DNA from: Ectocarpus siliculosus
Taxonomy: Eukaryota; Sar; Phaeophyceae; Ectocarpales; Ectocarpaceae
Direction: 5' to 3'
Assembly (NCBI GenBank): GCA_000310025.1
Contig: FN649736.1
Coordinates: 3,201,344-3,265,343 of the forward strand
DNA length: 64,000 nucleotides
The translations under genes and the position numbers were made by a program. Shown piece after piece: positions 1 to 64,000 of the stretch. How positions within the stretch are numbered: the stretch's first letter is position 1; each line of letters starts with the position of its first letter. Under the pieces are notes generated by a model, which was not told the origin of the DNA, did not search any database, and saw only the letters and a program-made list of their open reading frames with translations.

Positions 1-1
1 G

Positions 2-2431
2 TACTATGAAGTCCCAGCCATGAGAATGCTGCTGGATTTCGTGGTGTATGTTGGCATGGTCGCTGCGCTCAGCTATTTCGTTCTCTTCCATAGCACGACC
101 GGAAGTGATCCGGGGTTGGACGGCATCGCCGACCACAGGTTCAGCCTCTCCGAAGGCGCATGTGCGCTGATATTCATCACGGTGAGCACCTTCCAAACGT
201 ATGGTGGCCATGACAGCTTTCAAAATGGTGCTGTGCTTTCTCTTTCTCGTCCACTTTGTACGGGCGCACCCGGCTACTTGAATTTTGGCGATCGATCTGT
301 ATTGAACACGGTTAGTGTGCGATACACCGCGCAGCAAGGTTTTAGTTGCACCGCTTAGGCGAGCTCCCTCTACAGCAGTCCCTGGAACACACAAGTGTGT
401 AAATCCCCCACCTCCTTATCGCGCCAAACGCGTTTGTTTCGTTTCTCAGGCTGGAGCATACCGAGAGGGGCGCGAGATGAAGAGGGGCATTCGTGCATAC
501 TTCAAGGACCAGTGGAACGTTCTGGACGCGCTAGGCATGTTGTTCTTGTTCGTCGGCTTGGTCATCAGATGGGACGACTGGACCAGTACTTGGGGGCCAG
601 CATTCTACGCCCTGAGTGCCCCGCTGGTGGTTGCCCGCGTCCTTTTCTTCGCCCAGATCCTCCAGTTCCAAGGACCGATGGTCCAGGTATTTGCTTAAAA
701 CCCGTTGAAGCATTGGTGGGACCAGTAGATTGATTTGTTGTGCCGATGAAAGTACGACACATCACGACCCATTTTCTTCGTTTTTTTCCACTTCTCTGTG
801 ATACAGATTCGCTGAGCCTGTTGTGCTGGAAGAATGGCAAGGATTCTTGTAGCTCTGCTACGCAGTTTGTGTTTTAGACTGGTACCCCAATAGTTTTTTG
901 TCGATCTGTTGAAGGCAACCCACCGGACTGACTGATTTGGCAAAAACCAGGGCCAAGGTAAACTAACAACCTCTTGCCGCCCAACTCACGCCGTACCCGC
1001 CCCCGTGCACAGGTGATATTCCGCATGACGGCGACACTCTTGCAGTTTGGTGCGGTCATGTTGGTCGTTATGATCGGTTTCACCATGGCGCTTCACGTTA
1101 TCTTCCGCGATGTAGAGGACTTTGGTGACACCTTGCTTGGCCTTTTCAAGGCCATGCTTGGCGAGACTGGATTCTTCGACGAGTTCTCCGGCGGACGATA
1201 CGACCCTGTGGCCACGATCCTGGTTGTCGTGTATCTGTTCATCGTCACGGTTATGCTCCTCAACCTCCTGATTGCCATATTGAGCACTGAGCACGCCCAG
1301 GTACAGGAAAATACTGGCGGGGCGTTCAAGGTGTCGAAGGCACGCATTATTGCTCATTACCGGACGGTTGTCGACAATGACGTTCTCCCTGCCCCCTTCA
1401 ATTTAGTTCAGCTGCTTCTATCGCTGGGGGTGATCGCAATGACGTTTCCGTACTGTTTTCTCCTGGAGGCGAAGAGAGAACAAAGTGAGACAGAACGCCC
1501 TGCGATTGATGAGCATGGCCGCCTATTCTGGGGAAATGTGTGGGAAGGCGCGAGACAACGACACAGAGGGGCTCGGCGAGCCTTTGGACAGCTCGTGTGG
1601 TGGCTCGTGCTAGGTCCTGTAGCTGTTGCTGGAGGGGCGATACTGTGGGGTCTCTCGGGGTTCTTCTACGCTCAGTACGCGTGGCACTCGTGGCTTTCGA
1701 CTACGGATGAACAGGATTGTTTTTTTGGTTTTCTCCTGGAAAGCGACGAGGAGCCCGACGCGGAGGACATGTCCAAGGAGGTTGTAATGTTCGGCAGTTG
1801 CGGCTCGCCGCTATGGCGAATGCTTCAGGGTCTAGGCATCGTGTTTAGATTCCTTCTTGAGTGGATCGGAGTTGTACTCGCCTGGTTCCTGACATTCTTG
1901 TTGTGCATTCTGGGTGCTCCGTGCTGTCTTTTTTTGCGATGGTTGGTTTTGCCTGGTACGGAGTTTTTCTCTTGGTGCTGGAAGCTAGCTGCATGTCGGT
2001 CCACCCAGGATCCTGACGAGGACGAAGAATCCCCAAAGCGTTTAAGTACGCCCACGATAGAGAGCATGCTGAAGAAGGGCCGTAGTGGGGTAGGCGCGGA
2101 AAAGCTGCTTGAATTCCTCGAAGACCCTATGAACGACAAGGATGTTCGGCAAGACGAGAAGGAGAAGAAGACCACGGTGGAACACATCAAGCTTCTCCGG
2201 GACCGCCTAGAAAAGACCACGGTGGAACACACCAAGATTCTCCGGGACCGCCTAGAAAAGACAACCGATAAGCAGCTTCAGGAGTTGCGCAAGAACGTGG
2301 CGTCGAAGGAGGAACTGGAGGAGTTGCGCAACCATGTGGCCTCCAAAGTGCAAGACATGCAGGGCGGTTTGGAGAAGATACTAGCTTTGGTGCAGGAACT
2401 GAAAAGTACTACAATCAGCTGTGGTATATGA
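2..2431 (+). CDS. TRP-like cation channel, 3' part (5' end outside window)
   Basis: Three exons join in phase: 2-181 (open to the window edge), 450-686 and 1013-2431. Introns are GTGAGC..CAG and GTATTT..CAG. The product is the C-terminal half of a TRP/polycystin-type six-helix channel in a membrane. Exon 1 carries one helix, exon 2 carries DQWNVLDALG plus a helix, and exon 3 has the pore segment LFKAMLGETGFFDEF followed by the S6-like helix with MLLNLLIAILS, the strongest family signature. Unusually, at least three more hydrophobic stretches follow S6 (about nt 1400-1470, 1590-1680 and 1840-1960). The tail is a charged coiled coil with a 15-residue unit duplicated exactly at DNA scale (2168-2212 and 2213-2257, three substitutions or fewer). 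Stop TGA at 2429-2431. Ion selectivity and stimulus cannot be read from sequence. The channel fold is well supported; the subfamily is not. Confidence 0.75.
2168..2257 (+). repeat. Tandem 45-bp repeat in coiled-coil coding sequence
   Basis: Two head-to-tail 45-nt units encode near-identical 15-residue heptad-like segments (core TTVEH..LRDRLEK). The frame is preserved, so the coiled coil is lengthened rather than broken. A third, more diverged copy follows. Confidence 0.8.
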
Positions 2432-3139
2432 AGAAAGTTCTATGGGGGTGTCTTGTGTGTTGCGTGACAAGTCTCTCTGAGCGCCGCAGGTGGGGCGACT
2501 GGCTTGGTGTGTGGACACGACGGAGGCCGGCAGTTTGACCTACGCTACTTTGTCAAACTAGTTTCCATGTATCACGTTTGGGCAGAGTGTGGGATGCATC
2601 GTTTGCCGTACTCCTTACGCATTTCTGGCACGTAGATCACGTGACTAGCATGTCTCGCGGGTAGGCAAGGAGTTCCGCCGTGGTCGTGATTCTAGAGGGG
2701 GAAGCTAAGGCGCCCGATGGCGTGGGTTTGAATAAGCTTGAAGATATCACTGGGGGGGCAAGAGCTAGAGTCTATTCGATGAAGGTCGACGGCTACCTCT
2801 AGCGATTCGGAGACGCTAGTGTTAAGAAGCACGATAACACTAGACCACCAGCCAGCGCTGGCCAAACGTGGTCATTATGCTTCTTGACAAAAGTTAATAC
2901 GCGGGGTTCGAATCTCCCCTGGAGCATTTATCGTTCGAGGAGTATATCGAGGATTTTAGTATTTGCGCCCGATATATGGGAATAGAAGGTCTGACGAGAC
3001 TTCGCAAAATATCCGATGAACCTCTTGTACCGATGGAATTCTCCGGGAAAGACAGCGCTGATCACAGACATGGCAACCCCGGGGGGGCGTGTTTGTGGCT
3101 TGAAAGAAGGTTGGACGGACTCGGGTATAATCTTTTGTG

Positions 3140-3200
3140 GAGAAGCACGATGACCACGAGACCACTAGTCAGCCGTGGTCTAGTGCTCATCGTGCTTCTC
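3140..3200. repeat. Hairpin (small inverted repeat)
   Basis: Arms of about 28 nt (GAGAAGCACGATGACC... and its near reverse complement ...TCATCGTGCTTCTC) pair with about four mismatches around a short loop. A related, weaker hairpin starting TTAAGAAGCACGATAA lies at 2821-2887, so these may be copies of one small non-autonomous element. Confidence 0.6.
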
Positions 3201-3723
3201 AACAAACCGGTATCGCGATCTGTAAAACCCGGTTTGGGGTGCGCTTACGCCCCCTCGAGCTCACGTCCGGCTCCTTCTCCTTCTCCTCATCCCTCCCCCC
3301 CCCCCCCCTTCCTGCTCGTCCTCGTCCTCTTCCCTACCTTTCCCCTCCCCCTCCCGGTCCTCCTCCTCCTTTTCCTCCTCTTCCTCCTTTTCCCTCTCGT
3401 CTAGCCTAGTACCTCGTGCTGGGCGCGGTGAGCACGCACGAGCGCTAGGGAGCACGTAGCCCCGTTTATCCATCGGAGTGTGTATGGCGTGTGGGGGGTG
3501 ACTTTGTACCCTCCCCCCAAAAAACTCTCCAAAAATTAAGAACTTGGGTACCTACTTTTGGAGGTGGTATTGGCGGGGACACAGGTGTGGCGACGCGGTG
3601 TAGACTATGAAGTAGTGGTACTCTGCGGTCGTTGTTTGGGTCTAATTTTTTGTCGTTAAATGTTGCTGTTCGTTGTGGTGTCCACTTCTTTCGTTTCGGC
3701 AATATGACTCGTGTTTGAATGTG

Positions 3724-4077
3724 ATGACTGTGCCAGTCGGTGGTCCCTGGATCGATTCCCCAGTTGCAACGTTGCCAGTGATGATGTTTGTGGCAATTGG
3801 ATTCATTGGACAGCTCGTGATAATCGCATTGCTGATTACATTCGCAGGGTGCATCCAGACGATTAAGGGTTACCACCGGACACCCGTTGGTCGGCCACAA
3901 AGAATATATCCACCTACTGTAGGGAATAAAACACGTGGGGACGACAACAACAGCGCTAGCAGGGCCACCCTCAGCCTAGGCCCAGGACAGAGCCATGAAC
4001 TCGAGAGAAAAGCAAAAGGGGACTCTCTCGGCAAGATCTGTTTCAGCAATGGCGAAAGTGGCTCTACCTTACGTTAA
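3724..4077 (+). CDS. Possible small single-pass membrane protein (hypothetical)
   Basis: An ATG-initiated ORF of 117 codons. Residues about 17-45 form one long hydrophobic segment followed by a basic, Ser/Gly-rich tail. I do not recognise a family and see no adjoining exons. It could be chance in a low-complexity spacer; membrane location would be its only predictable property. Confidence 0.2.
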   Translation: MTVPVGGPWIDSPVATLPVMMFVAIGFIGQLVIIALLITFAGCIQTIKGYHRTPVGRPQRIYPPTVGNKTRGDDNNSASRATLSLGPGQSHELERKAKGDSLGKICFSNGESGSTLR

Positions 4078-5308
4078 GGGCCATACAGACGTTAGCCTGT
4101 GGCCTAGAGCAACGGGAACGCTCTGAACCCTCGGTGATGCGCTAGGTAAAAAAGAACTGTCAATACTTCCAGTCTTGCTCAGAGGTAGGGGCCAGGACAA
4201 AAACACGAGATCCCGAGACCTTGACGCGAAGGCCGCAGGAGTTCTAGCGGCGAGCGATTGTTAACGAACGAAGAGCGTGAGCCTCATGACTAACGGAGAA
4301 ACTGTGTTTGGGTGATTGCGTGCTCTCGTTCGTCGACGGGAGTGAAAAATAGCACCTTGATGAGATAGTCTACTTGTACGCGTTGTGAACGATACAAAAT
4401 CTCCCGATTGTATTGACAGTAAATCATGACCGGCAAAGGGATCGACGCAGTCACCCTGACCGTAGGTTCCTCAAGAAGTTACCTTGCTGCAATAACACCG
4501 TTACACCCCAAAAAGGCTAAAAAAATCCGGTCGAGGATCATGCGATGACATTACGAGCTACATATAACAACATCAGTCCGTGAATCGGTTGCTTTCATAT
4601 TTGGAGACGTTGGTGGCTCTGAAAAACGTGAATAGTACTGGTATCGACGAGAAGGATATTCGACAACGAATAACGAACGGGAAGGCAAAAATAGACGAGC
4701 AACAATCACCAGACGATGGCAACATCAAAAACCACCACTATTTACCACCACAACAACGACAACAACAACTTGGACCCGTTACCAAGAGCAACGACAACAA
4801 CATCAGCCAAGGTGGGTGGATCAAAATACGTGAAATAGCATTCCCCCTAGATCCTCGTCCTGGGCCAGCGTCACGTCCGGAGGGATGGCCGTCTCCCGCT
4901 CCTCGAAGAAATCCGTTGGCACGAAGAATTCCTCCGGTTTGCGGAATTGACCTCCTCCTTCCTGTTTCAGGCGTGCTTCTAGCCCTGGTTTTTTGGGAAA
5001 GACGTTGGTAGGGTGGCGGTGTTGGGGCCGTTAGATGGGCGGGATGTCGGGCTGTCATCGTGGTGTTCAACTCCAATACGTCCGATACTTTCAGCGGCGT
5101 TTCTACATCCAGTGTCACGTCGAGGCGGATGTCTGGAAGCAGCTAGTCCTGGGACAAACCGGGCTGTGATCTACCCGTGATCGCAGCACCCGTGCCATAT
5201 GCGTACAGCAAGCGCTGCTGTTTCGATACAAGCTTGTTTAACAGCGGCTCTTCGTCAACCGTTCTCATTCCCCCTGACTCTCCTGCTACCCCCCCCCCCC
5301 CCCCCCCC

Positions 5309-5408
5309 NNNNNNNNNNNNNNNNNNNNNNNNNNNNNNNNNNNNNNNNNNNNNNNNNNNNNNNNNNNNNNNNNNNNNNNNNNNNNNNNNNNNNNNNNNNN
5401 NNNNNNNN
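5309..5408. other. Assembly gap (100 N) with poor flanking sequence
   Basis: Exactly 100 N follow a C homopolymer. The 200 nt after it are dense in runs of G, C, T and A, typical of low-quality Sanger read ends. Frames across 5280-5620 should not be trusted. Confidence 0.95.
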
Positions 5409-5760
5409 GGAACAACCGGGGGGGGGTTTTCCCCGGGTTGCCGCCCCCCGTCCCTATGGGTTCCACAAAGGGGGGTTTTTTGGAACCAGGTTTTTTAAAA
5501 GGGGGTTTTTGTTAACCCTTTTCTTTTCCCCCGGATTCCCTGGTACCCCCCCCCCCTTTTCCCCCCGGAAAACATTTTTTTTCTTTTTCCCCCCCCCCCC
5601 CCCCCGCCTCTCTCCACGTTTCCCTCCCCCTGCCGTGCCTCTTAAACGTGCCGACGTACCTGGTTTCCTCCATCTGCCCCTTATCGTTGTGCTCGCCAAT
5701 GGCCAAACCGGCGTGATTTCATGCACTCCCAACACACCCGTGTGGTGTCTACGGTATAAT

Positions 5761-8700
5761 CTAGCACGTCACTGTTCTATTCTCGCGGCCGCGCTTTGAT
5801 TCCACACGTTCCGAGGCGCCCACTCTGATGCCGGAGCTTTTCCGCTCTATGTGGTGCTGCTGACTTGAAAAACCTAGGCGCGCTGAAAAACAAGTACACA
5901 CCAACACTCTTTGTGCGCACGGGAGTAACACCGACTGGACCAAGCCGCCACCTTCTATTTCGGCGCCGAGGAGGTCGAGCCCGTACGCAAGCCACGACGG
6001 CGGAGCCCTCCGTCCGAACGCCCACTCCCGGCACCGCACCAAGGCTTCGTACGCGCCCGCCTCCTCCGCTTGGGAAACCTGGCCGTTTCGGAACGTCCGC
6101 ACCAGCTCCTCTGGGTCGGGAAGGAGCACGACGATGGCCTTCGCGGTCGCCGTTATTACCTGGCGATGGATGGATCGATGGATGGGCGGGTGGATGGACG
6201 CAAAGTTTGGTAGGTAAGGCAGAAATGAAAAGCAGAGACACAGAGAGGAAAACTGAGATGGTGGTGGTGGTGGCACCAAGAGGAACGACAGAGCGGCGGT
6301 GGAGGGCGGTGAGCGGTCTATGAAATATCACTCAATAGGCTCTGTGTTGCAGCTGCTGGATATAAATTTCCCGACATATCAAAACTGTGAAAGCGACGGC
6401 GGCGACGACCACGACGACAACAAGCACATGCATGCCTCGCTGTGTTCCGAGTCGAAGATGAGCTCCGCCAGCTCCTTGAGCCCCCCCGCCCTCTTCATGG
6501 CGAGGGCGTTGGTCGGGTGCTGCATCAGGATCGCCACGCAGCTGGCCGCTTGCCCCGCCGCGGTCCCTTCCTCCTCAGCGGCCGCCGCCGCCGCCGCCGC
6601 TGCCGAGCGGGACGATGACATGGTACTTGTCTGCTTGCTCGATCCTCCTGCTAATGGGTTCAGACGATTGGGTGCGCTCCTCGGTATGTGGCGTCGTTTC
6701 GTCACCATGGTAACCCAGGGAGGAAGGGGGTTCTGGGGAATCTTGAATTTATTTCTGTAGATTTTTTCTTTCAGTCTCTGTGGGTGCTACATTACTGTGT
6801 GGGTACTGCATATGGCTTGCTCTCGTGGCCGCGCCTTGTCGTCAAGCCCATGAAAGACGGAGCCCACTCTGTAGTTTACCGGGGCAACAAGAGATCCGGC
6901 TTTTTGCTGCCCACCTGCATGCATCAAAGAAGCCATCGAAACCTGCGCTCGCTTCATCATATCTCTTTGGTTTCGTTCGTATGCCGTGAAGACACCGTTA
7001 CCGAGGCGGCCAGAGTTCGAGGCGACATGTTCCGGCTTGGACGAACCTACCAAATGCTACAGGGCAGTCTTGGCCAATACTTTGCTGGACTTCAAGCAGA
7101 GTGCTTCAGCTCGACACACTGAAGCCAGTGCTGTTCCGTGTGACAAAATCCAAGGAAAACGTCGAGGGGAGAAGGTGGGACACTACAAAAAAGTCCCAAT
7201 GTTGCCTTTCTCCTTCGTGACCTCCGCTGGCGCGTCAAACTAAACACCGAATGGTTTAGGCTGGCGCCTTCACAGCGTCTCGAAAAAGGCGCGTGATCCT
7301 CTCTAGGCAATACCAGCACCGGAAAGATGCCACCGGAAAGAAGATGCGTATCCTTTTTTCGCATGTCGTGTGGGTGGGGCGGCACTCACCGTCGTCTTCT
7401 GCGACGCCCCACGCCGCGGCGAGCTCGAGCAGTATCGACACCGCGTCCAAGCTCGCACACCGCGTTTTGTTCGCCTGGTTCTTGAGCGTCAGCGAACAGA
7501 GGGCCCGTGCGGCGGATCGCACTACCCTGGGATCGTGCACACGAGGAGAAAGGGTATATAGATATAGACATGTTTACTGGAGACTTTCGGGTACAGCCAA
7601 TTATGACATATTCCTTACCTTCGAAATGCAACCTTCCATAGTCTGTCGGGATAACTTGGGGGATGCGACAGGGGGGCGGTTTGACGCACGCCAACTACGT
7701 ACGCACTGCAGCTGTGGTTTTCCGGAAAGGATGATATCTTTCACCTGGCGCTCTGGCAGTGCTTGCACACTGACAGTGCGAGCTCCACGCTGTCCCCCGC
7801 GCCGACATGGGCCTGGTTGAGGGGGTTGTTGGCCAGGTTGGCGAGGCAGATGAATGCCTATAGAGAAGAGTTGAAGTGGGAGAAAGGGAGAAGGAAGGGG
7901 GCGGGGCGGGTGGGCGAAGCACCGGCGTGTTTGTTATCTTCGGTATCTACTGTTGGTCACGCACGCTTCTTCCGGATGGAGGAAAAGCAAGACCTGCACT
8001 CTCTAGTCATACAGTATAGAGGTGTAGTGAGAAAATCCTTTTTTTGGCTCTTCGTCAAGAGCTCGTGAGACGGTTCGAATACACCGTCGGATACTGTAAT
8101 AATGCTCTAACAGGCCAAAATGCCGTAATAACGTCAATTTCAGTGCAATATCGGTCATGTTTCGTCGTTTATTTTCATTTTTGTCCCCCCGCAGTACGCG
8201 TTTCAGGTGTAGCGCGCCTTTGTGCCTTAGCCATGATCCCCGGCTTGCAGTTAGACCCGAGCTGATTAAAAAGAACAGCAGCAGCCATCACCGCCGCCAT
8301 GGCCGCCAAAAACGGTGCCCAATACCCACGCCGATCCCCCTACCACTAAGCAGCGACACTGATGTGTACCCAGCTCACCGCCTCTATGACGTCGCTATGC
8401 CTCGTCTTGTCAGAGTCCCTGATCAGGTCGCAGGCTGCCTTGTCCGCCCCTGCCTCCAACAAACGCAGCGCCGCAAACTGGTTAAGGTAGGCCATGTTGG
8501 CCAGGGCCAGGCAGGCCTATCCATTCCCCCGATCGAGCAGCGGGCACGGTGAGCCGGTTTGGGCGGCGGCATACCCCGGGAGGTTTTCAGCGGCAAAAGC
8601 GGTGGCGTAGGTTATCGATTCGAAGGTGAGCGGGAGATGCGAAGGGAAAAAGAAGGACGAGCGTATCGGAAGGAAACCGTCGGAGCATTGTCTCTAAGGG

Positions 8701-8875
8701 CTGAGAAACAAAGACACGAGTCGTATCGTGCGTCTACTAAATATTCCACTGCAACGACGCCGGCTATCCTTCTTTGACGTTCAACATGTAAACTCCACAA
8801 CACGTAGTATTAAATGTATCATTTAGAGACCAAGCGACACACAAGTCCCCTCCTCCCTCTCCCTGTTCAGATTTT

Positions 8876-8922
<47 letters not shown>

Positions 8923-11900
8923 CACCGTTGGCGTGGTTCTCAACGGGTTTTTAGAGTGATATTATGGCTTGCGAGGCGTACGTTCTAAAACAAATGACCC
9001 CATTCCGGGGACCTCGTTCTTTTCCGGCTGTTACTGGCGTATTTTCATTGGTCAGCCGGTTGGCGCGTACGGTGCTATTGAAAGAAACACACACAAACAC
9101 ACACACACACACACAACAACACACACACACACCACTGCCCGCGGATGGGACTAAATTGTTCCCTTCACCTGAACCAGCACCACCTCGTTGTCTAGGGCGT
9201 CCATTATTGTGATGGTCGGGAGAGTTGCGCCGCACTCCTCCACGAGGCCTCGATTCGCGTCGCTTCGGTACGTCACGTTCACGAGCGCGGTAAGGGCTTG
9301 TCCGATCACCTGGAAAGTTGGCGATGTTGTGGGCGTTGCATGCTGTGGGTTGATACTAGTAGTGCTGTGGTGGACGTTCTTGTTCACGATTTTCTGGGCG
9401 TAGGATTAAGTGTCTTTCAAGCTTCGGAGGATGATTCATTCATACAAGCATCATCATCATCAACAACAACAACCACCATCAACACCATCGCCACCACCGC
9501 AACAGCACAGACAACGACATCAACGACGATCAAAACCACAGCCACCAACACCCATCAACACCAACACCACAACAACGGAAAGATCAGAACCTGTTCGGTG
9601 ACGTGGTCCTCCCTTCTGAACCCCTCGAGTAGGCGCACCATGGCCGCGACGCCGCCCTTGGCCGCAATAATGGCTCTGTTCGGTGGGTAACGACTCAACT
9701 GAGCGATTGAAATGCACGCCTGACAAATCGAGGCGAGCAACAGGAGGAACAACAACATGGTGAATGGTGGGGTGAGCCATGTGTTGTACTGAAAACTGAA
9801 GGGAGGGGGGGGCGGATTTTGAACGGGTGGCCGGGCAACGGTGCCAGCGAAATAATACCAGCACACAAGCAGCAGTGAGCTCTTCTAAGCAACGTGTAGG
9901 ATGCGTCTATCTGGGAGACATTTGTGGTTCGCAAACTCTGCGCCACGTGCTATGCCCTACGCAACTAGTAGTGTCCATGCGTCGCAACACCGCACAACAC
10001 GCCGTGCATTCTGCCCTCGAAACCGCCGGAGCTTCCACTTTTCTATTAAACTCTGTAAGTTACTGCATCCAGGCGGAGATATGTCACTTACGAATGGGTA
10101 TTGGGAACAGGTTTTCCAAACACCGTGTGGATTTCATGAGAGACACGCTGGAACAGACCTAGCTGCTTCACGCGGAAAACGATACGTACCCAGTGACGCT
10201 TATTGAATACCACACCAACAGTCGAACAACCACCTGAAAAACCCTTGCTCAAGAGCTACTAACAAGTCAGTTTCCTACAACAAAAAACTTCGGCGGGGGG
10301 GGGGATCTCATAGTCGTGCATGCCGTAGTAGTTAGACCATTGACCTCGCATCCCAACAAAGCCGGGACGGAGCACGCCGGGTTCTCACCGGACCAGGCTC
10401 TCACATCACCAAGCGCGAAGCGCCGTGAGGTATTCGGCGAGTCGCATGAAGGGTGCGCTGCATCCTGCTAAGGGTGTTCGGCATCTTGTGTTTACTTCCT
10501 TGCGTACGGATGACAGCTGTGTATAACTTAATTTATTTTCTGATGCTTTCACTTCCAGAGAGAGTTGTAAGCTCTGTGAAACTGCCTCGAAGGTGCGACT
10601 ATCCCCTTTGCGCGGAGTGAGGGTTCTCGACCCTGCACAACATAATCTACTAGACCAACCATTCATGGTTACCGCAAAAGAAAAAAACAAAGGCAAAAAA
10701 AAAAGCGGTAACCTGGTTGCCGAGCTCACGAAGTGAATCAGCTTGTTTTACAAAATCGCTACCAAGCGACGAAAACCCAACCCCGATGGCAAACACCGGG
10801 GGCGGCGGCTTGTTTTACAACGTCGTTGCCAAGCGACGAAAACCCACCCCCGATGGCGAACATCGAAGGACGGGGGGGGGGGGGGGGGGGGGACTCTTAT
10901 TCTTGCATGCCGTAGTCGTTTGACCATTGACCTCGCATCCCTACAAAGCCGGGACGGAGCACGCCGGGTTCTCACCGGACCAGGCTCTCACATCACCAAG
11001 CGCGAAGCGCCGTGAGGTATTTGGCGAGTTGCATGAAGGGTGGGCTGCATCCTGCTAAGGGTGTTCGGCATCTTGTGCTTACTTCCTTGCGTACGGATGA
11101 CAGCTACGAATGACTTAATTTATTTTCTGGTGCTTTCACTTCCAGAGACAGTTGTAAGCACTGTGTAACTGCCTCTAGGAAGCTTGACCATTTTAACACA
11201 ACGTGGTGCGATCATCCCCCGTTGCGCGGAGTGAGGTTTCTCGACCCCGCACAACATGATCTACTCGACCACCATTATGGTTACCGCCAAAAAAAAAAAA
11301 ACGAGGGTAAAAAAAAAAAAACGGGAACCTGGTTGCCGAGTTCACGAAGTGAATTGGCTTCTTTTACAACGTCGTTGCCAAGCGACGAAAACCCAACCCC
11401 GATGGCAAACACCGAGTGGGGGGCTTGTTTTACAACGTCGTTGCCAAGCGACGAAAACCCAAACCCCGATGGCAAACACCGGGGGGGGGGGCATCTCGGC
11501 TATTCCTGACTAACCTGCACGAGGACCGCCGGCGACTGGCTGGTGAAGCACAAGAGCACCAGGGGGGGTATCCCCCCTGCCAGCCCCAGAGCGCGCTGGC
11601 ACGCCTCGTGGTGCGCCATCTGTGACAGGGCCAGGACTGCCGGTCCCGTCACCTTGTGTTTTTTTTTTCGTGTTTCGGACGAGCAACAGGGGTACAGGAT
11701 GATTTGAGTTTGTAACAAGAATTACCTTTGATGATGATGCTGCTGCTGCTGCTGCTGCTATTGTTGTTGTTGCTGTTGTTGTTGGCGGTGATGTCCTTGC
11801 CTGGGTCTCACGGTGCTCCTCATTGGCTGTTAGCGACACAGCCAGAACCACCACCCCGCCGACGTTTCCCTCGTGGTCGCACTCGACCCTTTGAGAGGGT

Positions 11901-14674
11901 GGCATTCTTTGTGTTGCACATGGAAGCAACACCTCCCAGCTATACGAAACAAAGACGACAGTGCCCAGTCTTCCCCACCTCTTGACACTTGATCTTGGTT
12001 TATGCATATGAATTACTGCGGTTGGCAGCACGGCTATGGCCCTCTGCCCGGGGGTTCGCCTTCGACTAGTACGAAAACTCACAAGTTCGTTCGGATTGGT
12101 CAGCATCCCCACCAAAAACGCCGGGGCTCCCGCCTTCAGCATCACTTCCGGCTCCGTTCTGCTCGAGGCTATGGCCATGTTCAGAGCAAACCTCGCGAAC
12201 GTAAAGTCCATCGATGACAACCGAGGCTCGCTTGACGCGCCTACCAGAAACCTGAAAGATTGCATTATTTTCACGATTTCACACACCGGACGCGTTTGTT
12301 TCCCACACGCGTAATCATAAGACAGGGGAAGCGAATGCCTGGGGGGGGGAGCGCTGGATGTTGTTCAAGGAATGAAGGTGCATGAAGAGCAGGCGACCAT
12401 CAGAATTCATAAAGAGCGGGCTTACGGCGCATGCGAAGCACCACCTCCTAATCACCGAATCAAGCCAACGCGGTACCCCCGTCGCACATGCCATAGTTTT
12501 ATGCCGATGTGCTCGGGCAATGAATAACTTGCCCGTTCAGCCACTGGCACAGGATGGCCTTCTCCTCTCTCTCCGAGTCCGCCGTCCGCTTTGCTTCGCG
12601 CATCATGCGATTACCCTTCTTTTCCACCTCGTCGCAGAGTTGTCTGCAGGACGAAATTCGAGCAGTAGACTATACATGAGGAGTCTCGCATGGTTAAAGA
12701 GGCAGCAGGCGGAACGCGAGAGTATAATCACAAGCACCGGTGGCCCTTAATTGTCAAAGGGGCACCTACACGTTGCCGACCTTGCTCAAAAAAGCCTCTT
12801 TTCTTTTTCCAGATAGGAGCAGGGCTTACAATGCGAGCTAAACGGAACCCGACCGGCTGGAGGCCAAAAATAAGCGACAAACGGAACACAACAAAACATT
12901 GTCCTTCTTGTCGTGTGTTGCCGTTACAAGAAACGATGAGTGTGAGGATGGTCAGGTGTGGACGTGCGCACTTTGGTGGTGCGATGCGCGTGGAACGAAC
13001 GGTGTTAAAGGGGCAAGACCCCCCAGTGCAATCGTATTCTAGTGCGCTCGAGGAATACCATCATGTGCCGATGTGTCCGATGACACCCCGTTGATTGTTA
13101 TCTCTGTTGTCTTATGCCACTCTGCTGAATTCGTTGTGTATTTGTTTTTCATCTGTTCAAGGTTGACTCGGGTTTGATTTTCAAGAAATGACCAAAAATG
13201 CGATTGACTCTTTTCGGTCAGGTGCAAGAGTAATGCTCTCGAAAATCGTGGGGATGTGATGCCGTTGATGTAGAAATACGGGCAACCTCAGCGGAAAGCC
13301 TATTTGATAAAATTAGACCATCTGACCAGTCAACGTTGACTTGTCAGATGGTCTAATTTTATCGAATAAAAGATATGCTCAGAGCTCGTTAGCACCCGGC
13401 TGGGACACATGGGCTTGCGAATGAGTAGAGATCTCCGGGGCTGGACCCCTCGCCAGACGCTGATCGATAAATAAATGGCGATTCTTTTGTAAGTGAACCA
13501 CTGGGATTCGAACCCGTGCGTGGAACCTTGTGTAAGAAGAACGCTTTGACCATTATTACCATATAGTGGTCTAATGGTAAAAGTGGACTTAGTGGTCTAA
13601 TGGTAAAAGCGTTCTAACGCAAGGTTCCACGCACGGGTTCGAATCCCAGTGGTCCACTTACAAAAGAATCGCCATTTATTCACCGATCAGCGTCTGGCGA
13701 GGGGTCCGTCCCCGGAGATCCCTACTTCTAAAGAACAAGCTCATGTATGTGTCCCAGCCCGGTGCTAACGAGCTCTGAGCATATTTTTTATTTGATAAAA
13801 TTAGACCATCTGACAGGTCAACAGTCAAATGGTCTAATTTTATCGGCGAATAAAGCCCTGGCCGAAACCAGAGGTGGGCAAATGAAAACAGGGGCCCTCG
13901 GCTAAAGGAAGCTCCAGCGAGGCGCGCGAGCCTCACGCAAAATAGAAGGCACGTCCAGTACATCCAACCAAATCAACACCCACCGCATGTTTCCCTCGAG
14001 CTTGAGCAGCTGCGTGTCAATCTTGTCTATGGTGACGAGCACCTTCTTCTTTACTCGCTGCACAAGCACGCTCAAGGCCTTGTCCACTTCTTGCGCACAG
14101 AACCCTAGAATCTCGCGGTTGCTCGCCTTATCCCCTGCAAAATGCTGGTGATAGACGGGACCAGGAGGTGGCGCCACCGACGGCGGTCGTTACGAAAAGT
14201 GGCGGAGAGGGCTTGAAGGTCCCACACACAATAGAAAGTTCAATCTACATATATATCTGCGCAAAAAAAGCTGGCACTGCGTGCTTGATATTTGCTAGTG
14301 GGCTCTCTTCAGCCTTCGTTCGCATAGTACATCGTAATATTACTGCTGTTGCTGCTGTTGGTGTGGAGGAGTCAGGCCACTTGACATCGACAGCAGCAGT
14401 AGTAGATTACAAGGAGAGTTCGAGATTATGATCGCGTCCGTTTGGTCGCCCTTGATGCGTGTACAACTCTTGTTGTCGCCAACGATTTAAGCAACAGAAA
14501 GTGTTCTCTGTATGCCACGGGTGATTGTAGCATCTCACACATGTTTACCTGCTCTATCTTATGCGCCAGCGAGGCACCCGTGACGGAGACTCGGATCTTT
14601 GACCTCCCTGGATCTTGCTGAACCGTTGGCGCCACATTCCTGTTGCCGCCATCCTGGCGGAGGCGACTTAGTTG
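5761..14674 (-). CDS. Armadillo-repeat protein (multi-exon)
   Basis: Eleven exons read on the minus strand, joining in phase: 14674-14549, 14144-13984, 12251-12083, 11652-11515, 9719-9591, 9309-9169, 8516-8379, 7857-7745, 7526-7390, 6599-6436 and 6159-5761, about 604 residues. Most encode one armadillo-type alpha-solenoid repeat each (for example AFICLANLANNPLNQA, VVRSAARALCSLTLKNQ, ACLALANMAYLNQFAALRLL), with GAG..G(A/G)IP-like turns. The family usually acts as a protein-binding scaffold, but no specific orthologue is recognised. The intron between 6436 and 6159 appears to use a GC donor (GAG|GCATGC). Exon 10 begins with an Ala tract from GCC/GCG repeats. The last exon runs 50 residues past the conserved part, so its end is uncertain. 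The start codon is not located; a first exon may lie between 14674 and 14980, beside the divergent lipase gene. Confidence 0.75.
8881..8920. repeat. (CT)n microsatellite
   Basis: About 20 CT dinucleotides in an intron of the armadillo gene. Confidence 0.95.
9091..9132. repeat. (CA)n microsatellite
   Basis: Interrupted CA repeat just 3' (on the gene strand) of the exon 9309-9169. Confidence 0.9.
10307..10865 (+). repeat. SINE-like composite repeat, copy 1
   Basis: About 380 nt starting CTCATAGTCGTGCATGCC, followed by two 62-nt units containing TGCCAAGCGACGAAAACCC. The same order recurs at 10898-11482, so the block of about 590 nt is tandemly duplicated inside an intron of the armadillo gene. 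A long G run precedes each copy. No ORF is convincing. Confidence 0.8.
10898..11482 (+). repeat. SINE-like composite repeat, copy 2
   Basis: Near-identical second copy of the composite repeat (conserved block about 10905-11290, then two 62-nt units at 11357-11482). It is preceded by a run of about 20 G and followed by another G run. Confidence 0.8.
11728..11790. repeat. CTG/TTG trinucleotide repeat
   Basis: Imperfect GCTGCTGCT then GTTGTTGTT repeat in an armadillo-gene intron. Confidence 0.9.
13305..13844. mobile_element. 540-bp palindromic (foldback) element with tRNA-like core
   Basis: The element reads the same on both strands over almost its whole length. Each end is itself a hairpin (GATAAAATTAGACCATCTGA ... 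and its reverse complement, at 13305-13364 and 13794-13844). Inner arms pair across the centre: GCTCAGAGCTCGTTAGCACC with its complement near 13770, CGCCAGACGCTGATCG with its complement near 13690, and AACCACTGGGATTCGAACCC with its complement near 13645. The centre holds tRNA-like sequence (next entry). It lies in an intron of the armadillo gene. No transposase is present, so movement would need trans-acting enzymes. Confidence 0.8.
13575..13655 (+). ncRNA. tRNA-like sequence with Pol III A and B boxes (degenerate tRNA)
   Basis: TGGTCTAATGG at 13583-13593 matches the A-box consensus and GGTTCGAATCC at 13636-13646 matches the B box. Outer segments TGGAC and GTCCA can pair as an acceptor-like stem. 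However, no seven-base anticodon loop on a five-base-pair stem can be drawn, and the T-stem has a bulge, so I do not call a functional tRNA. A mirrored, more damaged copy lies on the opposite strand of the palindrome at about 13495-13565. Confidence 0.45.
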
Positions 14675-14984
14675 CTGAAGCCCCCATGCAGGGCCTTGGG
14701 AGACCTTGCTTTCGTTGCGGATTGCCGACGAAGTATTCATGTACAAACACACAGGTTGGTGATCAAGGTGATGCAAGAAGATGCAAGCTTGGCTGGCTGT
14801 GGGTGATGCATGTGGGGGGCCGCTGCTAAACCTGGGAGTCGGCGGATACCACCCCCCTCAAATGGGTTACGTATGTACCTCAGAGGCGTTTTTGGCGCAC
14901 CGAAGACCGAAGAGGAGTACTGCGACAAGCACCATTTGCTGCAAAGCAAACGGCCGCACACAGCAAGGCTGTCTCTACGTGTAG
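14675..14984. promoter_or_regulatory. Presumed shared 5' region of divergent armadillo and lipase genes
   Basis: The first lipase ATG (14985) and the first resolved armadillo exon (ending at 14674) face away from each other with only 310 nt between. No TATA box is obvious. Some of this stretch may be an unresolved first exon of the armadillo gene. Confidence 0.35.
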
Positions 14985-17900
14985 ATGCATCGCCGCTGCC
15001 GTACGGCTGTGTACCTTGGCCTTTTCTCCATCGCGGCTTCTCTGAGAGCCGTCTTGGGCGGTCAGCACTTCGAGTATGACGAAGACCTAGGCAAGCTCGC
15101 AGTGGTGAGCACACCTCATTTTCAACAGCAAATATACTGGATAAAGTGTAGAAAATTGGCTAGGAGTCCCCTTTCATTTGCTCAGATGTGTTGCAGCACG
15201 CCCGAGGGTGTATAGGTCCTCGAGAGACGATGTTCACGGGAGAGACACCAGCTCCACGGCCAATGTGAACCTCTTTGCTTGCCGCGAATTTGTCCATCCG
15301 CAGCTACTGTAGCTGCAGTTGACCACCTCCAGCGAGCTCAAACTTGATTGATGACACGCACGAGCGTTTGAACATGGTAACGGTGACTTCAGACCCCCAC
15401 TCAGCTCGGGGCATTTGAGCTTTCCTCTTGTTGAAGCTTGCTTGAGTGCTCTGTCCGGCTGGTAATCTTCGTGCGATGGCGAGAGCTTATTTTTCTACCG
15501 ACTACCGCAGGCATGCCGACAGAATTGTGGCTGGAAATTTTCTGCGAAGATTTTGGACTGCTGCACCACTTACTCTGTATGCATACAGCAGTACTGCTGT
15601 AGTACACTCGCAACGTCCCCATAGACTATTGGTTGTACCCATATGTTTTCGTACGTGTTGGATCTCTCCTCGCTTGAAGGTCGAAAATCCTAGTGTTTGG
15701 ACTAAAGAAAACTAGAGCAGGTCTTCAACTACAGCAGTATTCATTGGCAGCATTGACGACAAGCACCATGGCCTTAGGAGTCACAGGACGAGAGACGGCT
15801 TGGACGTCTTGGGAGAGGCATCTTTATTTTTGTCTGCCCAAGCACGTACATACCGTATACGACACAAGATAACACACCACCTGGACCCATTTTCAAAGCT
15901 CGATTACTCCACGACCAAGATGATGCATAAACGAAACGATATGTTTTCGGGGAGCTCTCAGCCAGACGGCTTCAATGCCGCCGTTTTCGGCACCCGCACT
16001 CTTACTGCTGTTGATAAATCGAGCTTTGAAAATCGGGCCAGGCGGTGTGTTATCTTGTGTCGTATACGGTAGGTAGATACGGTACACCTGGCTGTCGGTG
16101 ATGAACTGCTGTGCGCGTCGTCTGAGCGTCGCGGACGAAAAGAAAGACGTGCACACCCAAATTTCTGACTGCCAACTTTGGATAGTCCGATGATAAGCAT
16201 ACAGCACTTGCCAGGCCCGCGGCGTTCCGTTGCGTACGTGCTTCTATGTGCCTATAGCTACACTCTGACATGTGCGCAATGGATGGAAATTCCACCACGT
16301 GTCCTCGCCGTAGCGGCGATTTCGAAAAAAACAAAATTGTCATTCCTAATTACCCCCCGCCTGTGGCTGAATCTTGGCCGGGCCGGGCTCGGTGTTTTTT
16401 GGCGCAGATCTACAGCAGCGCTGCGTACGACAGGGTGGAAGAGTGGGTGTTCGCCAACCCGGCTTGCAACGAGCAGACGAAAGGGTTCGTCTTCGTTGAG
16501 GTGGGACAGCAGAGTATTTAGTACATGTGGTGGCAGCAGCCCCGGTCGGCCGTGACAGATACACAGACATTGTAGCACCTGCAAGTCTGGTAGTGGCCGA
16601 GGCTGGGGTTCTTGGTTCCTCTTGTGGCCATATTTAGGTTTTTTGTGTAGCTGTAAGTAGGTTTTGGTGTGTAGGGGCTCATCACCCGGCTCGCAACTGG
16701 TGCCCAAGTTCCTCTGTGTTTGATACAATGTTGAGCATCAAGTTTTTACGTGCGGGCGATCTCTACAGCAGTTTGCTTTGTGCCGTCCGTCGGCGGAACC
16801 GGCGGCCGTTAGCGAGCGGGGTCTACGCGTGTGTGTAGAAACTGTCCTCTTTGGTGGCTACCAACGCTCGTGAGCAGTGCATCGACAACCAAAAGAGATT
16901 GGCACAATTGTGGAGATCCCCTTCTGTGGAGGACGGTTCTCTGTTTTCACATTGACACACAAATATTAGATCTGCAGTTGTTGCTCCTTCGGATTTTTCT
17001 ATCGCTTGTCGTGTTTTCATGCATGACGCGAGCGTTTTGTGCGAGCATGCTTGCGGACATGTCGTCCCTAATTTTTTTTGTGTGGATCCTCTCTCTTCGT
17101 CGCCTGCCTGTCTTGTCTGTTTGCGGCACGTTTTTTTTCGGCCACCAATCAGTCGTTCGTCGGCGAGCACACGGACGCGTTCAGCTTCGTCGGAGTGGAC
17201 ACGGTTGGCGAGAGGATCGTTGTGGCTTTCAAAGGCACCACCGACGTACAAGATTGGGTGAGATGATGTCGTGTGGGAGGGCATGTGTTGCTGAGTATAG
17301 GGTGCATGCATTGGGGGGATGTGTGGCTTTCGAAGGCACCGCCGACTTGCATGAGTGGGTAAGGCGTCTCGTGGGCAGGTTTCGGCTGGATGTGTGTAAG
17401 GTGCAGATGTGACTTTCTCAGGCACCAGCGGCGTGCATGATTCGGGTGGGGTGTTGTGGGAGTTTTTGTAGGGTGCATGCATCGGCGCGATAGGAGACAG
17501 AGAGCTGCGAGACGAGGGAGGGCAGACGAGGAGACTCAAGACTTGCGGCGGCGGAGAGGGGAAGGCTCCCTTCTCGGAGAGAGGAGTAATAGACAGAAGC
17601 GGTAGTGGACATGGAAGCTGGCACAGTGCGGCAAAGGGATGCGAGGGCGGGACTGACGGCGTCGTGGAATAATCGACCATGTAACCTGCTGTGCTTCACA
17701 CGAACACGGAGATGGGGGTTGGAACCGCGACATCGACATCACACGCAAAGACAACTTTGGTTGTACTTTTGTCATTGAGAATAATTCTTCACGCGGTAGC
17801 CTGCCCGGGTGAAAGGTGGAGCATTTTTCTCTTTCCTCATTTTAATGCCAAGACGAATTTCCGCGCCTTGTCGTCCACTATCTTACCGTTACGACCTTTT

Positions 17901-20900
17901 TTTGGCGCGTGCAACAATCGTGTTGCAGGTGACGAACCTACGAACTTGGATACACTACACTCATCGCTGCGCGCCGGCGGGGGGGCCAGACACGGTCGCC
18001 GCCACCACCCCCCACCCAGGGGGCGAGGCCGCCGCCCCGGGCCGGCGAGCGGCGGCGGAAATGTCGCAATCGCGTTCGCGTCAACAACATCGGAGACGAC
18101 CGGGGGGTCAACCGGCTGACTTACGGGGGCAAGAAGAAGCGAAGGCCAGCGGCGGCGGTGAAGGCCGGGTTGATGGCAGGCAGGCGGAATCCGGAGCAGG
18201 CCAAGGTGGGTTGTGGGGGCGTGAAACGTTTCACGGCGCTGGGGTAGTCGGGAGGGAGGACGACAACAACAACAACAACAACAACAACCCAGGATCATCG
18301 TCCGGAGTCGGGGGCAGAGATCCGACGGCGGCGGGCTACGCGTCGTCGTCCGCCATGGAGGCGGCCCCACGAGAGCGTGGCGACGCACCCGGAGGAGAAG
18401 GGCCAGGGGCGGGCGACGACGGCGAGGACGACCAGCTGCTGATAGGCAACGTGCACTTCGGCTTCTGCGAGTTCTACCAGACGCTGGTCGCCGAGGGCCT
18501 GGCCGCCAAGGTGCTGCACCTCGCCCGCAAACACCCGACCTACACGATCTTCGTCACGGGGCACTCGCTCGGCGGGGCGGCGGCGGCGGTGTGCGCGGCG
18601 GACCTGGTGGAGAGGCTAGGGGTGGCCAGCGAGCGGGTGGTGCTGTACACGCTGGGGGAGCCGCGCGCGGGGGACGGAATTTTTGCGGACGGGATCAACG
18701 AGCACGTGGTGAGCTATGCATGCGAGCCCTGAGACTTGATGAGAGACTTTTTATATATCTCTCCGGAGTTGTTGTTTTTTGCGGTCGGTCGCTTCGTCTG
18801 TAGGTTTGGGATCATTGGATGTCGTACATGTTGTTGGATGTGCTACATACCCCGCTGCTGTGTGGTGTTCACCGCTTGTTCTGCGTTTCTCCATGCCGCC
18901 GGGAAGTGTGAGCGAGATCGAGGGGACATATGGCCAAGACGTGGTGGCAGTTTCATGCAAGCCCTCGGACAAGTGTTTTTGGATCACCTTCCCCCCCAAC
19001 AGGTGGCCTGCGATTGGCTCGTAACACCGGTAATGGTTACATTTCTCTGAACGGTTTGGGTGTGAAACCGTTGTTCAAGAAGGGTATGCAGGTTATCAAT
19101 GCTTCGTTTTCTTCTGACACATTTTTTTATTGTTTTCGCTGCCGCCCATCCGCCATCCCCACGCTCACGACGCCGTCCGCAACACAGGGGACGGCCTACC
19201 GCATCGTGCACGACAAAGACTTGGTGCCTCATCTGTCGCTGTGCTGCCACGGTTGGCTCGGCAAATGCATAGGTGGGGAGGAGGCATGTCCCTACCAGCA
19301 CAGCACCGAGGTATGTTCGTATTCTTGGTATTAGCATCGACCTCTCTTACGGGCAGACCAATGAAAATACGTCAGTCTTGTTGAGGCTGAAAACAGAAAG
19401 GGTTTCTAAAGGCCATGATCCGAGGCCCGCGATGGGGGCGCCCATGGGGGAGTCTAAGCTACTGCTGTGTGTCGTGTGTTTATCATTTGCATCGACCGCG
19501 CTAATGGGCTGACAAAACTCACAGGGCCTCAGTCTCGACCCGGGGTATGAAGACAGAGTATGTACGCTTTTAAAGGCCATCATGTGCGTGTGCGTGCGTG
19601 TGCGTGCGTGCGCTTCTTTATTTCGCATCGACGGCGCTATGTAACCGACTGGCAACGATGTCACTCTCAGTGTGGGTACTGCAAAGCCTGAAAATTACCT
19701 CCAGAGGCCGTTGTGTGTGTGTGTGCGCACGCGCTTTTTAGTTGGCATCGACCGCGCTAGGTGGTTGAACAACGAATAAAGGCAACCTTCATGGCGGGAT
19801 GCAAAACGCGTGAAGTATGTGCTACTGCAATTTATCACCGAAGCGGATATGCTTGCACGCGGACGGGGCGGGGGGCACGCCCCTCTTCCCGAACCACACA
19901 TGCTGGGTTGAATCATGTAAAATCATTGCACGAAGATTGTGTCTTCTACGTGCTGCTCACACGATAGCACTACATGCACAGCAATTTTCGTCTCAAGGGG
20001 CACGAAGTGAGCACACACACACGCCTTGATCGATCCCGTGTGTCTCCCGCGTTTATGATTTTTTTTCTTCTTCTCTGAGTGCGAAACCATTGAAACCGCC
20101 TGTTTTTTTGTTCTTGTTTTTTTGTTTTGTGCAGATAGTGTACGCCAACGACATGAGCGACGGATCCCCCTGGATTCAGTGCAACGACACGGTCGGAGAG
20201 GACTACGCATGCGATCCCCAGGTATCTTGTCAATCTCTCTCTCTCTCGATGTCTCTGTCTCTGTCTGCATGTATCTCTCTCTCTCTCTCGGCTTTGTTAC
20301 CCGTTGTGTGCTTGTTGTATGGTCCATGCACAACAGCGTGTCCATTGTCCCCCCAACACAAAGGTGCGGTTGGTACACTGTTCTCGAGGTAGACATGGTT
20401 GATCCGAACTCCAAAGACACCGGCAAACGCACCTTCTCCAGGCGCATCTTTCTCCAGAGACGTTTTGTTGTTGTTTTTTTGTTTTTTTTTCATATGTCTA
20501 GGGCCAAGATCGCGAAAAAATTCCCGTCGTTTTGTTCGGAGAACAAAACCTTACGCAAACGATTCGTCTCAACAATACAAAAAGGCAGGTTGTTTGCTTG
20601 GTCGAGAAAAACTCTGTAGCTCGAGACATTCCACTTTATGTCCAACACTCAAATTTTACTTCAAGTCTTCAAGTTTTTTTGCTCCACAATAACTTGAACG
20701 TGGAATGGGGTGTCAATTTGTTTTAGAAAGTAAACATAACCTCACAGAAAGACTATTTACCCGTTCGAGATATAACCTCAGTCGAAAGGGATTTTTTTCT
20801 TCAGACCTATATTGTTTGCCTTGATGAGGGTTTCACTAGCTGCTGCGGCACTGCTGCTGCTGTTGCTGTCTGTCATAGCCGGGTGTTGGCTGCCCCCCCC

Positions 20901-21050
20901 CCCCCTCATGTCTTCGTCTCTTGGGCGCTCGCCTGCACGGACAAGCAGGGTTGGGATCTGAGCATCGCAGATCACGTCAGCTACTTCGCGCGCACCGTCG
21001 GGCAGTACTGCAACACCCCCCCAGAGGACCTCAAGCCATTTCCCCTGTGA
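14985..21050 (+). CDS. Secreted class 3 (alpha/beta-hydrolase) lipase
   Basis: Seven exons join in phase: 14985-15104, 16408-16500, 17153-17257, 17929-18708, 19188-19310, 20135-20221 and 20949-21050, giving 469 residues. The first 25 or so residues are a signal peptide (basic start, then VYLGLFSIAASL), predicting secretion. RIVVAFKGTTDVQDW is the beta-strand and oxyanion region of Lipase_3, GHSLGGAAAA holds the nucleophile Ser (GxSxG), TLGEPRAGD precedes the catalytic Asp region, and RIVHDKDLVPHLS carries the likely catalytic His. The tail has Cys-rich ends and SIADHVSYF typical of the family. Between oxyanion and nucleophile segments lies an insertion of about 170 residues rich in Gly, Ala, Arg and Asn (an AAC repeat at 18262-18288). 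The expected reaction is hydrolysis of acylglycerols or galactolipids outside the cell. The family call is secure; the substrate is not. Confidence 0.85.
15851..16071. mobile_element. MITE-like inverted-repeat element, copy 1
   Basis: 221 bp in lipase intron 1. Terminal arms of about 55 nt (TACCGTATACGACACAAGAT ... and its reverse complement at 16017-16071) enclose about 110 nt. The arms contain TCGATTACTCCAC, shared with copies at 21383 and 37543. It has no coding capacity. Confidence 0.8.
17227..17450 (+). repeat. Tandem decayed copies of a lipase exon end within an intron
   Basis: The real exon end GGCTTTCAAAGGCACC (17224 on) recurs at about 17325 as GGCTTTCGAAGGCACC and at about 17411 as GACTTTCTCAGGCACC. 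Each is followed by a residue pattern like the TTDVQDW end and a GTRAG or GTGGGG donor-like site. The in-between sequence also repeats (GGGTGCATGCATTGG / GGGTGCATGCATCGG). Confidence 0.75.
19700..19735. repeat. (GT)n tract and flanking repeats in a lipase intron
   Basis: Short GT-rich tracts at 19580-19610 and 19712-19735, each followed by a near-repeat of GCATCGACCGCGCTA. GCATCGACCGCGCTA-like words occur four times between 19335 and 19760, indicating a diverged tandem repeat of about 150 nt. Confidence 0.6.
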
Positions 21051-21382
21051 GCGCACGCTGACGTCAGACTGGTTAGGATAGGCTATAGACTGCTGCTTGT
21101 CGTTGTCGTGCATATGCTGCGGCACGAGACTTGCCCCTGCTGTTGCTGTACCAACCGAGTTTGCTCTCCTTCCGCGTGTACGTCCAGGAGTAGTGTTTTT
21201 TTATCTCCTGGTTGGTGTTTGTTTCGCTTGCGCGGCACACGCCGCACGCGTTTCCCCTTGCTAGACTTGCCTATTTATTCGGCTCGCCCTTCAAGGGACT
21301 GAACAACTATGTTGCTGATGTGGCATCGCTTCGATATCGATCATCCAGCAAATTTGGCGAGGCGGCGAACGGGCCTACCGTC

Positions 21383-21607
21383 GTAGGTTACATTGCATAT
21401 CTACCGCACCCCCTGGACCGTTTTTGAAAGCCCGATTACTCCACAACAAGAGCAGCGGCGGTGCCACAGATGGTGGTGATGTTGGCCCCGTCTTGTCGAG
21501 AGTTTTTCCGAAAACGCGTCGTTTGATTGTGGCATCCTCTTCGTCGTGGAGCAATACGTGGAGGTTTGACAATCGGTCCAGGGTGTGTGGTATCTTAAGC
21601 AACCTAC
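21383..21607. mobile_element. MITE-like inverted-repeat element, copy 2
   Basis: 225 bp. The left arm begins GTAGGTTACATTGCATATCT and the right arm ends AAGCAACCTAC. The arms share CCTGGACCG...CGATTACTCCAC with copy 1, and an inner TTTTCCGAAAACGCGTCGTT word matches copy 1 (reverse) and copy 3. Confidence 0.75.
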
Positions 21608-24600
21608 CACGGTGTCCGTCTCACGGGTCTCAAGGAGAGGGCGGGGGCGGTAGAAGAGGCCCGTGCACCGAGACTTGGTTACACTTTGATGGTCACTCTT
21701 CAGGTGTAACCGATGTTGAGCCTTGGTTCCTCGCACAGGATGTGTCATACACCGTGGCGGACCCAACCCACGTAACCCTCACCCACAGCCAACGCACGGG
21801 GTAACGGCCGCGAACTGGGCGAGAACGCGGCGCTCTCGGAATGCGGAACGGCGAGAGGGTGCTGTAGAGGAATCAGCCGTTAGAACCAACGCCCGACCAA
21901 TCAGAAGGCGTTAGTCCTGAAGAGTGACTACCAACGTGTAAACACTACGCTTTCACCCGCGAGCACCTTCGTCTTTTTGCTGCATCCCCCCCCCCCCTTT
22001 TCTCGTCTTCTATACAGTATGTAGCTGAGAGAGGAAAGGGGGAAAGGCAGGTAGCAGGTAACCTGCCTAAACCAAAGTCATTTTGGTAAATGAGCTTGTA
22101 GACCGCATGGCGTTGAGGATCACGTGTCCAAAGCAGCAGCAGCAGCAGCAGCAAACAACGGCGACACTCGTTGTAGCAGCAGCAGCAGAAGCAGAAACGA
22201 CAACCGCAACGGTAGCATGTAGATTGACCTCCGCCCCTCCTCCATGCCCGCCCCACCCTTCCATACCCCCCAGGGCCCAAGAAGAGGAGAAGGCCAAGTG
22301 GGCACCATACGAGGCCGCTATGCGCCAAGAAGATGATGCCTACCGACCCATGGAGAGGCTGCGGGACGCTTAGCAAGGTGTGTGTCTCTGTACACGGTTT
22401 CAGCTGCTGGTGTGCCGACGACGGAAAGGCGTGGGTGATTCATTCGTAGGAGGAGAGGTGGGCATCGAACTCACCAACACGAACGTTTGTTGAAGGGCGC
22501 CAGTAGTGAAACAGTAGCCGATCATCGATCATATCATATTTTTTGAAGTGTTTCTTCTTGTTGTCTTAACATTAAGAACCGTTCTCTCTACGCGGTATCT
22601 TCATCTGTCCGTATAGTAATTAACACTTGACGCTATCATGGCAGGGTTTTTATTTTGTGGTGGTTATTTTCTCCCTTGTGCGGCGCTCGTCGCTCGCAAC
22701 TTTCCGAACACCTCACGGTCTTGCCCTCGCTCGGCTTGAAGGCCTGATGCGGCTTGAGAATAGCACAGCTAGCGTATACCTCGAAGGCAGCGTACCGTTG
22801 ATGACAGACGGAGCGGGAGGCGGCCAGCACTTGCTTCCCTTGAGTGTACCCAAGGACATGCGACTCATTCAAGTACAGTGGTTCCACGCTTGGAGACGCA
22901 CAGGTTGCATTTTTTGTAAAAAAAGTGTCTTGAACACGGGGAAGGAAGTGTCGTCTTCTGGGATCCCCCCCGTCCCCCCATATTTTTTTTATTTGCGGGG
23001 CAACATTGCTCTGATTTTTTTGGGGGGTTTGTGCGCCTGTAGAGCGCGGCCGAGCGTCATTATGGCGGGGGCAGCTGAATTTTTCGGGCCACCGTATCCA
23101 CCATTACGCGCGGTATGTCACTCATGGAGCCCGGGAAACAGCCTGCGGTTCACCCTCTCCTTTTTTTTGTATATTTTTTCTCCGTGTGTTGTTGACAGTT
23201 ACAAAGAGTAAGTGCACGCGTACTTTCTGCTCTCTTGTAAAATGCGCAGCAAGCGCTCCAACTATCTATTCTAAACCCAGCGTCGTGCTACCGGTGCTCT
23301 TTGATGCGTAGGGATGTGGGAGGGCGGGCTTGCGGTGACGTCAGGATCCTCTTGGGAAAGGCAACCGGCGCTGTAAAGAATGGAGGTGGAAGCAGAGATG
23401 ATGAGGGGGACATCACGGCGTTTTCCCCGGATTCCAACGTCATGTAAAACGCTTCGCCTGTCTTGCACCATACAGTGGGGGGCCGCTATCAACGCGGGTT
23501 GATTTGTGGGCCCCTTGGCCCTGTATTTTGCCGGTGAAACTGCTGGGCGCAGACTAAATCACCCAGTGTTCTGGTCGATGCACCGGGCACCTACCGGCGT
23601 TTTCTTGAGGGCCCCCCACTGTACCACGCCAGTGCAGACAGAGTGCGGTACTCAACACGAACGGTTCCTCTTTTGTGGCGTTCCCAAGTAGAGGGATGCA
23701 CGCCTGTTGAGACTGTTGTATGGATGTGTGTCGCCGGTGGACCGCAGTATGGTCTTGTATATTGTAATAACTTCGGCGGTATGTGTGGTGGCGGAACACT
23801 GACATATTCGGGACGACGATTTGGGATGTTTTTTTGGGCGGGTGCCAACATCCGCGCTTGCGCAGTAGAATGATTTGAGCAGCCTGTCCGCGACACGGGC
23901 GTTTTAGCTACGTGTACCTGGTACCATATTTGCTTCGAGTGCATGGCAGGGTATGCTTTGTGTGCGAGGGTCAAGGTGTGCGCGTGTTGCCTTTTGTCGG
24001 CACGCGACGAAAAAATATTTTACACAAATGCATACTTAAGACACTAAGGCTTGAGCTTGCTCGCGCACGCACGACGGCGGGCACTTGTTTTGAGATGAAA
24101 CCATGTGATGTTAGCGGAACTCGTTATTTTTTTCTTTCAACACGCCAAAGGCTCTCATCACTCTCTCGCGCATGGTCACAGGCCAACTACCCGGAGGGTA
24201 CATGCTAGATACACCACAGGAATATAATAAGGGCCCGAAAGTGAACACTTGAAATCCTATATCGTCGTGAAACCTGGCGCCTTCAGAAGCGGAACGCTTG
24301 TCTCCGAGGGACCGGCAGTAACTTGTTGGACGACGAGGTGCTGTTGTTGTTTGACGCAGAAGGGCTTTCGCTCGTCCCAGAACACGGATGGATACGGGTA
24401 TGTTCGGGCTTCCGTGTATCATTTTGTGGATGGTGCTCTTGGCAACGCGGCCATTTCATTAAGTGCACATCACCAAAGGCGCAGCCGGCTCGTGCACCAC
24501 CTCCTCTCGACCCACCAGACCAGTACCACTTCGCAACTTTTTTTTTGTTCCATCACTGTTAAAATCCAGCACTCACAGCATTTATGCCAGGCACTGCTGT

Positions 24601-24827
24601 AGGGGTTCCAATCCGTGGTCACACACAAGGGTTCCTCCCCTACCCACCCCTCCTGCGGTGCTTGCAATCGATTATTTACCCGGGGAGGGTGAAGAGTGCA
24701 GCAGCACTAGAAGCAGCGCCCTCTTCCCTCAAAGTGCGCACACCGACTATTAGTAAGCGCCTTCCACCTGGGCCAGGAACGGAAGCGAGAGAACAGCATC
24801 ACTTTGCAAGAAATCAAACTCGCTTGC

Positions 24828-24900
24828 GCCGGGGTTCGAACCCGTGACTGGCCGCTAGAAGGTTCAGAGGATACAGAACCAACTAGATCTCAACAGAAAA
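24828..24900 (-). ncRNA. tRNA-like remnant
   Basis: On the minus strand GGGTTCGAACCCC gives a good T-arm, with an AGTTGGTT D-loop-like word upstream. Acceptor and anticodon stems do not form, so it is at best a decayed tRNA or tRNA-derived element. Confidence 0.25.
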
Positions 24901-25627
24901 AGTCACTCTTGTTTCGTCGTGGACGTTTTGGCCGATTTCGAATGTTCTTCGGCAGGACAAACTGACTCAAGGCCATGCTCCGGTTTCCTAAACACGTTCC
25001 GTTGACCTCTGTTGAACACTTGCCCAAACCACAGCAGCACCACAAAAAAAAACACAACATTTTATTCACACCTCGCGGTAAGGACCTTCAACCTTCAATA
25101 CGGTAAGGGCAGAGCCTGCCTACAACCCAAGACAACGTCGCAACCTCCACACAACGGTCTCGCTGAGTCGTGCGAAAAAACGCAAGCCGCATGCGCCCAG
25201 CGATCCAGCCTTGTACTAATACGCGCTAACCGCGGCTCGTTTTTTGTGTACAGCAGTTGGGGGGGCAGAAGAAGGGAGAGAAAAGCTAAATAGAAAGAGG
25301 ACAAGCGCTCAAGATAGAACAATTCTATGGCGATTGGTTCACTTCACCAATGGAGCCAGACACTATTAAGTAACTATTTTCAGGTTGGACGTGTCTCGAT
25401 CGCTTGCGCTTCATACCACACGAAACACGACAGGCACACACACTTAAAAACACTTTTCAGCATTACCTTCACGTTCCGACACGTGGCACGGGACCTGCAC
25501 TAACAGAGCTAGCACTACATACAAGACAGGACAGCAGCAGTGATGCAATCAAGACCTTAAAAATGTGGTCCCAGTATGCAACACTCGGCACATCCATGCA
25601 CCGCTCGGTACATCCATCCGCTAACAT

Positions 25628-27288
25628 CTAGTAGCCCGCGATATCTACGGCGACTCCNNNNNNNNNNNNNNNNNNNNNNNNNNNNNNNNNNNNNNNNNNN
25701 NNNNNNNNNNNNNNNNNNNNNNNNNNNNNNNNNNNNNNNNNNNNNNNNNNNNNNNNNNNNNNNNNNNNNNNNNNNNNNNNNNNNNNNNNNNNNNNNNNNN
25801 NNNNNNNNNNNNNNNNNNNNNNNNNNNNNNNNNNNNNNNNNNNNNNNNNNNNNNNNNNNNNNNNNNNNNNNNNNNNNNNNNNNNNNNNNNNNNNNNNNNN
25901 NNNNNNNNNNNNNNNNNNNNNNNNNNNNNNNNNNNNNNNNNNNNNNNNNNNNNNNNNNNNNNNNNNNNNNNNNNNNNNNNNNNNNNNNNNNNNNNNNNNN
26001 NNNNNNNNNNNNNNNNNNNNNNNNNNNNNNNNNNNNNNNNNNNNNNNNNNNNNNNNNNNNNNNNNNNNNNNNNNNNNNNNNNNNNNNNNNNNNNNNNNNN
26101 NNNNNNNNNNNNNNNNNNNNNNNNNNNNNNNNNNNNNNNNNNNNNNNNNNNNNNNNNNNNNNNNNNNNNNNNNNNNNNNNNNNNNNNNNNNNNNNNNNNN
26201 NNNNNNNNNNNNNNNNAGAATCCCAGGTCCCGCAGCCACCCACCTGGGCCCCGGCCCCGGTTCCACCACCCCCCCTTCCCTTCCCTGTCGCCAGTGGCCC
26301 CTAGGTAGATGAGGCCGGGGAGCACGAAATTTTTGGTTGACGCGGCAACCCCTCCGGTGATGTCCAAGATGTATCCAAACATTTTTCCTTATTATTAAGG
26401 GGTGGGGTGGGGGGGGGGTAGGGGGGGGGGGTGATGCAAAAAAAAAAAAAACACTCACTGTCAATATACACCCTTGGACTGCTGTGGCTATATATCTCGA
26501 ACGGGTGTTTATTTAGTCTTTCTGGGCAAATGCATACTATTTCCCAATAATTAGAATGGGGAGAGGGAGACTCGTCATCGAAGTCTCAACCATCATCAGT
26601 CGGTCCTGGCGTAGCCGGGGCGGGGTATGGATGTCGCGGGCACAGCTTGCTACGAACCGCTGCGCGCCGAAAGCTGCAAAAAAAGAAACGCGACGGTTTC
26701 AGGTCACCACATCCCCTCGGTCAATGCTTCGCAAATTCGAGTCACGAACGCACGACAACACTAGGCTGAACGCAGATCTGTGATTGGTGATTGGGTGTTC
26801 TCGTTAACGTTTGTTGGCGTTCGCTGGGCTCTTCGAGTCAAACATGATGTCAGCTAACTGTGTGAGCTGTTGACCTTGGGGAAAACGTCATAGCTGTCAG
26901 CTAGCTGACAACTGTGGGCTGGCCCTAACATTATTAATAAAACAACGATGACGATGATGCCACGTAGTGACAACAATGAACACGATACATAATTTAGCAG
27001 TGAAAATACAGATGTAAGCACCAGCGCAAAGAGCAAAAAATGACGAGTGACTGTACCTGAGCAACGCCGACGGTATTCAAGCCGACCATGGCCCCCACGG
27101 CGAGCGCCAGCAGCGCAAACGTGACCCACGCCACCTGCCCAAACTCCGCCACCATCACGTCCTTCCCTCGCAGCGCGTAGAGGCTATGTCTCATGACGAT
27201 AACCTGTCGCGAGGCAGCCAGCAAGCAGTTGAGGCGCGCAACCATCACGAGAGAACACTGTACACCTCATATGGTATGAGCAGCAGCA

Positions 27289-27323
<35 letters not shown>

Positions 27324-29566
27324 CACAATTTTTACGCGAGAGACAAATCGGGGTAGAGCAGCAGGTGGTACGATGAGCTTGTCCCCGGAAGCCGGAAGCA
27401 CGTGTCCCAGCTGCAACGAAAATGCTATATACATAGCCTTGTTCCAGGTCGGGTGTTAGCGAACCGCTTCGCGCCAGAGAAAAACGCGATGCGAAAAATC
27501 CCCCTAAATACCCAATGGAAAACATACCCCCTGCGGACATCCATCCAAAAAAAGGGGAAAAGTAATGCCGTACTTGTACACGCGCTCGTCTTCTCCGAGG
27601 AAAACGTCGAGACTGCCATATTTTTGTCGCACCGTCCACGGTACGGCCTAGACAACAAAACAACACCTCACCTCGCTGGGGATGTAGAGGATCAAGTGTA
27701 CGACGACAGCGGCCTTGAACACTGACGCTATTGCGCCGGAAAAGTTCAGGAGGATGTCCCCGTCGACCGAGTCGCGGAAGGACAAGTACCTAATAGAGGG
27801 AGGAAGGGAAAGGAGGTGAAAAAGTTGGGGGGGGGGGGAAGTGCCGTCGTATTGTATTTGTCAGGATGTGTTAACGTGCTGTGTCAGAGTAAAAAATCCC
27901 TCCGTCTGGCCCCCCTTCTGCAAAACCCATTTGCCAGCGGCAGCAGCGTTTCTCACCCCGCAAGACCCATGGAGTAACAAAGGCAGACGCCCACGCCCAA
28001 GGCCCAGGTCGATACCGAGCGCCATGCCCTGAATCCAAAACGGAGAACGGGCAAGAATAGGAGCCAAAAGGCAGGCGGCGGGGGGGCGGGGTCAAAAGAT
28101 GAAAGCATTTCTATAACGTATGGCTGTTGGTGAATCAGGTTCGTTAATCTGTCTGGACTGGGTGCTGTAACTCAGTGTGCATGGGGTCGTGGCGCGGTCA
28201 TACCTAAACTCGGACGGGCCGGGAAAATCACAAAAGGGGGGGGGGTGTACTCATAGTCGTGCATGCCGTAGTAGTTAGACCATTGACCTCGCATCCCTAC
28301 AAAGCCGGGACGGAGCACGCCGGGTTCTCACCGGACCAGGCTCTCACATCACCAAGCGCGAAGCGCCGTGAGGTATTCGGCGAGTCGCATGAAGAGTGCG
28401 CTGTATCCTGCTGAGGGTGTTCGGCATCTTGTGCTTACTTCCTTGCGTATGGATGACAGCTGCGTATGACTTCATATCTATTCTGGTACTTTCACTTCAA
28501 GAGACAGTTAAAAGCGCTGTGAAACTGCCTCGAGGGTGCTTGACCAATTTAACACAAGGTGCGATTATCCCCTTTGCGCGGAGTGAGGGTTCTTGACCCC
28601 CCACAACATAATCTACTCGACCACCATTCACAAAGGGGGGGGGGGAGCAAATACCAACAATCACCAAACTCTCAGGAGACGATGGGCGGGGGGGGGAGGG
28701 GGGGAGGGGAAGACAACAGCCGCAGCAACCAAACACTCCCATCACCGCGGGTTTCTCAACCACCCACGTAAAAAAAAAACAGATTTGAGCCCCCGCCGAA
28801 GACCCACCTGGTGGATCGCGGTGTCATCGAAGAGTAAGCGTGGAGCACGGCCGGGGCACACGACAGAGCGAACACGATCGACCCGAGGTTCGCTACCGCC
28901 CCCACCCAATCCCACCAGACCACGCTAGCGTCGAGGTCCGGGTCGTGACCTGGCTCCGCTCTTTCCTCGTTGGCGTAGATCGGCCCGCCGATTACGACGA
29001 GAGCTACGACGGAGCAGATGGTGCAAAAGCTGAAGACGGCGAGCCATCTGTCGCGGGGGGGGTGAAGACAAAGAGGGGCTGCCGTGATGAGTGCATCGGC
29101 ATGCGAGGAGGAGGTTGACTATAGATCAACCGGGGCACGGACAGTCGGCGCTGGGATTCATGCGCCAAGGCGTGTCACGCAGGCACAATAGCGGCAGCCA
29201 GTCAGGCTAACCACTCCATATCCCACTTCCAACAAAGCCTGAACTTGTTCGCCTTTCTCTCTATAATGACCACCCCCCGGGCAACAACAGAAGCTCCCCT
29301 CTACCCCCCATCGTTTTCCCGCGTCTGCGTACTCCGCAGCCAGGCCAATCCTGTGGTAGTTAACGAAGAGAACGGCCAAAAGTCAGATAATTTATCTCGT
29401 TACAGCGGTACCCCCCTACTAATAACCAACACCTCGCCCTTCGCTCGCACCGACAAGAACAGCAAGCCAGAGGCCCACCACGGGTCAGCACGTCACGTGG
29501 CCCATGTGATTGGTCAGTTGACCCGCCAAAACTTGAACGCCACAACTCCAACAGCAACACTAACAT

Positions 29567-29600
<34 letters not shown>

Positions 29601-31106
29601 GCAACAACAAACAACAACAGCCGAACGCCGGCCTCCTCCAATCCCACCCACACCTACCTGAGGTTACTAAAGTGTCGGATGAGGCAGGGGGGGAACACGA
29701 AGAGCACCGCCATGACGGGCGTCACCACCGAGAAAGACGCCCACCACACGTCGCTCGCCGTGCCGCCGAACCACTCCAGCAGCAGCGAGCCCGTCAGAGA
29801 CCCCACCAGGATAACGTAGGAGCACACGTCCCCGAAGTTGCACAGCACGATGGCGGCGTCCACCGCCAACGGGCCGAGGGGACCTACGGTCTCTCTCGCC
29901 AGTTGGGCGAACTCGATGTCGTCGAGGCGGTCGGCATCGCCGCCGCCCCCGCCCCCTCTTCCTCCCGCCAGCTCGCTGGGGCCGTTGTCGCTACTAGTGC
30001 CGGTTCGGGCGTACCCTTGGGGGAATGAAATCTCGGAGGCGTTGATGAGCACAACGATGCCGAGCCAGATCGCGACGGCTGCCGGGCGGGGGAAGGGGGG
30101 GGCGATCGCTGGGGTTGAAGTCGTGGTCGTGTGTGGTACAGCAGCAAATAGTATGCTACGATGCTGCCGCCGTGTCGCAACCACGGGGTTCAACAAATGG
30201 TACCAAGCGCAGGGTGCAAGAACGGAGGTGTGGAAATGAACGCACACATCGAGAGGCGTGCGTTTGTGAGACAAGCCGGTTTTTGAGTTATTTGTAAGTG
30301 AAAGAGTTGTCGGGTTGTACATGTCAGATGGATACAAGTAGTCTTACAGGAGTAACTGCCGTCACCGACGTATGATGAAAAATTGTGGTGCCGGCGGCGA
30401 TAAACCTGCCATGTTAGGTGATCAAGTATCGCTCACTGCTGGCCAGGATTAAAACATGTCGACTGCTGGTGTGACACCGATGACACACCTTCTCACCCAG
30501 AGCATCCGCAACTTCGAGAGGCAGCGCGGTTGGTCCTTCGGTCACTGCATCGATAAAAAGCTGACCCACGACATGATGCGGGGAGAATAGCGAGGATTTC
30601 GTATCTCTACAGCCGCGCAAGGCAGAATGGCTGTGGGAAAGGGACCACTACCAATAACACGTGGCAGGGATACGCCAATCACGCTACAGCAGCAGCAGGG
30701 AAGAAGGCGTAATACCTGAGACAGCGTAGAGGATTGTTGCCGGGCCGATGCCGCTCCCTTCGAACACCTGCGGGGAATTCAGAATGCCAGACCCGATCAT
30801 GTAGTTCAGGACGAGGAGGGTGGTGAGCACCTTGCTGTTGTCTCGGCGACTGCTGCCCGGGGCGAACACGTCGGTCGAGTCGCCGAGGTTCCGCCCACCG
30901 TTGCCGTCGTCGGTTGACCCCAGGAGCAGCGGTTCACGCTCCGAGGCGGGGCGCTCACGCCCGGCTTCCTCTCCGCCGTGCGCTCTCGCCTCTCGTGCCA
31001 CCCGCGGTTGCTCCGCATTTGGACCCTTGCTTGCCTTGCCGCTCCCGCCCCGGACTCCGGTCAGCTTGTCGCCCTTGGTCGTGCCATAGCGACGCTGCCC
31101 GGCCAT
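25628..31106 (-). CDS. SLC38/AAAP-family amino-acid transporter
   Basis: Minus-strand exons joining in phase: 31106-30716, 30078-29658, 29047-28808, 28028-27957, 27789-27672 and 27203-27057 (463 codons), then an exon from about 26387 into the N gap. GVAVDIAGY and a stop at 25657-25628 may be the C-terminus. A hydrophilic N-terminus of about 95 residues precedes the first helix with GSGILNSPQVF, the hallmark of AAAP permeases. Later helices include AVDAAIVLCNFGDVCSYVIL, NLGSIVFALSCAPAVLHAY, a short exon with WALGVGVCLCYSMGLAGYLSF, and DITGG...FVLPGLIYL. The family moves amino acids across plasma or vacuolar membranes, often with protons or sodium. Phase fails by one base at the 27057/26387 junction, near homopolymer runs, so either a small exon is missing or the sequence has an error. 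Confidence 0.8.
25658..26216. other. Assembly gap (559 N)
   Basis: The gap removes part of the last exon or exons of the transporter. Flanks have G and A runs (26400-26452), which suggests a difficult template. Confidence 0.97.
27283..27325. repeat. (CAG)n repeat in transporter intron
   Basis: About 14 CAG/GAG units in the intron between exons 27672-27789 and 27057-27203. Confidence 0.95.
28253..28632 (+). repeat. SINE-like repeat, copy 3
   Basis: Third copy of the 380-nt block seen twice near 10307-11290 (starts CTCATAGTCGTGCATGCC), here in a transporter intron. G runs flank it on both sides, as in the other copies. The 62-nt units are absent. Confidence 0.85.
29565..29622. repeat. (CAA)n repeat
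   Basis: About 18 CAA-type units in a transporter intron. Confidence 0.95.
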
Positions 31107-32963
31107 TCTTCTGCTGTCGGTACTATGCTGCTATGGGCGCGGCGTGCGCAGCCGCCGCGGCAAAAGCGTGCTACTATATTGTTTTTCAGCCTCCTCGGCT
31201 GCTGACGGCTGCTGTACGTGCAGTGCAGTTCTCCTCTCACTTTCCCGGGTTCGGCTGGACTTTTCCTCTGCCAACAAGAGAAAATCGGCACCGCGCCGCA
31301 CACCACGAGTATGCAAAAGCTTCAGTGCGTGGGGAGGCCGCCGCGCAATCCGCGATGCGCTCTCACACACACCGCATAGGCAGATGAAAGTTGCAGGATC
31401 GGTTATATCGGATCCCAAGTCATCACAGAGATTGCTGCTGGTACTTGTTCGCGGCGGAATTAAACGTACGTGTGGCTCCTGTCTGCGTCGCCCCAGGCCC
31501 TTTAGACATTCTTGGCAACATGTGCATCCATTGTACAACTCTTGTTGCGCCACACATATCCGAAGCCGGCCAAGCACGCAAATCCCTGCCGCACCCCCCC
31601 TCGTGTATGCAAGTTGCAGTAGTTGGTGTCGGTGTGTGAGGAGGCAGAGGGGAGGCAGCGGGCGCTGTCGGAGGGAGTCTACATCTTGAGGGAATCAAGA
31701 GGCGGCAAGGTTTCGGCGGATTTTCGGTCATCATCGTCCGCGCGGAGGACGAGGAGCAATGGATGCCTCGTGTTACAAGGAGGCACTCGCTTCGGCAAAG
31801 GCAGCAGCCTTAGCTGCCGGAGAGTGAGTGTGTGCCCTGCAGTGGAAAGTGCCACCGCCTGTAGCGGGATGATGGAAATTCGAAAGCGGATCATGTTGTG
31901 AAACGCACAAACAGGCAGATCTCTGCGCTGTGGGAACTGGGTACACGGCAGGTTAAATCTCCACGCAGGTAGCGTATGGATAACACAATGTTCCGTGATG
32001 TTTGACTCCCGTCTCCGTCGGGGAGCATGCGGACCTGGGTGATAAAGCAGTGGTGTGAGTGCTCTATATGCATGCGAGCCGGAATACCCATTGTGTTTTT
32101 TCGAGACGGACATCATCAGGCGAGCTCCGTACGTTTTGTGACGTATTCGCTCGGAACATCATACTGTATCAATACACTGCCTTGGGGAGAGGTCCTTTTG
32201 ATGACCCATGACGAGAGGTTGGGGGGCGGATGCACATGGTTGTGCCAAGCCCTTCGCAATCACCATGCCACGGATGACAATCACGACCGATCCCCGCCCA
32301 AATTAGATACTGGGCATGGTTGTAAGTGGGTTGAGAACCTCTGTTCTTGAAAGCCAGTTCCTTCGATGATCTCCGGGATCTACTACAAGTAGTGTACCCA
32401 GCCGGTTGTCCTCCACTCACTGAAAAGACTCCACCACATCCCGTTCGAGTGTGGGTATATCTCGAACGGGTAGTCCGTGTGTGTGTGTATTTATTTTCCC
32501 TAATCTACTGCACATAAGGACACTTCAGCATTTCAAAAAGGGACAAAACGGCAGCGTTGTCTTACACTACAAGAAAGCGAGAGAAGCAGACACACGCCGC
32601 CACCGTCCGTAACAACGTATTGAACCGATGCAGCAGTGTAATTTGAGGATGACGATAGCGGCGAGATCTTCATTTCCATGCCCCTGGAGGAAACAATATC
32701 GCCTATATGATAGAACCTCTTGCCGGGTGGTTGCTACCTGTCGGACTGTCGGAGGTACAAAAGGACACCTCCGGGTAAGCTCAGTCAGCCGTCAACATAC
32801 GGGCTCCTGCACACCATCTGAGGGTATGGTAGTCCTTCGTTGGTGTTTTCCATGTCCTTCATGTGAAAAGACTCAGATGCTGCTGCAGCAGCGTGTAGTC
32901 ATTCTATTTGCACGCTTCGTCTTGTCTCATCTTCCGAACCGTGGCGACCTACCTGCACATCAG
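31107..32963. other. Spacer between divergent transporter and phosphatase genes
   Basis: No supported gene. The upstream exon or exons of the phosphatase gene should lie here; an ATG-led frame at 32628 was considered but its donor phase does not match. The region presumably contains both promoters. Confidence 0.4.
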
Positions 32964-35900
32964 GATCATTACCGCGGCCATTTCGTCCCAGGAGAACTCT
33001 CAGCTCCAGGTCAAGAGCGGCGTCGATCTTGTGACTGAGACAGACAAGGCCGCCGAAAGAGCAATCATCGAACGACTGAGGGCGTCGCATCCGGTACGAT
33101 GACGCGGGGAAGGTAGTGGTGGATCGTACGGTCAGGGGTTAGCTTTTGTTCCTGGCCTTTTACACGCGGAACATCGGCCGCGCATCCTCCCCGGTGCAGG
33201 AACTGTTCTTCATGCTTGTTCAGACGACAAACAAAGCCGCTCCAACGTTCCCGTCCCAACGACCGCTCACCAGTAAGAGGCAGGGCATGGCGTTGAGACG
33301 ATTTATATGTACAATTCGGGAAAGCAAACTCTACGCTCTGAAATTGATCCGGTTGTCATCATGGTCTTGCTAGATGTTGTGACCAACACCGCTGAGAACA
33401 CATCGTCACGCCAACCCTCTCATCGATGCTTGTCGATGGTTGCCGTTAACCGTAGCTCCTACTCCTCCGTTGTTCTTCTTGTTCCGTGCGTCTTACTTGC
33501 CTCGACGCACCCCCTCCTACATGTGCGCACCTTTACGGGTCGTATTGCCGTTGGTTTTGATGACGTGCGTTCGCGCGATCTCCTTGGAAGAAAAGGACCA
33601 CCAATTCATGGGCGAGGAGTCCACGTTTGAGGAGGCCGGTGGTGGGGAAGCAGTCGACGCGGACATCATCGGCACGTCCCCAACGTGGGTGATCGACCCG
33701 CTGGACGGTACTACTAATTTCGTGCACGGATACCCGCTCTTCTGTGTCAGCATCGCGCTGGCTGTGGATGGGTGAGCGTCTGCGTCATAGATTCCAAGAG
33801 ACTGGCAGTGCGTTGTCCAGAAGAGAGGAACGCACGGCTGTGATCCCCAGGCCTCGCGCGTCACCTGTTCGCTTGGGACAACCTGCAGTACTGCCCCCTA
33901 CGAAGTCAGAATTGAGCTTTCGGGCAGGTCTCCACGAATTTCGCCTTACTCTGCTGCATCGTTTTCGAAGATACTTTTCATGCATACCGTATTAGCCGGA
34001 GAGATGGCAACGGGTGCGATCGCTTCTTTACATGTTTTTTCCTCGTTTTTTTTTTATCGTACCCCGGTGCCATCTCCCCGACCGGTGCCATCTCTCCGAC
34101 TATTACGGTATACAACGAGGCCCAGAGATGTTGCATTGAAGTTGTCTTATGTCGATCTGTGGTCGCCATTATTCCCCACCGAGAGCTTACGGGCTTGTTC
34201 AATCGACAACAGGTTTGCAACAGCCGCTGTTATATCCAAGTTATTTTCACAAATTTTTACTGCCAGAAATCGAGCCCTCCTGATCATCCCAGCCATCGCG
34301 GCCACTAGAAGCCCTCGTTTTTCCCGTCTACTCCCCTGCTGCTTGATCGGTAACGGCGACACACTGCTGTTGTGGACACCCGTGGCTTGAATTCCACCGG
34401 CAGTGTGCCGGTCATCGGTGTCGTGTACCACCCTGTGTCGGGGGACCTGTACACTGCGTGCCGCGGTGAGGGAGCCTTCCTGAATGGCGTAAAGGTTGAG
34501 GTGCGACCTGCGCAGGGACTCGGCGATGCCCTAGTGGTCAACAATATCGGACCTGCCAGAGACGAAGCCTTCATTGCGACAACTCTGGGGAGACTCGCGG
34601 AGCTGCTTCGGAGGAATGTGCAAGCGATCCGCATGTCGGGTGAGCTTGGGGGGGGGGAGGGGTAGTCATGATGATGCTCAAAGGTCGCTATGCTGAAGAT
34701 CTCGCATCACTACAACTGTGCCGGGCGAGTCGGGTATTCATCTAATAGGTTTGTGGGTTGTGTGACACGGAGCACAGCGGACGCCGCTACGCTCTAGATG
34801 AGCATTGGCGTAAGTGTGACGGACGCAACTTCAGTAGCGCGACACTTGCACCTCTCGCCCCGTATGAAGCATGGCTTTGCAGCTCCCATGTAGGTGATGT
34901 AGGTGGCAGTGGCGGGCAAGCTGTGCGTGCAGCAAGGGAAAATGCTCGAGAACGAATGTCTCAAAAACGTTGAACGGGAAACAGGTTGGACCGCTGGACA
35001 AAACCGACTGTAATGCGATCACCCCCGCATATCTGCGGTACGCCAGCGTGCCAACAACCACGAGTGCGTACAGCTGAGGTTCAAGTGCCATCGATTGAGA
35101 AATGGCCAGTGTGTTATAGCAGATACGTCCTTTGGTACACCACGTCAACTCCTCATCCCCTCTCCGCCGAAACACGACGCCCGCAGGGTCGGCGGCACTG
35201 AACATGTGCCACGTCGCTTGCGGGAAGCTAGACTGCTATTACGAAGACGGGTATGGTGGACCGTGGGACGTCGCCGCGGGTCTGGTCATCGTCAGAGAGG
35301 TGAGGCTCATTCGGCTGTGGTTGGCGCAACACTACAGTATTGCTGGCGCCGTTGAACATCATGACACGTTTTGTCGCGGGCAGTGGGTGGGGCCCTGTTC
35401 AACCCGCGGGGCCCCTCCGGCTGTTTTGCTCAACATTGTTTCTCCTAGTGCTGCGAAGGGGCGTCGGGGTCGCGGTTCGTGCTCCGGCCACTCAGGGCTG
35501 TTCGTGACAGAGCGATGCTACCAATGACCGCCTCGAGGAGCTGTACGAAGTATTCAACTTGGCCCTGCCGTTGGTTGGTTCGTGCAGACCTGTCTCGCAT
35601 GAGTGAGATGCAGTCCCACGTTGTCATCATGTTCACATCGCCCATTTTGTCTCCGTTCCTCGAGTGCATGGGCATTTTCCATGGGTTGCGGTTGGTGTTC
35701 TCGTAGTAGGCGTCAGCGGTGGATCGCGGCGCTTCGACTTGAATCCCCTTGACAAACGACTACAACAGCGCACCAACCGAATATCCTTTTCATGTCCCCA
35801 GCCATTTTTCCAATGCCTGCTGCGTACATCGAAACCAGGCGAAAGGCGTCGTGCGAGATTTGCGGAACTCGGAGTTTGTGCTCAGGCCTGGGAAGGGTCG

Positions 35901-35985
35901 GGTGGTGTGCGGCAACGAAAGGGTTGTCAACGAAGTTTGCGCTGCTCTGGAGGCCGCGGACAACCGGGGAGGCAGTCCCAGCTGA
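32964..35985 (+). CDS. Inositol monophosphatase family protein (5' end unresolved)
   Basis: Exons 32964-33093, 33596-33771, 34404-34639, 35187-35299 and 35839-35985 join in phase with stop TGA at 35983-35985. In order: [20 protein letters not shown] (metal-binding Glu), [17 protein letters not shown] (the family signature with two metal-binding Asp), [23 protein letters not shown], then [13 protein letters not shown] and PWDVAAG (last metal-binding Asp). All residues expected for Mg-dependent phosphomonoester hydrolysis are present. Substrates in this family include inositol phosphate, galactose-1-phosphate, histidinol phosphate and others; sequence alone does not choose. The first exon is missing because 32964 begins mid-codon and an in-frame stop lies upstream at 32896. 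It is probably cytosolic, but the missing N-terminus could hold a targeting signal. Confidence 0.85.
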
Positions 35986-37542
35986 CGGTGTAACATGACT
36001 CTGCACAACCCGCCGTACAAACCCCTCCCCGTTGTAGTTGTACGTACTCCCTTTACCGTGGCGGCGGGTACTGGGGACGGGCGTGAAAAGTGTCAGACTG
36101 ATAGTTCGAACGCTTAACTTCACGCGACACTGGGGGGTCATTTTGAGCTCGTCGCAGCAAGCCCCTATTGCTGTCTACACCAAATAACAGACCGGGGATA
36201 GCTCCGGCGAGAGTCTAAAGCCGCCCGCCTTGTTTTCCTTCAATGATGAAGAGAAAGGCCCGAACGTACGCGTTTGTGTGATAGCTATTTTGTTTCAACA
36301 TAGAGACAACGCGGCGCCTTATATTAATAGTGTCGTGGACGCAGCGCACCAAGGTGGGAACGATATTGCTCAAGTAAGTGTGATGATCGGACAAAGATGG
36401 GTTGCTGTATTTCATGGTTTGTTGTCCTAAACCCACGAGAGTTTTTATGGTCTGTATGCCGCATGTCCTGTCGTCCACAAGCACCGACAGCGGGCTCTAC
36501 AGACATGTGCGGCTTAGTTCTACCCATTCTCGTGGTCGGATTCTGCTTTGCCAGCCGGATCGGGTGTAAAGGACAGTCGCAAAGATCCTTTACTGGTGGA
36601 AGAAGATCTCCCCCAAACACCCTTTGTACTTTGTCGCAGGCCGAGGTCTGCTGTAAGATGATGAAATGTCGTGCATATCGGTGGCGTGCAGGCCTGTGAG
36701 TGGCGCGAGGGTCGAATGGCCTTAAAACTGGGCATATATGTATCGATTGCTGTTTGGTTGGCTGCCGCAGTTTCTATTGTGGCCGTAGCGCAGCAGGGTA
36801 GGTGTCTGTTGCAAGAATGTGATGATCGGACCGACAAAACCTAGACAAACTTGATGCGTTTCATGTCTCGTCTAAGCTCGACACACAGACATGAACAACC
36901 TCCACGAGATTTGCGGAGGACGCGTGTACAATGCTCGAGCATGAGACGGGGCCGAGCACGGGGCTCTAGCTTTCGCCGTTGCGGAAGAAGAGCTAACAAA
37001 AAGTTCGTGACCAATTCCGACACCCGCCCCGCCGGTGTAAGGGTGCGCGACTTTGGTTGTAGAGAGGGCGGCCTACTCTAAAATCAAGGGAGGTTCACAA
37101 AACGTGGTTTCGGACTCAAAATCTCTTCGGAGACTACGGAGATAGTGTAATCTTTGGTCGAGATTTGTCTTCACACTATAGCCGCAACACAAGTTGAAAT
37201 CCCTCAAAGAACATCGACAGCTTCACGTTGTTGGGGCGGGAGTGGGGGCATCAGAAGGCCTCCTACACTCCAGTGAGCGGCCATCGACTCCCCGCAACCT
37301 GAACTTCGATTACTCCCCGGTACACGAACCTGAACCCGGGTCACGTCCTTCAGTTTCGGGCAAGAAACCGCCGATCGCAATAACCGGCCACGAATGAATA
37401 TTGTGATAGCAACTCGACGAGTATCGTCGCGGTGCCTGTCTGAAGTTCTCCAGTTTTTTACCGGTTAATGATGTCGAGGGCGCACAACGCGACATGCTCG
37501 CTCACCGAGCACGAAAAAGCTGTCACAGAGTAGATGACATAT

Positions 37543-37700
37543 GTAAGATATCACACCCCCTCAACACTTGTTAATTTTCAAACCTCGATTACTCCACAGC
37601 AGAAAGCATGGCCGGGCGACGTTGGAACCGATAGCTTTCCGAAGACAAACGTATCGTTTGACATCCATCCTCCTCGACGTCGTGGACTCTCATTATTAGC
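37543..37700. mobile_element. MITE-like element, partial copy 3
   Basis: It has ATATCACACCCCCTCAACAC, then CTCGATTACTCCAC and CCGAAGACAAACGTATCGTT, which align with copies 1 and 2, but the right terminal arm is missing or diverged. Confidence 0.5.
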
Positions 37701-38468
37701 TGTGATTATTGATGAAAGGGGTTGTGATTAAATAATGTCCGCTACTACAGGTACATGCAATGCATGTGATGCATAAGAATTTAAGGAGCGCCCTCCTACT
37801 CCAGTTTTAGTTAAATACAGTCGGTAGTCCTCAATAGCGGTAGGTAGTGACAAGAGGTTTTGGTGCCGCTGTAGAGGGCAGTGCCGTTATTCCTATTAGG
37901 GATTTGTACTGAGAAACGAATTTGTGCCAAACGATTTCGGTGCCGCTTTAGAGGGCATTCCGCCATTAAGGGTACCGTTAATGAGGACCGCCGACTGTAG
38001 TTGAATTGAAACCTCTCATTACCCATCCTTGGAGAAGTCGTTTCTGAAGCAAAAGTTTTATGGAATTTTTGAGGCGACCTCACGCGCACCCGAAAAAACC
38101 GTCAGTCTTCTACCGGCACTTCTTCTCACTACACCCATCCATGCGTATGCACTTTCTTGTGGCGAGCGACTCCATGGTTTCTTTTAAGAATCCCGCTAAT
38201 CATCCTTGATCTCGTTGATCTGTTTCTTTGGTTTACAACATGTGCTGTAGTACGCACGATCACACCCGAATGAAAAGGAGACCACCAGAACGCGCTCTCC
38301 GCACGCTGGGAAAGGATCCGGGACTAAATGAATGCGGACCCCAGAGGACGCACTTTTCACATTTGGTTAGTGGCGAAGCGGACCTGGCTCTCCAACTGCT
38401 GTTCGCGGATGGCGACATGGCGACACAGACAGACAAATTTTAGGGTTTGACGTCGGTCTTATCCGCCG

Positions 38469-40030
38469 CAGGAGGTGGAAGCTACCCAAAGTCGGGGAGG
38501 GGTCGTGATTTGCAATTCCCAAGGGAACCGTACTCGAGGCGCCATGAGATTTGCACTGCCGTGGCCGAGGTTATTAGGCGGCAGGGAAACACAAAAAAAA
38601 ATCTACGGCGGACCGGACCCTCTTTTTTCAGCTGGCAAACTGTTGTTAGGATGGCGAGACAATTTCCGGTCTTCCTGTCCGTCACAGGAGGCGGAAGCTG
38701 ATGCTCAAACTCAGGGAGGGGTCATGGTTTGCGGTTCCATATCGAACCATACTCACTCGGGGCACCACGTCATGGTCATGGCAAGAAAAACATACCCCCA
38801 ACGAAAACTGCTGGAGTAGTGGGTGGGTGTGGGGGACCCCAAAACAATGAAACAGTCGCGGTTCACGTTGTTCTGGGGGCCCCACCGGTGAAAAACCACC
38901 ATCGCCACTCTGAACCGGTAGAAGCTGTAACATACCATGGCACTGACACTGCATGCAGCGAACATTAGGGGCCATGCCCATTGGTTGACGGAAAGAGGCG
39001 GCGCCCATGGCCTCACATGCAGCAGCCCGATACACGGGGAGCCTCCTACTCCGCAAGAAGAAAAACGATTGCCGTTCGTTGACGTTCGATGTTGTTGGGA
39101 CCCTAACGGCGCAATGCGACAAAGGGAGAGAGAGAGGTAGACTAAAGGAAGAGAGACTCGAGAAGACAAGGGATGAACTCTCGAGAAGACACACACTCTC
39201 ATCCCTCTGGCACACCGCAGGCTTGAACACGTGTAACCAACTGCGACATCCGATGTGCGCTCAGCAACAACAAACACAACAAAAGAAAATAGTTGTCGTT
39301 TCCGAACTGTGGAGACTTTCATTTTTTTCTGGTATGAAGTGGCAACAAAGAAGAACACGACTATCTGTCTGTGTAGACTAGAGGCACGACGGACGAACTA
39401 TTATCTCAATGCGCTTGACGTCGCGATAGATGCGCACCGCTACCGCTACACGAACGAGCAGACTGTTGTCAAACCTGACAACGATAACCTTACGACCAGT
39501 GCACCACATTTCCGAGCATTTCCACAGTAGCAGCCGCATTTTCCGAACTGTGGAGACAATTGGTGAGGACTTTCTCTATTTTTGTGGTATGAAGTGACAA
39601 CAAAGAAGAACACGACTATCTGTGTAACTAGAAGCACGACGGACGAACTATTGTCTCGATGCGCTTGCCGTCACGATGGATGCGCACTGCTACCGCTACA
39701 CGAACGAGCAGACTGTTGTCAAACCTGACAACGATAACCTTACGACCATTGCAGCACATTCCGAGCATAACAGCAGCAACCGCGGCAGCAGCCGCCGCAT
39801 GTGTACAACGGTCACTCAAGAACAAACGAAAAAAAAATGTGGCGCGCAGCATGCAGGACCCTCTTTCGCTGTTCAACCGGCCGTTTCCATGGCGAAACAG
39901 GCAAGGAACAGTCAAGGCCCACTCTTGCCGGCCACAGGAGGTGGAAGCTGCTCAAACTCGGGGACGGCTCATGATTTGCGATTCCACACCGAACCATACT
40001 CGAGGCTCCACGAGATTTGCACTGTAGCTC
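38469..40030. repeat. Dispersed 90-nt repeat family (three copies)
   Basis: Copies at about 38469-38560, 38688-38775 and 39941-40028 share AGGAGGTGGAAGCT, then ACTCGGGGAGGGGTCGTG, GATTTGC and CGAACCATACTCGAGGC in order. Confidence 0.7.
39299..39775 (+). repeat. 240-bp tandem duplication
   Basis: Unit 1 starts TTTCCGAACTGTGGAGAC at 39299 and unit 2 at 39539. Both continue through GGTATGAAGTG.CAACAAAG, ACGACGGACGAACTATT and CTACACGAACGAGCAGACTG, with a few percent divergence. Confidence 0.9.
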
Positions 40031-41355
40031 GAGATCAGCATTTTAGACCGGGTCGGGCAAGGGGTGGGGGATGCGAATGAAAGTTCCACCCACCCACGGA
40101 TATCGAACGATGAGACTGAAGCAAAAGCTTCAGAATAAGCTTCAGAATAGAGTGGTGACGACGACTCTCGAGAATCTCTATTCTCGACACATCGGACACC
40201 CCGAAGTCTCAAAACTTGCGTGTGGGAATTCGAATGCGGATCCCGAGGAATTGTCTTTGGCTTTTGTTTAGTCCTTCTGGCAAGAAAACGTATGGCCGGA
40301 AAACTAAACCTAGGAGTAATAAATAGATCGAAAATCGACCCGCTCTCTGATGTTGACTGTCATGGGTGAGTGCGGTGCTTTCCTGAATCACATCGGAACC
40401 CCACGGCGTGATACCTTTTCTAGATTTCCGGGTACAGTGGGACCACCCCGTCCAGGATACAACGCCGAAGGCACGCCCTTCCTTCGGCGATTTAGGCCCA
40501 CGAAAGTGAGGCCCATTCCGAGCAGGCCAGTGCCCTACTGTAGTGCCAAACAGAAGTGGTTTGAATGGCCAAAAATAGGATCACAAGTGCCGCACTACCA
40601 AGAAGCTTCAAGCAGGTACTTTGGGAGCAAAACACAACGCAAACGTACGAACTTTGCCTTCATGTCAAGATTCCCTGCTCTGCGTGCTGACGCTAGTGGA
40701 AGAGCACAGACTACCGTCGCCCAACATTACCAAGGGTGACGGTTGTCCTCCGCTGCCAGGCAAAAACACCTGATTGTCATCTGCCTCTCATTGGGCCATC
40801 CCGTGCATTATACACGTTGACTTCGCAGTGTACCGTAGCCACCACACCTCACGAAACCGGCTGTGTAGCAGCACTCTAGCCCTTACTCCCGGTGGGTTTG
40901 CAGGATTCTGGTGGTGGTGCAACGTTCAGCGATCTTTACCGCATTTTGCGGGCGAGACCCTTTCCTCAGAACGGCCATGGGCTATGCATTGAATCTTCCC
41001 ACCTCGACGGAATTCTCCACCTTTTCACAGTAGTGCACTGCCTTGCGTAGAATGCCGTCGTCCGTGTAAATGGTATGCATACCATCTTTGGAAAAGCAGA
41101 CGGTGGCCATTCCTCAGCATGCCCCCACCTCGGCCGTTAGCAACGGTTTGTCCTGGGAACGGGAACAGTCAGGTGTGTAATGCTTTTGTATCCTTTGTTG
41201 TCTAGATAGCGGTGTCCAGATGCATTGTTTCGGGTTGCTATTGCCAACGTTACCTACCAGAACAACACAAGCAAATTATTCACCAACGTAGCCCGGGGGT
41301 AGCTCCGGCCTCTATCTGAAGCCCCCTTCTTCCCCTGCCGTACTCACCCTCAGAG

Positions 41356-41357
<2 letters not shown>

Positions 41358-41405
<48 letters not shown>
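41358..41405. repeat. (GA)n microsatellite
   Basis: About 24 GA dinucleotides. Confidence 0.97.
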
Positions 41406-41409
<4 letters not shown>

Positions 41410-41794
41410 CGATGACAAGAACCGCAATGCCTCATACAGCGTTGCCCCTCCTCCAGAGATCTGTCGCAGGCCGAAATTGAGACGCGAAAACCCCTTCAAC
41501 GACTTTGGTACCAAAATTGCACTTGAGGTGCCACTTGCATTGCTTTGCTTCTATCCGCCCGGTTCCAAAATCGTAAATCGGAATGTCGAGAACATCGCGC
41601 AGAAAATATACGTGGTTTTAAGGAAGTAGCCGGGAAACGGCCTTAACCCTAGAACCAGAATTGTGCATTCCTTTAATTGTCTTCGCAGAGCTGTCTTCAA
41701 AATCGCGTACATCATCTTGTCGCAACCGTAACTAAAAAAAGCGAGCCTGAATCCTTAAAAAGCTTTCAGAGTGATGGATCTTACCTCCCAGGCG

Positions 41795-43364
41795 TCACTT
41801 CGAATCCAAGGCTGGTGCAGCAGTGGGATCTTTATCCCGAATCTTTTCGCCCGCCTCCGGTTTCGGCAGAGGAGTCTCATTTTTCATCTCTCCAGAATCC
41901 ACGATCACAGTTACCGGGCCGTCGTTCACAAGCGATACTTCCATCTTGGCCCCGAACACTCCGTCTTTCACCAGTTCGGGTGCGTGTGCGCTCTTGACCA
42001 TGTCTACAAAGCGGCTGTAAAACTCCCTAGCTTCTGCCGGGGGCATCGAACCGGTGAAGTCCACTTTGCCCTTGGAGCACACTCGCCCGTTGAGGGTAAA
42101 CTACAGTTCGACATACACGATTTCCGAGGAGTTTATGTCGAATAGGATGGTGGAGTGAGACGCCCCCACGAGTGGCCCGCCGAGAATCCATTGGCATCAA
42201 AACACGGCGGGCGAGAGAAAACCGTTAAGGGGGGATGCATATCTCGTGTAGCGCAGGCCAGATTTAACGTATGATAAACGATCCACAACAGCACGATTCC
42301 TTTCCGCGGCATCCGGGCAAGCTCGATCCGTCACAAATCTCAAGAAGCAACACACACATACAGAACGTGCAACCATTTCAGAAAATCTGATTTTGCGCAA
42401 CTCGTTCCTTACTTGATCAGTGGAGAAACCAACCGGAAATCAAATACAAAGTACTAGGTTTTCGGGTGGGTATGGTTCCAAGTTCCTGATACTTCTGGAA
42501 ATCGAACCCTCACTTTCTGAACTACTAATATATTACTGGCGCGTTCTGTATCATCGCAGAACAGTTTTCTACGTATAGCAGCACGTAGATTTTCAGATGT
42601 TTTTTTCATTGTGCGCCCTTCTGGTGTCCGAGCAAATATCGATGCCAATACCGATTTCGCCGTGGATGGACAACTCCGGAGTTAGCGCGTCGACACTCAC
42701 AGTACACACGATCCTTGGTCAATCTATGCCACGTTTTCCCAAAAGTTTACGTAGGTAATTTGTGCGAATACAGGCGTGAGAGGAACGTGTTTCCCGATCT
42801 GCGACTATCAACTAGAACTACAGGGGTGGCAGGACGGCTTTTTGCGTGTCACTTGTCATTGTAGCTTCAATGCCGAATGACACCATGGCTGTTGTTCTCA
42901 CATGAGCTTAATACCCTGTTCTAACGAATATCCAGCACCATATCTGTAGTACATGATTCAGATACGCAAGCAACGAACTTTCCATGATAACACACTGACC
43001 CGAATGACGTGCATTGGCGACCAAGCACTAGGTAACGCCGATCGGTTGCGTGTTCACAACATGCATAGCTTTAGTATCTCGCCTGTGACACCAACAGTAT
43101 TTCGAAGCCGTTCTGCTTGACGTTAGACCGCCATCTCTTGTCTGCGTTTGCCTCAGACATTCCCTCGAACAGCTTTGCCGTCACGATCTGCTTGCAGAGC
43201 CACTCTGCATGTCCCTTCTCGTCCCCATCCTTGACGCCGACGAGACAGAGGATCCCTTTGCCAATTTCGCTCACAACGGACGATGGTTCCGAGGACGTGC
43301 CGTCTCCATCTTTGTGCTCCACCGCCACGCTTGCTCGCTTCACTCTCTGGACAACGACGCGCAT
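41795..43364 (-). CDS. DTD1: D-aminoacyl-tRNA deacylase (DTD type)
   Basis: Two exons: 43364-43083 (94 codons, ATG start MRVVVQRVKRASV) and 42100-41795 (stop). The intron starts with GC (CACAG|GCGAGA) and ends with CTGTAG, splitting the catalytic SQFTL motif exactly between SQ and FTL. The second signature, NDGPVTV, is in exon 2, and DGVFGAKMEVSLV precedes it as in the family. The enzyme hydrolyses D-amino acids from mischarged tRNA in the cytosol. The length is 195 residues against about 150 usual: an insertion (DGDGTSSEPSS) follows the first strand and about 25 polar residues are added at the C-terminus. Both catalytic motifs are intact, so the identification is strong. The symbol is by family, not by a verified orthologue. 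Confidence 0.9.
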
Positions 43365-43502
43365 CGTCGCTCTCTTGACTACGCGAAAGACCTAGGCGAA
43401 AGCACAAACAGCAGTCCGTGCGACGGAGATAATCGGGAGAGATGTTTTGGGGCTAGCTTCACTGAATGACATATTTTGGTGAAAATACAAATATGTCTCG
43501 TA

Positions 43503-43836
43503 TTATAACCGAACCATGTACAAGGGCGACACATTTTGCTGCATGGACGTCTCGTATTTGAACCAACATTGTACGAGGGTTTCGGTGGCTTCCGCCGCCT
43601 TATTGTAAGTGGGTTCGTCTTGGGGGCTGCGCACCAAATGTCCAGTCGCGAGCTTGTTCAGTCGTAAGTAGTTGGGGTCCGAATATACCACAGCGAGAGC
43701 TGTGTGTTTCGTCGAGGACAAGCAAGTTATTAACTGTCGCCTGAACTCTGCTGTAGAAAGCACGTTGGTAGCCTCGGCTACTATGCTCCGAGCAACTTGG
43801 AATGAGAGATGGCTCCAAGGGGTAAATTTTGTGGCC
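43503..43836 (-). CDS. Unrecognised exon-like ORF
   Basis: About 110 codons open on the minus strand to a TAA at 43503-43505. No ATG starts the frame; instead TGTGTAG precedes it, so it could be a terminal exon. Composition is protein-like (SIVAEATNVLSTAEFRRQL, YSDPNYLRLNKLA), but no family is recognised. Its upstream side is followed within 90 nt by the 749-bp foldback element, which might have separated it from its gene. Confidence 0.3.
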
Positions 43837-43922
43837 ACTACACAGAAGATGTCGCTAAAGGTCAGCCAACACCAAACTTCGGAAGGGCTACAATCCTAAC
43901 TAGACTAGATGTAGTTTGAGAA

Positions 43923-44671
43923 GTGGCCAAAATCGGGTACACCCGGTCAGAACACGGCCATAATCGGGTACCCCTACAAGACGCTGCTGGGAGCGACCGC
44001 ATGCCACCATCTGATCGGCCGACGCCCGCCCCTACCCGGCCTTGGCCGTCTTTCCACCGGGTGCACCCGATCTTGGCTACTCACCCCCCGGAGGGGTACC
44101 CGGTTTTTCTTTCCCCTACCCGAAAATGGCTGGGCTGTTCGACCAAAACCCATGCACACAAGTACACGTCAGCACCGCCCTGCCCTCGAAAATTCGACGT
44201 TCTGACGGCCCGTCGGGCGGAGGCAGACCCTCCGCCGGCGGTGGAAGTCTCCCTTGGTGGAAACGGCTGGCGGTCTGTCTGTGCAAATGATCGAGAAGAA
44301 GAGCTGGATGAATCCCTCCCTCACGAGATGCGACACACACGGGACTCATTTCAAAAATAGACATATTTTCTCTTTCCCGCTACTTGCTTATTGGCGACAA
44401 ACGAGGGCCAGTGGTGTGCGTCCGACCCGTGATTGTGTGCATGGGTTTTGGTCGAACAGCCCAGCCATTTTCGGGTAGGGGAAAGAAAAACCGGGTACCC
44501 CTCCGGGGGGTGAGTAGCCAAGATCGGGTGCACCCGGTGGAAAGACGGCCAAGGCCGGGTAGGGGCGGGCGCCGGCCAATCAGATGGTGGCATGCGGTCG
44601 CTCCCAGCAGCGTCTTGTAGGGGTACCCGATTATGGCCGTGTTCTGACCGGGTGTACCCGATTTTGGCCAC
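43923..44671. mobile_element. 749-bp foldback element with 238-bp terminal inverted repeats
   Basis: Arms 43923-44160 and 44434-44671 are equal in length and about 99% identical in inverted orientation (two substitutions noted near 44023 and 44570). Ends are GTGGCCAAAATCGGGTACAC and its complement. Arms contain internal repeats of an (A)ATCGGGTACACCCGG-like word. The 273-nt spacer encodes nothing recognisable. A clear target-site duplication is not visible. It lies between the deacylase and the zinc finger-ankyrin gene, near both 5' ends. Confidence 0.85.
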
Positions 44672-45551
44672 CGCTCTACTAGTTTACACTTTGGGCACGA
44701 TAGTAGATTCGTACGGGACTTAGACTTTGGAAAACCAACATGTGCAGGCGTTTCATGTTTAGATCTGCACAATTCCACCGCGTAATATAGTAGTAAAACA
44801 CCCCAAGATCATGACTTATATGAAGAGAAGTTATGTCTGCAGTCCCGGGGGATGATGTGTTGACGTGTTGACGGAACAGGTGTGCGTGCGTCTCACGGTC
44901 TTAACAACCAACAAACATAGAAGCCCAAAAGGAGCTCTGATGCCATGACGGTAGCAGCAGGGCCGTTTGGGTCATAGGCATATCCCCGAACAAAACGTCC
45001 TGCGTACTTTGCGTGTGTCCACGCAGCTACTGCTGTGGGTACTTGGGAGCTTCGGAGGCTTTGAGGCTTTGCGGACACTGCAACCGGTACGCTGCTCTGT
45101 GCGTGCATCAACGCCTGTGTTGATGCCACGCCTCTTCTCTTCCAGCAATACACTTCCGCGCGTAAAACAGAAAACGATCTCACGCACCAGAGAAGATGCA
45201 GGTGTCGGATGTCGGAGTAGAACCGGGGGCGTAGGGTATGTGTGTGTGTGGTCACCAGTCACCACACAAGCCTTAGCTGCGAGCTTGCGAGTGCGGCGGA
45301 ATAGAAGGAGGGGGGGGTTCCCAGCGGCGCAATCGGCGCCGCTTCAAGTTCATGATTTCTCGCCGAGGTGCTGATCGCTGGTCGCTGTGGCGCGCTACTG
45401 CTGTGGCCGATACGCGGGAAATAGCTTCCGGGAATGCCTTGTGCTCTCACAATTGGTGTGTCGCACACGCGACATCCCACCATAATTTTCCTGTAGAGTG
45501 ATGACTACCAGGCCAGAACTGATTGGTCATATTTTTAACCATGAATGCGCC

Positions 45552-48500
45552 ATGACAACGCCCAGGGTGCTTCATGACTGGGACGGACCGACAGAACCTT
45601 GGCCATGCCACTGCTGCAACCGCGTCAACGACAAAATGGTGAAGCGGTGCAGGACATGCGGACGCTCAGCTGCGTACGGTGAGATCTCATGATGCGTGTG
45701 TGGGCGCCAATCGCCGCGGAGTTGTTGTGCCGCTTTCCATGTAGTAGGCGGATGGAATGACAACGAACGGTCGAGCCGATGCGATCTGTTGGCCACATAC
45801 AGGAAGACCACACTCGAATTTTACACGCAAGCATGCCTGCGTGACAACATGCAGCCCTGATGTATCTGCTTGCAGTGCCTGCCATGCATCTTCCACTGTT
45901 CGGAACAATGGCGAAGACTCTTCGGCGAGAGCAAGCTATATTCTTGCTGGACCATCGAGGGTTCTCAGTAAACGCCACCGATTCCGTAAGTGGCCAACCG
46001 CAGAAAAAAAGGCTTACTTTTCGTTTGGGAAGAAAAACAAATCGTGCCTTGGAGGAATTTTTCTGGTGTCAATTTTTATGTTCTAGAAAGGGGTACCCAC
46101 CTTTGGGGGCAGTTGGCTTGTGACCACGGAAAGGCGTCCGCGTCAGTTGGACCAGTACGGACATTAGAAGGTACTGAGCGGAGATCGGAACGGTACCAAC
46201 ACAACAGTCGTTCGTGGGTAGACTATTGTAGACAAGAGTAGACTCGAGGGTTCTAGACTATAGGTTCTGTAAACAGAGGCCAAGAGAGATAATAACAGGA
46301 GCGGTAGCAGCAACAGCGATTCGAACCTGGACGGCGTCTTCATCCTCCAGAATGCTGCTCAAAATACTTATAGGACAGCGAAAGAGACTGCACGCATGAG
46401 GCTCCTCGCGAGTAGGGCTTGCGCAGTACCCATGCACTGTTGCTTTTCCTTCCTAGCTCTGGAGAGTGATCCAAGCGTTACCCTAGGTTGAGATATCTGT
46501 CTGGAGCCCCAGACCTATTCGCGTAGGCTGATGCCGGCGTTCAGCGGTTGGACATGGTGTGGATGTTTTAGGTTATCCCAACGGTGTAGAGAGGGAGAGA
46601 GAGCCTCAGAACGTACCATACGAGCTACTATAGTGAAATAAATCTGCCGAAGGTCAACTGTTCCATGTGCATTTACTTTCACAGCTAAAGAGGCCATGGT
46701 ATAAGATAGGGACGAGTATTGAGCCGCGGGGTCGGCTCATACCTGCACTAGTCTGTATCTGCGATGCTGTGTGTGATGTTGACTTCCTCCGCACTTCATG
46801 CATACGTATCCGGAAAATATTGAGCGGATCTTCAAGACTGTGCATCCTCTCCACGCCGGTGTCAAACGACCAGCGAACGGCGGAGGAATACACACACACA
46901 CGTCGTGACACACGCCATGCTACAGCAGTGCCGCCAAACGTGCGGCACCTAACAGCACTGCCGCAGGCAAAAAGTGAACAATAGACAGGGTAAGTTACAC
47001 TAATAGAACCCATCGGGCAGCGCGGTGTGGAAAGCAGATGGGCAGTGGCAGGAGCACCGCATTTTCAACAAAGCCAGCTCGTTCTCTCTCATGGACCGTT
47101 TGTCAACATCTCAGTCTCTCTCTGTTTCGTTTTTGCTGGAGGGGGCGTCGTTTGTTTGCTTCCCTTGTCTCCCGCCCTATTGCTGTCCAGCGAAAGACGC
47201 CATCCCTACATCGTTCTGAGTCCCACGTGGCGACTGCGCCAACAGCACCAACCGCCTCAACAACTTCGTTCTTCGCTGCTGCTGTTGCTGCTGTAGGCAA
47301 GACCTCAATCTATCCTATTTTCACCCATCGATTTTTCCATCGGCAAAAAAAAACGCCAAGACTCTCCCTGTTGTTTTTGCCAGAGGGCGGGCACCGGGTC
47401 TACTGTTACAGCTATGTTTTACCTATGATAGGGATTGGACCACGGCAGGATTCTGGGGGGGTGAGAGACTCATCAGCGGTATGCCACCTCTGTTTCTTCC
47501 CTGATTTGAATCGCGCGCGCTTGAGATCTCCGCTTTTGTATTCCCGCCTCCTCGGCAACTCCAGGGGATGGGGTGAGGTATATACTACGAATTTTGGATA
47601 CACAAGGCAATCTGTTGTCGGAGCACGACCAAACTGGTTGCGACGAAGAGTGCCCAATTTTCCATCCTCCTCAGAAGCCAGCAGATCGTCAATCGGTGCT
47701 CTATAGATCTCGTTCTGGTCGAAAAGAAGGGCATACTCGGTTGCCCGGACAAAAGGAGAAAATCAGACTTGGGCGCCTGCATCGCGTCGGAACAGGCCGG
47801 TATACTGAGCCTTTTTTTCCGTCCTGGGGTGAAGGAAAAATCGGTCGAGCTTGGGGCTCCGCGACTCATTATATTGGGCGTGGTGACGCCAGGCGACCTC
47901 GCATATCCCGCCCCCGTCAGTACACAGTGGGAAGGCTCATAACTAGGCTGGCCGCGGGTTTTTAGCTGCTATTCCTTGCCGCAATACGCTGCAGGGACTT
48001 TCTACGGTTAGACTTCCTCTGCAGAACTTGACAAGACGCTGCCTTGAGAAGCCTACGAGTGGAAGTACCGCGGAACAGTCAAAATGTCCTCACTGACATG
48101 TATGTAACGGTCGCAATTGGAAGGGCCATACCGACTTTATCGACACGTAAAAGCTGAACGTCGTTGACCGTGCAGTGTTACCGACGTGGATACCCTCACG
48201 AGAAGGAGCGGCCTGAAGACGTGGATCTATTCCCGCATAACGCACTTTATATGCCGGCCAGATTTCTATGTAGAAGGCCATTCTTTAGGCTATGATAGAG
48301 CAGCTTCAGGATGCGCGTTGCCGTATGTACACGAACGAGAGCTGAGACAACAACCACTAAGGGGTGACCATCGTGCATCGACGTTCTTACCGCACATTTC
48401 GTCGTTACTCAGGAAAACTGGACGCCGGCACACCTTGCTTCCAAGTATGGCAACCTCGATTTACTCGAAGTACTGGTGGATAGAGGCGCCCGACTAGAGG

Positions 48501-51500
48501 CGAAGACAAAGGTTGGATCAAAGACAGATAAAGGAGGGCGCATGCTGCGACAGATCTGAGTGGTCTAGAAACCCGCGTGCGAGATTGCTCTCGGATGTGC
48601 CGAAACCCGTCTATACCAGGAGCAGTACATCAAAGCACCCACACCCTGGCGAATTTGAGCAATCCGCTGCGTGAACATCTGTTTCAGAATAGCATACCTG
48701 ATCTGAACATCGTTTTAGTAGACATGCGCTCCGGGTGTTGCAAACGTCGGAGTGTACACGTCACCACCAGTGCGCAGTATGCTGCTGTACTCCAAGTCGT
48801 AGATGTTCAGTTCGCAGTTGACACATCCTAGAACTTTCGCAAACGACAACAGAACAAAGATAAATCGACAAACACAGCTGACGTACAAAACATCTATCGG
48901 GACCATCATGTGTTTCCTATCTGAAGGGTCGTTTTAGAGTTGTTGTAGTTGAAGGTGTACTTTGAAACGTTCGTGCAGCCATAGTTGCAGCAACGGTGGC
49001 AACACGCAGATTGGTGGCTAGAAGCATACAGAAGACGAGTAATGGACGTATAGTGCAGGACGATGAGGTGACGAAGCAAGGAAATTATTCACAATAGGAC
49101 GAAACATGAATACGCAAGCAGGATGGGCACATCAGAAAAAAGCGTTTTCAGAAAAAAAAGACGTACGGTTTTCTTCGACCATAAAATATGATTCGATGTT
49201 TCGACGATTGCCTTGCTCTGTTTGCGTGCGGCAACTGCATGCTGCATGCCCTCCTGCAAGCTTTCATAAGCCTCTACTGAGACTGCAAATGCGTGAAACA
49301 AATGAATCCCGCGCATCGCAAGTTCTATCTACCGCTCCACCGTTACCGCTGCGTGATATGGCGTTCTAGCAAGGATGGAAGCCATTGCACTTTGCTGCTC
49401 GGGATGGGCACCTTGCGTGCGTCGAGCTTCTCCTCAGCAAAAAGGCCAAGGCATCGTGCGTCACCAAGGTGAGCAACCCCTTAAACCTTGTCCTGATATC
49501 AAGACTGATGTGCACCACTTACCGCACAACCTCTTTGCCTGTTCATTCAACCAATGTCCTACCAACAACTAGTGCTCACGTTGTTGTGCTTCAGGACTGT
49601 CTCTCTACCCCTCTTCACGTCGCTGCCAATGCGGGCTTCGCTGACGTCTGTAGGCGCTTGCTGGAGGAGGACATTGACCCCGACGCACGTGATGTGGTGA
49701 GATTCTTCATCACGATATGATTGAGTTTTTGATTGTGCCTCGGTGTCTCGAGCCAGGAAATCGAACAAGTCTTTCGCCTCTAGAGAGGTTCGGTACGGTG
49801 TGAAGACGAACACGCTGGAGCAGCCGCGGGGCACCTCCGGGATGAAAGCCAAAGGCAACATTTAATGGGTTGTGTGGGGATGTGCCTGTATTGCTAGGAA
49901 TCACCGGTTCGCATAACCCGGCAGGGCCACCTTTGGACGACATTTGTAGCTTTCTTCACTTGAAGTACCTCTGAAGCTTCCGGGAATACTTCAGAGTGTT
50001 AACAGCCATGCATGCAGCTTGGGCGTCTTTCTCACGACACCACGTTGTTGATGTCGCTCGTTGCACTCTTTCCCGGACGTGATCACCTGGAACTTCGGCG
50101 GGCGCCGGCACTGGGCGAATATTCCGCGTTCTAAACGGTGTTTAGATCGACCGCACAGCAATGCATTTGGCGGGTGAGCCAACCGCAAAACACACACACA
50201 TATATATATGCAGCGTGAGGGGTTTATGGAGGCCTACCTGAGTCAGAACTCGAGATGCACATCGTCAGAACCCGTGTAGTGTATAGCACCAGAGATGATG
50301 AAAAATGTTTGTTAGTTTCACCACCGCTGCGCGTTGAAGTGAAGGCCATCTGCGTCGTGCCGGTGCTACGCTTCTCTCCCTATGTGTGCGGTGGTCAAAA
50401 TCGAATCGTTCATCGAACGCAGCCGACCAAGGGCACCTGGAGGTGGTCAAGGCGCTGCTCGAGGGAGGGGCGAAGGTGGACGTGCTGGATCACGACAGCT
50501 GGTCCCCTCGCCAAGTAAGCGACACTTCCCCTCGCTTCGAAAAGTGGATGAACAAGAGGACGTCTTTTCCGAGGACGAATGATTATCTACGCGAGAGTAG
50601 CCGCAGTTGCCTGATCCCCCTCGACCCTTGCACACACCATTACAACAATTCGCTGCCGAGGTTTCATCAGAGGTTCAGTCGAAACAAATGGTACAGCTTC
50701 CTCCCCCCAATCTGACAATTATTATTACTTACGCCCCATGGATCCGAGGCCAGTGTTCACCCATGTTTGCCTACCCGATCTGTCTTACGATATCTTGGCA
50801 GAGTGCGGAGTTCCGAGGCTTCCTGGAGGTCGCCGCGGTGCTCGCGAAGGACTACTCCGTCCTCAAAGAGGGGGAGGGGGCTACCAAGGGTGCATCGGCA
50901 GCATTGCCTCCCGCCCCGTGGCACATCGAAATATTTGCCCAGGCAAGGCACAGCTCTTCCAGCATTGAAGTACGAGTGTGGAGATGCTTCCAGAACTGCA
51001 AAATCTTCCAGGACTTCAGTTTATTGTCGAGTCCGGCCGATCGTACCACTGACTTCACCTTACCTCTCGGAGCTTTCAGTACCCTTGGAACGAGCTTGAC
51101 CCGTTCTCATTTAAGTGTTGCACCCTTGTGTTGTAGAAAATCGTTCCCCGAGAACAAACGTGACCCTTCACTTACATGCGTAGCGTTGCAGGTAGACGTT
51201 CCGAGGGAATGACATGGTAGGACAAACGAGCTAGATAATGCGAAAGTGTTGAGTGCCGGTCGATGCTCGTGAAACTCTTGGTCAATCTTGCGATCACCGC
51301 CCCGTGGTTCCAACGCCAACCAGGTTCGCCTAGACACCGCGAGGCAGCGAAAACTCCACGGCGTTTCTGTCGCGCGCGAAGGAGTGTACGCCAGGTATGC
51401 CAACATCTACAAGGATCACGCCGCCCGGACCTACGCCCGCACGATCGAGGCCTCTCGGCAGGAGAGGGGCGGGCTCGAGGCATACCGTCGCCGCGTCGTG

Positions 51501-52238
51501 AAAGCATCGACGGACGCGGAGCGCTACCGAGGGTACGTCGAGATGGACACGCCCAGGGACGACCCCCACTGGGAGGAGGACGGGCTAGGGCTGCTGCCGG
51601 CCGACGGTGGCAGCACGTCAACGAATTACGCGGCTTCTTCCAACGGCCGAGAGAGTGGCAGCGTTGCAGGATTCTCCCCGTCAAGAAGCAGTGCCAACGT
51701 GGACGTTTCCTTGTCTAGCGAAAAAGAGGATGGAGCAGGCAGAGGGCTCGTGCACGGCGACGAGACTGCCCGGCGTTGGCCAGTAGATCGGGCTGCGCCC
51801 GAGTGCTCGATGGGTGACGGCGGGGAGCCGGAGGCGCCTGCGGTATCGAGGTTGGATAGCGTCACCGACGACGAAAATACCGCGACAACACGAAGATCGT
51901 TCGACCATGGTGGCGGTGGAGGTCGTGGTTGTTTCGTGGACGTGGTCCCGTTCAACAATATCCGCGCCAAGTACTTGAGACCGTGGAACGACACAGAGCT
52001 GTCCAGGCCCTACCACGTCGCCCCTTCGCCGACCTGGAGGGCGGATAGAGCAGTAGGGACCCCAAGTTTGGCCTCGAGCGTGGGGTCATCTATTACCTCT
52101 ACTGATGCCTTTTCGGCTGCCGGAAGTGGGCAAACGTTGGAAGCGTACCGAAAGACAAACCTGAGGAACCCGGCGACGCACCGGCCGCGCAGCCGGACGT
52201 TGAACTGGAAGGATGGGAAAGAATGGCGCATGAACTAA
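45552..52238 (+). CDS. RanBP2-type zinc finger and ankyrin-repeat protein
   Basis: Nine exons join in phase: 45552-45678, 45876-45985, 48413-48511, 49370-49468, 49595-49696, 50146-50173, 50423-50514, 50802-50942 and 51324-52238, about 570 residues from ATG 45552. Residues about 15-35 (WPCHCCNRVNDKMVKRCRTC) fit W-x-C-x2-C-x3-N-x6-C-x2-C, the RanBP2/NZF zinc finger, which in other proteins binds ubiquitin or RNA. Ankyrin repeats follow (NWTPAHLASKYGNLDLLEVL, GWKPLHFAARDGHLACVELL, STPLHVAANAGFADVCRRLL, RTAMHLAADQGHLEVVKALL). Most repeats are one 33-34-codon exon; one is split by a 28-nt micro-exon. The intron after 50942 appears to use a GC donor (CAG|GCAAGG). The last exon encodes a basic helix (residues RQRKLHGVSVAREG) and a low-complexity acidic/Ser-rich tail. 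A protein-interaction role is likely; the partner is unknown. Confidence 0.75.
50146..50173 (+). other. 28-nt micro-exon completing an ankyrin repeat
   Basis: TTTAG precedes and GTGAGC follows. It encodes IDRTAMHLA plus one base, joining phase 0 upstream and phase 1 downstream, and restores the TPLHxAA-type consensus between neighbouring exons. Confidence 0.7.
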
Positions 52239-54816
52239 ATGAGATTAACCCCAAGAACGAGGTTTCACGGGGTGCGCCTTTGTGACAGCGGACAGACGTC
52301 GAAGTCGAAGCATCAACTGGCTGCTCGCCGTGTTTCTGTTCGGGATAGCGTGTGTAGAAGTACCGGCCAGGCAGCGCAGCCCACTCGCAAGGTTTGTTTT
52401 CGTCAGAAAGTCAGGCTCACATGTTTACGAGGCTCGTTGTCGTCAAGTCACTGTTGTCCGCGTTATGTTCTCTCAGAGAAACACCGTAAAGTGGAATCCC
52501 TCAACAGTGCCGAGTGAATAGTATCACGCCCGGTGAAATCGCACGACACGGATGGAATGGGTTTGCAATCGTACTGCGTACTTGACGCGTGTACTGACTT
52601 CAGGAAATGAGACAACGCCCGTACCAGGGCGTGGCGTGAAAAGGGAGTGCCGACAGGAAGCAACTAAGCACGAACCCCGTGTATCATCACGGCACCCCTA
52701 CCAGTACACTAGTCTCTACCATCTGCGTGACACAAAAACATACGGCAGACATATCCAACCAAAATGTCCGTAGGCCCACGGACAGAAAATTCAAGGTTCA
52801 AGTTGTCCCATTCTCTGAAAAAGTGGCGGGTGCCTGGTATAGTGCCGATGGATCTGATGGGCACATCCCGGGAGTCTGAGGCACCCTCTCTGTAGCCGTA
52901 AAATGGTTTTGACTCAACAGTATGGAAGACATGCGTGCTAGTTGGATTTGTATAAAGCTTGGAAGGTATTGGAAAGTACGAGCAGAGATCGGATCGATAT
53001 GTTATATAGCGATTGAAAGCAGTAACACCAAACAAGAATTCAGAAATTAAGTAATCAGGAATCACAAGAGAGTATCCTAATAATAAAAAAACAACTCATC
53101 CAAGATTGGAGGTGAAATGAAAAACAACTCGTTATGCCAATATGAGCACCTCAATGCCGTGATGCCCTTTGTCCTGCCCTCGGCATGCGGGACTACTGTA
53201 CTCTATAGCAACTTCGTCGGCGACAACCGCCAGGCGTGTGGGGCTACTGTAGACAAAAATCGAAAAACGCTGGGTCGACGTAGCCCCTCTCTCTTGGAGA
53301 ATACAGTCAATCCTCACCGGCCGACCGAGCATCCACACGGCGTCTGGCCCAACATCTAACCACAATCCGTACGGCCTACCATGGGTCGCGTTGGGAGGTC
53401 AGGGAGGGGGCGGATACTTTCCGGGTACTCCGAGCGGGGGTACTTGTATGTGTTGCATGCCTTAGCGACTAGACCATTGACCACGCGTCATCGAGAGGAC
53501 AGAGCATTGTTCCCACAGGACCGATGATCACCGATGGCCAATCGCCCCTTCCTACTTTGCCAAAGGTGGCTCAAAAATGTCTTCCCTACATGTTGTCTGT
53601 CTATCCTATCGATATCACTTCCCGCCTTTTCAACCCACTGTCTATGCCCCAGTACGGCTATCGCCTTTTCCTCGCTACAGTATTCCATGCCTCAAACATC
53701 TCCCTGTACCTCCCTTCTATTTTCCCAGCTCAGTCATGTACACGTCCCTCTCCTTCTTGTACAATGAACACTCCCCAAGTACATGAACCCGGTCTTCGAG
53801 CGAGGGGGGGCGGGGCGTAGTCATGTTTTGCATCAGATATGGGGCGGTCGAAAATCGGCATGGGAGGGAGGAATCTGGACTCAAGATTGCTCATGCTTGA
53901 CTATCCGATCTACGTATATTGGTGTCGTGACCCGGCATACATAATTCTACTAAGCCCCTTTGTCACTTCAAAGGCGATGCACAACCAGGAGATGGTTAAG
54001 GGGGCCAAGCATTTCAAGACTGTTTTTTCGAGACACGCGCGTAGCATCGACAGCCGGCCAATCATATCACACCTCATACCCCTAGCCAACCCCTCTCACA
54101 TTCAGTGCAGCCATGAATCGATCAAAACATTACCAACAAAAACATCCAATCATCCGCGTATTGTCCACTCTGCACCGCCTTGAAAGGTAACTCTCAAATC
54201 AGACTCCTTCAGTGTAATTCGGTACGGGCACGCTTGCCAACCTCTAAAGCATTGGTGACGCGCCGCGCGGAAAGACCCGCATTGAGGAGCCTGTGTCACC
54301 GGATGCACATAAACCCATGGGCAGGTGAAGAGTCTCGAAGAAACCCCATACGCTGTCGAAATTTGAAATCAATCGTGGAAGCCACCGCTCCTACACCCGC
54401 CGCGCGTACAAGCTGATGCTGGCTCGTGTAGAGTCCGGTACGGAGAGCACTCGAGAAAGCATGTACGACCGGACACTCAGCCCACAGTGATACCGTTAGC
54501 TTCTCCAAGTGCGCATGTCATTCGTTGCCGAAACCCCCACGCTCTTGGTCGGAGCGCGCCCTCACAGGAAGCCCACGATCGTGCGGAATGTGTCCTGCAC
54601 CTCAAGACCCACCAGAAACTTCACTATACTGCTCAGTCCCGCACCTTTGGCTTCAGCTCCAGCTCCAACTTTGCACCCCATGCTTTAAGGTTCTCTCCTT
54701 GGTTTTCGCGTTTTTCAAGCTCTGTCCTGCTCGGTCAACAGCTTGCATTAAAGAAACGCCGGTCTCGCCACCGATCTCATAGCCGTTTGCCGTTGTACAG
54801 CGAGAATGAAGCATGA
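52239..54816. other. Spacer after zinc finger-ankyrin gene
   Basis: No supported gene. At 53440-53530 a fragment (TGCATGCCTTAGCGACTAGACCATTGACC...) resembles the start of the SINE-like repeat, again next to a G run. Polypyrimidine sequence occurs at 53600-53760. Confidence 0.45.
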
Positions 54817-56010
54817 TCAGGCCACACCGGCGATTCCAACTCTGTCTGCCGGCTTGGGGGCTAGCAGAAGTCGTACACCCTCGATCTTAGTTGGGGAGCA
54901 GGTGCAGTGAATTGGAAGAACATCGAGATTCATCGCCGGGGTCTTGCCGTCGATGCCCCAGTCTGTTTCGCCCGCTCCCCATCGCAACAGCAGGTCCACC
55001 ACCAACTCTGGGCCGGGGTTCTGGTGACGGCAATCCTGGTGCAATACCATGTCCTGCCACATGCCGTCACCGCAAGGATTGGTGTCAGCTCTATGCCGAA
55101 AAAGGGCAAGCATGGCCTCGCGGTTGTTGTATAGTGCGGTGTGGGAAGGTGGCGTCCACCCATCTTCTTCCGACTCCCTGTTGACGTTACCCCGGCCTCA
55201 CTCAGCGCATCTATAGCGCCCACTTGGTTGTAACTGGCTGCAACATGGAGAACGGTGTGTCCATTGCTTGGAAGAGTCTGCACGCTCCCCGTGTACAAGG
55301 ATATCCTAGAGGATAGATACATGCCCACCGGAAGCAGCAATGTGTAGCGCTGAAAAGGGGCCCTTGGTGGCCCTCCAACTACTCACAGTGACACCGGCCT
55401 TCAGCAGAGTCTCCACTACATACCTCCAAACGACCGCTGCTTGCCTCCCAAACCAGGGCCGAATCGCCCTGAGAATCATCACCAGCATCCTTGTTGATAC
55501 CCGCGAGCAATAATAAATTGGACACGATCTCCACGTGCCCTCCTGCGGCAGCTTGGTGGAGAGCAGTTGCACCGTAATGACCCTGGCGAGGGTCTGCACG
55601 TCCTACCAACAACTCGTTCTTCACCAGCTAGCTGTCGTTGGTGCCTCCGAGCACGGCCTCGTGCAGGACGCAGCGCTGGTCAAGGGGGCCCTCAAAGCCT
55701 ACGTCCGCCCCAGCGATAAATCAAACTTCTCACCGCCTCCACGTGACCGCACACGGTTGCCACGTGCAGAGCCGATCTCTTTGGGGGGACATGGACACAG
55801 TGTCAACGTCCGGCTGAGCCCGAGCACGGAGCAAGGCATTCAGTGATCACGCTTGTGCGCTTCCACCGACAGCAGCCGCGTCGAGTAGAGTGCGACCTCG
55901 ACAAGCCCTCCATCCCGCGCTCCCGTCCGCCCCAGCCTCGATCAGAGCATTCACTAGATCCAGGTTGCCGCGGCCGGCGGCATGCTCGAGTGGACGACAC
56001 AACAAGCTTG
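54817..56010 (-). pseudogene. Ankyrin-repeat pseudogene
   Basis: Ankyrin repeats are readable on the minus strand but only by changing frame repeatedly: LEHAAGRGNLDLVNALIEAG (about 55995), SALHVATVCGHVEAV, GATALHQAAAGGHVEIV, VVETLLKAGV, SALHIAASGGHVSIL, GHTVLHVAASYNQVGAIDAL and REAMLALFRHRADTNP. Breaks include a four-base insertion-like shift near 55415, a stop (TAG) plus frame change near 55317, and a one-base loss near 55180. No splice sites at these points repair the frame. The intact ankyrin gene upstream is not an obvious direct parent. Sequencing error at this many points is unlikely but not excluded. Confidence 0.7.
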
Positions 56011-56524
56011 AAGATTTCACACTCGAGTCCTCGAAGGGACGCGCATCTGGGAAAGAGATGCATCATGAACCGCCCGCCTTCGTCTAGTCGGTGTGGGCAG
56101 CAGCCAATACCAGGCGGGCCAACTTTACAAAGGTCATACCAGGTACTGCTGATGTAGTCGACAGCCGAGGCCACCGTCCCGTGCGGTCTGTACATACAAC
56201 AAAGTAGAATCAGGAAAATGCGCTGTATGTAGATAGATGTCGTAGATTATGATGAAGATCTTCTGCTATTATTTAGTCTGCTGCCTTGCCGATTTGCTCC
56301 CAGCAGGACGCCACAAGCTTGCTTGGCCTGTAAGTGCCTTGGAGTAAACTTTCTTGTTGTGCGGGAAGCAAGCACCGCAGAGACGTAGGGACGTAGAGAC
56401 CCGGAATACACACAACAAGCACGCGTCCCTACAACATGATTGTCGAAAAGACCCCACCCAGATCTCCGAATCTCCTTTCGCTGGAGGCGTGTTGTGCAGC
56501 GCCCGGGGGCATTCCCATATCATC

Positions 56525-56610
56525 CCCGCCCCCCTCTCTGCGGGACGGGCTCGAACCCGTTGCTGTGTCAAAACAAGAGAGCGGGAGCTCTACAACAAGA
56601 GGTTAGATCC
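56525..56610 (-). ncRNA. tRNA-like remnant
   Basis: On the minus strand TTGTTGTAGAGC resembles a D-arm and ACGGGTTCGAGCCCGT a T-arm, but acceptor and anticodon stems do not fold and the T-loop is one base short. It sits directly upstream of the ATG of the next gene. Confidence 0.25.
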
Positions 56611-56613
56611 TTC

Positions 56614-59600
56614 ATGTCCGCAAGGCCCACTCAGATAAATGCAGGCCCACAAAGCGCAGCGCAGGCTGCAGCGCCCGTGATCTCCGCCGGCGGCGGCGCA
56701 GCAACAGCAGCCCAGGGCCCCACAGGCTCTGGTGCACAGGCCACCAAAGGCCCAGCAACAAGCGGCTCAGCGTCCACGGCAGGGGCAGGCAACAGGAAGC
56801 GTGAGTTGAAAAACCTCAAGTAGATGCAGCAGTCATGCCCAGCCTTTGCATGCACGTTTTGACCAAGCGGCGCTCGGATCAGCGTCCTGTGTACACGGCG
56901 CCAACCCCGAAACGAGATGAGAGATGCTGCTGTACCCCATCGGTCAGCAGAGATACCGGGTTCTGCTGCTGTCTGCGGTGGTGTATGTTTGCCCACACAC
57001 CGTGCACGACGTTGATTATCGTTATGGAGAGCGCCTCCCCTGGCGCTCTATTCCAGGAGTGATGCAGCATGCCGCCCTCTGTCCTTCCTTTGGAGCGGCT
57101 GAAATCCACGATGATGGCGTTTCCTAGGTCGTTCGCTTGGTCTTTAAAGCAGAAAAGCAGCATGGCTCGGGTGGTCTCGTTGAGTCCGTGGCCCAAAACC
57201 CCCTGACATAAAAAAGCAAAAAACAGAAACAGAGACAAACACCGCCTTGCCGAGCCCTTGAACCCGGAGATTCCGCAGCCGCACTGCGGGTGGCTGCAGC
57301 GACAATGTCCCACCGAGGTGCGTAGCTCGCTTGTTGGTTGCCCCAGCTCGCCAAGCTTGTTTTGCGATCCACCTGAGGAAGTGACGGTGACAATAAATAA
57401 GCCGCGTGACCTTCCCGCAAAATGCGAAGACCAAACCGACTATAACAGCTAATACCCACCCTTTCCATCCGCCCTCGTTACCGCACCGCATTTTTTCCCA
57501 AAAATGGATTCACCTGCTGCTGTGGTGTGTACGTGTCTGCAGAGAACCATGGCGCGGGCGGTAAGGCGCGGAAGGGCGGGGCGGGAGGAGATGCTGGCGG
57601 GAGCGTTGCTCAGCCGAAGCCGTCCGTGGGAGGGGCGCAGCAATTTGAGCATGCGGTGAGAAAAAAGCTTTGTTGAAAGGGTCAACCCCAGAAAAAAATC
57701 TCACCAACAATGAATCAAGCTGGTCGTGGGGCCGCGGGGCATCCATCTGCTGTCTGTCTTTACGTCTATACCCTATCTGGGAAGTGTAAGCCAAAACGAA
57801 AGGAAGTCGTGTAGTATTCGACTAAATGGTCGCAGTCGGTCGTGCACCCATGTGGAACAGCATTGGATTCCCTGCAACCGAATTTTTTCATCCACGCGGA
57901 AGGCTTCCCAAACTTCGATCTGGGAATCAGCAGTGACCCCATCATGTCTTGTGTGTGACTGCTGCACCACACCCTCCGCCTCCAACGCTGCCCACAAAAA
58001 TACGGGCGCATGTCATTAACAGAATGGTGCGGGCCGCGCGCTTGCCTACGCCAGCCCCTGTTTTTGCTCGGCTTATCGATCGATCCACTGCTGACTTTCA
58101 CACCCCGGGCGGCAACACTTTGCAGCAGCCAATAAGGCGAGTTGTTTGCCAGAAAAAGGTGGTTCTCGCGGGTACCACACTACAAATGTACGGGCAGGCG
58201 GCATAGGTAATAGTTGCGCGTATGCATATACATAAACGGAATGGAATTAATTTGTGGAACGTGTTGACTGCTGTTAAAATATACCATCTCCAACAAGGTC
58301 GTGTCCGGCCCCATGTGATTGCACCCTCGGAGGGCAGCGCCTGTTGAGGTTTTGTCTGCCCTCTGGGGTGACTGGCGCCCCGTCGAATAGATAGTCTCCT
58401 GTCGGTGTGTGGATTATTATTTGGTGTTCATCACGGGCCGGAAACCGGCGGGTTCCGTCGCAGTAACAAGTATTTCATGGGAAGATGCTGACACGCACGC
58501 AGCGCCGTAGCGATGATATGTCTGATCGGTGTGCGTGCCACCGTGCACGAATGTACCAACGGGCCCAGCCCCTCTTACGATGACCGTATCGTGTTTTGTG
58601 TGAGCTGAATGAACCCTCCGACACGAAGCTCCGCCCTGCGGCGAACCTAACAATTGTAGTACAACGTAGCGCCTCGAGGTTCTTTGTTGTGGGTTCGTGT
58701 GTACACTGCTCTTTTTTTGTTAGGACTATCTCTAGAACGGCCCCTCGCACCCAGGTTAGACACAACACAACAGAAGGCATGTTGTAAGAATTTATTTGTC
58801 GAGGCGTATTGTTCGGGAAGCCGCCCGAGTACAGGTGCCGCAAGTGCCCAGAGCCTCACAGGCTCGTTTTCGTCCCTTTGGTGCTGCCTGCTTGGGTGTA
58901 AGCCGATTAAGTATGGTAGCTGGCTAATGCCACCAGTTGCACCGCTTTTTTTACGACCTGCGTACTACATGTACCCCGTCGACACAAACAATGCATGTTT
59001 TATGCCGCGCCGACTTGCGGCCCCGGATGTTTTTACCCCTGTCCAAAGATTCTCGCTCGCACTGGTTGTTGGCTGAAATTTCGCTCATCTCCCAAGGCGA
59101 GGCTAGACTGCTGTATACCCTGCAACATTGCTCTCTGTAAGGGCGAGTGATGTTGTAGAGTGTACAGCAGTCTACAAGCCTCGCCGTGATGATGCACAAC
59201 ATCATATTTATCAGCCAACACTCCGAACAAGAATCATTCGACAGGGTAAAACTCCGGGGCCGCAAGTCGGCGCGGCATACACACATGCATATATTGTGCT
59301 AAAAATCGAACCACACCTTTTTTTTCGATGGTGAGGACTGAGTGACGCATGCTTGAATGTGGACGTCGTTGAGTCGGTTGAATTCCTACACGACACAGCA
59401 GATTGAGTGTTACAACAACAGTTTTTCGAGAGGGGGGCGAGAACCCCAGGCGGCATGCCCAAGACTTATCATATCTACGCCAAGCCTCCGAATCTTCGAA
59501 GGTTTCCTGGACCGCCTTGCTGGGGTTTTTGAGCGTTACACTATATGTGAAAAGGGAGGAGGTCGTATCAACCCTAACCCTAACGTTAAGCCCCAGCCTA

Positions 59601-62600
59601 ACCCCCTTTGATATGCTGGATACCCTCGGGAAGGCTGGTGGTGTTCCTTGTTGCATCATTTATTGTGAAGCAACGCGACCCGTGGACGAATGCGAGGTAG
59701 CACTGCTGTAGATATTTCCGAAGAGGGGCACCGTGGAGTGGGATGCGCTCACCCCTCGTATTTTTTCAGCCGTGACGTCCCCCCGCCCTGAGTCCCGCCC
59801 TTTTGTGAAAGGTTTTCTTACATGCGTGGACATGAACACGGCACGAGCAAAACTTGTCTATACAGAACATGCAGTACCATCATCGCACAGAGCCCTGTCA
59901 CGGCGCTTTCGAGATCATTCTCAGGGGAGCCGCGCTCGTGAGTCTTTCTGCAGCAGTGGCATGTTTGTCTGATGGTGCCGTGCATCCCTGCAACGATGTC
60001 TCTTCGAACCGATCGCGGAGCCAAAGGCGCTCTCTCGAGAGTTTCCTCGAGCGCTTGTGAGGTGAACACGCCTGTTGTGCAATGCATACATGTGTGTCGA
60101 CGACGCAGACAGGTCTCACCAAATCAATACTTCTAGTCTACATTTCGACTACATGGCAGTAGACGTGACGAATTTTTGTGTCCTATACCAGCAGGGTCTG
60201 TTTTTGTAAATAGTGCTTCGGTCTCCATGTTTGTCTGATTGTGTTGCCTTTGTAGGTGGGTACTCACTACAGCAGTGAACTCTACTTGCTTCTTTTTTTT
60301 TTTGTGGTCGAGGTCCTCTTTTAGTTTCTCTCGTGCCTCCCGACCACAACCTCCAGGCTGGAACACGGAAACTTTTCAGCCCGACTCGAGGCGTCGTTTT
60401 CCTTTACTTCCCCGTCTATGCTGTTTCGTGTTGTGGCTGCCTTCCTCGAATCAACCTGCGAGGCTGCACGATTTTCACCGCTGACTTGTTAACGTTCCTT
60501 CACAGCGCCTCTCCCGCCGCCCCTTGCGTCGGTCTTCTTCCCCGTTCCGTCCGCATTCTCGCTTTTGCCCCACGGTATCGTCCAGATCGATACGCCGTTC
60601 CGCACCACGTCGGCGCCCCCCGCGGAACAAGCGCAGTTCAACTACCAGCAGATAGCGTGGCGCAATCAGACGCAGATGCAGATGAACAACAACGCGGCTG
60701 CTGCCGCCGCTGCCGCCGCCGCCGCTGGCGGCGGTGGCCCTCAGCAGCAGCAGGGGATGCAGGGAGGTCCTATTCCCGGAGGCCCCGGCCCGGGGGGCGG
60801 ACAGATGGGCCCCGTCCCCGGTCCCGGTGCAGGGCCGGGGATGGCGGCCAAGGGGGCGGGAGGGGCAGGAGCACCCCATCCGGGACAGGGGCAACAGCAG
60901 CAGCAGCAGCCACCGGGCGCCCAACAGCAGGTACTGTTATGTCATGTATACACGTGGCACGTGATTGATAGATGCCGGGAGATTGTTGTCGTGTGCTTTG
61001 TCTGTTTGAGCTGTTGAGGTGTCCAGTAAGGAGGAGTGTACCTTTCCTTGAATGGAGGCTTTGGGAGGTGGTGTAACGTTAGTGCTGGTGCTCTCGAGGT
61101 CTTCGTGGAGTCTGCACGCACTCAGATGCTGATGATGTTTCGTGTTTTTGTAGGTATTTCGAGGCCAATGTTTCGCCACGTTTTCGAGGAACGTATTGGA
61201 ACATGTCAACATTTCACGCCTCTTATTCGAGTCTAAGCATGTCTCCGCCCCCACTGACGCGTGTGTTTGCATGCGCGCATCGGTACTGCCTCTTTGGCTC
61301 CTTTTGATCCGCCCATTCGTCTCCCGCGGCTGTCTCTTTGTCGGGTTAGCCTCGGGGGATGATGGCTGGCGGCAGGCCGCAGATGGGGCAGCCCGGCCCT
61401 CAGTACCAGAACAAGCAACAACAGAACCAGCAGCAGCAGCACCCGCACGGCCATAACGTGAGAAGAATTGCTCGCGAAAGATGAGAGAGGGCCGTGTATG
61501 TAGCTCAAGGGAATGCACTCGAAATGTGTTTTTGTTTGGTGTTGGGAGGGGGCGTTAACGCGGGTCAGCATTTTGACGAGGTCGCCGACGACGTACGTGT
61601 TTGCTTCTACCCTTTGTGGTCCTCTGCTGTGCTGTGCTGTGTTTTGCTGTGCTGCCGTTGATGATGTTGGCGTTCATCTGCTGTTCGTGCCCCCCTCGTG
61701 TGGCCGTTCGGCCTTACTTCTTCGGGGTGTTTGGTCTCGCAGATGCAGCAACGAGGGATGATGCCGCAGCAGGCGGGCGGCAGAATGGGACCTCGAGGAA
61801 CCATGCAGCAGGGGCAAATGCACATGCAGCAGGTACTGCTTTAGACATGAAACTCTCGAGTCTTGTTGGTTGGTGTTGGTGCTGAGATGACGTTGTTGTT
61901 GATTTTGCGACCCCGTGTCCCGTCCCCGTGCTGTTGTGCGCGGGCGTGCGGTCCTTCTATCGTCGCCCCTTGTCCATCCCCGGGTGTCAGGCTCCGAGGG
62001 TGACCGGCGTTATCGTCAACTCCACGCCTCCCGAGTTGTATGTTTGCTTGCTCCCACGCCAAGCGTCTGCCTTGAGTCTTGCCATGAGTTCCTTCTCTCT
62101 TCACCAAAGACTCCTCGTTCGACAAGCAGGCGCACCATGTTCGGATTGGGCTGTGATTTTTCGTGATTGCTCGCACCAGAAAGCAGTCCCAGAGGCGTGA
62201 TGGCTCACCTTTCAGCCACACGACGTCCTTGTTCTCCTGCCCGATCGGTCCCTGCTTTGTATCCTCTTTTTTTTTTTTTTTTTCTCTCTCTTTGAAAGTA
62301 TGTACGATCAATGACAGACCATCCGTTCGAGATAGTTCCACATTCGAACTTTTTTTTTTTTGTTACCCTTCCTGTTCCTTGTCGGCCGATGCGCCACACG
62401 ACAGGCCGGTTCGGCCCCTCCTAATTTTCTCTGTGTTTTCTTGTTTTCATCCTCCTGCTACTTTGTCGGTAGATGCGAGGTGGTCCCACCGCGGGTGGAT
62501 CTCCGCGGAGAACGGGCATGGCAGCAGGCTCTCCTCAGCAGATGCCCATGATGCGCCCGGGTGGGCCCCAGCAGGGGGCGCCAGGGTCCGCGGGCGGTGG

Positions 62601-64000
62601 AATGCCGCTCCAGCAACAACAGCAGCAGCAGCAGCAGCCGCAGAAGCACGGGCAGCCGCAGCAGCAGCAGCAGCGTCAGCAAGTCCAGCCGCAGCACCAC
62701 CCGCAGCACCCCCAGCAGCAGCCGATGATGTACCACCGAGTGCCCATGCAGGTGTGCTTTGTAGTTGGAAGATCGTGAGCCTTGTGTTGTGTTAGGCGGT
62801 AACGTTGGATATAGATGAGATTGGTTCGAGGGAAGCGCTTGCCCAGGGGTCTTCCGCAATCCGTCTCGGAGCATGCTGCAACTCAATCCCTGTTATTTTT
62901 TGTGGTGGTAGTGCGTGTGTGCTCTGGTCGAGGCAAGCTCGAGGGAGCCATGATGCTGTTGTTGTTGTTGTTGTTGTTGTTGTTGTCGGGATTGTGGACT
63001 TCTTTTCTTTCGTCGTGGTGCTCGAAAATTTGCCGGTTTGTCGTTGCGCTAGCCTAGCCCGCCACGCTACGAGACTCCCGGGCGGCGTACGGGACAGTAC
63101 AATGGCAGTCGAACTGAGGACCGTGCGTCCACTACTGCTGAATCCATGCGCTAGATGAGCCGTGGCTTGGTTCCTTCTCCCGCATACCCACAGCTCTCCC
63201 CCCCCCCCCCCCTCCCTCCTTTCGCCAGTTTGCCCCCGGAGGTCACCAGTTCGCGCAACCAGGCATGATGTATCAGCAGCAGATGGGGATGTACCCGCAA
63301 GGGTTCATCCCGCAGCAGGGGATGGGAATGCCGCAGGTACATTCGTGTGTATGGAGTGTAGTGATTTGCAGAGGCGTTGTGGGCTGTGAGCACTCCTCGT
63401 AGCGAGCGAGAACGGCCGTGTTGTTGTGTTTTTAAGAGGCCCTTGTGTGCGTCCACCCCCAGAAGCGTATGCATTTATCTTGGAACTAACGGCTACTGTA
63501 ACTTGACACGAAAATGGCCGCTATTTTTTGCTCCATACCTTGGAAGTATAGGCAACGCCGACGTCACGATGCTCGTCGCGTAGATATTATCACAGCAGTA
63601 AGTGCTTTCGTTTCATACACGTGCCGTGCGATCTCCCGTGTAACATTGTCCACCCCTGAACAACCTTCTTGTGTTCCCCCCCCCCCCAGGGAATGCCGGG
63701 CCAAGTCCCAGGCCTCGCGGGGGGACCCCCCCCTCCGAGCCCCGGGGGTCCCCGAGGCTCGGCGGCCGGCGGCGGCGGCGGCGGCGCCACCCCGGCGGCT
63801 CCCGCGGCCCCCGGCAGCGCGGGCGGCCCGAGCGGTACGGTGGGGGTACCCCCGTCCCCCCTTGGGGGGCCCGCGGCGCCCCCGAAGAGGAGAGCCGCTC
63901 TCGAGATCGTCGACCCGTCTACGGGAAAGCCCATCGACTTCTCGGAGGGCGGCGGGAGGGGCGGGGGCGGGTTGGGCCCGCCGGCGGCGGGGGCGGCGGC
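56614..64000 (+). CDS. Gln/Pro/Gly-rich protein, tentatively eIF4G-like N-terminal region (3' end outside window)
   Basis: Eight exons join in phase: 56614-56800, 57543-57655, 60586-60930, 61350-61457, 61743-61832, 62473-62751, 63229-63336 and 63690 to the edge. From exon 3 on every junction is phase 0. The start is ATG 56614 (MSARPTQINAGPQ). The product so far is disordered: Ala/Gly-rich, then IDTPFRTTSAPPAEQAQFNY, poly-Ala, poly-Gln (CAG/CAA runs), Met-Gln-Pro blocks and a Gly/Pro region. The last readable motif, RRAALEIVDPSTGKPIDF, resembles the short conserved segment near the N-terminus of eIF4G proteins before the MIF4G domain; that is the sole basis for the name. Translation initiation scaffold is therefore a tentative role. 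A Mediator-type or other Gln-rich regulator is the alternative. Confidence 0.6.
58991..59290. mobile_element. 300-bp foldback element
   Basis: Ends ATGCATG...GCCGCGCCGACTTGCGGCCC and the reverse complement ending at 59290 pair. Inner arms continue (AAGGCGAGGCTAGACTGCTG with its complement near 59165), leaving a small loop near 59138. It lies in the long intron between exons 57543-57655 and 60586-60930. It has no coding capacity. Confidence 0.8.
59573..59605. repeat. Short CCCTAA-like (telomere-like) repeat
   Basis: AACCCTAACCCTAACG plus CCTAACCCC gives two to three TTAGGG-type units in an intron. It is too short to be a telomere and probably incidental. Confidence 0.6.
62959..62986. repeat. 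(GTT)n repeat
   Basis: Nine GTT units in an intron of the Gln-rich gene. Confidence 0.9.

Follow-up and report, generated by a model that had tools for sequence, protein, structure and literature searches.

The window analysed here, a stretch of 64,000 nucleotides at 3201344-3265343 of contig FN649736.1 of Ectocarpus siliculosus, contains a long palindrome with tRNA-like sequence at its centre, and the question it raises is whether this is a local rearrangement or one copy of a mobile family, and what the tRNA-like part then contributes.

Anatomy of the window element

An earlier note on this DNA described a near-perfect palindrome at 13305-13844 with a hairpin at either end and promoter-like boxes in the middle, and this is indeed a real structure, extending slightly further, to 13301-13852 (Table 1). 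Its inverted arms measure 115 nt (93%) and 76 nt (95%), and for the 550-nt strand the predicted fold has -407 kcal/mol, where shuffles average -149 (z -40; none of 100 as good), while both ends are independent hairpins that share one 21-nt arm. Two inverted modules of about 200 bp lie inside palindromes of 64-68 bp, one per end, and each module runs from a tRNA-like head, which carries the A and B boxes, through a body of about 125 bp to a T-run, the two heads abutting at the element centre and facing outwards. The arms and this module layout bear out the notion of a foldback built from two inverted tRNA-like modules. As to the boxes themselves, one arm had been said to carry both A and B boxes and the other a damaged mirror copy of them; the plus-strand set is intact, but on the minus strand the damage concerns the A box and the B box is intact.

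Table 1. Positions of the features of the window element, numbered from the first letter of the window
Feature	Position	Strand	Remark
Target-site duplication AAGCC, left	13296-13300	.	Flank comparison; length as in other family copies
End palindrome, left	13301-13368	.	Type H1, 68 bp
T-run TTTT	13368-13371	-	Outer end of left module
Body of left module	13369-13489	-	84% identity to right body
tRNA-like head, left	13490-13561	-
B box of left head	13504-13514	-	Intact
A box of left head	13550-13561	-	Damaged: TGGTAATAATGG
A-box region, partial tandem duplication	13564-13583	+	At centre (family D1); includes partial A-box copy 13567-13577
tRNA-like head, right	13581-13660	+
A box of right head	13593-13603	+	TGGTCTAATGG
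B box of right head	13636-13646	+	GGTTCGAATCC
Body of right module	13661-13788	+
T6 run	13784-13789	+	Possible Pol III terminator, immediately ahead of right end palindrome
End palindrome, right	13789-13852	.	Type H1 with small insertions and deletions
Target-site duplication AAGCC, right	13853-13857	.

In the window copy only, a 6-bp duplication (AAAGCC) is equally possible, since the element ends in A. The copy has no open reading frame of 180 aa or more, and its four stop-to-stop frames (61-98 aa) have no Pfam match. Its left half is 91% identical over 254 bases to another locus and 82-84% identical to its own partner, so that the large arms were not freshly copied from each other, and the window copy looks as if it had been put together from two older modules.

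Dispersed copies and their palindromic ends

A single copy free of flanking duplications, which the earlier note had taken as the mark of a local duplication, is clearly not what is found. The 21-nt end arm has 173 matches genome-wide at up to two mismatches versus 0 for a reversed control, and element DNA makes up at least 165 matching pieces on many contigs of the 189-Mb genome, a lower bound with 40 of 157 candidates scored. Of 200 left-right end pairs, 29, at 28 loci, stand between exact repeats of 5 bp, whereas in a shifted-position control this holds for 366 of 98,000 comparisons (0.37%). The proposal that the element is mobile and non-autonomous is thus upheld by its many dispersed copies, their 5-bp duplications and the lack of any recognised coding capacity. 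The pairs come from 100 stretches (99 loci and the window) in which every left end was paired with every right end, and the window copy is additional to the 29, since a small insertion in its right end hid it from the pairing; loci L001-L008 are left out of the counts, later cuts spanning the same places. That 171 of the 200 pairs have no exact duplication is in part a consequence of including internal and broken ends in the count. A comparison tolerating longer repeats with jitter gave a few 6- and 7-mers, which we interpret as 5-bp duplications next to which one or two further bases match, and a set of 35 duplications reveals nothing strong by way of target preference, only a weak G....C. 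Three of the 29 pairs are weak, two of them from the duplicated locus L014 and one (L111) inside an AG repeat; the 812-bp pair of L014 is a local duplication including at least 34 bp of flank, and therefore only its 68-bp palindrome was counted. L010 and L011, on one contig, have the duplication TCAGA in common and may represent a single event.

Between like ends the interior varies: zero, one or several modules lie between the outermost palindromes, in either orientation, mostly bordered by a full or half palindrome, and opposite module orientations coexist within single elements. Locus L018 is a head-to-tail array of modules where the window copy is head-to-head, and L041, L062, L031 and L027 are further examples of this grammar. 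Copies like L041 carry a second head type, which aligns by eye with the first around the B box (GAGTTCGAATACC against GGGTTCGAATCCC). The lengths between duplications range from 67 to 1245 bp, with one further copy of 3335 bp that holds a nested element. At the lower end of this range are nine bare palindromes of 67-76 bp with duplications of their own (L014, L050, L053, L059, L065, L073, L102, L145 and L163); L061 and L098 look bare and have no exact duplication, and in L045, L095, L097 and L147 the palindrome adjoins a module end. The family combines the traits of non-autonomous TIR transposons, being short, non-coding and multi-copy with terminal inverted repeats and duplications of fixed length, with the foldback trait of self-complementarity over most of the length around a modular interior.

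The end palindromes come in three H types, H1 (TATTAGATAAAATTAG..), H2 (TAATCGCGGAACTAG..) and H3 (TAATCGGTAAAATTAG..), the H2 arm having 61 matches versus 0 in the control, and in a family V of the same build, whose palindrome is TGTTGAGAAGCACGATAACCACTAGACCACTAGTCAGC followed by its own mirror image and whose arm has 273 matches versus 0. Family V surfaced from a search pattern designed for tRNA-Val genes. The termini differ, being TA..TA in the H types and TG..CA in family V (TGTTGAG..CTCAACA), whereas an inner palindrome, TAGACCA-12 to 40-TGGTCTA, is common to all types and occurs at 187 sites, of which about one quarter are among the matches listed, versus 2 for the reversed pattern. The inner, A-box-bearing part is thus more widely shared than the termini.

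The two arms of an end palindrome furthermore change together. For types H1 and H3 together (31 distinct palindromes of 68 bp), the share of matching pairs is 94.0% versus 83.5% in shuffled data, and both partners are altered in 84 cells versus a mean of 27.9 (maximum 38 in 300 shuffles), a figure inflated by the pooling of two subfamilies. Family V alone (12 distinct) has 6 both-side changes versus 1.5 (maximum 4), and H2 alone (9 distinct), with 2 versus 0.9 (maximum 2), says little; all these counts use distinct sequences, since some occur twice in the list of 92 palindromes. In 22 elements taken from those with duplications, the two end palindromes compare better as inverted copies in 8 and as direct copies in 9, with 5 ties, L133, L023 and L081 favouring direct ends and L077, L019 and L041 favouring inverted ends more strongly. 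An excess of inverted ends (14 of 22, with 4 direct and 4 ties) was discarded, as the fixed window behind it was too short and biased the comparison.

In family V, 5-bp duplications are found in 6 of 46 loci (L133, L140, L145, L160, L162 and L163), where the outer end may fall beyond the cut stretch in several loci and the shifted control is that of the 100-stretch set rather than of family V. One subset of the 46 has duplications in 0 of 13 loci, four of the 13 being H-type. The 46 include overlapping loci (L152/L162, L148/L177 and L138/L176).

Pol III-type features of the module

The heads were compared with the consensus of the A and B boxes. Among 77 head-bearing copies of both head types the A box fits in 52 and the B box in 46, and the module ends in a T-run in 58 of 69 scorable copies. 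Within 48 fuller heads, conservation reaches 98.3% in the columns of the A box and 98.1% in those of the B box versus 91.0% elsewhere in the head, and of 68 windows five share the top rank for intactness (41 of the 48 copies), the A and B windows being two of them. Across the 77 copies conservation is 0.93 in the boxes, 0.85 over the whole head and 0.91 in the body, so that the contrast between boxes and body is slight. The arms of family V likewise contain an A box, 66 of 83 arms fitting TRGYNNARNNG and 40 of 83 having the commonest form (83 of 99 arms were kept); its most variable sites are the degenerate R2 and N5, and N6, N9 and N10 are nearly invariant. In the H-type palindrome arms the A box is without its last G. 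Since the boxes and the T-run are conserved, it is plausible, as judged from sequence, that the module is a Pol III unit.

As a tRNA the head is not recognisable. Neither ARAGORN nor Rfam calls a tRNA at the window element, and the Rfam tRNA model does not match the heads of eight loci up to an E value of 5. One array copy did receive a tRNA-Val fold in a relaxed ARAGORN run, but that run returned 4621 matches in 48 sequences, so that the fold carries no weight. Neither the label of microRNA precursor, to which the end palindromes have weak matches, nor that of tRNA gene, whose boxes the heads bear, is apt; indeed the Rfam matches of the palindromes (mir-1245, MIR6440 and others) lie far below the gathering scores and reflect hairpin shape only.

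The earlier note had also envisaged a Pol III transcript folding into a long duplex, and this part of it is unsupported, because the modules face outwards and each ends at a T-run. From the two divergent heads the predicted RNAs share one sense, each stopping at its T-run before the end palindrome, and the fold of the predicted 208-nt transcript is no more stable than that of shuffled sequences (z +0.80; 160 of 200 as good). A long RNA duplex would arise solely by read-through of the whole element from outside it.

Explanations and relation to known elements

We consider it probable that the family consists of non-autonomous cut-and-paste elements of the foldback or MITE type, with palindromic ends and a Pol III-type cargo, moved in trans. 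The mobile ends would be the 64-76-bp palindromes, each consisting of a pair of end arms set back to back, and a putative transposase or integrase of the DDE type, making a 5-bp staggered cut, would act on the outermost arms and move whatever sits between them, be it nothing, one module or several in either orientation. The module would derive from a tRNA, with the A and B boxes serving as a type-2 Pol III promoter and the T-run as terminator, and would probably give rise to a predicted RNA of about 200 nt. The 5-bp duplications at inverted ends favour a DDE enzyme and argue against retroposition of the LINE type. If this holds true, the genome harbours a group of mobile families that have complete palindromes of 64-76 bp as ends and a Pol III-type gene as cargo, the cut-and-paste lifestyle of MITEs and that of SINEs would be united in one element, and a natural system would be at hand for asking whether Pol III factors have a part in choosing or driving transposition.

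The cargo may alternatively be dead, the family being an ordinary MITE family that captured the tRNA-like sequence once and no longer transcribes it, with the conservation of the boxes reflecting recent common descent alone. This is a possibility of some weight, though we do not favour it: the slight contrast between boxes and body in the 77 copies, the lack of a recognisable tRNA in the head and the near-invariance of N6, N9 and N10 in family V, where the consensus permits variation, all agree with it, but the A and B boxes nevertheless tie as most intact in the fuller heads, and in family V most arms fit the consensus and variation is greatest at the degenerate sites R2 and N5. Rather unlikely, to our minds, is that the Pol III promoter is itself the mobile unit, in which case the palindrome of 66-76 bp would be divergent promoter core and transposon end at once. 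It would then consist of two back-to-back tRNA-like 5' halves with one A box per arm and a central start region, TFIIIC/TFIIIB bound at the A-box palindrome could take part in end recognition, and the modules in between would serve as interchangeable Pol III cassettes. Since the termini differ (TATTAG, TAATCG and TGTTGAG) and the inner A-box palindrome is kept, a Pol III factor could indeed aid end recognition, but the H types have an incomplete A box and the exact centre of the family V palindrome is more variable than its outer arm, a comparison in which the anchor selects for a conserved outer arm.

The palindromes could also be the LTRs of miniature LTR-type retroelements resembling TRIM or SMART, inserted by an integrase of the LTR type that cuts with a stagger of 5 bp; a bare palindrome would be a solo LTR, palindrome-module-palindrome the full element and an array with shared palindromes a tandem. 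Such a series of solo, full and tandem architectures is found, the TG..CA termini of family V and the 5-bp duplications fit, and inverted ends are not favoured over direct ones among the 22 elements. We nonetheless regard this origin as improbable, since the termini of the H types are TA..TA, single elements can contain modules of opposite orientation, the preference for inverted ends in L077, L019 and L041 is stronger than that for direct ends in other loci, and neither a primer-binding site nor a polypurine tract was noticed in an unsystematic look. In tRNA-derived SINEs A and B boxes likewise stand in a layout of head, body and terminator, and a SINE that spread through LINE reverse transcription and later turned palindromic would account for the anatomy of the module. 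It would not account for the 5-bp duplications lying directly outside the ends at 28 loci, for palindromic mobile ends that have their own duplications even when bare of a SINE module, or for the absence of an A-rich or simple-repeat tail from the copies inspected, and it is accordingly very unlikely. An immobile local inverted duplication of a tRNA gene, which the window copy taken alone would suit, is refuted by dispersed copies with target duplications and has practically no probability left.

As a mobile element it is unusual in its build. Foldback transposons such as FB and Galileo have long TIRs composed of short tandem repeats and duplications of about 7-9 bp. The present elements resemble them in their long inverted repeats and modular, variable interiors, but every end is here a complete palindrome, the duplications are 5 bp, and no short tandem repeats making up long TIRs were found in the window copy. 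Tm1 has been described as a Mutator/Foldback element (PMC3169594). The closest published parallel that we found is MER6, described as a Mariner-derived MITE carrying a SINE V domain (PMC6887750), in which SINE-type sequence has likewise spread within a non-autonomous inverted-repeat DNA transposon; the cargo of MER6 is a SINE domain, whereas here it is an A/B-box head with a T-run, between palindromic ends and 5-bp duplications. Among elements with integrase-type enzymes, Ginger2/TDD is reported to make duplications of 4-5 bp, Ginger2 preferring AT-rich RTATAY targets, and IS3EU/GingerRoot to have TA..TA or TG..CA termini and 6-bp duplications (PMC2836005, PMC10045372). Both kinds of termini recur here (TA..TA in the H types; TG..CA, as TGTNR, in family V, which begins TGTTG), and 5 bp is within the range of Ginger2/TDD, but it differs from the 6 bp of IS3EU/GingerRoot, and as the 35 sites have no RTATAY preference we do not assign the element to Ginger2. 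In titles and the starts of abstracts of the open-access literature no described match to a palindrome-ended element was recognised. A 2025 account of the Ectocarpus transposon landscape, which gives a genome of about 200 Mb with 51 'DNA/Unknown' and 94 'Unknown' families, has in its main text no word starting palindrom, hairpin or tRNA (PMC12477816), and the palindrome-ended elements might sit among those families.

The long end pairs inspected yielded no autonomous partner that combines ends of this kind with a transposase, and no integrase-type transposase linked to palindrome ends. The 58 exact arm matches yield three opposite-facing pairs 1-10 kb apart. One, L048, has 3.3 kb between matching ends and the duplication GATAG, but its interior is an unrelated nested pogo-like element (DDE_1/HTH_Tnp_Tc5) that has 25-bp repeats and a TA site of its own. 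L049, whose exact ends lie 2.2 kb apart, lacks a 5-bp duplication, and eight of its frames give just two Pfam matches, neither convincing, both below the cut-off and to unrelated families; the pair C3:3496502-3505808 consists of two separate elements (L045 and L052). The family V pair L159 (7.7 kb, C2:8454517-8462197) has no matching flanks and its interior reads N. A viral or bacterial origin was likewise rejected, the 20-nt end arm having no exact match in viral contigs and one in prokaryote genomes (L072). As for a parent tRNA, 20 regions were drawn from at least 63 Rfam tRNA matches (63 of 5081 candidates scored), and no donor-like tRNA is present among the 25 ARAGORN tRNAs of 33 sequences, all in those regions. 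The longest head match to them is 10 nt (L125, E 0.8), and the 16-nt head matches that appear in the same comparison belong to family V loci.

The interior of L048

L048, where 3.3 kb separate matching palindrome ends and which was considered as a possible autonomous partner of the palindrome element, contains a pogo-like DNA transposon situated within the palindrome element; this transposon has the terminal inverted repeat CAGAACCGGCCCGCAC, is inserted at a TA site and is furthermore multi-copy outside L048.

Features in the window and in stretches (L) from the same genome
Feature	Location	Strand	Matches
Pogo-like DNA transposon	L048 796-3844; L068 2236-6397		DDE_1; HTH_Tnp_Tc5 and C2H2 below cut-off
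Short hairpins near palindrome elements	L036 933-1000; L067 927-995		Rfam microRNA, weak
Family V copies	L133-L145 and L159-L178, e.g. G000:C3:4344241-4344653, C8:181004-181463, C241:219498-220046		
Neighbouring coding frame, Ion_trans/PKD channel	window 974-2431	+	Pfam
Neighbouring coding frame, class 3 lipase	window 17809-18732	+	Pfam
Neighbouring coding frame, amino-acid transporter	window 29654-30337	-	Pfam

A second palindrome-ended family

Family V, which is of the same build, has the termini TGTTGAG..CTCAACA, and its end arm, for which 273 matches were found, contains A boxes, while the B-box-like GGTTCGAATCT adjoins one end in some copies. Two family V palindromes lie 7.7 kb apart with N between them (L159, G000:C2:8454517-8462197), and comparison of the 5-bp flanks of this pair gave no match. 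The short hairpins of L036 and L067 are apparently unrelated in sequence to the palindrome elements.

Duplicated and organelle-like sequence

At L014 a second 68-bp palindrome, identical to the first, is preceded by a repeat of 34 bp or more of the host flank (500-533 and 1244-1277), and this is a local duplication in which element and flank were copied together. The palindrome element is apparently the same in each of three small contigs of 15-20 kb (G000:C400, C404 and C361), which are probably haplotype or assembly duplicates. Contig G000:C295 (L131) looks organellar, since its tRNA genes are densely clustered; the tRNA matches at G000:C17:5797970-5798443 have the same scores and spacing as those of C295, and this part of C17 is perhaps an organelle fragment within the nuclear assembly.
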